64,000 nt of DNA from Arthonia radiata. Its lineage: Eukaryota; Ascomycota; Arthoniomycetes; Arthoniales; Arthoniaceae. The stretch lies in the NCBI GenBank assembly GCA_002989075.1, contig PSQN01000012.1, positions 186,001 to 250,000 of the forward strand. The letters run 5' to 3'. Under the pieces are notes generated by a model. It was given only the letters and a program-made list of their open reading frames with translations, searched no databases and was not told the origin of the DNA. The position numbers and the translations under genes are program-made. Shown here piece by piece: positions 1 to 64,000 of this stretch (position 1 is its first letter; every line of letters begins with the position of its first letter).

Positions 1-343
1 TTCTTCACTAATTGCATTTTGAACATAGACATTTAAAAACCTACTGCAGCGTCTGCTCGGATCCTGAACTAAGGGTATCACATGGTTTAGAGCGTTCGCA
101 GACCCATCATCTTGCTCTCGATTGAAGTTGGCGCTATCAAGGGGTAGTACCAGATGAGGTATAATGCTGCTTGCTCGTGCCAAGACCTCGGCTCTCTTGC
201 CCCGCAAGGCCTCATGTTCTGAGAGATGGCCATAATGTGCAGCAAGCACCAGTGGGCTCTTCATCCCTTTAATCCCTGTGTTATTGCCAGTGCAGTGGCG
301 CCGTAGCTCAAGGAAATTCGTGAACTGTTCTGAACAAGATACA
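1..343. other. left-edge intergenic sequence
   Basis: No supportable gene. The last part is the probable 5' leader of the hydratase that starts at 344. Confidence 0.5.
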
Positions 344-1358
344 ATGGCTGGAGCCGGCCACCAATTCCCACCTGTTGAGGTCTCGTGGAACAAGCGAGAT
401 CTCCTGCTCTTCGCCAGCAGCATCGGGTGCACAGTCGACGAGCTTCACTTCCTCTACGTATGTCAGATCCCCCTCCCTGATTCAATGCTGTTCACTTCAG
501 CAAATAACGACTACTGTACTTACTAGCATCCTACTAAATTGTATACAGGAACTCCACCCCTCCTTTCAAGCCTTCCCCACCTATCCCATCCTCCTCCCCT
601 TCAAGCACACCGATCAAGATGTCGTCGACTTCTACGCGCGCCAATCTTCCTCCGGCTCTTCCATCCCGGGTGTACCAAAGCTAGACTCTCGCCGCGTTGT
701 CGACGGCCAGCGCAAGATCACACTATTCAAGCCCTTGCCAGTCACGTCCGCTGGTAGAAAGTTTGAGGTCAGGAATAAAGTCCTCGGCGTGTACGACAAG
801 GGCAAGGCGACAGTCATGGAGACTGAGCAGTCAATTGTCGAAGCGAGCAGCGGGGAGGTATACAGCAAAGTCGTTGGCTCGGCGTTCTTCGTAGGCCAAG
901 GCGGGTGGGGTGGTCCGAAGGGAGAGAAGGGCGCAGACTACTCGCCGCCGAAAGACAAGAAGCCGGATGCAGTTGCTGAGGTGCAAACAACGGCCGAGAC
1001 AGCACACCTTTACAGGTTAAATGGCGACTACAACCCACTGCACGCAACCCCAGAGCCAGGTCAGAAGATGGGCTTCGGTGGTGCGATCATGCATGGACTG
1101 TACAGTTGGAATACCAGCGCGCATGCGGTGCTAAAAGCGTTTGGCGGCAGCGATGCGCAGAATCTAAAGAGCTATGAGGCGAGGTTTGCGAGCCCAGTAA
1201 AGCCCGGGGAGAAGCTGGTAACAGAGATGTGGCGAACGGGAAAGAGCGAGGACGGGGCAGAAGAGGTGGTTTTTATTGCAAAGACGGGTGCCGGCAAGGT
1301 CGCGTTGAGCAATGGGCGAGCGCTGGTGAAGGTGACCGAAGTGAAGAGCAAGCTGTGA
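344..1358 (+). CDS. peroxisomal (R)-specific enoyl-CoA hydratase 2 (MaoC-like)
   Basis: Two exons, 344..457 and 549..1358, with a GTATGT...ACAG intron of 91 nt at a codon boundary, give 307 residues. The family hydrates trans-2-enoyl-CoA to (R)-3-hydroxyacyl-CoA, a step of peroxisomal beta-oxidation. The C-terminal half contains the hydratase-2 signature NGDYNPLH followed by GGAIMHGLY, which supplies the catalytic Asp and His of the hot-dog fold. The N-terminal half looks like the second, non-catalytic hot-dog domain usual in eukaryotic hydratase 2. The protein ends in SKL, a canonical PTS1 peroxisome-import signal, which fixes both the frame and the location. In most fungi the activity is fused in the multifunctional FOX2 protein, so this is a stand-alone form. 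The ATG at 344 is preferred over 375 because it completes the first exon and restores the N-terminal domain. Confidence 0.9.
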
Positions 1359-1532
1359 AACAACTTTACACAAGCAATGAATGTACGCATATATACTGAA
1401 CGTCCACACAAATATTGGTTATACGCTTTGCGTCCGTCTCAGGAATTTCTCTGCGCACCACGACCGTCGTCACTATCATAGCCCCTCATCGAGCTCATCG
1501 TCCTTTGGCTCAATCAAATACTCTCTCACTTA

Positions 1533-2267
1533 TCACAACTGCTTAGATCTTCTTTCACCTTCCCCACCGCTCTCATCCTCATCCACCTCCCCAACACCTT
1601 TCCTCACTCTCTGCTGCTCATCCAGCGCCCACCACCCCAGACTTTCTGCAAGCCACACAAAATAGACAGCGCTCAGCATATTCACCCAATACATTAATGC
1701 CACAACCCATCGCAAACCCGGAAACGCCATCCCATATATATACGGATTCACATGATCCTCCTGCTTCGTGATCATCCACTTGCCATTTTGCCCTTCATCG
1801 TCTCGCTCCCTTACTGCGCCGTCATCTCTGCTGACATCTCCCCGCGCAAGCGTCAAGTGAATCTTCATCTCAATGCTCGGCCGCCATCCAGTCCAAGCCG
1901 TAAGAAGATAGATAACAGGCTGCTGCACAAGGTCAACCCACAGCTTCCCCGTCCCATCGCCTCGGTCCCTCCATCCTACGTCCTCGACCACGAAGCGCGT
2001 CTCTGGTATAACGAGCCGGTAGAAGCGATAGATGATCTCTATGCGGTCGCGACTCGTGCGCTGTCTGGAACGCGGCTGAGGAGGATGAGCGGCGCGTGAC
2101 GAGAGAAAGAGAGTGGAGGGACTGGAAGGCGGGACGTAGACGACGGGGTAGACGAATGATGCGTGTGGTAAGAAGTAAGTGCGTATGGCGGCTGCTTGGG
2201 ATGTCGCCGTGGGGGCAGCGGCGACGGCGTTGATGGCGTGGACGATGTCGGTGGGTGGGTCGTCCAT
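1533..2267 (-). CDS. SigF-like NTF2-like domain protein
   Basis: Single exon, 244 residues when started at the ATG at 2267; an in-frame upstream ATG at 2342 would add 25 residues without domain character. The body has the look of the fungal SigF-like NTF2-like family: an N-terminal helix, a segment with YRFYRLVIPETRF, then a beta-rich part with KLWVDLVQQPVIY. Near the C-terminus a hydrophobic stretch (WVVALMYWVNMLSAVYFVWL) looks like one membrane helix, followed by an acidic tail. The biochemical role of the family is unknown. It converges on the hydratase gene, with 174 bp between the two stop codons. Confidence 0.75.
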   Translation of the reverse strand: MDDPPTDIVHAINAVAAAPTATSQAAAIRTYFLPHASFVYPVVYVPPSSPSTLFLSSRAAHPPQPRSRQRTSRDRIEIIYRFYRLVIPETRFVVEDVGWRDRGDGTGKLWVDLVQQPVIYLLTAWTGWRPSIEMKIHLTLARGDVSRDDGAVRERDDEGQNGKWMITKQEDHVNPYIYGMAFPGLRWVVALMYWVNMLSAVYFVWLAESLGWWALDEQQRVRKGVGEVDEDESGGEGERRSKQL

Positions 2268-3096
2268 CGTCAGAAGGATATGATAATTCCTAGATAGCGG
2301 CTTGGGAAAAAATACGAGTTGTCGATGACAAACGTGTATCAAAAAACAGAGGTCGAAGCGACCGCTACGAGTTGTAAAGAGCGTGAAAAGGGCCCGCTAG
2401 GGAGACGGGTGGGAAAAGAAGTAGGGAGATTGACAACGTGGCTTCTATGTGACGGCGATAATAATGAAAAGATCCCTTTCCCACTGCGATGAGACAGAGC
2501 AGAGGCGGCTTATAGGCTCGTCGAGACTTCACCACAATGGGAGCTACATAGTAAACGCATTGACATCAAATTCGGTCTGAAACCACTTCTTTCGGAACTG
2601 CGCTGGCGACACAAGCTCGAGAAGACTCCCAGAGGAGCGTAATCATACGTGTGCAGAGAGTCTGGGCTCACCTAGGCTATTGTTACCATCTAATCCTTTC
2701 ATTGACTGGAGTTTCTTTATGGTCTACGCTGCAGGGCATGACCTTGACTACAAGACGGTTACTGCATTCACACGCCTCCAGGCTTGGCGCGTGTATACCG
2801 CGGGAGCACAGCAAGGTTGTCAGAGCCCATGAAGCTTAGAACTTGGCGACGAACGGAAAGGCGCAGCTACAGTGCATAGTGAGCGAGTCTGAAGACTGCT
2901 GAATTCTAAGGCGTCTACACTAGGTCATACATACATCTGCCTCCTGTTACTGATACAGATCCATCGCTATGCTGTGTCCTCCTACCAATGCTCTGTACAG
3001 ATTGTCCGCCCATAGTCTCACACTATTGATACAAGTCATGACCCGATATATACACCCATTAATATCCCAAATACTTTTGCCTTTCCAAACGCCGTG
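2268..3096. other. intergenic region
   Basis: Upstream of the SigF-like gene and downstream of the rhodopsin-domain gene. Only short overlapping open frames without coding character are present. Confidence 0.5.
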
Positions 3097-5079
3097 TTAC
3101 GAAGCCCTCCCAAAACCCCTGCCTCCTCCACTTCCCCTCGTATCATCCTCGTCGTCCGTCTCCGCATAAAACGTCCCCAACCCGCCATTACTATCCCGCT
3201 GCACCTTCACCTCCCTCCCGACCCTCAGCGGCCGCGTCCAGTTGAGCTGTCTCGGTGTCTCGACCACACTCCTCCGTTTTCCTCTACTACTGCGACTCGA
3301 CCCAGAAGTGGACCGCTGATGGTGTATACTTGGATGCGAAGACTGCCGCTTATGACCATGCGACTGCTGAACGGTGAGCGGTTGAAGCCCCAGACCATGT
3401 TGTATCTGCGGCGGTGGTGACGAATCGATTGGGCTCGACACAGACTGATTCGCAGGGCGAGCTGCGTCGGCTACGCGCTGCAGAGGCGAGCGATTCGCGA
3501 AGGATGCAGAGGGAGCTGGAGGTCGTGCGCGCTTCGAGGTCGTGCGTTGTGGCCACTGCGGTGTTGCGTTCGCCGGCTGATTTGGGTTGAGAGATGTCGG
3601 TGGTGGTGCTAGAGTGCGTCGTGAGGTCGATCGCTGTGGCCAGTCCCACCTCGATTGCAGTCCTTGCCCACGGTGGGAGACTGTGCGTGGAGGCAGTGGC
3701 GTAGGAGCAGTATCCATCGGCGAAAGGGTCGACTGGAAGGCGTCTCTTGGTGAGGGATTCGGTCGCGTTGTGGGTTGTTGCTGGGAGTGCAAAGGCTTGC
3801 GCATCGGAACTGAAAGAGGAGTGGGTGGTGGGGCCGCAGGAGGCTCTTTGCGCTTTTGAGACGGGGGTTGCGTGGAGGGTGGAAGAGGCCACACTGCGCT
3901 CGGCCAGCTCGCTTGGCTTGTCTCTCTCGTGTTGTCGCTGCCGTATTCGCTACCTCTTAATGCCATGCCGCTCGTATTACCACTGCCAGTGACTTGTATG
4001 CGCGGTTGGGCTGGCGGCGGTGCTCCACTCTCGTGCTCTGCGCCTCCGGATCCAGTCTTGCCATCAGGAAGACCAATGAGCGGCCCTAGTGCTGGAAGAC
4101 AGGCACATGTGATACCCACACTGGTCTCAATGATAGCCCAGTATTGCAGCGGCGCGGAATAATAGCTGGCATCTGATCCCTCGTAGGATCTGGTGCCTTG
4201 GATGAGGAAGTAGCACAACCTAATAGCAGCTGCTACGACGATGAAGACCCCGATTACATATATGCCGCACACTGCGGTCTGTCCGTTCCGAGACATATGT
4301 GGGAATTTGTTGAACGTGGCCGGTACCGGAAATGCTAAGACAGCGATCACTGTGATGAGGTCGGTCACAGCAAGTGTATCGAAGAATGCGCTCGAAACGC
4401 ATGATGGACCATCTTCTGGGAGCGTTGCATAGCTCCAGAAGGCCGAGATAGGATCGCAGGTGAAGACGGACGCTATGCTGAATGCTAAAGACCAGAGGAT
4501 GAATATGAACACAAGTGTGAGGGAGACGGCGTTGAATACTGCGGTGGACTGGCGATGGAGGAAGAGTCGGCGGTAGAGGAAGAGAAATGCGAGCTTCGTG
4601 GTGCCATTGGCGAGAGGATAGAGGATGTTGAGAGCAAAGTTGGTCTAATGATATACGTATCAGTGATTGGCGCCCCAACGCACTGGATTTGACAGAGAGT
4701 TTGCTGACCTGTTTCTGTATTCGAGATTCGGTCGTAATGAAATTTGTGTTATCGCTGGTGTATGTTTCGTGTTCTCCCAAATTGCCTTGCGTTGCTCCTG
4801 GACGAGGTCAGTGTCAGGATCACGGTTGGCCATTGGACAGGCTCACCTATAATCATGCATAGGCACATGCCGAAGTTCAAGAGCTTCACAAGTTGTTAGT
4901 TACGAGACCGTTCGAGTGAACGCAACTCAACATACCAATGCGAGGAACAACGTCCAGCAGTCCAATTTGGTCTTCTTGTGACACCGTGCTCTCGCAAAGG
5001 TCCTGAGGAAGACGGCGGCAAGAGGCAAGACCATGAAGACCACGGCCAGTGCGACCATCTCCCCACTGGACTGCCCCAT
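3097..5079 (-). CDS. rhodopsin-domain (PTH11-type) integral membrane protein
   Basis: Four exons on the minus strand (5079..4936, 4883..4847, 4797..4709, 4644..3097) with 52, 49 and 64 nt introns give 605 residues. Phases agree throughout, and exons 2-3 join to read GATQGNLGEH, a hallmark of the fungal Rhodopsin family (PF20684 type). Seven hydrophobic helices can be traced: near residues 9-27, at the exon 2 segment LLNFGMCLCMIIG, then TNFALNILYPL, VSLTLVFIFILWSL, TDLITVIAVLAF, GIYVIGVFIVVAAAI and ETSVGITCACLPALGPLI. After about residue 290 a long Pro/Ser/Arg-rich tail of roughly 300 residues follows, probably cytoplasmic and disordered. Such proteins are plasma-membrane sensors or orphan GPCR-like proteins; ligand and coupling are unknown. 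A second family member lies at 10735..12049. Confidence 0.88.
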
Positions 5080-6040
5080 CTTGACACCTCGATCTTCTCC
5101 TCAGGGTGTGCTGGAGTTGCGACCGGCGTCGCTGTGAACGCTGCTCGCGGCAAGCTCGCGTTGAAGCCCGTGTAGACATTAAGAACTAAATGTGTCCAGA
5201 ACCAGAGAAGGGAGGGCGACAGGCAGAAGCATAGGGTGTGTACTGTACAAGGACATGGACATTGGTGTTTTCCGTGCGTATAGGGAGGATAACAAGAGAG
5301 ACGGGATGAAACAAGGAAAGGACAGGTGCTTACGCGCAGCAACGCGCAGGGCAAGATGGTGACGGAAGATCTTGGGTGCTAAGGAATTACTAGTGAATTT
5401 TGGGCAGGTCATACTGTATACGTCACTCTTTTCTCGAACGTGGACATGGATCTGATTCGTCAACGAGCGTTTCATCGCTCCCTGTCATTATTCTTCTGTC
5501 ATCGCCGCTGTCACGCTGCATGGCGAGAGAGCAGGCCAAGGCGCTTCCATCATTCTGTGCATCTGTTTCTCGCAAGTATCACTGTAGAATTACAAGGGTA
5601 CCTGCACTGCAGCGACGAACAACGCCTCGACAAAGATAGAATCAGGGCCACCACACACCTGCAAAGGGAACCGTCCGGGCCGTCAAATCGCCGAATGGAG
5701 CAGTCAGAAGTGCCGAGACTAGTGAGTGCGGCAACGTGCACTGCTGGAGCTCGCGGATCGTACCGGTCGGGCGCGATGCTCATCCTGGCTGCTGTCAGGT
5801 TGTCAACATGTCTTTCGGTCGTGCCGCGAGAAAGTCTTCTCCTGAAATTTGTACGGCAGCATCGGAGCTCCGAAGCCCCTGAAACGCTTCTGCCATCGTT
5901 TGAGAAATAGTCGTGGTCATGCTTCTCGAACTTTGGAGATAGTCGCCACGAGAATCTCCAAACCACGTGTTCCGATCTGCATCTCGAATGACCCCTTTCG
6001 CCTCCCGTCGGACCCTTTCCAAGCCACACCGCTCGTCTCT
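5080..6040. other. intergenic region
   Basis: Between the start of the rhodopsin-domain gene and the stop of galactokinase; it should contain the former's promoter and leader. No protein family is recognisable in the overlapping frames. Confidence 0.5.
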
Positions 6041-7712
6041 TCAAACGCTCACCCTCCCTCCAGTCTCATACACCAGACTACCTCGACCCGGCTTACTCAC
6101 CACTATTGCCTCTTCCAGCTCTTCTTCGCTCAGGTTCGGAAAGTTGACATTATAATACTCCTTCGTCCACGCCTGCCTCACCGCGTCTACTTTCTCCGCT
6201 GGGACAAGATGCACTGAACATCCACCCCAGCCAGCGCCCGTCACACGCGCGCCATAGCCACCTTCGCGCACAGAGATACTGCAAAGCTGGTCTAACTCTG
6301 GCGTGCTGCACTCGTACATATCACGACAACTGTCTTGGACCTCGCTCACCAGCTTCCCCAGCTTCTCGTACAAATCCGGACTGCTTCGCTGCTTCTCGTC
6401 TTTGAGTATCGCGACGAAGCGCTGTACCCGCAACGCCTCGCTAAACACATGTAGCGCACGTTGACGCAGCTTGAAGCGGTCCGCGCGAACAGGCACTTTG
6501 GTCGTGTACCGCTCGTTGAGCTCGTCAACAGTAATGCCGAGAATCTGGGAGATGTCTTCGCGCGTGTAGCCTTCTTCTTGGACAAGGTAGTCATCGACGA
6601 TTTGCACGAGTTTCTCGAGCTGAGACATGTATTTCTGGCTGGACGCGCTGTCTTTGGTAGGGTCGGGGACGTGGCCGTCGCCATGCTCGTCAAAGTAGGT
6701 GTCTTGAAGGCCTCGCAGGGATTGCTCTAGTGGACTTGCGTCTTGCGGTAGCAATCTTGAAACTTTGAGGATCTTGTGGAGGTACAGTGCTGCTAACGTG
6801 CACTCGACGACCCGTAAGTTGTAGTGTATCGGTCCCGTCACACGCTTATTGGATGTGACAAACGATTGAGCAATCAAGAAAGCGAGCTTCTTACCTCCAG
6901 GAAGTGAAGCTGGTATAGATATTGGAGTAGCCTTCAGGTTCGGCTTGAACGCGATGAGCAGTCCAGCATCCCGTTGCGAGAAGACGGATGCTGCTTGGTC
7001 CATGCCGCCCGAGTTCACGCCGACCGCACGCTCACTGACAATTGCTAGCTCCGTCAACTGCGTCTTGTCGACCTTCTCAAGGCCATTCGCCTTCACACTC
7101 GCCAGCGAGCTAGCACAGACGAACGCAGCACTGCTGCTTAGCCCACCTCCCGCCGGCACTGTGCCGTCCATGACGACGTCCATGCCCACGCTTTGAAAGT
7201 CTGCTCCTTTCTTATCCTTCAGTATGCCATATGCACCTCTCAGACCAGCTCTGAAGTAATTAGAGTAGTCGTGTGCTTCTGCGTCGATCCCGAGCTCTTT
7301 TCCTGGCGCCGGCACCTCGAAGGACCTGGTTGGAAACTTGGAGGAGTTTGTATTGGCTATCCGTATTGTTGGAGGGGACGAGGTGCTTGGTGAGACTGCA
7401 AGGAGGACATCTGCTGTGACTGCCATTGGTAAACATTCATACAACGAATAGTCGATGTGCTATGGCTTCGGTCAGCTCCTGGTTTCACATTGGACACGAT
7501 TCTTGCGAATGAGGGGGTTTCGAACGAAACGTCTTTGGGTTGCGTACTTCGCCAATGATATTCACTCGACCAGGACTCCGCGACACAAATTCAGCTTTGC
7601 GCCCATACTCCTGCTCAAAAGCCGACAGCAGATTGTCCCATCTCTTCCTCTGCGCGCCAATGGCATCCTCGGGATATACCTCGTCGAACGAGGTCGTCGT
7701 AGGCACCTCCAT
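6041..7712 (-). CDS. GAL1: galactokinase
   Basis: Two exons on the minus strand, 7712..7548 and 7459..6041, with an 88-nt intron that splits the galactokinase signature exactly between E and H; joined they read GRVNIIGEHIDYS. The product is 527 residues, the usual size for fungal galactokinases. GHMP-kinase motif 2 (GGGLSSSAA) lies near residues 159-167, and GVNSGGMDQAASV near 203-215 supplies the catalytic Asp. A late GHMP motif reads ARVTGAGWGGCSVHL. The enzyme phosphorylates galactose to galactose-1-phosphate in the cytosolic Leloir pathway. No other Leloir gene is adjacent, unlike the clustered GAL genes of some yeasts. The start at 7712 gives MEVPTTTSFDEVYP, a normal N-terminus for the family. 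Confidence 0.95.
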
Positions 7713-8061
7713 GCTACGCTATGAACAGACGCTTTGAAATGATTGAGTCGCGGTCTCTAGGGACTTATAAGCCTAATACAAAGCGGTGTATGTAAGTCCA
7801 ATGGCGACACATTTCAAATGACAGTGTGCAGGCGCTGCTCAAGCTCTCGTCGCGTGCCTGAAACATCCCACCAATAATGCCCCGCTGACTCCACCTCGCA
7901 TGAACCACGCCAGTCCACTTCAAGTCAAGCGCTCCCTGCGCAGCCATCTGCTCTAAAGAGCTCCTCTAGATTGCAACCTTTCAGGTTGCTTCCTCCAACA
8001 ATAATGTGAGCAACTCCAAGCGTAGAGTGCGGCCCGCGCTGCTTACGTCTCAACACCAACC
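7713..8061. promoter_or_regulatory. shared divergent promoter region
   Basis: This 349-bp stretch separates two diverging starts, galactokinase (-) and the IMPACT-family gene (+), so both promoters must lie here or overlap their neighbours. I cannot identify a specific factor site. Confidence 0.4.
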
Positions 8062-8832
8062 ATGTCCACCAAACGCGCCCGCTCACCCTCCCCCACCACG
8101 ACCGGCCCTCAAAAGCGCGCCCGCTCGTCCTCTCCCTCCAACACCAAATCCATCACCAGCGCCCCCCAAATCTACCACGCCCCCAACCCCATCTCCGACC
8201 GCTCCTCCGCCTTCCGCGCCGCCTTCATCCCTCTCGCCTCCACAACCACCCAACCGACCAGCCCCACCGCCGCCCAATCCCTCCAATCCCTCCCCGCCTT
8301 CTCCACCGCAACCCACCGCATAACCGCAACCCGCACGCGCGGCCCTCAAAAGACCATCTCCGGCATCGGGCTCCTCACCCTCTCGCACGACGACGACGGC
8401 GAAAAGTACGGCGGCAAGACGCTGGAAAAGGTGCTGGACGCCGAGCGCGTCGAGGGCGCGGTGTGCGTTGCCCGCTGGTGGGGCGGTGAGATGTTAGGGC
8501 CGGTGCGGTTCAGGCATATGGAGGAGGTGGCGCGGGGGGCGATTGAGGCGTGGAGGGATGGGACGGAGGGGGTGGAGAAGCGGAAGCGGCAGGCGGAGGA
8601 GGAGGAGAAGGAACGGTTGAGGCTGGTGGAGGTGTTGGAGGAGAGGGATGACAGTGTGGATGTATTGAGGAAATTGTTGGCGGAGAAGACGGGTGGGAAG
8701 AATGAGCGGGGGAAGAGACCGAGTTATGGAGGAATGAAGGTGGAGGTGTTAAGGAAGCTAGAGAATGTGAGGGATAAGACTATTGAGATGTTGTTGCGGA
8801 AGATGGATGAGGTGGAGAAGGAGAAGGTGTGA
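8062..8832 (+). CDS. IMPACT/UPF0029 family protein (YDL177C-like)
   Basis: Single exon, 256 residues. After a basic Ser/Pro-rich N-terminus of about 40 residues, an Impact-N (UPF0029) domain covers roughly residues 45-160: DRSSAFRAAF, ATHRITATR, DDDGE, then CVARWWGGEMLGPVRF, matching the family pattern RWFGG..LGP.RF. There is no N-terminal RWD domain, so it resembles yeast YDL177C rather than the Gcn2 regulator Yih1. The C-terminal 90 residues are Lys/Glu-rich and probably a coiled coil (EEEEKERLRLVEVLEERDD). Function is not established; a translation or RNA-related role is only an inference from the family. Its stop faces the stop of the next minus-strand gene 264 bp away. Confidence 0.82.
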   Translation: MSTKRARSPSPTTTGPQKRARSSSPSNTKSITSAPQIYHAPNPISDRSSAFRAAFIPLASTTTQPTSPTAAQSLQSLPAFSTATHRITATRTRGPQKTISGIGLLTLSHDDDGEKYGGKTLEKVLDAERVEGAVCVARWWGGEMLGPVRFRHMEEVARGAIEAWRDGTEGVEKRKRQAEEEEKERLRLVEVLEERDDSVDVLRKLLAEKTGGKNERGKRPSYGGMKVEVLRKLENVRDKTIEMLLRKMDEVEKEKV

Positions 8833-9096
8833 CGAGGGGAGGCATTGGTGGGATTAGTATGATGATTTACTATTTGCCTGAGCTAGTGCAGCCAGGTTTA
8901 TTCCGTACCTCGAAGCGATGATGGCAGATAGGCCTTGAAGACAGCTCAGCGATTGTCTACATTGATACATAGTGATTGCATATGCCGTCGGGTAAATCTG
9001 CAGTCTGAAGCCGCTCACGTCACCCTTCAGAACCCCTATCTGCGCAACTGGCTTGCTTCGGTAAACCAGAGAGTGGGCTTGGAATGTACACTAGCC

Positions 9097-10182
9097 CTAC
9101 CATGAGTCTTCCGGCTCGGCCTTGACAGCAATAGTCGATGGCGAAGATGGTTCGATACGTTCGTCGACTTCAGGGGTAGACAAGCGCAGCTTCTTTCTCG
9201 GTGGCTGTTGTCTCGGGGCAGGCCCCTTTCGTGATCTCTTCCTCGATGCTTGCACCGGATGACCGTTGGAGTCTCCGCCTACGATAGGGGCAAGTCTCCG
9301 CGCACTAGTCTTCAAGGATGGCTCCTCACCACCGCTCCGAGCCCCTTCTCCGCTGTTTGTCTCCCGGGACGGCACTGCGGCACGTTGCAAAGTCTCAGTA
9401 GTGGCAGCTAGAGGTGCTTTGAGAAGCAGTTGACCCTTACGGTTGCGAGACCCTTCTTCGCGACCGGCCGGTTCCACCTGCTGAATCGGACACTGCTGGA
9501 GAATAGCAGGCTGCTGTGAATCGTCGCGAAAATCAAAGTGTCGTCGCGACGACGACTCAACTCCAGACAGCTTTCGAAGACCACGCTCTGAATTCTGCGA
9601 GTGCGTGCTTGATGTCGGTGCGTATTGCTGAAATCCAGCAGTGGGCTGTGATTGTGGCGGGCAATTAGTAGGAGGTTGAGGATTCCAAAAGTAGCCAGCA
9701 ATCCACTGTGGATGAAATGGACACGAAGAGGCCGGCGGAGTGCGAGATGCGCTGTCTGCTGTCGGATTCATGTATGGCTGGTAGAAATAGAGAGGCTCTG
9801 CGTAGACTTGGGAGCTGCACATGGGTTGAGGGTACGCTTGATTGTTTGGAGGCGGCGCCGGGTACGTCTGATAGCCAAGAGCTGCTGCCGTGCAGCTGCT
9901 GCAACAGCAGGCTTGCCAGGCATGTATAGGTTGGTTTGCTGCCAATCCTAAGCTTTGCATGTACCCTGGATAACCGTAACTTGGTACCGGATACGGCTGG
10001 TACCCAGGAGCTTGCTGAGAGTGCGTTTGAACTCCAGGCGGAAACTGCTGCATTGGTTGAGAAAGCCATGACTGTGTGTGCTCTTGATATGTGTAGCTGG
10101 AGTGTGAATGGCTGGAATGTGAATGGTCTAAGTTGATTGTCAATCTTAGACGTACATTGAATCCGGCATTCATAACATACAT
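9097..10182 (-). CDS. low-complexity Gln/Pro/Tyr-rich protein with nuclear localisation-type basic cluster
   Basis: Single open frame of 361 codons; I do not recognise a domain. The N-terminal half is rich in Gln, Pro and Tyr (PYPVPSYGYPGYMQ and similar), with a short CCCSSC cluster near residue 93. The C-terminal quarter has a bipartite basic cluster, RKRSRKG...PRKKLR, typical of nuclear import signals, and ends acidic (VKAEPEDSW). This looks like an intrinsically disordered nuclear protein, possibly transcription-related, but that is inference from composition. The start is uncertain: the first ATG at 10182 precedes a His/Ser-rich stretch, and internal Met codons or an upstream exon are possible. 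Confidence 0.55.
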   Translation of the reverse strand: MYVMNAGFNVRLRLTINLDHSHSSHSHSSYTYQEHTQSWLSQPMQQFPPGVQTHSQQAPGYQPYPVPSYGYPGYMQSLGLAANQPIHAWQACCCSSCTAAALGYQTYPAPPPNNQAYPQPMCSSQVYAEPLYFYQPYMNPTADSASRTPPASSCPFHPQWIAGYFWNPQPPTNCPPQSQPTAGFQQYAPTSSTHSQNSERGLRKLSGVESSSRRHFDFRDDSQQPAILQQCPIQQVEPAGREEGSRNRKGQLLLKAPLAATTETLQRAAVPSRETNSGEGARSGGEEPSLKTSARRLAPIVGGDSNGHPVQASRKRSRKGPAPRQQPPRKKLRLSTPEVDERIEPSSPSTIAVKAEPEDSW

Positions 10183-10734
10183 ATGACTGTCGTCACAGAG
10201 GCTGACACGTTTGCGTTGACTGTATACTGGGGCTGAGGCTGAGACTTCTCACGGAGGTGTCTTGGTAGACAACCAGGGATATACGGTTGTGGCATATCTT
10301 GTGCCAGTTGAAAGACTCCTCCTTCTCGCCCGATCAACATGTGCCGTCCAGGCGATTTGCTTAAAAGTGTGTGTCGATGCAGCACTTAATCGCACTGCGT
10401 TCAGGTAGTGAATCAAGACATGATGACAGCCTTTCGATGAGAGAGATGACGGACGCAGATGAGTGGAAAGACGTATTAATCGCGCAGACGTCAGATTGAT
10501 GTAGCGGTCAGACTCCTCAAGGAAGGAGCGTTCCTGGGCCGACCGATCTTTGCCCATAACACCGCTAGAAAGTTGTGCAGGCAGCAGCTTCAGCTTCGTT
10601 GATCGGTGAATGGTTCAAAGACGTCTTTAACGTAGAATATTGGATGAGCAGACTTCCATTCAGTTCGTCTTACATTCGTGGGCGTGACACGCTGAGTCGC
10701 ATGACCAATAAGGGATGCATGCTACAACGTCTCA
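10183..10734. other. intergenic region
   Basis: Between two minus-strand genes. No recognisable coding content. Confidence 0.45.
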
Positions 10735-12049
10735 TCACGGAGGCAACTCATCGGAAGAGCCAGCCGATTTGCTTAGACTCCTCGTCCCAGTGGAGGAGTC
10801 GAAGAAAGTACCCGCATGCTTTTCTTGCGAATGGACGCGTGAGAGATCCTTAGTCGAAGGCTGCGCCGCATGCGCCGTCATTGGGATTTCCTCGCCAAAC
10901 TCCAAGTCGTTTTCCCGTCTTCGTCGAGGTCGTTCACTACGCGACGACGGATCGTTGGGCTCGTTGTAGGATCTACCAGACGAGCGGGAGACTGAGGTGA
11001 GTACCACATTCTTCAAACGGACAAGTACCGGGCCGCTGGTGGGTATGCAGGCTGCGATAATGAGGAGAGCCGCCTCGATCTCAACTTCGACGCTGACTTG
11101 CGTTTGCACGTAGGGAGGGTCGATGAGGTTCATTTTGGCGACGATTGGAAAGCGAGCTAGCTTGATAATGCCAACGATACCGGCGAAGATACCAAGTGCC
11201 CTGTAGCACGCTTGCGTCAGTTACGTTAGTAGCGCCATGTGAGCAGATTTCCACTCACATGTTGGCACAAATACCAAGCTTTCTGTGCATGCTCATTTGC
11301 AGCTTCATGAGGATAAGGACAGGATAGATGGCGAAGATGAAATCGTAGACGACAGATTGCGCTGTAGCAATGTCAGCAAGCCAAACGACAGCATGCATAC
11401 TTTACATTGATTAGAACATTGGAACAGAGCACTGACCGAATTGGAACTCTGCGACTTTGAATGCTACTTCTCTTGGCCAGCAGCTACCGGGCAACTGAGG
11501 ATCCCACTGAGGAGTATGTCAGCTTTCACCAGTATGCTGGCGACACCCCGTTTGGAAGGCAGGACATACGATTCTCTCCGGTGGCTTGCACTGGGCGACC
11601 CAAGTGGCAGTTGTGATGGCTGCAATGATCACACCCAGAATCGCCATCGCATAGAACAGGATTGACACCCATCTCTTCGGCTCAAATACTCGCACAAGGA
11701 GTGCGACGACCGACAGCTTTGGCATTGCGAGCGTCCATGATGACATGCACTGTATGACGAACACCCATTTCGTGGAGTCCTTTTGTTGCTGAGGAGACAA
11801 GGTGTTGAAGTGACTACCAGCTCCATGCGCAACGGCAACAGAATTGACGATCGTCATACCTAGAAGAAAGGCGAAGGCAACCACGATCAAGGTGTCATCG
11901 ATGCCGTAGTGTTTTGTGAGGTGTATGCGTGAAACCAGCCGAGCAGCTAGAGTCAACGCTGCTAAAGCTGTGAAGAGCCAACAAAAAACGTTTGTAAGAG
12001 TACCGCTTAAGCCATGGACGACGACATCGCTCGGCGGTGTTTGAGCCAT
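10735..12049 (-). CDS. rhodopsin-domain (PTH11-type) integral membrane protein
   Basis: Four exons (12049..11570, 11506..11437, 11361..11259, 11200..10735) with introns of 63, 75 and 58 nt give 372 residues; every junction keeps phase. Helices include VFCWLFTALAALTLAARLVS, TLIVVAFAFLLGMTIV, MPKLSVVALLVRVFEPKRW, ILFYAMAILGVIIAAITTAT, SVVYDFIFAIYPVLILMKLQ, ALGIFAGIVGIIKLARF and EIEAALLIIAACIPTSGPVL. Exon 2 restores the extracellular loop WDPQLPGSCW, whose Cys is characteristic of the family. The C-terminal 80 residues are charged and Ser-rich, a probable cytoplasmic tail. It is much shorter than the family member at 3097..5079, and the two are too different to be a recent tandem duplicate. Ligand and function are unknown. 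Confidence 0.88.
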
Positions 12050-13170
12050 TGCTGATGCTCAAAAGACCTTGAAGCAACTTGAACAATGCACGGTAACGGA
12101 AGACCAATGCAAGTCAGCGACCAAGATAAAAGTAATGGTGATGCTTCAGGTCAACTGGGCTTTATCCACGGTTTCTCAGATCTACCTTACATCAAGCCGA
12201 GCACGGCGAGACCCACGTTGTGACGGGAGCACCAGGTCCCAGCGGGAAGTCAAATGCAGGGTGCCTCGTGGCAAGAGGGACATGGTTGGCTAGGTGCGGA
12301 TGAAGTGGGCCTGGAGGATGCTCTCCGCGACATCTGTGCCTCTCTTTAAGAGGTGATGACTCGGATTATACCTCGGGGAAACGAGGAAACGCAATAAGGA
12401 ACGGTAACAGCCTTGGAATACGATCGCTTGGGATATGGCACAAGCGATAGACCCGCGTAGTAGGTTGCGCTCTTGACTCTTGTTACGAAAGAAAGTTGAT
12501 CTTGCGAGGAATGGAAGAGTCAAGACTTAGCCTTTGAGCCACTCAGAGGATGTAGGAAGGAATAAATGCCGACCTCCGTGGAGAACAAACCGTAGGATGT
12601 GCAGCAACGGGGGTTGCGGTACCTAAACGTGCGTACCGACGATGGCGTTGGTCGATTGCGCATATCCCGAGACCAGACGGACCTTGCCTTGCGCTATATC
12701 GTGACGAACATGTCCCTGTGTCCCTGTACGTAGTTTGAGCCAGTCTGTGTGGGGAAGCACAGTCATGACATCGCCCAAGCAATTTGGTCCACGGAGTTTA
12801 CGATGCTGACTCGAGCACCGACATGCTCGGTACATTCGATCGAGAGAACGCCTCGAAGGATTCTCTGCAACGCTGACGTGCGTGAATTAGAAACGGCAGA
12901 GAAAGCAAAACAGAGAGAAGGGAGTCTGTAGAAAGACGCGAAGGAAGCACGGCAGGCACGAGCCAATGCCAAGCTTGGCCCGAGCTGAAGGCACATGACC
13001 GTCATCGCCCCAAGGGTCCGCGCCCCTTGCAGTTTCACGATGAAACCCAACGCTCAAGATAACATGCTTTCTGCATGTACAAGTATCACATTGTGAAGTT
13101 ATCTACACCCAGGCGCAAACTCGTAGCTTCATCATCATCACCACCAAACAAAGTGCATGTGCACACTCTG
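12050..13170. other. intergenic region
   Basis: Upstream of the second rhodopsin-domain gene and downstream of the lipase. Only mutually overlapping short frames are present. Confidence 0.45.
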
Positions 13171-14557
13171 TCAGACAGTCGTAATGCTGCACCCCACAGC
13201 CAGCGGCACACCGTTAACTCGATCCTGAAGCCACGCGAATGCATCCGGCTCTCCTGCCGCCGCTTCACTGACGTGATCAGTAGTTGAGTTGCGAGCATAC
13301 GTTATCGAAGCTCCGGCAGCACAGTACTTGTCTACCAGCGCGTCCGTGTCGCCAACTACGGAAATCTGATCTCGCACGCCCTTGTACACGTAAAGGGGCA
13401 CTGTCGGCGTGTCGCGAAGTCCCATGTCGCCGTAGGTCTCGGTGAAGTCGGTGATTCTCTCGTTATCCAGAGTCGCCTCACCACCAATGAAGAATTGCGT
13501 GATGTCTTTGCCTAGGTAGGTCACAACGTCGTCTGTCAGGCACTGTGTGAGGGCTTTGTTGAAGTTCGTTGCATTGCCCGGGACAAGGAGGCTTTCGATG
13601 TAGGCGCGAAATTCCGGATCTTGCGCTGATAGACCAAGAATGCCTGCTGGTGCCAGTCCAGCAAAGGCCGACTTATTGATTGTGAGGAGTGTGCTTGTCA
13701 CGTTGGGTGTGAGACCGCCCAAGGCCGCCCCAGCGATCTTGAGCTCCGGCGCGTATACAGGCTGACTGGATGGTCGTGTCAGTCCTTCTGGCTTATGCCC
13801 CATGGTAATGACCGTTAAAGAATTCACATAGCAACAAGCCACCATTTCTGGTATAACTTACAGTTCGGTAGCCCATTCGCTCCCGAGAGCGCCGCCAGAA
13901 TAACCGCCAATGACATAAACAGCATCCGAGTCGATGCCAGTAATCTCTCTCGAGTTCAGTGCAGCTCTCAAGCCATCCAGCGTTGCTTGGCCAGATTGTG
14001 GCCCGTTGGTGAACGCCGCTTCAAACCCTTCGAAATCTGGCGAGGCGACGTACCAGCCCGCCTCAAGCCCAGCTGCAATGAACGAGTCGGCGCTACCATT
14101 GCCGCCCGTCTGAACTGTATAGCTTGGACTGCAATCTACGAAGGCTGCGTCGTATGGTAATTGTACGGAAAAGAGCTTCTTTGAATCTGCAACAGTGGGC
14201 TCGAATACCGTCGTTACGACAGCATTCGGATTGCCTTTTGAGTCTGTCGACCGGTAGAGTAATTGGTATGTGTTCGTCGAGCCTCCAACGGCTGATGGTA
14301 GCTCGCGGGAGTTCAAGATGGTTCCTGGCACACTAGTCTCGACTTGAGATGCGTCAATCAACGGAATACCGACGTGTGTTTCAATGCCACTCACAATTTG
14401 CCGGTGGTTGGTAGAACGGATCCTGGCTGGGCGGTGTCACGCCGCTGGATGCTTGCCTTCGCAAAGGCTGTCTTAAGTAGCGGTCGTACCCGTTAGGTGC
14501 TTTCGCTGAAGCTAGCGGCGCCAATAGCAAAGCAAGCAATGCCAGCACGAAAAGCAT
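13171..14557 (-). CDS. secretory lipase (LIP family)
   Basis: Three exons on the minus strand (14557..14395, 14342..13862, 13765..13171) with introns of 52 and 96 nt give 412 residues. The start at 14557 opens with a clear signal peptide (MLFVLALLALLLAPLASA); an ATG 42 nt upstream would precede it with charged residues and is less likely. The mature part starts like Candida-type LIP proteins (DPFYQPPAN, then VPGTILNSR). The nucleophile Ser sits in GGYSGGALGSEW near residue 203; candidate triad partners are Asp near 347 (VRDQISVVGDTD) and His near 379 (TTDHVSE). NFT and NST sites suggest glycosylation. These are extracellular serine lipases acting on acylglycerols. The first intron was set by phase and by restoring PPANFETSVPG. 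Confidence 0.9.
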
Positions 14558-16706
14558 GTCGACGAATGAGCAAACGGGCTTTGCCTTCCCTACCTGCACA
14601 GGTATACCTTTCCAATATCTACGAGAACGAATGGCCTACGCGATGCCAAACACAAACAGCAAACACTGCCGACAATGATCTCGGCAGCATGGTGAGTCTT
14701 ATACAACCTTCCTCGGCGATAACGTAGACGGCTAATTTATCAAATTGGCGAGGATGGGGTCAGAAAAGCCTGTTCTAGCAATCAAACTTGGCGCAAACAG
14801 GCAAAACCTTCTTGCGGACGTAGACGTCCCCGCGTTACGAGTAATGTTGGGTTGGGTGTGGACAAGGCGGGGTTGAAGATGTTTCGCACTCGTTGTCGGC
14901 GGGCAATAGCAGTATATTCTCATTAAACCCTGCCATTCACGTCGATTTGTGTTTGAGCGTTTGCTTGAGGCGCGAGTACGGCACGCCTGGGGCGAGATCG
15001 AACAGGAACAATGCTGTGATTGATTTGATCAAACGCGAAAGTTTGTGGAAGCTTTTTGGTGGCAGATCGTGGGGAAGGTCGTTCCTGCAGCGCGAGATTT
15101 CTGGCCGAGGCTGGCATGTGATTCCAGATTCATCAATTCTTCATCATCCCAAAATCCCCAAATTTGAAGCACTCACGGCTTGTTAATGCTTTGCCAGAAC
15201 ACTGAGGTCATTTCGACCGCGATGATCAGAGCAAGTGTCCAACATTCTGCCAGGATCGTGAAAATACCAGAATGTGTCTTCTGCTTTCGAAGACTGGGGT
15301 GCACCTCAGACGGCCTTCCTGGTCGAAAACGCCCTTGGCTTTCAGGTCCCTCAAACGAACTGTGATTGCGAGGTGCCCCTTGGAAAAGCCTCTGTTCATG
15401 CACCTGACGCACTCGCAGCTCGTCCAATATGTATATGCCAGAGAAATGCATGAAGATCTCACACCGACTGTTTGGGTACGTTGCTCAAGCCATCGTCTGC
15501 CGTGCATGCAGGCTTGCTTGCTAAAATTAGCTATCCGCTGGTGATCATCCATGTACCTTACCAAATGTTAAGAGATTGCGAATGCTTCGGTGGCATTGAA
15601 ACAAGTCTGTAATGAATGATCGTTATTGCCACGGTGGGCCTTTGCAGGTTCAATTAGTCACAATTATGGCTTGCCGGAGGAGTAGTCGCGTGGGATGCGG
15701 AAAAGTTGACGGCTTGGTCGCTTGTACTGCTGTGTGTACCACGCGAGATGCTTTCCGTGGCGCGGATGCGACTCGGCTAGGGCCTTGCGGGTGTCAAGTA
15801 CAGCTGCAGAACACGTCTGTATCGAGCCGGATGTGCTCCCTGATCAGAATAGGAGGCTTGAAACGTCCAGACGCTGGCGGAACCAAAGGAAAAGAACGGA
15901 AGCTGCGCCCGTGGTGCATGCCTAAAGCTGGCGTTGTTCAGCTCTCAAATAGAATCCAGCGCGGACCGTTCTTTATCAATTTTCATTCTCGACGCCTATT
16001 ACCTCTACTGCACCTCTCGCTAACCAGTAATGTTGGTATAATTATAAGCAACCGGTCACTTCTGGTATGTTTTGGCAATAAGGCCACTGACTCGTCAACC
16101 CCGTTCCTGCGACTACTCCCCCACTTAACTGCCATTCATTCTCTACAACTCGGCACAAAGCTACAGTATACTTCTCCTCGAGCTCTGACAGAGCGGCGAG
16201 GACGACAACCAGGCAGTGTCAGACAGTGTCGACCATCTCGTTTGCAGGTCGACGCCTTTGCCTCGAGGCGAATCTCTGCATTCATCCGCTCGTTGGAGGC
16301 CAAAGTCAGAGCAATTGTTGTCGTCATGGCCCTTCTACACTCGAATCCAGACACTCTCGTCCGCCAGGCCCTACTGCATAAGTAAGTCGAATTCTCCTCG
16401 AGTCGAAGTCCTTCGTACACACGTTGCACTTCCCAAAAAGACCACTCCGCACAACTTCTCGGCCAAGTCCTTGGAAAGGAGATCAGGGACGCGTTCGGAT
16501 CGCACCGCCACACACCGCCACGTGAAAGTCTTGGCGTCTGCCAGGACAGATCGTTGGGAGCCGAGAATCACGCCGTACCACACTCTTCTGCAATTTTTCA
16601 GGTCTGAGCACAGTTATACTCATGGCCTCGATCTTGTCTGCGCGTCCATGCATATTGCCGACATTACTACCAGACTCATCAATAGCCATCTTCACACATC
16701 CATAGC
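14558..16706. promoter_or_regulatory. long divergent intergenic region between lipase and SCH9-type kinase
   Basis: This 2.1-kb stretch separates two diverging genes. Its right part (about 15.9-16.7 kb) is probably the long 5' leader and promoter of the kinase. Open frames here overlap on both strands and show no domain. I could not identify specific sites. Confidence 0.4.
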
Positions 16707-19427
16707 ATGGCCATTACTGATTTCTTCTTCAGCTCCTCCAAGCCCGATCATGATCAAGATCACTTGGGATCAACCAGCTCTACGCCACCCGGACTCTCGA
16801 CGCCACGGCCCGATACACACGATAAGAGACTACCCGGAATCCTAACCAGCTATTTCGGCGGCCAGGTTGGTAACCTTTCCAACGTCTTCTCCACCCCTTC
16901 CGCGCATCGCAACCTCTCCTCAGTCTCTTGCACTGCCCAACAAAAGACCCTCTCGCCACGAACAAGTATGGACACAACCGGCGACGGCGCGCATCGAGAC
17001 GACGAGGACGCAGTGCTTGTAGCCCTGCCACCCTCGCCAGTATCTCGACCTCCATCCGACGAGGATCTCGATGCGCCGCCGCCGCTGCTTGCGCACGAGC
17101 GCTTTGAGCACGTCGCGTCAAAAGAGCAGCGCAAAGCGAAAGTCGAGCATCCATACCCTACGCCGCCAATGTCATCTTCATCGGGATCCTTTGTGTTCCT
17201 GAGTCAACCGTCGTCGCGACACGCTTCGAATCCAGACGACAGCGAAGCGCATGACACTGGCACGCCGCCCGGAAAACATGTGGGCATCAGCGAGTTGGTG
17301 CCAATGTTGCGCAGATCGACGCTGTCCTCGAAGCCAAAAGCTGGTGTCGCGACGCCCCTTGTTCATGCCTCCCACATCTCCCCTCCCTCTCCTGCGCTTG
17401 TGCCCAAACCCATGTCCTCCCTGCAAGCCATTCAAGCAGATGATGAAGCGTCTCGCCGTTCAAGTGACGGGCTGACCAAGACCACTGCACGGCAGAACAC
17501 ACCGCCGCGCACGCCTAGATCCCTCTCACAAACCTCGAAACCCTCTCGAACATCGTCTCCGAGCCAGCGGCCCACCCTGACATCGCAGCCGGCCAGCGAA
17601 TCCACCTTGACAAGAACAGACAGCACTCCCGAAGCAGTGCTAGGTGACCCGAGGGGGAAGCTTGCGGTCACCATCTTCTCCGGTCGTGGACTACGACCAA
17701 GCACTTTGCCATACGTTGTCTGTCAATTTCAGTCAAACGAATACATCTCAAAGGGGCCCCGAAGTGGTAGTGATGCAGTGGAGGACTCGAGTCCAAATGC
17801 TCTTCGAGGGCTACCGATGCAGAGGTCCGACAGTGGCAATGGACGACCGATGGCAATACCGATGAAGAGTCGGCAAAGCAGTCACACAGGAGTCACATCA
17901 AGAGAGGGCGGCCAAGACGCTGTGACGGAGCCAGTATGGAATCATGACGCAACCTTTGACGTCGTCGGGGAAGAGACTGAGCTAGATGTCTCCGTCTACG
18001 ACCACTCGCAGTCCGAAGCCTTCCTCGGACACGTGCGGTTTTGCCCACAGCTTTCCCACGAGGGCAATGTCCTCGATCAGTGGTTCAAGCTAGAGCCCAG
18101 AGACAGTACGCAGGACAAAGTTAGTGGCGAGATTCACCTACGTCTCACATTCATGCGCAACGACAAGCGACAGTACGGACCGGAGGACTTTGGCATCCTC
18201 AAGCTCATCGGTAAGGGCACCTTTGGTCAGGTATTCCAAGTGCGCAAGAAGGACACTCAGAGAGTATACGCCATGAAGGTTCTTTCGAAGAAGGTGATTG
18301 TTCAAAAGAAGGAAGTGCAGCATACCGTGGGCGAGAGAAACATTTTGGTGCGCACCGCCATGACGCACTCGCCGTTCATTGTCGGTCTCAAATTCTCTTT
18401 CCAAACGCCAACGGATCTCTACCTTGTCACTGATTACATGTCTGGTGGTGAGCTGTTCTGGCACTTACAGAAAGAGGGACGCTTTCACGAACCACGAGCC
18501 AAATTCTACATCGCCGAGTTGATCCTCGCACTCCAACACCTTCACCAGCACGACATTGTCTACCGAGACTTAAAGCCTGAGAACATCCTCCTAGACGCCA
18601 ATGGTCACATCGCCCTGTGCGATTTTGGCCTGTCGAAAGCCAATCTAACGAAGGACGACACCACCAACACGTTCTGTGGCACCACGGAATACCTTGCACC
18701 AGAGGTCCTGCTAGATGAAGCGGGCTACACGAAGATGGTCGATTTCTGGTCATTGGGTGTACTAGTGTTCGAAATGTGCTGTGGATGGTCCCCCTTTTAC
18801 GCGGAAGACACGCAGCAGATGTACAAAAACATCGCTTTCGGCAAGGTCCGCTTCCCTCGCGATGCACTCTCTAACGAAGGGAGGAATTTCGTCAAGGGCT
18901 TGCTCAACCGAAACCCAAAGCACCGCCTAGGAGCTAATGGCGACGCTGAAGAACTCCAAGCACATCCTTTCTTCTCCGACGTCGACTGGCAAGCGCTTGG
19001 TCGCAAAGATTTGGTGCCGCCTTTCAAGCCAAGACTCAAATCCGAGACGGATACCCAGAACTTCGATCCAGAATTCACGAACGCGCTCAATGGGGCTAGT
19101 AGCCTCAATGCTCGTGCAGCAGCACTTGCGAGCGGCATCGACAACGCTCAGACACCTCTTAGTCCCACGATGCAGGCCAAGTTCAAAGGCTTCACCTTTG
19201 TCGATGAGAGCACCATGGAGAAGAATTTCGAGCAGCGACATCATGACCATGACGACGAAGACGACAATGATGCTATGGAGGAAGACGATTATGATAGCGA
19301 GGATGATATGCCTGACTGGGAGTATAGTCCCGGTGCCGAGCGAATGAGCGGCATCACGAGAACTGTTACCGGTGGGCATGGTCCGGAGGATGGCATGTTC
19401 CATGGCGACGGCTTTGAGGCTTCGTAA
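16707..19427 (+). CDS. SCH9: AGC-family protein kinase, SCH9 type, with C2 domain
   Basis: Single exon, 906 residues. The order is that of Sch9: a disordered Ser/Pro-rich N-terminus (1-310), a C2 domain (about 313-475, beginning GKLAVTIFSGRGLRP), a kinase domain (about 495-760) and an AGC C-terminal extension. Kinase motifs are intact: glycine loop GKGTFGQV, lysine in YAMKV, catalytic YRDLKPEN, DFG in LCDFGLSK, and the activation loop TNTFCGTTEYLAPE, whose second Thr matches the PDK1 site. The hydrophobic motif FKGFTFVDES near residue 826 matches the Sch9 site known to be phosphorylated by TORC1. A very acidic segment (HDDEDDNDAMEEDDYDSEDD) follows. Sch9 links nutrient signalling to ribosome production, growth and lifespan; here the role is inferred from the complete architecture. 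The start MAITDFFFSSSKP is typical for mould Sch9. Confidence 0.95.
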   Translation: MAITDFFFSSSKPDHDQDHLGSTSSTPPGLSTPRPDTHDKRLPGILTSYFGGQVGNLSNVFSTPSAHRNLSSVSCTAQQKTLSPRTSMDTTGDGAHRDDEDAVLVALPPSPVSRPPSDEDLDAPPPLLAHERFEHVASKEQRKAKVEHPYPTPPMSSSSGSFVFLSQPSSRHASNPDDSEAHDTGTPPGKHVGISELVPMLRRSTLSSKPKAGVATPLVHASHISPPSPALVPKPMSSLQAIQADDEASRRSSDGLTKTTARQNTPPRTPRSLSQTSKPSRTSSPSQRPTLTSQPASESTLTRTDSTPEAVLGDPRGKLAVTIFSGRGLRPSTLPYVVCQFQSNEYISKGPRSGSDAVEDSSPNALRGLPMQRSDSGNGRPMAIPMKSRQSSHTGVTSREGGQDAVTEPVWNHDATFDVVGEETELDVSVYDHSQSEAFLGHVRFCPQLSHEGNVLDQWFKLEPRDSTQDKVSGEIHLRLTFMRNDKRQYGPEDFGILKLIGKGTFGQVFQVRKKDTQRVYAMKVLSKKVIVQKKEVQHTVGERNILVRTAMTHSPFIVGLKFSFQTPTDLYLVTDYMSGGELFWHLQKEGRFHEPRAKFYIAELILALQHLHQHDIVYRDLKPENILLDANGHIALCDFGLSKANLTKDDTTNTFCGTTEYLAPEVLLDEAGYTKMVDFWSLGVLVFEMCCGWSPFYAEDTQQMYKNIAFGKVRFPRDALSNEGRNFVKGLLNRNPKHRLGANGDAEELQAHPFFSDVDWQALGRKDLVPPFKPRLKSETDTQNFDPEFTNALNGASSLNARAAALASGIDNAQTPLSPTMQAKFKGFTFVDESTMEKNFEQRHHDHDDEDDNDAMEEDDYDSEDDMPDWEYSPGAERMSGITRTVTGGHGPEDGMFHGDGFEAS

Positions 19428-19967
19428 GAAGCTATTAAAGGCCAAAAGTGTGATGAAGAGATGATACACGGGATCTGACATACAGACGATACCCCCTTCT
19501 GCGACGTACATTTTGAGCGGCATGCATATTTGCTTCAATCAACATACTCTTGCACGGCTTCGGCTTGTCCCGATCACGAGCATTCTCAGCTTCGTGAGCT
19601 TAGGCGGTAAGCGCAACCATCTAGCGACCACTAGGACGGCCTTGATATCTGGTGGAGGACCTTGGAAAGGGAAAATGAACATATCAGGGGATCTACTGTA
19701 CATTCGCTGCTCTTACCAGCCAGCTGCCATACATACCTGATGCTAGAAGGAGAATAATCAAGACATTCGTATAAAATATGAATGTCCATCCCCGATATGA
19801 GTAAATCGATATAAATTTCAATCCTCATGCCTTGTGAGTGAAAAGGGGGGTGAAGCTGCAAACCCTGCCACCACCATAGACAGGCTCGAGCATTGACCGG
19901 CTGATCTTTTATATTGAACCGCTCCCCACACTTCGCCACTTCTTATAAGGAGCACAAAGGCCGTCCA
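19428..19967. other. intergenic region
   Basis: 3' region of the kinase and promoter of the bL9m gene. No other gene seen. Confidence 0.45.
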
Positions 19968-21062
19968 ATGGCTTCCCCGCGCGCTCTCACGTCCACACCA
20001 TCCCTGACATCCCTCCGCATCCAGCCCTTCTCACGCTGTCCAAGCTGCCTCCAACCACTCCAACAAGTCCGCGGCAAGAAGAAGAATCCCAAAGCCCGCC
20101 AGACACTGCCCGTACGCCTAATCCAAGACGTCCCACAATGGGGACGCAAAGGCGCCATCGTCCCCGTGCCAGTCGGACAGGTACGCTTTTCCTTCCATAT
20201 CCAGTGCAGCACCCAAGCCCATACCCACGCAAACACTCATCCCACCTACACCCACACCTCCACAACTCATTTCTAGACTAATAACCCCGGATAGATGCGC
20301 AACCACTTCCACCCCCTCCACCTCGCCGCCTACATCCCCCACCCCGAACTCACCTCTCTCCGCCGCTCCTCCGTCCCCATCGAGCGCGACACCGCCTTCG
20401 GCCGCTCCGGCGCCCTCGCCGCAAAGACCGCGCGCCAGGAATCCACACCCGCCGCGACACCCCTGCGCACGCCTGAACCGCAGACCGTCGAACTGAACCT
20501 CCTCCCGCCGGCGGAAGCCCACGCGTTACTGGACGAAGTCATACCGCCGACCCTCGAGTTCTTCCGCACGCCCATTGGGTCTCCCGAGGAGCGCAGTAGG
20601 AAGAGCGAGAACCCTGACTCTGAGGACTTAGGTAAAGAGAGGGAAGCGCACACGGAAGCACCGAGTCCAGAGGAGAGCCCCAGACAAACCAGCGCGAATA
20701 TCTACGGCTCCGTCGATACGCGCGAGATCACGGCGTCGATTAAGGCGTTGCTGAGCGCACGGGCCTTGGACGGGCGGGTCGTGCTGCCGGAGGAGGACGT
20801 GCGGTTTGTGCATCTCGGCGAGGAGTTGGGCGCGCAGAGCGAGGGGACGGGCATTACCGCGGAACGGGTGAAGAAGCTGGGGGAGTTTGAGTATGAGATA
20901 CGTGTGAAGGGGTGGGAGGGGGAGAGTATACGGAGGGTGGTGAGGGTGTTGAGTGAGGATGAGAGGGAGCCGGCGCAGAGGGGGCCGCCGAGTACGGGTG
21001 TGGAGAGTGCGGTGACTTTTGGTGGGCCGAATGTGGAGGAGAAGGGGGTGGATTATGCATGA
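19968..21062 (+). CDS. mitochondrial large-subunit ribosomal protein bL9m
   Basis: Two exons, 19968..20180 and 20295..21062, with a 114-nt GTACGC...ATAG intron at a codon boundary, give 326 residues. The first exon encodes a basic, Ser/Arg-rich mitochondrial presequence (MASPRALTSTPSLTSLRIQP) followed by GKKKNPKARQTLPVRLIQDV and WGRKGAIVPVPVGQ. This is the conserved N-domain of ribosomal protein L9, in which the loop G.KG..V.V..G binds 23S-type rRNA. Exon 2 continues directly with MRNHFHPLHLAAYI. The C-terminal region is longer than in bacterial L9 and variable, as usual for fungal bL9m (yeast counterpart Mrpl50). The neighbouring SCH9-type kinase lies on the same strand; co-regulation is not shown by the sequence. 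Confidence 0.85.
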
Positions 21063-24000
21063 TACGTGAGAAGACATCTGGCAAGCAGGAGTTGAGTCTG
21101 AAAAGGCAAGCGGTCTGGAGGTTGTACCTGCAGCTCTGGCCCTGCGGCAGCATGTGTGCGAGTGTGGCAGCTCGAGCATTAGAATACGGCTAGAGATACA
21201 CTCGTCCGGGGCGGCAGGATTCAGATTCTACGAAACCAGAATCGCGTTCATGGCGAGGCGATGACACTGACCAGTGAAGGACGGAGACGTACCTGAGCAA
21301 GTCATGGGATGAGATAAGACCCGATCGAGGGTTCGACGACGCGTAGAGCACATCAGCCAGGACACTGTTAGGATCTGGACGTTGAATGTGTGCTTGTTCA
21401 TACAAATACGTCAATAACAGCAGCACATAACGTCTGAATCGTCGAGCCACGTACATGATCGCCTCACACATAAAAGCCTTACCAACACATCTCTTTCCCC
21501 CTTTACCATGCCACCTGAGACAGCCAATATTTGATCAAACAATACAAACCTGTCTAGTCACGCTCGCATGTTACATCAACGTGAAACAAGCACGTTGCCT
21601 GCGGTGCTATACTCACTCCAGGCAAACATTGCCTACCAGCCCTGCGTCAGGCTCGTATTGCCTCGACGGCTGTACCACCATGTCCCTCCAGCTTTCTCCA
21701 AACTCGTCGTAGGGTCATGCCCATTCTGTGGTCTGAAACGCGTCTTGTTCGCCGATTCAGCCTTCCGCCTCTTCAGAGAGGCATAGACGCGTCACAGGCG
21801 ACCAGGCTGGTATTTTGGCGCCCACCGGCGGCTGTCAATCTATGATGGCCCTCAGCGAACGTGGCAATGGCCGTGGATGTTTGATCGATTGAGATTTTTG
21901 AATTCGACGAGAGTGGTCATGTTGAGTGTAACAGAAAGGGCGTCCCCTTCTTGCATTCTCTCCACGACAGGCAGCGTGGCTAAGTGGTTCGAAGCTGCGG
22001 TGACGTGGAACAGATGTTGTGCTCGTGCTTGACATGCTGAACAGCCGACGATGATGACACCAATATATTGAAGGGAACAGTATTGATTTCGGGAAGAAAT
22101 GTGAGCAACAGCGTAAGCGGCGAATAGACGAAGATCGAATGGGTGTTTTGATTAGCATATGCTGCAGGGCGGTATTCACGTTACGAGCTGGACACTCTTG
22201 GACATGACATACGAAACTGAAACTTGGGGCAAAGGACCGGTTGTGAATCTTGCTGGAAGCTACAATGAGAGGTATACCCTGAGCAAGGTGCCTGCGCGTC
22301 CCGAATGATGGAAACACAAACGCCCTGTCAGGCGTGTGGGGAGCAGAGAACAAAGGTTCAAGGTCAAGATCGTGCTTTTTACAAGAGCCATACGCACAGC
22401 TCATACGTTCGATGGGATGAACATGATATTATAAGGGCTTGCCAGGGTACTTGCGACTTGTGACCGCTCACGGCGGCAAAGGCAGTATCCAGCCGATAGT
22501 AGCAATCGCATCGTAAGCGATTGTGGGACAAAACCACCAGTGTACCCGCATCACGCTCTTAACCGTCACTCTTTCCATCCCTCCTGGTTCATGTCATGCC
22601 CCCCTCTCTACCAGCACTGTCAGACCCCAACAAACGTACCTCCCTCAGACTCCGATCTCTCGTGGCCACTTCACCGACAAAAACGCGCTAAATTCTTACC
22701 CATCGCCCTCTGCTCCTCTACCGCAGACGAATGGCTCGTATACTGCTCACAATCTACTTGGTTCTTGAACATGACGTGCGCCCCCAAACATCTTATAGCT
22801 TTCTCTTCACGAATTACAATCTGTACACAGCGGTCGTGTAACTTTATTCAAAACGGGTATGCGTCAGAAGAAAATGCGTCAAAAGAGCAGAACGTCAACG
22901 CTTCGTGGTGCGTGTGGAAGTCCGAAGGTGTGAGAAGAGAGATGGCGGATGCGGATGCGATGCATTAGTAACATGCCGGCGGCGCGCTTCGAGTCGGTGC
23001 GTTTCGCGGTCCGAAGGTTTCAAGAGATAAGAATGCAGTGAGATGGGGATGTAGCCGGTTGCGGACGTGAGATTGTTGAGAGGATATGTTCGCTGGTTGC
23101 CGGGAGTACTTAGGAAGTCCCGGGGCTGCGCGTATTTGTTGATTTGAGTCCGCACTGGGATGATGGTGATGGCGTTTTGATAAGAAATACTGGTATACTA
23201 TGGGTATTGTATGCAGTCTTTGATCGAGTGCATCTTGCCTGTCAATAATCGGGTGGCAAGCACTCGCTTGGTATGAGGTTAGCTCAAACATGGCACGCAA
23301 GCCGTACATAGCTAAGCTGCTTGACGAATGCCTACGAGCGTGAGGTCACAGAAGGAGGCTTGAACAAAATACTCGGCAGGCATGGAAACCAGCGAGGGCC
23401 CCTGCACAGGCGGACCGTGTCCTCGATGACAGTGGCAACGCCAGCATGGCTCTCCTCGAGTCCGAACAAGCGACACCGTTTGCACGTCACACAGTGGCTC
23501 AAGCCACCAGTTACGCAAGCACGACTGCACGACGGTCACGCAAGGTCCTCGCGCGTTACGCAAACGGGTTTGCACACCATCGGTGCCGGGTTCAAGAACG
23601 GCGGACGTTGTCGGTCTTTCTTTCTCTTTGGGATGGGCGACCGTCGGGGTGGCGAAGAGGGCCATGAGTCCGTGTGTGAAATACTGCAGTGATGTTGACG
23701 ACAGGATTGCGTGCAAAGAAGGTTTTTCTAGAACAGTGACGGGAGGATGAAGGAATGATGACGAGACAGACGCGGGACGGTCTTGCTGGCGCGACGTGAG
23801 GCCGCACGGCCGTGTGACGGCAGTCGTCTGGGCGGGTTGGACTTCACTTCATCTTTGACTGCTCGTTTCCATACTTAAAATGAATCCATGGTGTTTGGGG
23901 AAAAGTTGGATGTTCTTGCTGTGTTTGCGACAGCAGGGATGCATCGCTCTTACCCGAGGCTATTACAAAACACCCCCTTACGACTTCGCAAATTGCGCCC

Positions 24001-24629
24001 AAGCGCCGAGACACTCCCCATGATCTGAAACCAGAAAGGATCGTGACACGGAGACGATGATGCAAGATATGATGCTGTGAGATTGGGGCGGAGGTGATCA
24101 CAACCGGGTTGGGTGCATGCCAAAACGCCACCAAGCAATAGCAACGGCGCATCGGACAGGGGTCACACTCGAGCAGACAAAATACGCGACGACGATGCGA
24201 AGGACCGTGATGCCATTGCAGCCTAGCTACACAGAGTCTGCCATGCAGAAGTCTAATGACCGTTCCTGAGAAACGTGAGTTCCCGTCATACCAACCAGCT
24301 TGAGACACACTGTCGCTGTGGTGAAATCCGAAGCCGAAGGAAAAGAAGGTGTGTAACGAAAGGTCCGGACGGGAGCGTGAAGCAGTCGATAGCACGATGG
24401 TGAGTAGCGGGTAGATATACAGAGTGTGCGTTGTGGTTGTCAAGTCGACTGTCGAAGAAGCTCATCGTCGAGCTGTCCGGATGGTGAGAAGAAAAGAAAG
24501 GTGAGTGCATGCCGAAGAGAACGCCGAAGAGTCGCTTCCACGAGCGAGAGTTGGGCCATTGGGTATCGCAAAGTCTTGTCGTAAAGCCTCATCTATGCTG
24601 CCGCTGATGCTGGGATGCAAGTGTCTTGT
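21063..24629. other. gene-poor region
   Basis: About 3.6 kb. Open frames overlap each other on both strands, lack domain character and have no consistent splice partners. It could contain an untranslated leader or a non-coding RNA, but I see no specific signal, tRNA or transposon. Confidence 0.4.
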
Positions 24630-25085
24630 CTAAGCAGTTAAGACCTCAAAGTGCTCGGGCGCCTCCATCACGGGGACTGAGCGCTCGTAGCTGTAGTGGC
24701 CGCCAGATGGGTAAGGCTTGGGTGGCTCTGGCTCGTAGCCCTTGGGACCTTTGGGCTCCTTGGGCTCCTTGGGCTCGACGTCACGCTCCTCGACCTCAGA
24801 CTCGACGTGGCGCTTCCACGGGTAGTGGGTGACGGAGTGCTCGGGGCCGTACGGCTCTGGCTTGGTGGGAATACCGCCATAGGACCCTGGCTTGGTGGGG
24901 ACGTTACGCTCCTCGATGGGCGCCTCGGCGTCGATGTGACGCTTCCATGGGTAGTGAGTGACTGAGTGCTCTGGACCATAGGGCTCCGGCTTGGTGGGCA
25001 GGTAGCCTTGAGGCTTGGTGGGGATGGTGGGAGCAGCCACGGTGAAGGTGACGCCCAAGAAGGCGAGGATGAAAGATGCCTTCAT
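24630..25085 (-). CDS. secreted repeat protein, candidate KEX2-processed peptide precursor
   Basis: Single exon, 151 residues. It opens with a signal peptide (MKASFILAFLGVTFTVAA) and then carries two exact copies of a 20-residue unit with a 43-residue period (residues 30-49 and 73-92). Each unit starts PTKPEPYGPEH, ends HSVTHYPW, and is followed by the dibasic pair KR. After each KR comes an acidic spacer (HIDAEAPIEER, HVESEVEER). A third, decayed relative may be GGHYSYERSVP near the C-terminus. Signal peptide, repeats and KR sites are the known layout of KEX2-processed repeat proteins and of alpha-type pheromone precursors. The repeat has no Cys and does not resemble known mould alpha-pheromones (W-C-x...-C type). 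The product would be one or more secreted oligopeptides ending in Pro-Trp. No tailoring enzyme gene (UstY-type, protease or oxidase) lies nearby, so a ribosomal natural-product cluster is not supported. Confidence 0.75.
   Translation of the reverse strand: MKASFILAFLGVTFTVAAPTIPTKPQGYLPTKPEPYGPEHSVTHYPWKRHIDAEAPIEERNVPTKPGSYGGIPTKPEPYGPEHSVTHYPWKRHVESEVEERDVEPKEPKEPKGPKGYEPEPPKPYPSGGHYSYERSVPVMEAPEHFEVLTA
24810..24869 (-). repeat. peptide repeat copy 2
   Basis: Codes residues 73-92 of the secreted precursor, identical in protein sequence to copy 1 and followed by an analogous acidic spacer. Confidence 0.85.
24939..24998 (-). repeat. peptide repeat copy 1
   Basis: Codes residues 30-49 of the secreted precursor. 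It differs from copy 2 at nine third-codon positions within the repeat or its final KR, none changing the amino acid. Confidence 0.85.
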
Positions 25086-28000
25086 TGTGAGGTTGTGTGT
25101 ACTGATTGTCGGTGTGAGGTAGGTGGCTTGAGAAGGAAGACTCGGGAAGGAGTCTCGTCGGTGAGGGAGTCGGAGGGAAGAGAGCCGGCTTTACGTGAAG
25201 CTGACTGAGTCTTGGTGGTGACGGTGAGAATTCGGTACGGAGGGTGACGTTGCCGACACAGAGACAACACAGAAACGATCCGCTGAGCGAGTGGCAGGGA
25301 TGGCTTCTGATGGAAGAAAGAAGGTCGAAATGTCAGGTCGAGCTGTGAAAGTAGAGGCGGCGCTGTTCAACGAATGACGAACGCGGGTGAGTGTGGAGAG
25401 AGTAATCGTGGCTGCAACGAGTGATGAGCCTGAAGAGGGAGAAGGAAGTATTGAAACGAATGTGAGTGCGAGTTGGAGTAGTGAAGGGAGATAAGAAGGA
25501 GTGTGCTGAAAGAATTCTTTAGATGACTGAGCTCGGGCCTCAGGTACGACGAGTGACAAACGCGTTGCGGACTAGTCAGCGCAGTGGAGCTTGGCGGTGA
25601 AATGAGCGAATAAGGTGGGTAGGCTGACGGGCAGAGGCGTGTGGGAAGCGTGGATGGGCGCAGGCGGAAGGAAGTGGGAAGACGCAGCTCAACGGAAAAA
25701 AAGGGCAGTACATAAACGCAAAGGCCAGGACGATGGTTGATGGAGCGACAAGGTTCCTGCATGAGGGTAGTGTGTCTTTGGATCTACGATCAAACAGCAC
25801 TGGAATTGCTTCTCCAACTGCCGCCCATTCCACAGCGTCATCAGCCCTTCTCCTGCTTCACCATCTGAGGCTTCATCACACCGTTTTGCTGATCTGCTCC
25901 GTAGTCCAATTTAATTCTACGGGTCTAAGAGATGGGCTTGGGTTCGGCGTTGTCAAGGCACGCCGCACCCGGCGCTCAAACTCAAACCCGAGCAACCATG
26001 CCCATGCCAAGGCCCTTGAATGGCTTTGCCCTACGTCGTAGTACATAAAGCCACCGTAGTTGATGTATTTTGCAGGGGTGGACGCTCGCTTCCGCGACCA
26101 GAAACCGACATGCAATATCAAAAGTACCCATGTCCTGCGACGTAGCTTTCACGCCTTACGGAGAGCTTATCGGCGTTCCGGGAAATACAGGGACCCCCGT
26201 TGCGCTGATCTTGGACTAAACGATCCCTAAATCTTACTCTTTCGTAATCCGGCGCCGCCTTATCCGGGCGGGTAAGGCTGGAAAGGGATGTCACACAACG
26301 TCGTGATAGATACGGATAGCCCTTTTCAGCCGTGTCTGTGCTGCCTTGGCCAGCTGCGCAAAGATACGCCCGAGTACGTCTCGCGCATTCGTCTCCTTTG
26401 GTCGTTACGGAAGTGCCACCTGCTAGCTTGATGTTGCACACACTCGAACCTTAGCGATTCTCCTCCAAGCGTTCGGGCTTCAGAAACGGCATTGTGCAAA
26501 TCTATAAATTGCCACACCAAAACGGGCACGTCAATACAGTCTTGCAGTGCTTAGGCGAATCTGCTGGGTTTGCAAACAGGACGTTGACAGCGCGATCGAG
26601 CATCTTGACTTGTTCCTGAAAGAAAGCCTTCCGTCGCGTCCAATCAGATGGGGCAAAAAAGCGCTAAAGGAGCTAAAGAGGCGCGCTGACTCGGGCTTAT
26701 CCACAGCTCTCAATGCTAGCGCCCTCATCACTTTTTCGGCCTCGTCGAACACTTCGGATGACGACCGACATCTTCCAGAATACCTTTGTTGGTCTTGCTC
26801 CTGGCCCACGCCGTACACGCTGCTGCAAGTACAGGGGTCAAGCGAGATCTGATCATCGACGCCCATATGAGGTGCCAGTGCTGGACCGAGGCTATGCAAC
26901 CAGCTATCTCCTTCAACCTCTTCTCTGCCGCTCTTGCAGCAAGACGTATTGGCAATGGTTACAACGAGCGTCGAAGGAAGCGCGCATGAGGCCAGCACAT
27001 GGCGGTGCATGCGGCATTTCTCATCCTCGCAATGGGTGCCCAGTCCGGCGGACGCTTGACAAGGGCCATCTTTAGGCGCTGTGCCGGCGTTCTATCTCGC
27101 AGTCTCGCAGTCAGACAGGCTGAGACAGCAAGTTTTCAGTTCTGCTGACTGATGTTGGGACGCAGCAGAGTCCTCTCGTATCATTCCCGTCTTTGGCATC
27201 AAGATGCGCATACGGAGTATATCGGTGGCCCCCGAACAAATGGACATCCAATTGGCGACACCGAAGATGTTGCAGCGGCCATGCTCCGCCTAACAGTACA
27301 CTGAATATATTATTTCCATGCACGTGGGCTTAATCATGGGTAGTACTTGCGGGTCAGGTACGTCCATGAGATAAAATCCAGCAGAGCCTGGTGGGCATGG
27401 GTATTGGACAAAAAGGTGAATCTGATGGCCCAATTGAGGCACACTGACGTTCCCATCAAAGGCGTACATGTCGGTATCTACCTCCCCTGCAAGGTCCAAA
27501 GGGGCCTTGAAAGGGCCGGACCAAGCATTATTGCAGCTTATCTTTGCAATCTTGGTTATTCGCCCGGCTGCTGCTGACTCAGATGTTGGCTTCCTGCAGC
27601 CCTCACAGGGTCCGAGTCAAGCTGCATGAGCTGGTAGCAACCACGGCGCCTAGGTTGCTGAGAACCACATGCGCGTGGACACTTAGCATTAGGGTCGGCT
27701 CATTGCTCAAGATCTCGATTATGAACTGTAATGTATCACATAGCGTTCGACGTATGTATCAATTGCTTTCTTTTACGACGTAATCGTCCAATATGGAGCT
27801 GCAGCACCGAGAAATGCGTCGTAGATCGCTGCACGAAATGTACAATTCATTGCCGCCCTAATGGCAAAATCATAAGTACCGCGATGTCGAGACTGCATCT
27901 GCTAACAGGGGTATCTTAGTAGCGTCTCCAACGAGCCGTCGTGTTCGCATCGTCAACATCGTCAAATCGTGAAAAGTGGTCACGCGGAATGGTCGGTGGA
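25086..28000. other. gene-poor region
   Basis: Its left part is upstream of the secreted repeat-protein gene. Around 26547..26852 there is a plus-strand open frame of about 100 codons with protein-like composition (SAIEHLDLFLKESLPSRP, GKKALKELKRR) but no ATG and no partner exon. It may be a relic or chance. Nothing else can be supported. Confidence 0.4.
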
Positions 28001-29598
28001 TCAACCGTTCGGTGGCATTTGCTCATCCAGAAAGTGGAAGCCCTCCACATGATCAAGCGCTTGTTGTTGTAGTATGCGTTTTGTTGGGCTCGGAAGTATT
28101 GGGGATTCCTCGGCAGTGATGTTGACCTGCTTGGGTGATACCTCTGCGCCTGAAGACCCTGTATCAAACACATTCACCTGCTTTGCTGGTGGTGCTCCCA
28201 TTGAAGGGCGCTTAGCAGTCACGGCAGGCTGCTCCAGCAACACTCCCCCCACAGAAACACCTTCGAGATTCACACCAGGCTCTGGTAGCGCGTCTTCAGT
28301 ATTGATCAGATCATCGACACTTCCAGGACCTGCTTCAGGTGCTGGGCCTTGAAAGCTGCCGAGTCGTCGTCGACCAATATCCGCCCTTCGCCCAGCGCAA
28401 CCCTCCGGACCCTGCTTGTGTCGTGATAGTGTTGTGGCTCGACTGAACGTCCGCCGGCATATCTCACACTTATGCGGGCGCTCGCCCGTGTGAATGCGAT
28501 TATGCCGGTCTAAATCGTTGAGCCGTTTGAATCTAGCGTGACAGGTGCTGCAGACGTAATGCTTTTCGGTGCATTGCGACCGCAGATGAAGTCTTAGATC
28601 GTCATCTCGTAGAAAGACCAAATTACAGTGCGGACAAGCAAGATCTCGCAGAGAAGGCAACGCTTGGCCACTAGGATCTATCAAGGCTTCAGGCTCTACC
28701 GAGTCCTGTGGAGCATTTACCGGGCCAGAAAAGAAGCAAAACTGTTCGTCGATGCGGCACCGCTGGCAAGGAGGTTCGGATATGTTACCTGCCTGCCGCA
28801 AGTCGCATCCGACTTTCTTCTTGCGACATGGCGCGCACGCTGTTAACTAAGATAAGCTGGAGTCATGTGATCGTCAAATACGTCGAACGTACCTGATCTT
28901 GCGATGGGCTGGGTCGGAGGCAGCTGCTTCTGCTCTTCAGACAGCTCAATGACCTGCTTCGGATGATCGATCGAGGGGCGTTTGACTGTGTAGAGCTTCT
29001 CAGATGTTTGGGCGGAGTTGATGGGATGAGACTGGCTGCGCGGTTTGATGGCATCCAATGTCTGAATAGACTGAGACGTATAGTAGCCCGAGTCCGCGGA
29101 TGAGATACTATGCGGCCGGTGGAAGAATGCGCTGCTCGCGGCGCTGGCATCCGAGGAGCTAGCATTGCTGGGTCGACTTGCGAGACTGGCATCTGAGAAG
29201 CTAGCATTGCTGGGTCTGCTACTTGGGACACTCAGACTCGATATTGACGGCCGAGACTCCGCAATAGACAGACGTGAATCGGTTATAGAAGGTCGTGAGT
29301 CGATGGATAGTCGTGAGTCTGTGATAGATGGGCGTGATTCTGCAATGGATAGACGCGATTCTGTGATGGATGGTCGTAATTCTGTAATCGATGGACGTGA
29401 TTCCGTAATAGATGGCCGTGACTCTGTGATGGATGCCCTCGAGTCCGAAACAGATAGGCGCGAGTCTGAGATAGATGTTCGTGAGGAAGGAGGCGGCGGG
29501 GGCAATATGCGCTGTCCAAAGGGTCCATCAGCTTTGAAGAGTTTGAGTGGTGGCTCGGCACTGGTGGGCGATGGCGGCGGTCGTTCTTCGCGAGACAT
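28001..29598 (-). CDS. transcription factor with Zn(II)2Cys6 and C2H2 zinc fingers
   Basis: Two exons, 29598..28893 and 28839..28001, separated by a 53-nt intron, give 514 residues. The splice creates the full binuclear cluster: CAPCRKKKVGC, twelve residues, then CQRCRIDEQFC, a textbook C-X2-C-X6-C-X12-C-X2-C-X6-C pattern. Downstream, three zinc-finger-like units follow: an irregular CPHC...HLRSQC, a classic CSTC...HNRIH with linker TGERPH, and CEICRRTFSRATTLSRHK. The N-terminus is Pro-rich and then carries about twelve heptads of the form SRPSITE/SRLSIAE (residues 39-121), followed by more Ser-rich sequence. Both finger classes bind DNA in known fungal regulators, so this is probably a nuclear transcription factor; targets are unknown. 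Without the intron the Zn2Cys6 domain is missed. The C-terminal 170 residues have no recognised domain. Confidence 0.85.
29236..29484 (-). repeat. 21-bp coding minisatellite (heptad repeat)
   Basis: About twelve imperfect 21-nt units encode SRxSIxx heptads (SRPSITE, SRLSIAE, SRPSITD) in the N-terminal region of the dual zinc-finger protein. One unit has lost one codon. Confidence 0.8.
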
Positions 29599-31640
29599 GC
29601 CGTTCAGAAGTGTCTACACGTGAGGCGCGCAACGCTATGACGATCGGATTGCCAAGTCGGGTCCGAAAGACTGCATGCAGACATCAGAAAGATTGTCGCG
29701 ATGAATTCTGGAGGAAGATGCATTCGTGCTGAGGTCGACAGTGATCATGAGGACGGTGAGTGGAAGGAGAGTGTTAGTGAAGGATGTCGACGCTATCTTG
29801 AATGTCTTAGAAGTTGATGGAGATGATGTCCTATTTTAGGGAGGAAGCGCCGGCAGGATCGAGGTTAGTGCGGAGCTTTACCGCAATGTCAAGCAAACAC
29901 CGTGGTGGTCTGGGCTGCGCGCATCTTCTGCAACTCTTCAGGCGACCACTTGCTCTTGAGCCGTTGCCACAGTGCAATCTCAAATGATACAATGAGAACT
30001 GGACAGGCTCCACGTCCGCCGCTACCTCATGCGCCTAGCAGCGTCTGGGACTCGGGACGCGTTTGATTAGCTCAGCTCCCCAGACTTGGCCCCTAGCGCC
30101 ATCTAAATATATGCAGCATCACCGCGACGCCCTCAAGACTCAACCACCTTCTCTGCATGAGCCTTGACCCGGTGCACGTATCCCATAGACGTGCATTGAT
30201 TATACTCATTCGTAGCCGAATGCTTCTGGCGATGGCGACATCATACAGGTTCTCCATTATTGTACAGAGATTTCTACTCTTTCGAGATGGTCTGGCATGT
30301 TTCAACGGGCACATGAAACGCGCCTGGCCTGGAGCAAGAGGGCCGTCTGCAGACTCCACAATTAGCATTTGCTTGAGCAATCTCTATTTCTGCCCAATCT
30401 GGCGCTCTGAGGCCAACGTCATCATGCTGATAGTGCTGCCGATGCTGCTGCCCAGCGCCTAGACTTTGGGCGCAAGTGCTCTCCACCCTTCCCCAAGGCA
30501 CTTCTAGCTGTCTCGGTAGACGTAAGCTGTCCCGCGCTCGTCCACTTGCAGCGACTGCTTGTTGAAAACAACAATGTGTGCAAGGTACGCGAGCCCCAAG
30601 CGCTACTGCGCATGACGAAAGGCGCTCAATGATCAACGCTCAGCCGTTTTGCTGTATGAGCAAATGCCATCTTACAGCACCCAGACCACGTTGCACACCT
30701 GGAAATGAATAGCCATGCTCTCGAACAACATATCTCGTCCTGATTCGAATTTACGAGTGCTTCTAATGGCTGTATGCGACAAATTGCTCGTCACGGTTCA
30801 CGCTTGCTTGAGTCGCGACCCTTCGCTGACTCAGTTGTCCGCATGATCTACTCATGCCGTCCAAGCGCAGTCAGCAGGCTGGCGTCGTGATGCTTGAATT
30901 TGCTCAATTGGAAATACTTGCTGCCATTTTGGCTGCACCTTAGGAGCAACTCCCAGGACGGGTAGTGGCGACAGGTCGCGTAGATTATATCTTGTTTCCA
31001 GAATGCAGCAGCCAGACTGGGAGAGCTCGTGGAATCATCCGGTAGATCTGGCTAGAAAGTTGGTCATCCGGCAGAGATGCCCATATACCATTGCCCACAG
31101 ACTACCAAGCTTGGGTCTGATGCGATCCGAACCGCCTGCAGGACACTGCTATCCGCCTGGGTTCGATCTAACTTGCTGATCCGTTCAATTTCTCTTCATG
31201 CATTGTCCGCCCTACTCACAGCACGTCTCGCTCAATGACTGGATCTTGGAGATTGACGTTCCTGCACCCTAAACGAGATCGGCTTGCAAGTTTTACAGCA
31301 TCATGAGCGGAAGGCTGGTAACAGTGGAGACTACGCCAACATCTAATTGCTTCTTTCACTTGGGTCGACGCGCTCGACATGTTCAAACATACCAATCCTA
31401 TTCATGAACGAATTGCCCAATAACGTCAACGAATGTGAATCCTTGACATAACGCTTAGGCGATGGTCCGTCAGTGAACGCCTTGTAGGAAGAGTGAAAAT
31501 AGTATTGCTTGGGTGGTCGTCGAGATCCGCCACTAGCGAGCTGTCCATGACAGATCGAAATGTAGATATGGCTATCTGACTGGTGACGAAACGCTTCAGA
31601 TGATTGGCTGGGGGTATGGTCGACTGGGGTGTAACGCGCC
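29599..31640. other. gene-poor region
   Basis: Upstream of the dual zinc-finger gene. No recognisable gene, tRNA or repeat. Confidence 0.4.
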
Positions 31641-32165
31641 TCACACGCGACGAAGCCGTCGTCGATCCCTTGGTCTCTGGTGGTCGCTATTCGACGGGCT
31701 ATCTTCATCAGTATATGTTCTCACAATTGACGCCATGTCGACGTCACTAGCCATTTCTTGAGCTTCGTGTTCACAAACATGACGAGGAATGAACATTGGG
31801 GACTGTGAACCTGTGTCAAGAGCATCTTGTTCCCATTGCTGGGCCGAGCTCCCGTCTTGGTAGGCAGAGCTAAGATTCGGTTGTTCAAAAGCGTCCTGCT
31901 GGGGATTGTCACAGTTGTGATGACCAGAGTCAGCGTCTTGTTGAGCCAAATCAGGCTTTTTGTTGTGCGCACGCCTAATGCAAGTGGCTGCCTCTCTTGT
32001 AATACCTTGTTTCAGGTTTGATCGAGACGGTTCTTGCGGCTCACTCAAACGCTTGAGCGGCGAGTGGGGTAGAGATGCATTCACGCGACCTGCATCGTTT
32101 ACAACACGATCATGCCTCAGATCGACATAAAGTCCGTCCTGTACTGACAGGATCACTATGAACAC
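31641..32165 (-). CDS. doubtful open frame, unrecognised
   Basis: A minus-strand frame of 174 codons, rich in Asp, Gln and Ser (DLAQQDADSGHHNCDNPQQD), with no recognised domain. A second frame on the same strand (31343..31708) overlaps its end in another phase and also has protein-like composition, but no splice site joins them convincingly. An upstream segment near 32300 has a possible first exon with a GTAAGC donor, but the phase does not fit. It may be a fast-evolving gene or chance. Confidence 0.22.
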   Translation of the reverse strand: MFIVILSVQDGLYVDLRHDRVVNDAGRVNASLPHSPLKRLSEPQEPSRSNLKQGITREAATCIRRAHNKKPDLAQQDADSGHHNCDNPQQDAFEQPNLSSAYQDGSSAQQWEQDALDTGSQSPMFIPRHVCEHEAQEMASDVDMASIVRTYTDEDSPSNSDHQRPRDRRRLRRV

Positions 32166-33076
32166 GGTGGCAACAAGGTCAGAGCTACTGCACTTAGATG
32201 ATCATCGCCCTGTCTTCAAGCTTACCTTCCTTGGTACGGCTGACACCTTGTTCCCTCTGCTGCAAGACGCGCGCACAGTCCGCCAGCGTGGACACTTTCA
32301 TGAGCAACCACACTATGGTAAAAGAGTCCGTCCTGTTGAATGGACGTGATGAACCTCGACTATCGCTCCCTCGAGAAGTGATGCCGTGTTAGAGAGTATT
32401 GCAAGCTGTACAATAGAAGCATATTGTGCTGCACTTATAGCTTCTGCGAAGGATATTAAGGCGCAGCCAATGTCAATACAGAAACTGAAGGCCGAACGTA
32501 AACTTTGGAATTGAAGGAATCAACGGGTACATCTCTTAAGATCGTCCTGGGGGAGAGACAAATTGGTTGTCAATCTCAAAACAGAGAGATAAGGTGTATG
32601 GTAAATGAAATTCAATCTTTCTCTGGGCTTGGACCATGTCAGTGTCCTTGTTTGATTGACAATTCTTGCTTTAAACTCTTCCAATATAATCACATCACAA
32701 TCTATTTACACACAATGAAAATGCATGATCATAGAGATGTGAGATGTTTGTGGAAGAGTCTGGGAGCACGTGCCAAGGTAGCTTGTTTCAGATGTCCGAG
32801 TGCCTCGATGTTTCCAGCCGACACTCCTGGTGATCAATTGTCGTTAGCAGTCCCGATTATTAACTTCACAGTCTCCAACCAAGAGCTTTCTCGGCCAGCT
32901 TGCTGTTTGCCAAATCGGTGCCTTACTCTCTCAGTCTTGATCACATCGTCTCGTGTACTTGCGCGAACTCGTGTCCATCGCCTCCAAAACAACAACACAA
33001 CTTCCTGACGTGCGGGGTTAGGTCATCGGTAGCAAGTAAAAGAGGAAGCAGCTTCGGCTGCTACTGCGCTGCAGTC
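32166..33076. other. intergenic region
   Basis: AT-richer than its neighbours in the middle part (about 32.4-32.8 kb). No gene or repeat structure seen; the right end is the promoter of the DUF7918 gene. Confidence 0.4.
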
Positions 33077-35063
33077 ATGCCGTGCTTCAAGGTTGGTCTT
33101 TCTGATAAGCTGTGGGCTGACAAGTCACTGACCACAACGGCAGGGTCTCGCCGTGAGCATTCACACCTCCGAAGGCGCGCTTTCAGAGTACGCCATGAGC
33201 AAGGTGCAGCGGGCATCTCGCATACAAACATACATCCCCGTGCCACAACCGAAGCTCAACGCTGAGACCGGTCGGGCTGATCCTGCTACGTTCGCCATCT
33301 CCATCACGCTCCTCACACCGGGACAACCCGTGCCTTACTCAAGACCTGAGGCTACGCCGAGCAATCCGGTGCCTGCGCCGAAAATAGTCGGTAGCATAGG
33401 GCCTCAAGATGGCAGTCGTGGCAAGTATATGGGTTCAGTCGGCCCCTACCTCCCCTTGACAAGTTCCGGAAACGAGACGGTTGCTGCCTACATCCACTTT
33501 GATGGCCGAGCTAAGGAAGAGGTTGCAACATTGTTGCGTCGCGGTGAAGAAACATGGGTCAACTCACGATGGGTCGGCTTGCCGGAGTCTGAAGGCGGTG
33601 GTCTGGCTGAGCGCGAATTTCTGTTTCGTGAAGTTGGGCTCGAGCGATGGTTGAATGGTCTGGATCTCAAAGGTGAGTCACAAGACGTCGCAGCGCGGAT
33701 CGAGAGGAGAAAGCGTCGACTGGAAAAGAAGCGTCGGAAGAAGTTGGAGAACCGTGAAGGCAGCGATGACGATGAGATTGAGATGAGCGCAGAGCGACCG
33801 AAGCGTGTGAACAAGGATAGCGTGCTGAGGTACGGAGACGACAAGCAAGCACCGGTAGAAGGCGTATCGGATGATGAGAGCATGGGGTCCTCAGACACCG
33901 ACCCCGAAGACGAAATGCCCATCCCCGAAGCAGCAGGACAGATCAAGATCTCACTGTTTCGTGTGCTGGCCTCTGGAGAAGTCAAGAAAGGAGAGTATTC
34001 CCCGCAATTCGAATCGACCGATGACGATGATATGAACGGCGAGGCTCAAAATGGGGACGGGTCCGCTGACGTTGATCACACTACCACATTTGCGCAGCCT
34101 AAGACGCTGGACCCAAAGACGATCAGCACGCAAACAGTGACTGGAATAGATCCGCCAAACAAGCCATACGCTACTTTCACATTCTTCTATCGTGGCAAGA
34201 GTAAGTGCAAAATCTCCCAGTCTTCCATGATACAAATACTGACACGGATGGCAGAACAATTACAAAAGATGGGCATCCTGTCTTCCCCAGCAGCCACGAG
34301 CTCAACGAAAGAGTCCACTCCCAAAAAAACCAAACAGCTTGACGCATCTTCCCTCAAGCCTCTCAAGTCGAACAAGGGCACTGTCGGCTTCACGGGCTAC
34401 CGAGACGCCAAGGCATCCGCTGGCTTCGGCGACAAGGCCAAGAAAGAAGATGACGAGGATAGCGAGGATGAAGAAGACACGAATCGCAAGCGGAAGTCTA
34501 CAGGACCCGACAAGGATGAGGCTGAACCGGAGGAAACGAACGGCGAGAAACCATTATCAGCAGAAGAAGTATCGAAGAGCAAGGAGCTGGCTGAGGGCGT
34601 CAAGAAAATGCAGCTGAAGCGACAGCATTCGCGAGAGGAGCTGAATGTCTCCGCCGCAGCGAGCCAAGCTGCTGATTCCAGGAACGGTTCGCAGACGAAT
34701 GGCGATGTCACGCAGACGCCACCATCGAGTGCCCATCCTGACGGACAGGCTGCTGGTAAGGCAAACCCGCTGTCTCGCCTCACCGATCCATCAACGACCG
34801 TAGGAAGCCCTTTCAAGAAGCAGCGCGCTAGTTTGAGCAACGCCGCCGAGGCGACATCCCCAGGTTCAGTCTCACCGTTCGCTACAGGCCACGACAGTCC
34901 CCCGGCGTCAACCTCAGAAGGCGCGGCTGCTTCAGGCATGCACGACATTTCCTCAAATGGCAAGGCGACTGGTCAAGCCCACCCGCAGAAACACGAGACG
35001 CCAGCGGAGGAACAGTCTCATGCTACAGCCGACCTGCAACAATCGATGCAAGAGGAGTTTTGA
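33077..35063 (+). CDS. DUF7918-type protein
   Basis: Two exons: a 15-nt first exon 33077..33091 (MPCFK) and 33144..35063, with a 52-nt GTTGGT...CGGCAG intron, give 644 residues. Joined, the N-terminus reads MPCFKGLAVSIHTSEGALSEY, a pattern I know from fungal proteins carrying the uncharacterised DUF7918 domain (GL.V.I...G..L.EY, later YI and a F.I.I strand). The domain probably covers residues 1-180 and resumes around KPYATFTFFYRGK. Between and after these parts the protein is highly charged: a basic helix (RIERRKRRLEKKRRKK) and acidic runs (DDDEIEM, DEDSEDEEDTNRKRK) suggest a nuclear or nucleolar location, which is inference. The last 200 residues look disordered. Function of the family is unknown. 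The tiny first exon explains why a start inside 33153 looks plausible but lacks an ATG. Confidence 0.75.
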
Positions 35064-35390
35064 TGATGTACAGCAGCACTACTTGTAACCGTATGGGTTT
35101 TTCACAAATTGTCTTGACGACCGCGCTCATCCCACCGCTCCCATTCTTGCATCAAGCACTACGCTTGCGCTTGCCAACGACAAACTTGGACGTTGGCGGC
35201 GGCAGCATGCGCTGATTGACGAGCCTTCACAAATGTAGGCCGTGTGACGATCACGCAACTCTTTCCGGGTCCATAGAGCACAAGATGCAGTGCTTAACTT
35301 TCACGTGACGGGTCTAGCGCGACTATTCCCACGCTCAACGTTTGGAGCAGCATTGGAGGTTTGCCTTGTATAAGAGCTCGAATCGTGGAG
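35064..35390. other. intergenic region
   Basis: 3' region of the DUF7918 gene; no other gene seen. Confidence 0.4.
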
Positions 35391-35543
35391 ATGTTAGAAA
35401 CGAAGATATCCAGCAAACACGCATTCGCGCTCTTCTTCTACTTGCTGGTCTTCGTGCTGTTCTATATGAAACTCTTTCGGCGCTCGTTGCCGATTCGTAA
35501 TGCACACAGTGGGGTATCATATCCAAACGCCAATATCCCATGA
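35391..35543 (+). CDS. possible single-pass membrane microprotein (50 aa)
   Basis: A short open frame starting with ATG encodes 50 residues with one strong hydrophobic helix (FALFFYLLVFVLFYM), followed by the positive cluster KLFRRSLPIR and a polar tail. The positive-inside rule would place the C-terminus in the cytosol. It sits alone between the DUF7918 gene and the cyclin gene. The size is too small to exclude chance, and I do not recognise a family. Confidence 0.3.
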   Translation: MLETKISSKHAFALFFYLLVFVLFYMKLFRRSLPIRNAHSGVSYPNANIP

Positions 35544-35633
35544 CTGTCAAAACCGCTAGTGCGACCTCCAATAGTCACTGCTTTGCATTACAACCCAATC
35601 CACGCAAAATTTACTGCTGGTAATGAGACGACC

Positions 35634-37005
35634 CTACTCGTCCACTTCGCCCTCTTCACTTGCGTTGTCGTCTTTCTTCTTGGATTCACCAGGATGCAAG
35701 TTCTTGTCCTCGGTCCGTGACTTCTTGCCTCCTCGATCGTCCTCTGAATGCTGCTGTGCTATTGTAGTCGGACCTTGTGGTTGCGGCGCTGGCTGAGACT
35801 GGTGCTGTGCTTGTGAGTCGCCATTTGACTCAGGCTTAGGCGTGCCATCACTAGTCGACACATCAGTAATTCGTATCCAACAGTGACTTCACCAGACAAA
35901 CTCACGACTTCCGCTTCGCCCTCGTCGGCGCCCCGTCCTCAGGACCTTGACTCGGCGTCCTAAGCCTTTTGTACATACTCTCCTCCCCATCTCCACCATC
36001 TGCGTCCCCGGTCACCATCTCCCTCCCTGGAGTGCCCCCCGCCTTCACCGGCTCAGCTTCGTACAGCTCCGCCATCGCATTACAACATCGCCTGATTTCC
36101 CTCAACTCAATCCCATGCACGCTCCACCACGGCTTGCCCGTTCTCGCATCGTCCTTGAATCGCACGCTGTCCGTGTCGTCGAGGTACTCGCAGTGTTTAG
36201 CCGCAGCATAAATCGCGCTCGCCGCTATCGTCCGCGCCGAGAAGCGCAAGCCCAGCGTCGTTGCCCCGGCGTCGTTCACGAACGCCCATGCCGAATTGCG
36301 CAGCCGCTTATTGTGTTCCGCGCCGAGAATCTTGAGCATGTCGAAGAGGATGCGATGGGGGCTCTCGACGTGAATGTCGAAGCACAACGTCTCGAGCATG
36401 AGATCTTCGTTCAGCAGTAGCGTGTCTCGCCAGCGCCAGAAGTCTTTGGAGTCTTCCGGGACGAGCAGGTTGGCGTTGTGAAGCGCGACGCGGACGCATG
36501 CGACGATGATGTCGCGGAGCTTGCGCGGGGTCTCAGAGACTTTTGTGGAGAGGTGAAGCGCTAGAGCGCCAATTTGCTGGCTGCGGTGTCAGTAAGCGGG
36601 TTCAGAGTAGTCTTCAGAAGATGAGGGATGACATACATAGACATGCAATGTCCGTGGACCGCCTTTGGGCTTTGGTAATCTCTTATCGTGTACGAGTGAA
36701 TATCGCATGAGGAATCGGTTGAAGAAGAGGCTGGCTGTGTGGAGAGCAATCTGAGGGAGCTTGAGCATGATGCCGGCTTGAGAGATGAACGACAGGCCTT
36801 TCGCCCTGAGTTGGCGCTCCTGACGGGGTTCCATGCCAGCACGGACGGATGGCGTGCGCGCGAGCTCGGCGTCCGTGAAAATCCACTGTAGTTCCATGTC
36901 TGCTATTACGGCCGGTGCGGGCTTCGGAGGATGTGCAGCTGAAGGTAATGTTGCGAGGATCTTCTCTGGAGTGGTGACGGGCGCCAACGAGGTTGTTGAA
37001 GGCAT
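35634..37005 (-). CDS. cyclin T/K-type transcriptional cyclin
   Basis: Three exons on the minus strand (37005..36637, 36576..35906, 35850..35634) with introns of 60 and 55 nt give 418 residues. The first cyclin box begins WIFTDAELARTPSVRAGMEP and continues LRAKGLSFISQAGIMLKLPQ and SLFFNRFLMRYSL, the pattern of cyclin K/T-like fungal cyclins that partner CTD kinases. The first splice yields HVYQIGALALHLSTKVSETPRK, completing that box; a second cyclin fold follows (ETLCFDIHVESPHRILFDML...). The C-terminus is Gln/Pro-rich and then acidic/basic and disordered (SEEGEVDE). Such cyclins activate Cdk9/Ctk1-type kinases on RNA polymerase II in the nucleus. I cannot decide between the Ctk2, Bur2/Pch1 or cyclin K branches. 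It diverges from the F-box-like gene at 37710. Confidence 0.82.
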
Positions 37006-37709
37006 CTTTGGGTGAAGGGCTGCGTGAAATGAGCTGATAGTAATTAGGTGTTCATTCTAAAGCTCTGGGTCGGACACGATCGAGAGTGAGGGTGACAAGA
37101 GCGAAGTGAGGAAGGCACAGTCGGCGAGAGTGCAGGCGCGCGACTTGGCCTCAGGGCTGGCTGCTGTCAGCAAGAGAATTTGGCTCTGTTTCGAATGAAC
37201 GAAAAGAGGAATGTAAAATTATTAATGGTAGAATCCGCAGGAGAGCAGTGCGGTCCATGTGAGGGTATGTGGATACGTGAGATGATCAGTTGCTGCGAAA
37301 GTCCAAACTCCCGGAAAAGGGAAGCTGAGATGCGGGCTGAACCGCAGGCTGGAGAGGCCCGAGCTCAGGATTGATGACGCACAGTCCGAGGTCAGCTAGC
37401 GTATCTTTTGTCTCCCGAGCATCACCCACAATCTCTCAGCATCCTTCACCGCTCGCAGGTGAATCGTTATCATGCGGCAGCGTAAGTTGTCATCTCCATA
37501 CTAGTATTGACTCTCTGTCTTCTACTCACTATAAGTAGCTCCAAAAACCCAAGCAGGTGTACTGCACCTGACCTCAGGGTACTCGCCATGTTTTTATTAC
37601 CTGCTTGACCACGAAATCTAATTCTCTGTCCTGATTCTATTGCCTCTTCTTTTCCTCAGACGTCGAGATCAGCTGTAGTGTCTCTTGATCTCACAGCATC
37701 TTCGGTAGA
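37006..37709. promoter_or_regulatory. divergent promoter region of cyclin and F-box-like genes
   Basis: About 700 bp between two diverging starts. It contains an inverted repeat CAAGCAGGT...ACCTGCTTG (37550-37558 and 37599-37607) and a nested CAGGTG-N5-CACCTG palindrome (37554-37570), about 150 bp upstream of the plus-strand start. Confidence 0.4.
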
Positions 37710-38579
37710 ATGGAGTCTGCAAAGACACAACCGCCTCCTCTATTGCGCATTCCTCTAGAACTACGCCGTCACATATATTCGTTCCTCCTTACCCCAGAAG
37801 CCGCACCTCCGGATAATCGTTACAACGAAAGTCATCGCAGTATTGCTTTCATCCGCGACTACCAGGATTATGAGAGGACGCCCGCTTCCTTGACGGATCA
37901 GCCAACCAAAATGCTACAATTTCGCAACTCCTCCATCGGTCCAAACATGACTTCGCGCACGAAGTATAAGGTACGGTCAGGGCGTCTACGCTCCGCCTGT
38001 GAAGATGCAAGCTACACATGCGCGAACAAACCAGATCTTGCAACCACAATCTTCCGCGTGAGCCGTCAGATACACGAAGAAGCGGCAGAATATCTATATG
38101 GTTCTTTCATTTTTGATTTCTACACTCACATCGAGGCTTGTGTACCTTTCCTGATGGATCTGACCCCGTTCACGCGAAGCTGCATCCGACACGTCAGTAT
38201 CGTGAAACGCGCACTGCCTTATGACAAGGACTTCGATCGCTGCGAATGGAGCAACATGTGCGACTTCCTGTCGCGCGAAATGCAGCTGCAAGGATTGTCA
38301 TTAGGCGTAATCGCCGGCAAACCGACGATTGGCTGGGACGGCATAGTGCTGTTCAACAAGGAGCACATCGACGGGATCACCAGGTCCATGGACGAGATGA
38401 GCTGGGTCAACGATGTAGCCGGCATCACAGGCTTGCAGAGGCTCGACGTTCGAGCCTGCATCGAGCACAGCCCTCCACCAATGTCCAACGCGATGGCGTT
38501 TTTTGTGGCTTTCTCGGCGAGCGTGGAACCATACTTTGCGGAGTATCTCACGTCGAGGATGATACAGCAGGCAGCTTGA
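37710..38579 (+). CDS. F-box-like / DUF7730-type protein
   Basis: Single exon, 289 residues. The N-terminus PPLLRIPLELRRHIYSFLL matches the short F-box-like start common to a large mould family (LL.LP.E.R..IY..LL). It is followed by the typical phrase TTIFRVSRQIHEEAAEYLYGSFIFDF, in which an ancestral-gene conserved R..R.IH.EA...LY segment precedes a variable C-terminal part. True F-box proteins recruit substrates to SCF ubiquitin ligases; for this family binding to Skp1 is not shown, so the role is open. The C-terminal two thirds have no recognised repeat such as LRR or WD40. Confidence 0.7.
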   Translation: MESAKTQPPPLLRIPLELRRHIYSFLLTPEAAPPDNRYNESHRSIAFIRDYQDYERTPASLTDQPTKMLQFRNSSIGPNMTSRTKYKVRSGRLRSACEDASYTCANKPDLATTIFRVSRQIHEEAAEYLYGSFIFDFYTHIEACVPFLMDLTPFTRSCIRHVSIVKRALPYDKDFDRCEWSNMCDFLSREMQLQGLSLGVIAGKPTIGWDGIVLFNKEHIDGITRSMDEMSWVNDVAGITGLQRLDVRACIEHSPPPMSNAMAFFVAFSASVEPYFAEYLTSRMIQQAA

Positions 38580-38627
38580 AACGTCTGACCGTCTGAATTC
38601 GAGACTTGGTGTAAAGCCTTAAAAGTT

Positions 38628-39230
38628 CTATCGCCCACCGCCATTGACGCCGTATCGCCAGACCATATAGCCAGCTACACCGACTAGGTTTCCGAGACCG
38701 GCTCCTCCAACAACTCTCTTCCATGGCGCGACTGATGCAGCTACTGTGGACAGCCTTGAGGCTACAACACCAGCTGCTGTTCCGGCCATACTCCAGTCGT
38801 CGACTTCTATTTGACTCCGACTTTCCATCAATCTCCAACTTCGGTCTTGCCATTCAATGTTCTCGCGCCCATTCATCCGACCCAGCAGTCCCACGGTCAA
38901 AAGGGCTGTTCCGACCACGGAGCCCGTACCAGCTCCAGCGACGACTCTGCCAGTGACATTGGGCCGGATCGAGATCACTGGAAGCCGTGATTTGGCCGCT
39001 GGTGATGCGACGGTTCCGGGAAATGCTACGGCTGAGGCTTTGAGATTCTGCGCTTGTGTGTTTGGTATGGAGCGGGCTGGTGAGTGAATTGAGATTGAGC
39101 GAACTGCGCCAACGATGCCGCCAAGGAGAGCGCCTGACTGAAGGCCGCGGTGCAGAACGTGGGTTGCGAGGATGGTCTTGCTTAGCGGTTGTTCCTCAGC
39201 GAAATCAGCGTGTGGGAAGAGACGAGACAT
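38628..39230 (-). CDS. glycine-rich multi-pass membrane protein, unrecognised
   Basis: Single exon, 200 residues when started at the ATG at 39230; the open frame extends 49 codons further upstream but that part is Ser/Arg-rich and non-homologous in style. There are three or four Gly/Ala-rich hydrophobic segments: HRGLQSGALLGGIVGAVRS, VVAGAGTGSVVGTALLTVGL, SMAGTAAGVVASRLSTVAAS and VVGGAGLGNLVGVAGYMVWR. The repeated GxxxG/GG spacing is seen in tightly packed membrane proteins such as the Tim17/22/23 superfamily or the fungal DUF1757 family. I cannot assign either. Mitochondrial or ER membrane location is plausible but inferred. It converges on the F-box-like gene with only 48 bp between the stops. 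Confidence 0.65.
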   Translation of the reverse strand: MSRLFPHADFAEEQPLSKTILATHVLHRGLQSGALLGGIVGAVRSISIHSPARSIPNTQAQNLKASAVAFPGTVASPAAKSRLPVISIRPNVTGRVVAGAGTGSVVGTALLTVGLLGRMNGRENIEWQDRSWRLMESRSQIEVDDWSMAGTAAGVVASRLSTVAASVAPWKRVVGGAGLGNLVGVAGYMVWRYGVNGGGR

Positions 39231-39975
39231 GGTGACGAGATTTGTGGATTTTACTCTGTGACGCGGCGATGGAGACGATGTTACTATGCTGACAGCTGTT
39301 ATGAAATACTCGCAGGTGGGTGTTGAGGCTACCGATCGCGCAGGTTGTGGTGCTATGCGACTGCTCTTATCTAACACGGTTTGTGAAACAGACCTATTAC
39401 GGGCAGCGGAGTTTGGATGACGCCCGTACTCCGGGACAGACGGAAGTGCTTAGCGGAGGCCGTCGAGGAGGCCAGAACAGTCTGTCCGCTTTCTGAAGTG
39501 CGGCGACGCCTTTAACCTATCTGCTAGCCTACTTTTCTCAAATCTAAACTCGTTCTCAGGAGTCACGATACTATGGTTTCCTGACCACCGTGACCACGTT
39601 GTCAAGCCGGCCGAAATCCGTTCTCCGTCTTGGCAGCCTCAATGCCCTCCCACGTGCCGGCGATGCCGCGCTAGACGCAATGTAGCTCCAAACAGCGAGA
39701 TCCTTCATCCATTTTCCTCTGTAGACGGATAGTGCTCCTTCTACCAATCCATGTAACAACGTCTACTTGTGGAACCATTCCACGTAGGATTCACCACAAC
39801 GGCGTAACGACCTCAATGTCGAACATTGGCCCTCAGTACCGAGGCTGTCAGGATGCTGTATACATAAAGAGGCCGCGATGCAGGCCATAAAAGACCATGA
39901 TCTGTTTGGCCATAGGGAACTTTTGTCAGAGTTGACGTAATTCTCTAAGACACATATCGACGATCAGTGCTAACC
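39231..39975. other. divergent intergenic region
   Basis: Between the starts of the membrane protein gene (-) and the carotenoid oxygenase gene (+). No other gene seen. Confidence 0.45.
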
Positions 39976-41817
39976 ATGACCGCCACTGTTACTGACACTG
40001 TTGCGGGAAATGCACAAGACTCCAAAGTCAATGGCGTAGAAGACACGACCGGCCCTGAAAGACACTTCAGAGATTGGCCGAACGAGTCTGGCGTGGGTCT
40101 ATGCGATGCGTTCTGATTGTGTGCGGCTACTTACCGACAGTCCGTAGTTCAATGCCAGAGTCGAGCACCATGAGCCGGTTGAACTTCGCGTACAAGGGAC
40201 GTTTCCTTCGTATGTAGCCGGCAACCTCATGCGGATCGGACCAGGTGCTTTCAAATTTCCTCGGAAGGACCCCAAAGACGGGGTTTTTGCTGCATCGCAT
40301 TGGTAAGCGCTTGCTCGCGTGTGCTGGATCTCGACTTACACTGATCAATACACAGGTTCGATGGCTTCACGCATGTCCACAAGTTCAACATCACTCCTGA
40401 GCCTACAGGCAACTCACGCATCACTTACACCTCCCGCATGCAAGCAGACAAGCTCCTCGAGCAAGCCCGAGCCACCGGCAACCTCGCCAACATCACCTTC
40501 GGGCAGAAGCGTGATCCTTGTGACTCCTTCTTCAAGAAGCTCAAGACAGTGTGGGAGCCCACTGTCCGCAACGCTCCTGGTGATTACAACATCGGTGTCT
40601 CATTTCAGCCGCCTGTTCACGCCTCTGCCAAGGACGGTCTGAAAGGCAAAGACCGCCAGATGCTGACTGCTACCTCTGACCAAAGCACAACGTTGGAGTT
40701 TGACCTTGAGACTCTGGAACCGTTTGGCGTGACCGACCAAACTAAGCTTCATCCCAGTCTTGACGGCCAGCTCTCTGCCGCTCATCCATCTATCGATCCC
40801 ACCACAGGGGATGTGTTCAATTACAACCTCAAGTTGGGTCCAACATCAACCTACCGAATGTTCCGTGTCAATGCGAGCAACGGTTCGACTGACATTTTGG
40901 CAACATTCACAGGCGCAGACCCTGCGTACATTCACTCACAATTCTTGACGTCAAGTTTCCACATTCTCTGCGTCTGGCCTGCAAAGATGGCTATGGGCGG
41001 CGCCAAGATCCTCTGGGAGCGCAACATACTCTCGGCAATGGAAAAATTCAACCCCACAGCCACGACCGAATGGGTGGTCGTCGATCGGCACCATGGACAA
41101 GGCGTGGTAGCGAGATTCACTAGCTCAGCCTTCTTCGCATTCCACACGGTCAACGCTTGGGAGACGACACGCTCAGATGGCAAGGTCGACCTGCAATGTG
41201 AGCTCGTCACGCATCCCAATCTCGACGTTCTCCACCACTTTTACTACGAACAGCTGGTCTCAAACGGCCCGAAAGCCTGCAGTCTAAGGACCGCGTCCGA
41301 GCTCGCCCTTACGCGATACTGTCTCTCCGGCGTCGCTTTACCAGAAGGCAAGGACAGCAGCAAAGCCTCCAAGAAGACAATCAACATCTCCAAGCTCCCT
41401 GCTGGCAAAGCAGAGGTCACCTCACGCGTTGGCAGCGCTGCGGCTGGTGAGCTGCCAACTCTAAATCCGGCGTACGCGCTCCAGCCGCACCGATATGTGT
41501 ATGGCGTCAGTGACCATGGCCTTTCGACCTTTATGGACTCGCTTGTCAAGACGGACACCGTGACGGGCCAGTCAACGGAGTGGAGCGAGCGCGCACATAC
41601 ACCGGGCGAAGCAATCTTCGTGGTGGATCCTCAAGGTGCGGCAGAGGACGACGGGGTCCTGTTGAGCGTGATCTTAGACGGCACGCGAGGGAGCAGCTAT
41701 TTGCTGTGCTTGAACGCGAAGGATATGAAGGAGTTGGGTCGTGCGGAGGTAGGATGTGCTGTTGGGCTGGGCTTCCATGGCTGCTTCCTGGACGCTCCAC
41801 AAAGCAAATTGGCTTGA
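39976..41817 (+). CDS. carotenoid/stilbene cleavage oxygenase (RPE65 family)
   Basis: Three exons (39976..40092, 40148..40302, 40356..41817) with introns of 55 and 53 nt give 577 residues. The family uses a non-haem Fe(II) held by four His to cleave a double bond of carotenoids, apocarotenoids or stilbenes with O2. Joined exons give the N-terminal signature HEPVELRVQGTFPSYVAGNL and RIGPGAFKF, then WFDGFTHVHKF. The four ligand candidates are His 234 (SAAHPSIDP), His 284 (AYIHSQFL), His 354 (FAFHTVNAW) and His 565 (GLGFHGCFLD). All key parts are intact, so the enzyme should be active. Substrate cannot be told from sequence by eye; Neurospora CAO-1 cleaves stilbenes and CAO-2 torulene. No phytoene synthase, desaturase or opsin gene is nearby. 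The first intron's acceptor is fixed by an in-frame stop in the alternative. Confidence 0.9.
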
Positions 41818-42082
41818 TTAGTTTGCAGACTTGCAATTATAGCTCGAGGTCTCGATTGTTCGATTTTATCTCTGATAATTCAGGCGGTCCTTTATTGTAT
41901 CTTTGAATGCCTTGAAGTAAGGCTGCACGTGACACAGTCGTTTCATCTCGTCTCAGCAATCTGTCAAACGCCTAGATATCCACATATCTATCTTTGTTGC
42001 TCCAATCATCATCTACATCCTCATTCACACGTCGCTAATTCAGCTTCATCTGCACTCCCGCGGCAAAAAGCCCTTCAAAGCT

Positions 42083-43966
42083 ATGGAGTCTCTGCCTCCT
42101 CAAGGTCAGCGATCTCCGCCACGTCAAACACCCGCCGAACAAGGGCCATCTTCGTCAGATCAACCCAGTCGATCACCATCCTCCAAACCTGTAGACTCTT
42201 CGCCCTTGTCACAAGATAACCAGACATCCTCTACCCAGCCATCCTCTACCCAGCCATCCTCTACCCAGCCATCCTCTACCCAGCCATCCTCTACCCAGCC
42301 ATCCTCTACCCAGCCATCCTCTACCCAGCCATCCTCTACCCAGCCATCCTCTACCCAGCCATCCTCTACCCAGCCATCCTCTACCCAGCCATCCTCTACT
42401 CAGCGAACAGATAACTCCCAGCAGCAGAATACGGAATCACAGTCAGAAAGCAGGTCAGAACCACGCAAGTGTTGGATATGCTTCAGCGACGAGACAGAAG
42501 ACACACCACAAAATGCCTCCACCTGGAAAACGCCATGTCCATGTGCGCTCGAAGCACACGAGTCCTGCCTACTTGACTGGATTGCTGACATGGAGGCACC
42601 TCAGAACGGTCGAGCCGCAAGCCCGCAGAAAGAGATCAAGTGTCCACAATGCAAATCAGAAATACACCTCGCAAGGCCGCACAGCCTTGTAGTCGACCTT
42701 GTTGGCCGAGCAGAGAAGGCAGGGGGACAAATGCTGCTGCCCACGGTAGTGATGGGCACATTGTACGCTTTCATGATAGCTGCCTCACACCATGGCGCGC
42801 ACAGTATCAGGATGATTTTCGGCTCAGACGATGCGGAGGCTATCCTTGCGCCCTCGCCATTTGAGTCTGCAATGGAGATACACATGCGGAAGCATTTTCC
42901 CGTGCTTGCGAGCCACTTCTTCCGCCGCTGGAGAGGCTGGCGCGTCGAGTTCGGTCTGCCAATAATACCCGCTGCGCTGGTCGCCTCACGCACGCATTTG
43001 GCCGACACGATTCTGCCCCTATTACCCATTGCGTTCTTCGCTACTCATCCCGATACGTCAGAGCTGACGCAACCGTTCTGGCCTCCGAGCGCGGCTCTGA
43101 CGGTGGTCGTGCTGCCGTACGTGCGCGGCATCTACAAAGAGTACATGGAGCGAGTATGGGGAGAGCGAGAGAAAGCGTGGATGAAAGAGATACACCCGCG
43201 CTTAGGTGGTGGAGAGCGGACGAACGACGGAGAAGGAGAAGATGGAGACACCGATGACGAGGATGATGATGGCGACCTTGTTCAGCTACAGATTGATATT
43301 GAGGAGGACGTTCAGGAAGACGGAGACGGCGATCAAGCTGCGGCGGCTCCACCTGACATTGCGCCAGATCACGCACAGGATCAGGCGCAGGCCGCAGAGG
43401 GAGACCAAGGACAGCGTCAGCCGCCAGACCAGGAGCAGGGCCAGCAACAGCAAGAAGGCCGAGAAGCAGCCGCAGACGGAGCACGGCCGTTGCGCGAGTT
43501 GCTAGACGAAGCGCAGCGAGTGCAAGATGCTGCCGGAAGAAACCGTCAAGGAAACAACAACGGCGAACAGCAGGGTCAAGGACAACAGCAGCAAGGAGAT
43601 CAGGACCAGGAGGAGGGTCACCATCACCACCACCATCGTGTCGACGTCAACCTTCTGACCTACGCTACGAGCATTGCGGAGACAACCGTTGGCGCGCTGT
43701 TCTTCCCCAGTGTATGCAACGTCATGGGGGAAGTGCTGAGGTATGCACTTCCTCCGGCCTGGACGATGGCGACGAAGAAGGAGGGGGGAAGGTTGGTGCC
43801 GAGCGGACTGCTACAGACACGCTGGGGTCGGGGCATTATCGGCGGGTGTCTGTTTGTGGTGATGAAGGATGCGGCGCGAATCTACTGCAAGTGGAAGATG
43901 GCGCAGTCATATCGAAAGAGAAGAGTGCTGAACTACGACAAGAAGCAGGGACGCGTGGTGGAATAG
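42083..43966 (+). CDS. RING-CH (MARCH-type) membrane E3 ubiquitin ligase
   Basis: Single exon, 627 residues. Residues 1-120 are disordered and contain twelve tandem SSTQP units. A RINGv (C4HC3) finger follows at about 130-197: RKCWICF, PCPC, AHESCLLDWI, KCPQCK. These fingers bind E2 enzymes and are found in membrane-anchored ligases. Hydrophobic segments follow (LLPTVVMGTLYAFMIAA, LPIIPAALVASRTHLADTIL, LPIAFFA, LTVVVLPYVRGIY) and again near the C-terminus (GIIGGCLFVVMKDAARIY). Between these two hydrophobic blocks lies an insert of about 170 residues that is acidic (DGDTDDEDDDGD), then Gln-rich, ending in six consecutive His. The enzyme probably sits in the ER or another endomembrane and ubiquitinates membrane proteins, as MARCH and Doa10-like proteins do; its substrate is unknown. 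Confidence 0.87.
   Translation: MESLPPQGQRSPPRQTPAEQGPSSSDQPSRSPSSKPVDSSPLSQDNQTSSTQPSSTQPSSTQPSSTQPSSTQPSSTQPSSTQPSSTQPSSTQPSSTQPSSTQPSSTQRTDNSQQQNTESQSESRSEPRKCWICFSDETEDTPQNASTWKTPCPCALEAHESCLLDWIADMEAPQNGRAASPQKEIKCPQCKSEIHLARPHSLVVDLVGRAEKAGGQMLLPTVVMGTLYAFMIAASHHGAHSIRMIFGSDDAEAILAPSPFESAMEIHMRKHFPVLASHFFRRWRGWRVEFGLPIIPAALVASRTHLADTILPLLPIAFFATHPDTSELTQPFWPPSAALTVVVLPYVRGIYKEYMERVWGEREKAWMKEIHPRLGGGERTNDGEGEDGDTDDEDDDGDLVQLQIDIEEDVQEDGDGDQAAAAPPDIAPDHAQDQAQAAEGDQGQRQPPDQEQGQQQQEGREAAADGARPLRELLDEAQRVQDAAGRNRQGNNNGEQQGQGQQQQGDQDQEEGHHHHHHRVDVNLLTYATSIAETTVGALFFPSVCNVMGEVLRYALPPAWTMATKKEGGRLVPSGLLQTRWGRGIIGGCLFVVMKDAARIYCKWKMAQSYRKRRVLNYDKKQGRVVE
42226..42405 (+). repeat. 15-bp minisatellite, twelve units, in coding sequence
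   Basis: Twelve units of ATCCTCTACCCAGCC (the last with two changes) in perfect frame encode SSTQP. The first eleven units are identical, which points to recent expansion or homogenisation. Confidence 0.95.
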
Positions 43967-44868
43967 GAGTAGGGTTGACAGTGCATTCATGCTGAGCATA
44001 CTTTTCCCGCTCATCACTACTCGACTGAAATAACCTAGTTTGCAGATAAAGCTGTTGCTTGATGAGAGTCCATGCCAACGAGCCGACGAGATCGGGGAGT
44101 CGGGGATATGTGTTAGCGTGAGACTGGTGTCGATTGGTGGCGCCGATACTAAAGCAGCCCATTTCCCTCCCACTCCTCCTACTCCTCCTCTTCACAATCT
44201 TGTTTCGCTCCCCTTTGCTGACGATGATCCAGCATTGTGTGATGGTGCATGGCCGTGAGTGCAGGATAGCTCTTACAAACCGGGACTAGCGTGACTGTAG
44301 GATGATGCGACCCATTCAGGTACAAGCGTATCTGCCTTCCCCAAACGGTCGAGCAATCATTGGTCATGGTCGCAGTCGGTGAGCAGAAGTGAGAAGCGCG
44401 TTCTTCGAGATTGAAGCTGCGCCGCATCGGTTTGGTGGGGGGAGAGAAATAAGAGAAATAACTGCATCGCACCGCCTCATCACCAGAATAATCATGACCA
44501 CATCGTGACTCCATCCTCTTCCTTTCCTTCCCTTCCCTTGCTGAGACTTATCTTTGCTGCAAACTCTATCAACACTCCCTGTGAAGAAGTGTCTGTTCGT
44601 CGCCCACAAGATACAACAACTGCTGCTGAAGCTCGGGGACAGCTTGCTGAGGCTCACGCTTACTGAGCTCTTGCATCGTAGGCAGAGAGAGCTGCTGCGT
44701 GAGATCAATCGTTGCCTACCTAGCCACTCCACCTCCTTCAACTTCTCTTCTTCACCGACTCTGACTCTCCGACTTCTCTTCACTCCTTCCCTCGAATCAA
44801 GCGCTCACTTCTCGCATCACTGACTCCCCCCACCCTCCAATCCCAAGTCCCTCATCACAACCGCGACA
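43967..44868. other. intergenic region
   Basis: Between two plus-strand genes. The last 350 bp are CT-rich and probably form the promoter and leader of the BTB gene. Confidence 0.45.
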
Positions 44869-46462
44869 ATGGATTCACTAGACTTCCTCGCCGATGCACA
44901 AAAGGGACACGTCACCGTTAACATCGAGGCTTCCAACGGCATCTTCGTCATCAATGGCGTCTACCAAGAGTACATCGAACAGCATGCCCCCATGCTGTTA
45001 CACAAGCTGGTCGTCAGCAATGGCACCGACGCCTCCATCACCTTCAGCAAGCAGGAGTCAAAAGTCGCCGTCATCTCGCTGCTTCGCTACATCTACATGC
45101 AAGACTACCGCCTAAGCGATCAGCTCTTCGACCAGCCATGCTCGATCCTCTTTCATCTGCAGATGTTCAAGACCGGCCAGCTCTACAGCATCGACGCGCT
45201 TCAAGAACAAGCGCGCAAACACCTCTTCTACGAGCTGGAGTATGCCTGCTCCGTCAGCAGGCCAGTCATCGATCTCTCTAACGCCATCCGCTTCCTCTAC
45301 TTAGAGCTGGACAGTGAGGATGGCCTCAAAGAGATCATCGGCTGCTATTGCGTTCAGAACCTCATCTACCATCAGCTCACCAGCTGCGAAGCGTTTTGCC
45401 AAACCATCTACGAATGCCCCGCTTTCCACCAGCTGCTCCTGAAGATCAACATGTCTCAGTCATTCGCCGCGGAAGGCGCCAGCCAACTCATGCAGATGCG
45501 CGTCTGTCCCTTAGCTGCACACCGCAGCTGGAACAAGGAGGTCCAGCGTGCCGCCAACTTCCTCTGCCGTATGCACACTGATGACTTCAACCAGCATATT
45601 ACGGAACGTGAACCAGAGCCGTGGTGCGAGCCGGTGAGTCAGCTCCCCGAGACACTTCTGCTATTATCACTTCTTTCTTTTTTTGCGATTTGCAGCGTCC
45701 CTTTTTCTGCCTCCATCTCGCGATCGAGCTAACATACTTCTGCAGAGCCGCGCTGACAGCTTCGTCCTCGTCGAGCGCCCGCGCATCCAGCGCCCCACTC
45801 TTGTCCCCTACAGCGACGACGACGACGAAGACACGGAAGACGAAGACGCCACGCCTACCAGCTCGCAAGCCCCCTTTCCCCTCCCGTACCGCTCCTTCCG
45901 CCAGACCCAGCCATCCAAGCGCGATGTCCCCCTCAAATTCTCAATCCCACGCTACGTCCCAGAATCTCCCGACTGCAACAGTACCTTCGCCGCACCCACG
46001 CGTGGACACCACCGCGCACCGCGTCGCAAACCAGCCCGCCCCTTCGCCAACACTTACTACATCGATCCAGATTCCTTGGTCCACCCCCGTAACAGCCCTG
46101 CGCGCCGCGATGCAGGGCGCATGTGGGAGCAGCAGACGAACCCAGCATATCGTGTGGGCGTGAAGAACCCCTACCGCGACAGTATGGGCGAGGACGAGCC
46201 CATCGGCGAGGAAACCCCCATCGATGATGACGAGCCCATTGGCGATTCGCCCACCCTTGAGGGCCAGGACAGCTCGAGCTCGGACTCGGAGTGGGCGCTC
46301 GTCGAGCCGCATGGATATGATGAGAACCAGGGATTGCTGAGCGCCGCGGTCGATCCGGGGCGCAGCGGTCCGCTGACCGTGACGAATGCGACTTCGTCTG
46401 ATGAAGAGAGTGATGGAGAGTGGGAGGTCTTCCCGATGGAGGGCGAGAGGGTGACATTCTGA
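44869..46462 (+). CDS. BTB/POZ-domain protein
   Basis: Two exons, 44869..45633 and 45746..46462, with a 112-nt GTGAGT...TGCAG intron at a codon boundary, give 493 residues. The N-terminal 120 residues resemble the divergent BTB fold of mould proteins: a strand pair (VTVNIEASNGIFVING), EYIEQHAPMLLHKLV, then VAVISLLRYIYMQDY and an FHLQMFKTGQLYSIDALQEQ helix block (usual form A.KY.I..L...A). The middle part is helical and Cys-rich. Exon 2 encodes a disordered, strongly acidic C-terminus with DDDDEDTEDEDA and the near-repeats GEDEPIGEETPID and DDEPIGDSP. BTB domains mediate dimerisation or Cul3 binding; no DNA-binding or Kelch domain is visible, so the function is open. Confidence 0.78.
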
Positions 46463-47050
46463 TGGGTCGGCTCCACTATTATGATGAGTGGCGTCTGGGG
46501 GAGCTGGTAGAATGGGAAAAGGCGTTGTTGATGTGACACGGTGAGTATGAGGGGCATGAGAGCATTAGCATGGAGTTGAATAGGATCCGGCGTTGTTGCT
46601 TCAAAAGGTAAACGAGTACAAAAACATGGGGCGTTGAACATGATCCAGCAACGTTGCTTCAAAAGGTAAATGGGCGCAAAAATACGGTGGAGATGGAAAC
46701 CGATGCCTCAGCTGCAGGCATAGCATTCTGGATGAGATATGCTACTACTCTAGGAAGAGGAGTCCATAGCACTACGGGAGACAGGTAGAGACGTAGCAGC
46801 TCGAAAGAATGAATGGAAACGTGAAACATGAGGCGTTCTTGGTTTGTCTATGCTCGTCTAATTTTTCCAATTGCTCACTTCCTCTGAATTTAGGCATCCT
46901 GTCTGCCATCCATATACCACCGTGTTCTTTGACCCACGGTCGCTTCCGTTGCTCTAATCGCACGCAAATTCCATTCAGACTCAACAACTTTGTGAGTCTC
47001 CGCGAGAATCATTCACCACAGCTGCGATGACTAGCCAGCAACAGGGGCTG
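46463..47050. other. intergenic sequence with a short tandem duplication
   Basis: Downstream of the BTB gene. An imperfect duplication with a 58-bp period (46584-46624 and 46642-46682) shares a perfect 18-bp core ending in TCAAAAGGTAAA. No gene seen. Confidence 0.5.
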
Positions 47051-47466
47051 AGGCTGTGTTTACTTTCGGGCTTTTTCATTCATCCACCGAATCTTAGACC
47101 CTTAAAATTCTTCAAGAATACCTTTATAATTGCATAAGATTGACTGAAGATTGTATCAGTCTGCGCGTTTACTTTGACACAATTCTGACCTTTACAGAGT
47201 CTCCGAAGGTTGGAGCAATCCTAAAGATTGTGACGATTGTCCCACGTATATTTAAACCCTCACTTTTGCCGTGGCACGGATACTACTCGTCTCCGTACAG
47301 AGGCATGAGTGGGTTAGAATTTCTAAAAACTAATCATCGCTTGTTGTACCTCCTGAGCTGCTTTATGGCTCCCAAATCATCAAGAATTGGCGTAGCACGG
47401 TCTCGATACGTGGCACAATCATCAAATTTATGAAGATATTGCCCCGCCGCAAAGTAAACACAGCCT
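47051..47466. mobile_element. MITE-like element with 16-bp terminal inverted repeats
   Basis: AGGCTGTGTTTACTTT at 47051-47066 recurs as its exact reverse complement at 47451-47466, enclosing 416 bp. The interior is noticeably more AT-rich than the flanks and has no open frame for a transposase. Flanking hexamers GGGCTG (left) and GAGCTG (right) match at five of six positions, a possible but weak target-site duplication. Size, inverted ends and lack of coding capacity fit a non-autonomous DNA transposon (MITE). The superfamily cannot be assigned from this. Confidence 0.55.
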
Positions 47467-50400
47467 GAGCTGCACACCGCGGGTCTATCCAGCTCTTCAC
47501 TACCTCAATCAAACCCCTTCTCTATCCAAACCACAGGCAGGTGCTTGAATCCGACACTCGCCTCGTCACGTTCCTGCAATTCAAATTTCACTGCACAGAA
47601 CCTCGAGTCGATGCCTCATTTGCCTTGCGGTCCCTCTTGTGTCCGGCGTGCATAAGATCAATGGGTACAAACTTCCTTGACCTTGGAATGCTGTGGTGTG
47701 ACGCAGTATCACAGATTCAGAGGCAGGCTAAGAGCGGCGCAATGCCAGAAGAGAGACTACACGCGGTCACGGGGCCGTAATACCGTAGGACAGCCGTACA
47801 AAGATCGGCGCGTAATCTTACGCTATTGTCTCAGTGTCCTCGGAATCGTGGTGTCGTGTCGGTCGGGAACATCTAAGATGGAGATGCTTGGTAGTGGTAC
47901 CCTCGTTACTGGCTGAGTAGAGAGGTGGAAGGTTATGATGTGTCAGCAGGGTGAAGGTGTCGTCGCTCGTGAATGGTTAAACGCACTCGTCATGTGAAGA
48001 GAGCAGCGTGAATCTTGCGGGGGTGGTGGATGGTCTCTCCTGGGGGTGAGGCGGGAAGAGGACGGCGGGGAGGAAGACAACAGGCGGTAGTGGAGAAACT
48101 TGCTTGCTTGACGCCGAACATCAAAAAGTAAATTATAGCGATCATGCGCTCGTCCTCGGTATTGCCTCCGCGACTTGAGACGTACACGCCCCACAAGGAA
48201 CTCATCACCACGGCCGTCGTTGGTAGTAGAAAGAAATCCATACCCCTGCAGTCCCCTCAACTTGCCTGGCACAGTGATATTGGCAGGCAGTCTCGTCTCG
48301 TCCGTTCAGGCACGCCGATTAGCAATATCGTGCATCGGGAGGGACGCACCGATGCAGCATCTGGGGCGCATGCGTGGCCTCGACGCCGGTGTGCGGCTTG
48401 TGTCGTGAGTGTTGGCGTTTGTGAAAGTCGTGAGAGGGATGCGAATCTGGCGTTGGTGTGCTTGCGCTGGTGTGCTCGCGCCTCGATTGTCGTACACCCT
48501 TCATGCACGATGATACTTTGAAGGCGGTGGTTGGCGGGTTTCGAGCGGGCGCGCGATAGAAGAAGTTGAGGGATGATGGAGGACGGGAGCGGCGCGTAAG
48601 GTGTCGGAAGAGGATGGGAGTCTTTTGGAACGTGGAGTGGAGTTAGATTCAAGGGATGGAGAAGTTGCGTAGGAGGCATGGAAGGGGGTAGGGGCGACTT
48701 TTGTACGCTTACGGTGGCTTTGAGCGAGACGTCAAGCTTCTGTACGAATCTCTGTGCGAGTCCGAGGGGTTTGAACGTCTTTGATTTGGGCAGGGAGAGT
48801 GATACTCAGATGCTTGGATCCTTTGTACGAGGATGAATGATTGTTTGCGATGTCGCGCGCTTGTATGCGCTGCGTAGGCTTGACAGGGTCTTGTAGGTAC
48901 TGCTCGAGATGGGGATACTGCTGCCTACCAGTAGAAGCGGTGTAGCATCGCAGATTTGGAGTTGTTTGCGGACGCTTTTTGTTGAGCTCATGAGAGGGTG
49001 CAATAATGTACGCGTGATGAGGTGGTTTAGAGACGTATGTATACGGACTGCACCATGTCTGCAGCTTCCTTTGTGACGGTGACGAGCGATCCAAGGCATG
49101 ACTGGCGTCACGTTGAGGTCAGCTACGACTATACAAGGAACGGAAGTGAAGTGAAAAGAAGAGTATGGATTGTTGCCTCTTTACGAGGGTAGATGGTGTG
49201 CAATCAAATTCTTGCGTACAAATGATGCGCAGCTTCAGGGAGCGAAGGTGGCCTAAAACGAGCCTGTTACATGCAGAAGATTGAGCATGCGACGCTCAAA
49301 GGGTAGAAATAGGGTCAGACCACAAACATGATGGACGTAGGATGAGCTCGGCTTTGTACCGTCTCGACGCAAATCGGGATCTCCATCGGGTAAGTGTATC
49401 CGCGGGAGGGTACCACTATCTTTGGATTAAGCACGAAATGAAAAGACACGAGTGAAATGTCGACACGATTTAGAAAGCACTCGTCTTAACAATTCCCGTC
49501 TAGTCTGTCAGCTTCAGAAGTGCTGAGTGGCAACCCATGCTCGAGGGCAGTGAAATGGTGAGGATGTATTACTGTACGTAACGCTTGGCACTTGTTGTCG
49601 CCAATGCTGGAATTGGTCAGCTTGAAATCTTTGACCTCAGTGGTTCCACGGAGAAAGCTCGATAATGATATTTGGAATAAGTACCGACTCGTAGTGCACG
49701 AGTTTGTGGCGAGACTAGAGCAGACGCACTCTTGTGGATGATCATCTTGCCACATGTTATGCAAGGTCGGCGTCGTTAGGAGCATGTAGTGTGATGAATA
49801 TGGAGCAATATGACAGCGTTGAGACTTTGACGGTGGCGGTGAGGGGTCGAAACCGGACACTGATGGAGTGGCGAGGTGTCTTAGACCGACGGTTCGTCCC
49901 TGCAGGAATTCTGGCTCATTCATTGTGTGATTGATCAAATAGAAAGAGTCAGTTGTGTCTGAACGCCATGGTAACATAGGAGCACTCCAAAGGCTGCATC
50001 GGCTAAATTTGAAGCTTTCTGGCTCGAATCAGGCGGTAGACATCGGGAAGTGAACGCTTTCCAGGCCGTTACCCCATCCGCCCCGTCGTCTCCAAGACGG
50101 AAGAACCATTCGTTGTCGCGACATTTGCCCGGGGTATACAAATCAGGGGAGGGCGATGAGTTTTGCGAGCACCATGACAGCGCGCCATGTCCCTCCAATC
50201 CAGTGTGAGGCTTCCATTTTGCGCGACTCTTGCAGTCGTCTGGTAGTAGAGCTCGCTGCTTTGAGGTTCAAGCCGCAGGTACCAGCACCCGTGGTACGAG
50301 TCGACGATATGACCTTGCGGGCGCGCGCGCTGATTGGAGGAAGGAGAGAGACATGTCAAATCGCTACTACCATCATCCGACGTATGAGCTGGCGCGATGC

Positions 50401-51357
50401 GATCTCGAGAACGAGCAATTCAGCCACCGGGAGTACTCTTAGCAGCACTCACAAACAAGAATCAGACAAGTGAGAGGAATCGTTTCTCCGCGAGAACTGT
50501 TGGTGATGCGGGAAGAGTGGGAGAAGTGGAGCATGCCCCGCAGACTTGAGGATTACGTAAGCAATCGCTAATTGCCCGTTTAACCGCCGACGGAGACGAC
50601 AAGCTCAAGCACTCCTCGTACCGATCTTCATGTTGCTCGAGCAGCTTCTCAACAGCACTCTCAACTTCTGACGCCAGTTTGTGATGCAAGCACAAGCCTT
50701 GATGACCTTACTCGTAGCAGCCGCAACAAACCATCCATTGCGTCAGGACGCTTTTTAAGAGTGACTAGCGCCGAAAGCAAGTGTCGGCACTTCGGCAGAC
50801 TCTGCGCTTTCTCGACTCCCTTGTCGAATCTCGACCAGCCCTGGAACTGAGCACAGATCGTCCGCCTACCCAGATCGGCCAGCTGCAGCATTGAGCCAGG
50901 CTAAAGTAGATACGGCTGCGAGATCTGGATAGCACCCGACGACGGTGTCTCAGTTAGGCGTACCTGTTCATCACCACATCTCCGTCCACAATCTGCAGTT
51001 TTGTCAACACCTCGTTTTTGCAGACATCGATCCACCTGCCCTCTTCACGTCGATGCAGCCACGCGCCACAACCCCCGTCTACTACATGTCTATCTGATCA
51101 TTACACCGTCTTATTCCAGAAGGGGCCTGTCCGCAGCAACTTCGACCTGCACCACCGCTGCGCGCAGGCCTGAGGCGATGGGATAAGCAGTCGCGAATCT
51201 GCCACCAAACATGTGAGTTCTCCTGTGGACACACTCTGTCCTCGGGCCGCGTCATAACTCAGCAGAACAATATGTCCTGACGTCCTGAAATCAAAGGTCC
51301 TCTAGCGGAGCCTCGTCCTCCCCATATATCAAGAGGTCCCCTGACCTGGAGGAGCGC
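47467..51357. other. gene-poor region
   Basis: About 3.9 kb up to the Zn2Cys6 gene. A minus-strand reading at 47990..48241 has membrane-helix character (FFLLPTTAVVMSSLWGVYV, MIAIIYFLMFGVKQ) but no start or splice partner I can defend. At 50462..50891 two minus-strand frames with protein-like composition run into each other in different phases (MLQLADLGRR... and KLASEVESAVEKLLEQHEDR...), which may be a decayed host gene. Nothing here is certain. Confidence 0.4.
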
Positions 51358-53635
51358 ATGCCGCAACCAAGCCATCCACCGGCCAAGCGGCGCGCCCATC
51401 GTGTCTCCCGGGCCTGCGACTTCTGTCACAGCAGAAGCATCAGATGTCGTCAAGATCCCAGCAACCCGAGGGACAAAGATGGCCTTCCACCTCGATGTCA
51501 AAGCTGCATCGAATACCAAAGACCTTGTACATACAATCGTCCATCGAAGAAGCGCGGCGTCAAGTCCAACGCGGTGCGGAACTCTTCGCTCGCCTCTCCT
51601 TCATCGGCCTCGTGGATGAAGCCTGACATCTCCCTCGGCATCGATCCTCACGCAGACTTCAAGGCTCCCGACGTCCTCGACCACGAAACTTTCATCAACC
51701 TCGTCGATATCTATTTCGAAGCCATCTACCCCATCTTTCCTATCTTCCATCGCCAGACTCTCTATCGACGCGTGCAAGCGCAAGAGTACCTTACCAACGC
51801 CCCTTCCTTCGCCTGTCTCGTATCTCTGGCGTCTCTCACACTAGCACGAGTCCGTGATGGAGGAGTCTACTCGGAGCGATGGAGCAATTATGACATCTCA
51901 GCGATGCCAAGTTCTGAGACTCTCGCCAGCCTTGTCCACACCATCATTCCGAAAGACACCCGAGCCGCAGACAGCTTTGAGTATATGAAGGCGGCGGGCT
52001 TACTTGTTCATGTTTCCATACAAAATGGTCAGACCAAAGAGATGCATATGTGGATGGGGTTTTACCACACCCTAGTTCGTATCACCGGTTTCAAGAACGA
52101 AGATAATTGGTCTGAGGATATCGACTTGATCGAGACAGAAGAGCGGCGCCGACTCTTTTGGGCCATGTACACGCTCGAGATCTTTTCTGCTGTTTGTTTC
52201 GATACGTTGGTGTCATGCCGCGAGGCGCAGAACCGAGTGCACTACCCACGCGAGATCAGTGACGACCGACTAGAAGAAATGTCTGCCGCGAGCAAGAACA
52301 GTTCACCTGCTTCGGAATACTCAAATGGCTTTGCCCAGGATCCCAGCTGTCCTAATTGGCTCCAGGGATGGAACTTCACCACGGACATGTACCGTGTGCT
52401 TGAGCACGCCATTGATCGACGGCGAGAGACCGATATGATCCCTCAATCTACATCCGCCACGCGACTCTTTCGCCGTCACAAGAACAATGCCGATCCAAGT
52501 GAGTCGTCCTACCTGTATTTATCGACCTCTCGTCTCACATGTTGCGTTTGATACGCACATGTCGTCCCGCGTTACACTCCTCGAAACTCTCACTTCTCAG
52601 GCTAACACGTGTATAGGTGAAATCGACAAGGAAGTCATGGCTTCCTACTATGCGCTTCCAGCTCCTCTCAAAACCATTCGCTCAATAAATTTCGACCAAG
52701 CGAGCGACATCTTCGGCTTTCAGGCGGCCAACATTGTTGCGACTCTTCAGCTCGTCCGGATCACGTTGTTCAGTCCTGACGTGGCGACGAACGAGCAATG
52801 CTGTCACCTGGTAAGAGAGGTCATACAGACGTTTGCCGAGGTACCCATTGGCTATCTCAAATCGCTTAGCACTCCGCTACTGTATCATCTCGGAAGCATC
52901 GGACTTTTCCTGGGCTGCATGTTCAGGTATCCTCTCTCCGACAGTGACTTCAACAGATGCCGCGAGACATTACTTGGTCTCTCTGATTTGCTTGCAAACC
53001 TCGGTAAGACTCCACCTTGATCATGACATGACACTCGCCCACCAACTGCTAACTCATCCGGCTTACCAGGCGTGGGAACTCTCGTTGGAGAAGATCCAGC
53101 TAGGCGGGTACGCGCACAGGTCGAGAAGATGGATCAGTACATGCAAGCCCAGATAGCAGCGCCGCACCGGTCCGCCAGAAACGGATCCACGCGGGTACCA
53201 AACTCATACTACCAGCCACAATCGCAGGCCTCTGCGCATCTACCGAGCTTGGGTGCGATCACGAGAAAGTCTGTAGCAACGCCCCCGAACTCGGTCCTCG
53301 CCGGCGTGGTAGCAAACTCGCCGGCGCTCAGCGGCGATTCCAACAATGCAATGGCGCATCTTTTACCTCAGTCGCCACAGAAGCAGTCCAACTCAAATGG
53401 CTCAGCCGTGGATTACGGCCCTTGGCGCGGCGGTGACACGCGTGACGTCTCTATGAACGGCATGCCGCCTTCTGTCCAGCCGCCGTCCACGACGGGGAGC
53501 TCTTCTGGCCAGTCATTGTCGAATAACCTTTCACCAACGGTCGACAAACACGGGGCGCAATTCAGCTTTCCCCCCGAGATGTTAGACGACTGGTCATGGG
53601 CATTCGACTTTGGGCAAGTCAGTCCAAGTGATTGA
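51358..53635 (+). CDS. Zn(II)2Cys6 transcription factor with fungal-specific TF domain
   Basis: Three exons (51358..52498, 52617..53003, 53070..53635) with introns of 118 and 66 nt, each with a CTAAC-type branch site, give 697 residues. The DNA-binding cluster at residues 20-58 reads CDFCHSRSIRC...CQSCIEYQRPC with basic flanks (KRRAHRVSRA, KKRGVKS). The middle region is a typical fungal-specific TF domain: LVDIYFEAIYPIFPIFHRQT, KAAGLLVHVSIQNGQ, ERRRLFWAMYTLEIF and the loop CREAQNRVHYP. It continues through exon 2 (DKEVMASYYALPAPLK, HLGSIGLFLGCMF). The C-terminus is Ser/Asn/Pro-rich and ends DDWSWAFDFGQVSPSD, a plausible acidic-aromatic activation segment. It is nuclear and probably regulates carbon or secondary metabolism, but no target can be named. 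Nothing adjacent suggests a cluster-specific regulator. Confidence 0.88.
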
Positions 53636-54406
53636 ACCTTGTTGACATATTCCTAGCGTTATTGTCAAGGGCATGGCATTTTTAATGAAGGATGGAGGAA
53701 ACGCATAGTAAGGCGTTACGGTGGTCCAGGCAGGGATGCAAACGCGTTTTATGTGTCCATGATATATGTTGCGTTGTACAGTGCGAGCAATATCGTTTTT
53801 TAGACCCAGAGTATCAGATACCTGGTGTATCACGGCATGTGGCGCGATTGCGTCACGGATTGAGATCTTTCGGGACGCGAAGGATGGCGCAGAAGTCATC
53901 AGTCATCGCTATGCCAGTAGCGTATTTTGGTTTTTTCGATCTATCGAGCGGTATGTTACTCAATCAAATCGAAGAGCTCTTCGCCATCAAGACACTTTTG
54001 ATACCTTCACGACCGTTCACAGGCCTACAGATAGCAACTGATGTGACGCCAGCAATGCCTATATTTGCTGCGCCTGATGAGGATGAACCCTGCTGGCCGT
54101 CAACGGCATCATGAGCATTAGTGCATTCAAGTGTCAAAGCATTGGTCAAGAAAACGGACCATTTCAAACACGTCAAGGTAAACAAAGCGAAATAGTATTT
54201 ACTTCCATTCGCGACTGCCTTTTACAAAATTTCGTCATCAGCATCCTCTCTTTATTCCTGCGAAGTGTACAACCGTATACTTCTCAGTCAAAGCAAGGGC
54301 CAAACGACACTTGCTCAAAGTCCTGACGCGCTTTGGCTACCCCGACCTACGTTCTCTTTGTGTTCTTTACCTTCAAGTGGTCCACCAATCTATCACGTAT
54401 ATTCGC
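53636..54406. other. intergenic region between converging genes
   Basis: 3' region of the Zn2Cys6 gene and of the small minus-strand gene. No recognisable coding content. Confidence 0.45.
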
Positions 54407-54571
54407 TTATCCCTTGGTCATATGAACGTGCCGCTGCTGCGCGACCCCGGCGTTCTCCAGAGCCTGCGCTAACTTGTCCCTACCTTCGTCGGAAGTTATG
54501 GCATTTTCTTCATTGGTTCCTTCGACGGGCCGCTGCTTTTTGGGAACGTCTTTCTTCGGCTCGGTGGACAT
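54407..54571 (-). CDS. small charged protein (54 aa), unrecognised
   Basis: A short frame from the ATG at 54571 (an upstream ATG at 54598 would add nine residues) encodes a hydrophilic protein: MSTEPKKDVPKKQRPVEG, then a likely amphipathic helix DEGRDKLAQALENAGVAQQR. No signal peptide, Cys or hydrophobic helix. It lies next to another small charged gene on the same strand (54913..55200). Codon usage looks coding and the composition is not random, but chance cannot be excluded. Confidence 0.42.
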   Translation of the reverse strand: MSTEPKKDVPKKQRPVEGTNEENAITSDEGRDKLAQALENAGVAQQRHVHMTKG

Positions 54572-54912
54572 GGTTGTGTCGCTTATCTGGTAAGACATAT
54601 GTTAGAGACAATATGACTTCAGGTGAAGAATGAGTCACAAGGGTCTTGATGATCTTTGTGCTGCTGTAGGGAAGAGCTGCGCTCCTGTTGAGGGCAAAGA
54701 GTCATTCGTTCATGGGCGTGCGAGGCGGATCAGTCATCTGTTTACATCATCCACCGTAATTTCCATGTGAGAAGGTGTAAAGTCAGGCATTGTGGTAAAA
54801 ACACGAGAGCGAAGTCATGATGGATAACACCTTCCATTGTGGAGTTCGATTTGCGAGAGACCGTTGCAGCACGCTATGAGACACTGCAGGCTGGCATGAT
54901 GAGTCTGCTAAC

Positions 54913-55200
54913 TCATTTCTTATGCCCACTAGCACTTCCGAAATGCTCCTTTTCTTTCTTTACATGCTCCTTCGCCCTCTCCCAAAAGGATTCTTCCTTC
55001 TCACGCGCTCGCCTGTCCGCATCCGCCTTTTCCCGGGCCTCCCTCTCTCTCTCCAATTTCTTGCGTTTCTCTTGAGACTCTTCTCCTGCTTTGATCGTGT
55101 CGTTGAAGTCGTAGGAATCCTTGCTCGACATGCCGCCCACGATTCTGTCGGTTTCATCTTCCTTCTTAAGGATGCCTTTCAGTTTCTTTTCTCCCGGCAT
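54913..55200 (-). CDS. small K/E-rich protein with N-terminal SILK-type motif
   Basis: Single exon, 95 residues. It begins MPGEKKLKGILKKED; the KGILK core matches [GS]IL[RK], the SILK docking motif for protein phosphatase 1, which occurs in the same N-terminal place in inhibitor-2 (KGILKN). The rest is very charged and probably one long helix or coiled coil (EKRKKLEREREAREKADADR, FWERAKEHVKKEKEHFG). An RVxF motif, the usual partner of SILK, is not evident. The protein at 59607..59885 starts with the same pattern (MPG, then LKSILKKKD), so the two may be paralogues. Cellular role unknown; PP1 binding is inference from a short motif. Confidence 0.55.
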   Translation of the reverse strand: MPGEKKLKGILKKEDETDRIVGGMSSKDSYDFNDTIKAGEESQEKRKKLEREREAREKADADRRAREKEESFWERAKEHVKKEKEHFGSASGHKK

Positions 55201-56853
55201 GCTGCTGTACGGACCTGCGTGGGTCGATGGGAAAATGAAGGGTAACGCGTGAAGATTTGGCGAGGGCTAGTAAAGGATTGATCGAAGCTTGGAGGCGTAT
55301 TGATTGATCGGTTGATTTGAATGAATACGTTGGGGATGCTTCGAACTGCTTTTATATGTGAGAACGAAGAAGACAGGATCTCTCCAAGGAGGACATGCTG
55401 GCTTGAGCCTCGAGAGAGACAGAATCGGACAACATGGCAAAGCCAAAAATAGCAAGGATACCTCTAACGTGTCTTGCAGCTTTCACTAAGGCAAGAGGTG
55501 GTCTACCGCTATATTGGACGGTGCCACTTGTGACAAGGCCGTTAACAGTAAGAGAAAGGTGTCTACTCGAGATTGAGGCCCAACGGACTCGATCTCAAAA
55601 TTGTCGCCTCATGACAGACTAAAGGTTCGGATTGGGGTTGGTAGTCCAGATATCCATGCTCACACCTCTCATCAGGCTGGGATTATCCCAGGACTCTGCG
55701 GCGTGAGGCATTCACCCAACTGTGCCGTGCTTCACCGCAATGTACGATTGCGGTGATACTCCAGGCGACATCACTGAATGCACGTCGTCTTGCTGTTGCT
55801 GAATGTCCATTGAGTACACTGAAATTTGTCTAAGCAATATTCATCTTGGGGCGATTATGCCAACTATAGGATTTGTTGGACTTCATTGCGTACGCGATCC
55901 TGTCCATCGAAGATGGTGACTGCTGAGCAACGGCGCAATCTCGTGCCGTAATGTCCATTTTATCAAGCTATGTTCACGTATGTTCTGACATGTGTTGCAT
56001 GATTCTAGTACTATTTGTGAGTTGCAGGGAAACTTGTCGGCGTCAACAGGGGGTAGCTTGCTGCAAGGACCTGCTCCCAGCGTAGAGGCCGTTAGGATAG
56101 GTGGGACGCAACTGTTTTGATCGGGACCGCAAGGAAACCTTGCCCGGCACTAAACGGTCAGATGTTGTTAAACCAGTCACCGACAATGATAAGCCATTCA
56201 GCCGCTCGAACAGTTGTGTAGTCAAGGGGCAAAGGGGGGCCGGAGCTGAGCCGACAATGATGGCTAGGTGACGGTTTTTCGCATGCGCCGCACGTCGTTT
56301 CGACATCATGCACATCGGTTGTCACCATCACAAAGGAACGGTTTGATTCATAGGTAATGACCCCAGACGTAACTTTCTGATGAGGCGTGAGGCGACAAAG
56401 CTGCTGCGGGTGCGGAAAGGCCCACAGGCCTTGCCCCAAAAATTAAAATACCTCTTTCGGTAGGATAGTATACAATACACGCTAAGCCTAGCGCCACAAC
56501 AGCCCTCGTCAACAAACGCTTCCGGTCCTTGTAACTTCAATAATGCATAATCACCGTATTGATCTTTCAGAGGCGCTCTTGCTACGCCGCACGTGGGAAT
56601 CACCTCATCACGCCGCACGTTTGCGCCTCACGAGCCAATGGAATACCTTTCTTGTCACCTCGCAGCAGCACTGACGTGTTTCCAGGCGACCTACCGCCGC
56701 ATAGAAGTGTAGCCGTTCGTCAACGCTCTGCCCATCATCCTGTGCCTATTTTACAGAACTACGTTCCTGTAAATCTTGCTCTTCATCATACAAAGCTTTC
56801 GCTGTGTCACGTTCAATTGTCTTCTGCTATCAATCCCCAAGGTAGGCGTCAAG
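55201..56853. other. gene-poor region
   Basis: About 1.65 kb between diverging genes. It contains a short inverted repeat (56170-56181 with 56267-56277) around two direct copies of CCGACAATGAT (56180-56190, 56251-56261). No gene seen; the right part is the promoter of the APH-like gene. Confidence 0.4.
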
Positions 56854-58311
56854 ATGGAGAAAGACGACTTGTGTTGGGAAGTGAGTGGGATTCTCCGAGA
56901 GGAGTTCATTGGAAAATTCAAAATGTCTGAAAACCATGAAGCCATCGGCAGATTCATTACGCTACTCGTTCCTAATCAAGAAGGGCAGATGAAGCCAGTA
57001 GGTGCAGGTTCGTTCAATATCGTGTTGAAAGCGAAGCTCAAAGACGGGACAGTGCCGGATCCCGTCATTCGCTTTCCCATACCGAGCGAATCCATGTTTC
57101 CTGAAGAGAAGACACGGTATGAAGTGGATGCTATGCGCTGCGTGCAGGCCAATACCAGCATTCCAGTGCCCAGAGTCCTGCACTGGACGAACAGGCGAGA
57201 AGGACCTGCTGGTCTCGGACCTTGCATTGTCATGGACGAGTGTGTCCATTACACCAGTGTCTCAAGGATCCTGAGCGGACAAGCAGACCCTGCCGTAAAG
57301 CCGTCGGAGTCGTCTCTGCTCGACCCAGGCATCTCCGATGAAAAGCTATTGGCAATGTATGGTCTCGTGGCAGAGGCAATGCTGCAGCTATGGAAGGTCC
57401 CCTTTGATTCCATCGGGGCGATCACTCGAAGCGCCTTGGATCACCACTTTGAAGTGACACATCGTCCGCTGACCATGAACATGAATGAGCTGGTGCAATA
57501 CGGTGGCCTACCGCGCACGAAATTACCGCGCACGAGCTTCAGCACGTCCCAGGCGTACTTCGAAGCCATGGCTCAACTTCACATGGATCACCTATTACAT
57601 CAGCGCAACGACGCTGTCAGCAACGTCGTAGATTGTGCAAAGAAGTACGTCGCCCGCTGTTTGTTCCGTTCATTGGCGCGTCAGGGACGTCTGCACTCAC
57701 CTCTGCACAATAACGGGCCATTTCGATTCTTCTGCGATGATCTCGAGGGCGCGAACTTCCTCTTGAATAACGATCTGCAGGTAATGGGCGTCATCGACTG
57801 GGAGTTTTCCAACGCCCTTCCGATGGAGTTTGCGCAGTCGCCGCCATGGTGGCTACTCCTCTGTCGGCCCGAGTCCTATGTTCACACTCTGGACGCTCAC
57901 GGGCATGACGTATCACGGCATGGACACAGCTTTCTAGCTACTCTAGAGCTCTGGGCGCAAGACGTAGAGCCGCGACTGAACAGCTTCTTGAAGGTATTGA
58001 GGCAGCGTGAGCGCGAAGCAATCTCCGCGGGCACGCTGGCGGAAGACCAAATCCTCTCAGATGGCATGCAGCGCAGCTGGGAGACTGGTGACTTCTGGGT
58101 CGTGCTGGCTGCACGGAGAAGCTTCATCTTCGACGCCATTTTCTGGAAGTGGATCGCACCACGCTTCTTTGGCTCGGATGATTGGGAGTCGCTCATGGAG
58201 TCGCATCTTACTGAAGACGAGCTTTCCGATATGCATGCCGTGTTCACACTGAAAATGGGCCAGAAGGAGGCGCGAGAGCTAAGTTGGGAACCCGAGGAGC
58301 CTGAAACATAG
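56854..58311 (+). CDS. APH/choline-kinase-like phosphotransferase family protein
   Basis: Single exon, 485 residues from the ATG at 56854; a frame extension to 56776 adds 26 hydrophobic residues that do not fit the family. Features of the aminoglycoside-phosphotransferase-like fold are visible: a nucleotide loop GAGSFNIVLKA, an RFPIPSES...YEVDAMRCVQ segment carrying the Arg/Lys and Glu of the N-lobe, a catalytic loop FFCDDLEGANFLL, and the metal site GVIDWEF. In the catalytic loop the usual HxD His is Cys, as in many mould members (C-D-D-x4-N), so it is not by itself a sign of inactivity. Dozens of such proteins exist in moulds and their substrates are unknown; antibiotic resistance should not be inferred. 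It is flanked by the two SILK-motif small proteins. Confidence 0.82.
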   Translation: MEKDDLCWEVSGILREEFIGKFKMSENHEAIGRFITLLVPNQEGQMKPVGAGSFNIVLKAKLKDGTVPDPVIRFPIPSESMFPEEKTRYEVDAMRCVQANTSIPVPRVLHWTNRREGPAGLGPCIVMDECVHYTSVSRILSGQADPAVKPSESSLLDPGISDEKLLAMYGLVAEAMLQLWKVPFDSIGAITRSALDHHFEVTHRPLTMNMNELVQYGGLPRTKLPRTSFSTSQAYFEAMAQLHMDHLLHQRNDAVSNVVDCAKKYVARCLFRSLARQGRLHSPLHNNGPFRFFCDDLEGANFLLNNDLQVMGVIDWEFSNALPMEFAQSPPWWLLLCRPESYVHTLDAHGHDVSRHGHSFLATLELWAQDVEPRLNSFLKVLRQREREAISAGTLAEDQILSDGMQRSWETGDFWVVLAARRSFIFDAIFWKWIAPRFFGSDDWESLMESHLTEDELSDMHAVFTLKMGQKEARELSWEPEEPET

Positions 58312-59606
58312 CTCATTTCTTCTCACAAAAGGGGTTTCCCGGAAACGGACATGTGATGTGCGACTTCCTTCATACTGGCGCTATCGTATTGATAGCTCAA
58401 TAGAACGCTTTGTACAGTCAAAGCATGTATTGGTGACGCTCAGCAAGACGGGTTCGCGGTACGTGCACAGCCGGGAAGAAAAGGCCGTGAAGGTTGCCAG
58501 ACTTTTGGGAGCTTTTTGCCCCGTACCGTTCTCGCCTCGAACTGGTTTTTGGGGGCCTTGGTGCGGCACGGCTTTGGGCGCGAAGCCTCGAGCCGCTCTG
58601 TTTTATTGTCCGGCAATCTACTCCGTAGTCTGATATTGGTGATAGAAGCCGGGCCGTCCCGCCGAATCTTCCTCTGCCTCTTGTCCCGCATTCACATGCA
58701 GGACCGGATTTGCCTTTCTACCTCATATTGTCTCGCCGAAAAGACACGAAGGCCTCTTTCAAGCTAGAACGGGCTAAGTGGTTCGCGTTCTCAAGTCGTA
58801 CACCAAAGTACGGGGGCGACATGGATGATGGAGGATCATCGGCCTCGATCGTGTTGGGCGCCACCGTTCCTGGGAAGCTTGAAACTGCAATACTTCGGTG
58901 GCTATCAACCTTTGTCTGCGTAGAGGAAAGCTCCGTCTGCGCTTCACTGCGGACTCATTCTTTGGAAGAGGACAGATAACAACGTCGGCGATGTGTCAAG
59001 GCTCGACGCCCCACGCTCGGGAAGACCTTTGTCCCGTCTGCGTAGGAGCAACTCATACGTGCATTGAGATGGTCATTTGGCAGACGGCCCACAGTGTTCG
59101 CTCATATGCTGCATTGTCTTTTTCCGACTTTCTGTCATGCATTAGCTACGAGGACTGTTAGCTAGTTTCGTATGTAGCAGCTATTCTTCTCCTCGATTGC
59201 CATCTCTAAAGTAGACACATGGCTTCACCATCCTTCGAGGGAGCTCACATTGTGTCTCGTCTCCTGTGCAAGCCGTCTATGATGTCTCCAAAGACCTACA
59301 CGGTGGGCACCCGCATCTTGCCCCCTTCCTCAAACGATCAATGCGTGCTTCGCTGGCGACACCTTCGACAAAGTCCGTCGGTAGACGAGTCGCTTCTTCC
59401 AGACAATATACGTGGTCTTTTCATCTCATGCTCCCACGCCAAGTACCACGACGAACAACTTATAAACCCATCAAGCACCCTTCTTCCCTTGTTCTCCAGA
59501 TCAAACAACTTCACTACTCCCTCAACAGCCTCAGCAGACTCTTCAAGGCTCTACTAAACCCGCATGACCGGCCACCGCCCCATCGAATTCCCACCACATC
59601 ACCATC
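58312..59606. other. intergenic region
   Basis: No recognisable gene. The last 200 bp are probably the leader of the small plus-strand gene. Confidence 0.4.
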
Positions 59607-59885
59607 ATGCCTGGAGACCACCCTCACCTCAAAAGCATCCTGAAGAAAAAAGACACCCGCCCGCCCACCGACTCTGAGAGGGCGATTGACGACCTGGTCC
59701 ACAGGATGACGCCTGAACAGCAGGACGACGCGTGGCAGAAGCTTCAGGATAAGCATCAGAAGAAAAAGGAGGAGGGCCAGAAAAAGCTGGATGAGGCGGC
59801 CGAGAAGGAGGGCAAGTCGACGTGGCCGAAGTCTCAGCAAGAAAAAAGTAGGGTACGTATGTTGCTGGCATCGCAGAAATGGTAG
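59607..59885 (+). CDS. small K/E-rich protein with N-terminal SILK-type motif
   Basis: Open frame of 92 residues starting MPGDHPHLKSILKKKD. The KSILK core is the SILK form of the PP1 docking motif, and the start parallels the protein at 54913..55200. The middle is helical and charged (DDAWQKLQDKHQKKKEEGQK). A GTACGT donor at 59853 and an acceptor ending CTGCAG at 59913, with a CTAAT branch site between, would splice the last ten residues away and add about 39 others ending near 60030; I cannot decide which form is real. No RVxF motif is evident. Function unknown. Confidence 0.5.
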   Translation: MPGDHPHLKSILKKKDTRPPTDSERAIDDLVHRMTPEQQDDAWQKLQDKHQKKKEEGQKKLDEAAEKEGKSTWPKSQQEKSRVRMLLASQKW

Positions 59886-60649
59886 AGACGAGTGGCTAAT
59901 CTGATGTCTGCAGTGTTGGCCTTTAGTGAATTTGAAGGTAGACTTGATGAGTCTCTTGGTATGGGGCGTCAGACACTCTTTTAGCATCTCTGTCTATCTC
60001 GAATCGGCAGAAGCAGCATGTAACGATTTCTAGTAGCCGTGCAATACATGCGTCCGTTAGATGACCCGCGCTGTTGCAATCTTGCGTTTTCCTTTCCTTT
60101 CTTGCTTCCCTCCTCGGCTGGGTCTCAATGCACGCCCGAAGCAATGGCAGAGAGACTTCAAAAAGGAGCACGAGGTCTGTTTCGATGATGAATGCTAGCC
60201 GGATACAGGTCATACACAAAGATCACAACTATGACATTTAAGCTTGTCCATCAATTGGGTGTACTGGCTGTTTCGTCATGTTTCTTTATGCAAGTTGCTA
60301 TGCAGGTGCGTATCCACAGAGTCCTTTCCCTGTGCAGAGATATGTGCACGCTGCTGAGACGACGAGGAAGGCGGAGGTCAGCGCAGCCGTCCTACCTGCT
60401 TAGAAGAGCGCTATGCGCACGGCAGTAGCATTTCTCAAATACATCTCGAGATGTAAGGCTGTCCCACTATCTATCGGTATCCCCAATCTGACTGCGGCGT
60501 GGTCGATGGTCGTCAAGCAGTCTGGGAACCGACTTCGATTCAGAGTCCTGATTATTTTGGATATCAACGTTGGCGTCACACACCAACTAACATCTCACCC
60601 ATATGCCATTACTCTTGCGCCAGTCTTCGCTTTTGACAAGCCACCGCTC
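59886..60649. other. intergenic region
   Basis: Contains the possible second exon of the small gene to the left; otherwise no gene seen before the stop of the exomer subunit. Confidence 0.4.
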
Positions 60650-63017
60650 TTACGCGTCAGTCCCATTACTCCGGAACGCGGCGCACACTTCCACATACTG
60701 CTCCGTCAAGCTCAGCACATGCGGCGGCAGCGAGGTCGAGCTGATGATACTCCGAATCTTGATCTTGCCCTCATCTTCAATAAGGCGGCGAATGCTCCGA
60801 TATAGCCTCGGAGAAAACTAGTCCATGTTAGCTTCCCGCTATCCTCAAAAAAGCAAATGAGACTCACCTCCGAATACCACCGATACTGCCAGCAAACCAG
60901 CCTCACCACGGCGCCCACAATACTCCTTGTATTCCCCTCCTTCTCCCACATCTCCATGACGCCCCCCATCGCCTTCGGATTGAACCTCAGCGCCAAACAA
61001 GCCTGACACGCCTCTCTCGCCTCCGTCTCATAGTGCAGCCGCTGCGCCAATTGCGCCAGCAACTCCCACTCCTCCGGGCTCTTCCGGTACGTCTGCTGCT
61101 GCGCGCGCGCCTGGCTCAGCTCCGTCCGCCAAATAGTGAAGAGACGCAGGTCTTCGTACAGCACCATGAAGAGATTGTCGAGCCAGCGCTCGCAGAGGCG
61201 TTTGTGTCGGAAGTTGGAGTAGGCGGTGTGCGCCGGATCGATTGAGTTGGCAGTTGGCGACTCGTCGGTGATGACCTCAGGGTTGGGGGAGGAGGGGTTG
61301 CTTTCCGCGGGGACCGGTTCTGAGGTGGTGGTGACGGTGTGCGAGGGCTTGGCGACGGCGGGTGCGTCGCCGTTGAGTGCTGTCGTGGATGCGTTACGGG
61401 ATGCGCCGTCTTCGGAGACGGGTGCGGAGGAAGAGGCGGTGACTGTGCCGTTGACGCCGTTGGTGCTGACGGTGCGGCTGATGCCTGAACGTTCGGTACG
61501 GTACTCTTCTTCCATGACGAAGACTTGACTGCGAATTTTGAGGAGCTGGTCCCAACCTATCCGCTTTGTGATGTCGGTGAGGAGACTGTAGGCTTTCTGA
61601 AAGGTGCCTTTGAAATTGGCGGCGACCAGCTTGCGGAGCTGAGGGTGGATAGAGTCAGGATCGCTGATGCCGCCGTCATCGATCTCGTCGCATTGCGTTT
61701 CGGGCATGATGGGCAGGGTGATTCGTGAGCGAGGTACAGGTGGGACGTCCTTGTCCTGGTAAGTGAACATAGGGCAGGAGTTGAGAGTTAGCAAAGCGAG
61801 ATCCCACTGCTCGAGGCCAATGTAGATCTCAACCAGCCGCGCCCATGTACAGAACTCGCTAGGTGCTGAGATGACGCTTCGGCGGGCAATCTCAAGTGCT
61901 AGATCGTTCCGACCTTTCATTCGGCAGAAGTTCGCTTGTGTGTCGAGGAGAGCATAATCCATGGGCAGCTCACTGATGCCTTCATGTAACAATCGTACGG
62001 CTTTTACTTCCTCGTCTGCTGCGATGTAGACTTGCGCAAGCAGTGATGAGATCTCTGGATCGCGACTTCGTAGCTTCTCGAAGAGGTTGATGCCAGATGT
62101 GAAACGGCCGGTAGTCTTGATATAGTTCAGTAGTCCAGATGTGAGATGGTTCGCGACGAGATTGGGTACTTGAATCTCCGGATCGGACCCCAACGACCAT
62201 CCTATATGCTGTCAGTTTTGCTACATGTGTCCTTGCCAATTGTCACTCGCCTTGGAAGAATAGCCTCTCCGCCGCGTCCAGAAACCTATGCTCCGACTCT
62301 GTGCTTGTGATCGGGTTGAACCGCCTGCACCCTACGATTTTCTTGACCGCATCACCACCGCCATCGTCTGCGTATGAGTACGCTCTTAACACGCTGCAGA
62401 GATATGTCTCAAGCCACAATGCATCTGACGCTTCCTTCTTGTCTCCCTTCTCGTCTATGCAATAGCTCTCCACAGATCCAGGTATCGTGACCGTGACTCG
62501 CATGTCAAGGCGGGAGAAGGCATTGTAGCAGCTGCCATGTGCGTCAGCCCTTCGATATCCGCAGCTTTGTACCATTCTCCTGCGTATCCGCATACCAGTA
62601 TAGCCCTGAGACGACCTTGTTCTTCTGATCAGGGTTCCCGAAGATGAGCGTATTCACGTATGCGGCCAAGCTAGCTGAGGACGACGCGTCTACGCCTGTG
62701 ACATGGTGGTATGTGCCAATCTTCATGCGTAAAGCAACAGTCAGTCGTCATGCAGACCGCAGCTTCATGTATCTCGCATCTCTCCGTACCTGCTTTGTGG
62801 AGGACTTGCTCGACTGCTTCGTAAGGTGTACCAGGTCCGGCGGGCCGAGCTCTCGCAGGTGGATGAGATTTGCATTGCGCACGTCGACGGCGGAGTCGTT
62901 CTCTTCCTCAATGAGCCTATAGACCGTTACGTCAGCACCTCAATTCCACTTTCAGTGCCGCAGGTAGCCCGGCCAGAATGCGAGAACGACATACTCAGGG
63001 ACGGAAGGGTACAGCAT
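60650..63017 (-). CDS. ChAPs family exomer subunit (Bch1/Bud7/Chs6-like)
   Basis: Six exons on the minus strand: 63017..62995, 62916..62790, 62720..62596, 62531..62251, 62201..60868 and 60817..60650, giving 685 residues with consistent phase. ChAPs bind Chs5 and Arf1 to form exomer, which carries chitin synthase and other cargo from the trans-Golgi to the plasma membrane. Family phrases include RELGPPDLVHLTKQ, YNAFSRLDMRV, LWLETYLCSVLRAYS, SEHRFLDAAERLFFQGWSLG, PEIQVPNLVANHLTSGLL and WYSEFSPRLYRSIRRLIEDE; the long helical core carries TPR-like repeats. A disordered Ser/Thr insert lies near residues 430-490. The intron 62250..62202 uses a GC donor, because the nearby GT donor breaks the frame. 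The 23-nt first exon (MLYPSVPE) is the least certain part; an additional upstream exon is possible. Confidence 0.87.
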
Positions 63018-63776
63018 CGTCGCAAGGCGGGACGCAGCCCGCTGTCAGATCGCTCAGACGCAAAGAGCAAAGAGATGGAAGCGCAACATGCGAACGGAAC
63101 GGAAGTCGGGCTTTGGCGAAGGCTTGACGTTGATCCACGAGTGTTTGCAGGGCTCAAAATAGAAATTGTAGGTCCAAGTGCAAGGCTTGGCATTATGAAT
63201 GTGTTGGCTCAAAACGTTCGTTTCATCCTTCGTCCGCACCGAGTTGGACGTCTATCATCTCGCCTCAGCAGGGCCTTGTCTAAGATTCAGACCCGTTCAT
63301 CCCGCTCTGAACAGCAAGATGCGCGCCTCGTTTTGACACTTTCTCCGCCCCTCCAGAGCGGCAGCGTCCCCCAACTTCCTGCCAACATATGCGCCCCGTC
63401 CCGACCCTTCTGTGGTTCTCCCCAGATCCTGCGTGAAGTTTCAAAAGTCTCAGATGCTTTTGTTCGCTTACGGCGAACGTCTACCTGTGTGAGATAGGCG
63501 GTATGCCGGGATAGATCTCAATATGGAGATAACTGCGAGGAGCATGCCGTGGGTGGATTGTGAACCTTTGCAGTTCCGAGCAGCTCTGCGCCGTACACCA
63601 ACCAGTCTCACTGTCCGTGTCCGTGGCCTCCTCTCTGAGAGCTCTCGCCCCGACTGCTCGGATAGAGGAGCCTGGTCTCTTCGAACGGGGTGCCCAGGAC
63701 GATGGATGTCTTCCTGCATTTGACCCCAAATGTGCGAAAGCACATCGTATACCCACATCTCGACCAAGCATGCGTG
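63018..63776. other. intergenic region
   Basis: Upstream of the exomer gene and downstream of the partial gene at the right edge. Short frames on both strands overlap; one could be a further exon of the partial gene but no junction is convincing. Confidence 0.4.
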
Positions 63777-64000
63777 TTACGTGTCTGCGCCACTCTTCTG
63801 GTCGGCACCATCACCGTATTCTAGCGTTCTGCTCGCGATCATTGTGCCCGGCTCACCGACAAGCCCGTGATGGAGGAATGTTTCCACTTTCGACGGTGCG
63901 CCTTTCGGTACTTGCACGATTCGGTAGTCCGAGACTCGCTTCTCTTCCGCCGGCATCTCCTCGTTCGGAAGTGGCGGTGAGCCCTCTTCCTCAGTCTCAA
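63777..64000 (-). CDS. 3' end of an unidentified protein gene (cut by window edge)
   Basis: The last 73 codons before a TAA at 63779 are open to the right edge. They read EEEGSPPLPNEEMPAEEK, then VSDYRIVQVPKGAPSKVETF, LHHGLVGEPGTMIASRTLEY and a short tail. The composition is protein-like and the phrase around KGAPSKVE looks conserved, but I do not recognise the family. The N-terminal part lies outside the window. Confidence 0.5.
   Translation of the reverse strand, partial: ETEEEGSPPLPNEEMPAEEKRVSDYRIVQVPKGAPSKVETFLHHGLVGEPGTMIASRTLEYGDGADQKSGADT

What the first reader, a model, noticed from the sequence alone, without database searches (positions are those of the whole stretch)
24630..25085. 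Candidate KEX2-processed secreted peptide precursor with a duplicated, selection-constrained core
Seen directly: a signal peptide, then two identical 20-residue units 43 residues apart, each ending PW-KR and followed by an acidic spacer. The two copies differ at nine codons, all at third positions, and not one difference changes an amino acid. That pattern means the duplication is old and the peptide has been held constant by selection or concerted correction. Known families with this layout are fungal KEX2-processed repeat proteins and alpha-type pheromone precursors. The core (PTKPEPYGPEH...HYPW) has no Cys and resembles no pheromone I know. It may be a new secreted signalling or effector peptide.
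Basis: partly seen in the sequence, partly recalled or inferred. Interest (0 to 1): 0.8.

Follow-up and report, generated by a model that had tools for sequence, protein, structure and literature searches.

The report
Two-copy Kex2-type secreted peptide precursor
A filamentous ascomycete gene appears to encode a secreted precursor that is cut into two nearly identical proline-rich peptides; it is laid out like a mating-pheromone precursor but is probably not the mating pheromone, so it is a plausible but untested new fungal peptide of a known general kind.

Summary
The minus-strand ORF 24630-25085 (151 aa) starts with a signal-peptide-like segment and carries two identical blocks starting 43 residues apart. 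They differ at nine codons, all silent. The identical block is 21 residues; its flanks have diverged.

The window lies in a 33.5-Mb ascomycete genome. That genome's own alpha-pheromone precursor is on another contig: two WCHRPGQGC copies, also 43 residues apart, identical in the peptide with only silent differences. It is a positive control for the pattern and argues against the candidate being the mating pheromone. STE2, a MAT alpha box and a Kex2 are present.

Four of five Arg residues fit an extended Kex2 motif. Cutting there yields two 32-residue pieces ending PW-KR, two short acidic spacers and a tail. None of 16 UstYa matches is on this contig. No relative was found, but no collection of other fungi could be searched.

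Verdict: probably a Kex2-processed, non-mating secreted peptide precursor. With two intact copies it falls below the three-repeat threshold of both published surveys. Processing, expression and conservation are untested.

The parts
24630..25085 (-). Whole ORF: precursor of 151 residues plus stop
25035..25085 (-). Signal-peptide-like segment, residues 1-17 (a cut VA|AP is assumed)
   Evidence: hydropathy only
24939..25034 (-). Predicted peptide 1 with its KR, residues 18-49
   Evidence: in-silico cutting
24936..24998 (-). Identical 21-residue block, copy 1 (residues 30-50)
24906..24938 (-). Acidic spacer 1, HIDAEAPIEER (residues 50-60)
24810..24905 (-). Predicted peptide 2 with its KR, residues 61-92
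   Evidence: in-silico cutting
24807..24869 (-). Identical 21-residue block, copy 2 (residues 73-93)
24783..24809 (-). Acidic spacer 2, HVESEVEER (residues 93-101)
24633..24782 (-). C-terminal tail, residues 102-151, with a possible decayed third module ending HYSYER (residues 130-135, 24681-24698), which has ER in place of KR
   Evidence: third module only weakly supported: 67 of 2000 shuffles score as well

Best explanation
The gene encodes a secreted precursor that enters the ER through its signal peptide. Kex2 cuts it after the two KR sites and probably after the IEER and VEER spacer ends, and a Kex1-type carboxypeptidase trims KR. This releases two linear, cysteine-free peptides of about 30 residues that share the C-terminal 18 residues PTKPEPYGPEHSVTHYPW. 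The peptides act outside the cell in a non-mating role, most likely as a signal to the fungus itself or to organisms around it, with the shared C-terminal part as the active portion. Shown: the ORF, the repeats, the silent-only divergence, the site positions, a Kex2 gene, and a separate mating-pheromone precursor. Inferred: signal-peptide cleavage, Kex2 and Kex1 processing, linearity and the signalling role.
For: Two identical 21-residue blocks with 9 silent and 0 replacement differences, beside flanks with about 5.5 silent and 11.5 replacement differences; run test P = 0.003. The alpha-pheromone precursor of the same genome shows the same pattern: its 14-residue peptide has 5 silent and 0 replacement differences and its flanks have diverged. 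Four of five Arg residues fit the extended Kex2 motif given in a review (passages), against 0.95 on shuffling, P = 0.006; cutting gives two equal 32-residue pieces and spacers of 11 and 9 residues. A gene with S8 and P domains is present. Identity between the copies ends one residue after KR. No UstYa gene on the contig speaks for an unmodified peptide. Codon choice is as biased as in the pheromone precursor (NNC of NNY 0.78 and 0.79).
Against: No transcript, peptide or orthologue evidence. The count of dibasic sites is at chance level (2 against 1.8). The two modules are copies, so the P of 0.006 for Kex2 motifs overstates the case. No dibasic site bounds the N-terminal end of the peptides; that end rests on the EER reading. 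There is no STE13 signature directly after KR (HI and HV), which Le Marquer uses as a hint for hormone-type peptides. The core was picked for being identical, so the core-against-flank Fisher P of 0.001 is biased. UPF0029 in the window is as codon-biased (0.82), so codon bias is no sign of a special gene.
Confidence: 0.62

Rival explanations
1. A proline-rich surface or wall protein, left uncut or cut into structural peptides in the manner of Ustilago Rep1, whose repeats serve binding or assembly rather than signalling.
For: Pro, Glu, Lys, Gly and Tyr-rich composition with four PTKP and further EPKEPK repeats; Rep1 peptides are Kex2-cut, non-mating, and form fibrils on hyphae (passages); Le Marquer notes that Rep1 has no STE13 signature, like the candidate.
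Against: Constraint is confined to a block that ends one residue after KR. The predicted peptides are hydrophilic (GRAVY about -1.1 to -1.5), which does not suggest a water-repellent coat (inference).
Confidence: 0.17
2. A cyclised dikaritin-type RiPP precursor, with HYPW as core in front of KR and a UstYa enzyme encoded elsewhere in the genome.
For: An aromatic core directly before KR, as in dikaritins (recalled); 16 UstYa matches exist in the genome.
Against: 0 of 16 UstYa matches lie on contig C10; 29 other window ORFs scanned gave no UstYa match at E up to 0.01. Umemura reports a mean distance of 3.09 genes between KEP and DUF3328 genes where the latter are present (abstract). The whole 21-residue block is conserved, not just four residues.
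Confidence: 0.07
3. A second mating pheromone precursor.
For: Same two-copy layout and the same 43-residue period as the alpha-pheromone precursor. Pleosporales alpha pheromones carry PYG[L/M]P[I/V]G, and the candidate has PYGP. One TGAAACG site lies upstream, on the opposite strand at -373, count not tested against chance.
Against: The genome has a Cys-type alpha-pheromone precursor and one STE2 match. The candidate lacks Cys, GQ and a STE13 signature after KR. The two precursors do not align (no BLASTP alignment at E up to 100).
Confidence: 0.06
4. A chance open frame, not a gene.
For: No transcript evidence and no Pfam match.
Against: Silent-only divergence of the copies, codon score and GC3 of 0.78 against 0.61 in the training ORFs, and a signal-like N-terminus.
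Confidence: 0.03

Closest known systems
Kex2-processed repeat proteins (KEPs; Le Marquer 2019, Umemura 2020)
   Same: Signal-like N-terminus, repeated peptide ended by KR, Kex2 in the genome, a peptide in the common size range
   Different: Two intact copies only, against at least three in both definitions; none of the conserved motifs named in the Results text of Le Marquer
Ascomycete alpha-type mating pheromone precursors
   Same: Two copies, KR sites, spacers rich in Glu, silent-only divergence of the peptide as in this genome's own precursor. Two-copy precursors are known: yeast MFalpha2 has two (passage)
   Different: No Cys or GQ motif, no STE13 signature after KR, no alignment to this genome's pheromone precursor
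Dikaritin-type RiPP precursors (ustiloxin, phomopsin and others)
   Same: Signal peptide, repeats, core next to KR
   Different: No UstYa on the contig; a long conserved block rather than a short core
Ustilago Rep1
   Same: Kex2-cut, non-mating, no STE13 signature
   Different: The candidate has two copies and hydrophilic peptides; no sequence comparison with Rep1 was made

Membership tests
KEP (Kex2-processed repeat protein) | N-terminal signal peptide | tested here: inconclusive
   Hydropathy profile fits; no signal-peptide predictor was available
KEP (Kex2-processed repeat protein) | Kex2 sites (KR, RR, KK) between repeats | tested here: met
   KR at residues 48-49 and 91-92, in register in both copies
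KEP (Kex2-processed repeat protein) | At least three repeats | tested here: not met
   Two intact copies; a third only as a weak trace without KR. Thresholds
KEP (Kex2-processed repeat protein) | Peptides actually released | not testable with these tools
   Needs mass spectrometry
Alpha-type mating pheromone precursor | Cys-type WC...GQxC motif or the Pleosporales PYGxPxG motif | tested here: not met
   Neither is in the peptide (motifs); the Cys-type precursor is elsewhere
Alpha-type mating pheromone precursor | STE13 signature (XA or XP) directly after KR | tested here: not met
   HI and HV follow KR; DA and EA come later in spacer 1
Dikaritin-type RiPP precursor | UstYa (PF11807) gene nearby | tested here: not met
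   0 of 16 matches on contig C10
Rep1-like surface peptide | Peptides bound to hyphae as fibrils | not testable with these tools
   Needs fractionation of the wall

The most novel reading that the evidence does not exclude
The HYPW peptide is the ligand of a non-mating peptide-hormone system in a filamentous ascomycete, built on the same two-copy precursor plan as the mating pheromone but sensed by another receptor; low-copy precursors of this kind would have been passed over by surveys that count repeats.
Probability: 0.2. Interest if true: 0.65.

Novelty: new member of a known kind. Interest (0 to 1): 0.38.

Why it matters
The roles of fungal Kex2-cut peptides are largely unknown, and the two published surveys excluded precursors with fewer than three repeats. 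If this one is real, silent-only divergence between repeats is a way to find low-copy precursors that those surveys pass over. It also gives a defined peptide with exact predicted masses to look for in culture fluid.

Tried and rejected
Mating pheromone: set aside after the Cys-type precursor was found on C6.

Linked dikaritin cluster: set aside, no UstYa match on C10. Pfam scans of 29 window ORFs besides the candidate also gave no UstYa match at E up to 0.01.

Paralogues in the genome: none found. The full protein at E up to 1, the module at E up to 10 and the HYPWKR pattern hit only this gene. These searches score only the best candidates of a loose first look.

Relatives elsewhere: none in viral contigs (144 pattern matches, none confirmed), genome contigs (53, none confirmed) or PDB sequences (E up to 1). 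None of these is a collection of fungal genomes, so the absence says little. Text searches for nine peptide strings found 0 papers (four strings, five); these cover open-licence main texts only.

Identifying the fungus: no 5.8S match; the pheromone string is in no held paper; a search by assembly size gave nothing that I could tie to this genome. Genes around the MAT locus (a REV3-like DNA polymerase, Slu7, an Exo_endo_phos match that I take for APN2 from recall) fit a filamentous ascomycete but name no genus.

Third repeat: weak support only (67 of 2000 shuffles score as well). Dibasic count alone: not significant. One upstream TGAAACG site: not tested against chance. Four more literature searches gave no closer system.

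It was unfinished at eight collecting calls and reported as failed at the ninth.

Full report
WHAT IS THERE. The minus-strand ORF 24630-25085 encodes 151 residues. The first 17 residues form a signal-peptide-like hydrophobic stretch, and nothing after residue 20 is hydrophobic enough for a membrane segment. PTKPEPYGPEHSVTHYPWKR occurs at residues 30-49 and 73-92; nine codons differ between the copies, all silent. The shared block is really 21 residues, because His after KR is common to both. It lies in a longer module that aligns by hand over 40 positions with 31 identities. This frame scores +0.29 bits/codon; the other five frames are negative. The codon table came from ten long window ORFs, nine of which have a Pfam match above cut-off; the candidate was not among them.

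CONSTRAINT. In the 21 core codons there are 9 silent and 0 replacement changes (dS about 1.1, dN 0). In the 19 aligned flank codons there are about 5.5 silent and 11.5 replacement changes. Fisher P is 0.001, but the core was chosen because it is identical and the flanks were aligned by hand, so this P is biased. The run test, P = 0.003, conditions on the number of differences. Gene conversion would have erased the silent differences too, so purifying selection on both copies is the better reading (inference).

A CONTROL FROM THE SAME GENOME. The window is G000:C10:186001-250000 of a 33.5-Mb assembly in 16 contigs. A search for the DNA of W-C-x3-G-Q-x-C gave four matches; the pattern read backwards gave three, so the bare pattern is near chance. 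Two of the four lie 129 bases apart on C6, inside one 190-residue ORF with a signal-like start (by eye) and two WNHWCHRPGQGCGK units, each followed after one residue by KR. By motif and layout this is an alpha-pheromone precursor; Pfam has no match for it. Its two copies also start 43 residues apart. The 14-residue peptide shows 5 silent and 0 replacement differences, and the flanks have diverged. The candidate therefore carries the signature of a two-copy Kex2 peptide precursor, and is probably not the mating pheromone. The equal period of 43 is probably coincidence, as the two precursors give no BLASTP alignment at E up to 100. One STE2 match is on C16 and one MAT alpha box match on C3.

PROCESSING MODEL. 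[quoted passage not shown] Four of the five Arg residues of the candidate fit it: PWKR, IEER, PWKR and VEER. Shuffles average 0.95 (P = 0.006), though the two modules are copies and so not independent. Cutting there, with an assumed signal cut VA|AP, gives 32, 11, 32, 9 and 50 residues. Removal of KR by a Kex1-type enzyme would leave two 30-residue peptides, APTIPTKPQGYLPTKPEPYGPEHSVTHYPW and NVPTKPGSYGGIPTKPEPYGPEHSVTHYPW. The equal lengths fit the model but were not predicted beforehand. If the EER sites are not used, peptide 2 is 41 residues. Against the model, the number of dibasic sites alone is at chance level. One gene with both an S8 and a P domain, the mark of Kex2, was found.

WHAT IT IS PROBABLY NOT. 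No UstYa match is on C10 (0 of 16), so no dikaritin cluster is linked. The window ORFs with Pfam matches (secretory lipase, protein kinase C-like kinase, ChAPs, RPE65 family, GHMP kinase, fungal rhodopsin domain, zinc-finger proteins and others) form no evident cluster around it. There is no STE13 signature directly after KR.

PUBLISHED SURVEYS. Le Marquer 2019 (PMC6339444: outline, Results, Methods and part 1 of 2 of the Discussion read) and Umemura 2020 (PMC7329392: outline, part 1 of 2 of section 6, sections 8 and 13 read) both required at least three repeats, so this precursor would have been left out. Le Marquer says that some alpha-pheromone precursors have fewer, and yeast MFalpha2 has two (PMC10057649, passage). 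The conserved motifs named in the Results text of Le Marquer do not match. Supplementary tables could not be read, so an entry there is not excluded. Stand-alone KEPs are common: 2560 of 7878 had no homologue. In Coprinopsis, six KEP knockouts had no apparent phenotype (PMC9769878, passages).

VERDICT. A probable Kex2-processed, non-mating secreted peptide precursor with two intact copies and perhaps a decayed third. The anatomy is strong; processing, expression, conservation and function are untested. A new member of a known kind. The main gap is that no collection of other fungi could be searched.

Noticed in passing
L017:1150-1722 (G000:C6:195504-196076): An alpha-pheromone precursor by motif, two WNHWCHRPGQGCGK units, with only silent differences inside the peptide.
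   Followed up: yes
L006, L009, L011, L015 (G000:C3:1719760-1723546) and L012, L013, L016 (G000:C7:578483-579499): Groups of neighbouring UstYa matches elsewhere in the genome: possible dikaritin-type clusters, unrelated to this finding.
   Followed up: no
window 42220-42404: A 15-base tandem repeat, 12.3 copies at 98% match, inside an open frame (41933-43963) with a marginal RINGv match.
   Followed up: no
window 29261-29435: A 21-base tandem repeat, 75% match, inside the open frame 28843-29613, next to an ORF with C2H2 and Zn-cluster matches.
   Followed up: no
L035, L036 (G000:C3:635001-655000): MAT1-1 region: REV3-like polymerase, Slu7 and an Exo_endo_phos match near the MAT alpha box.
   Followed up: partly
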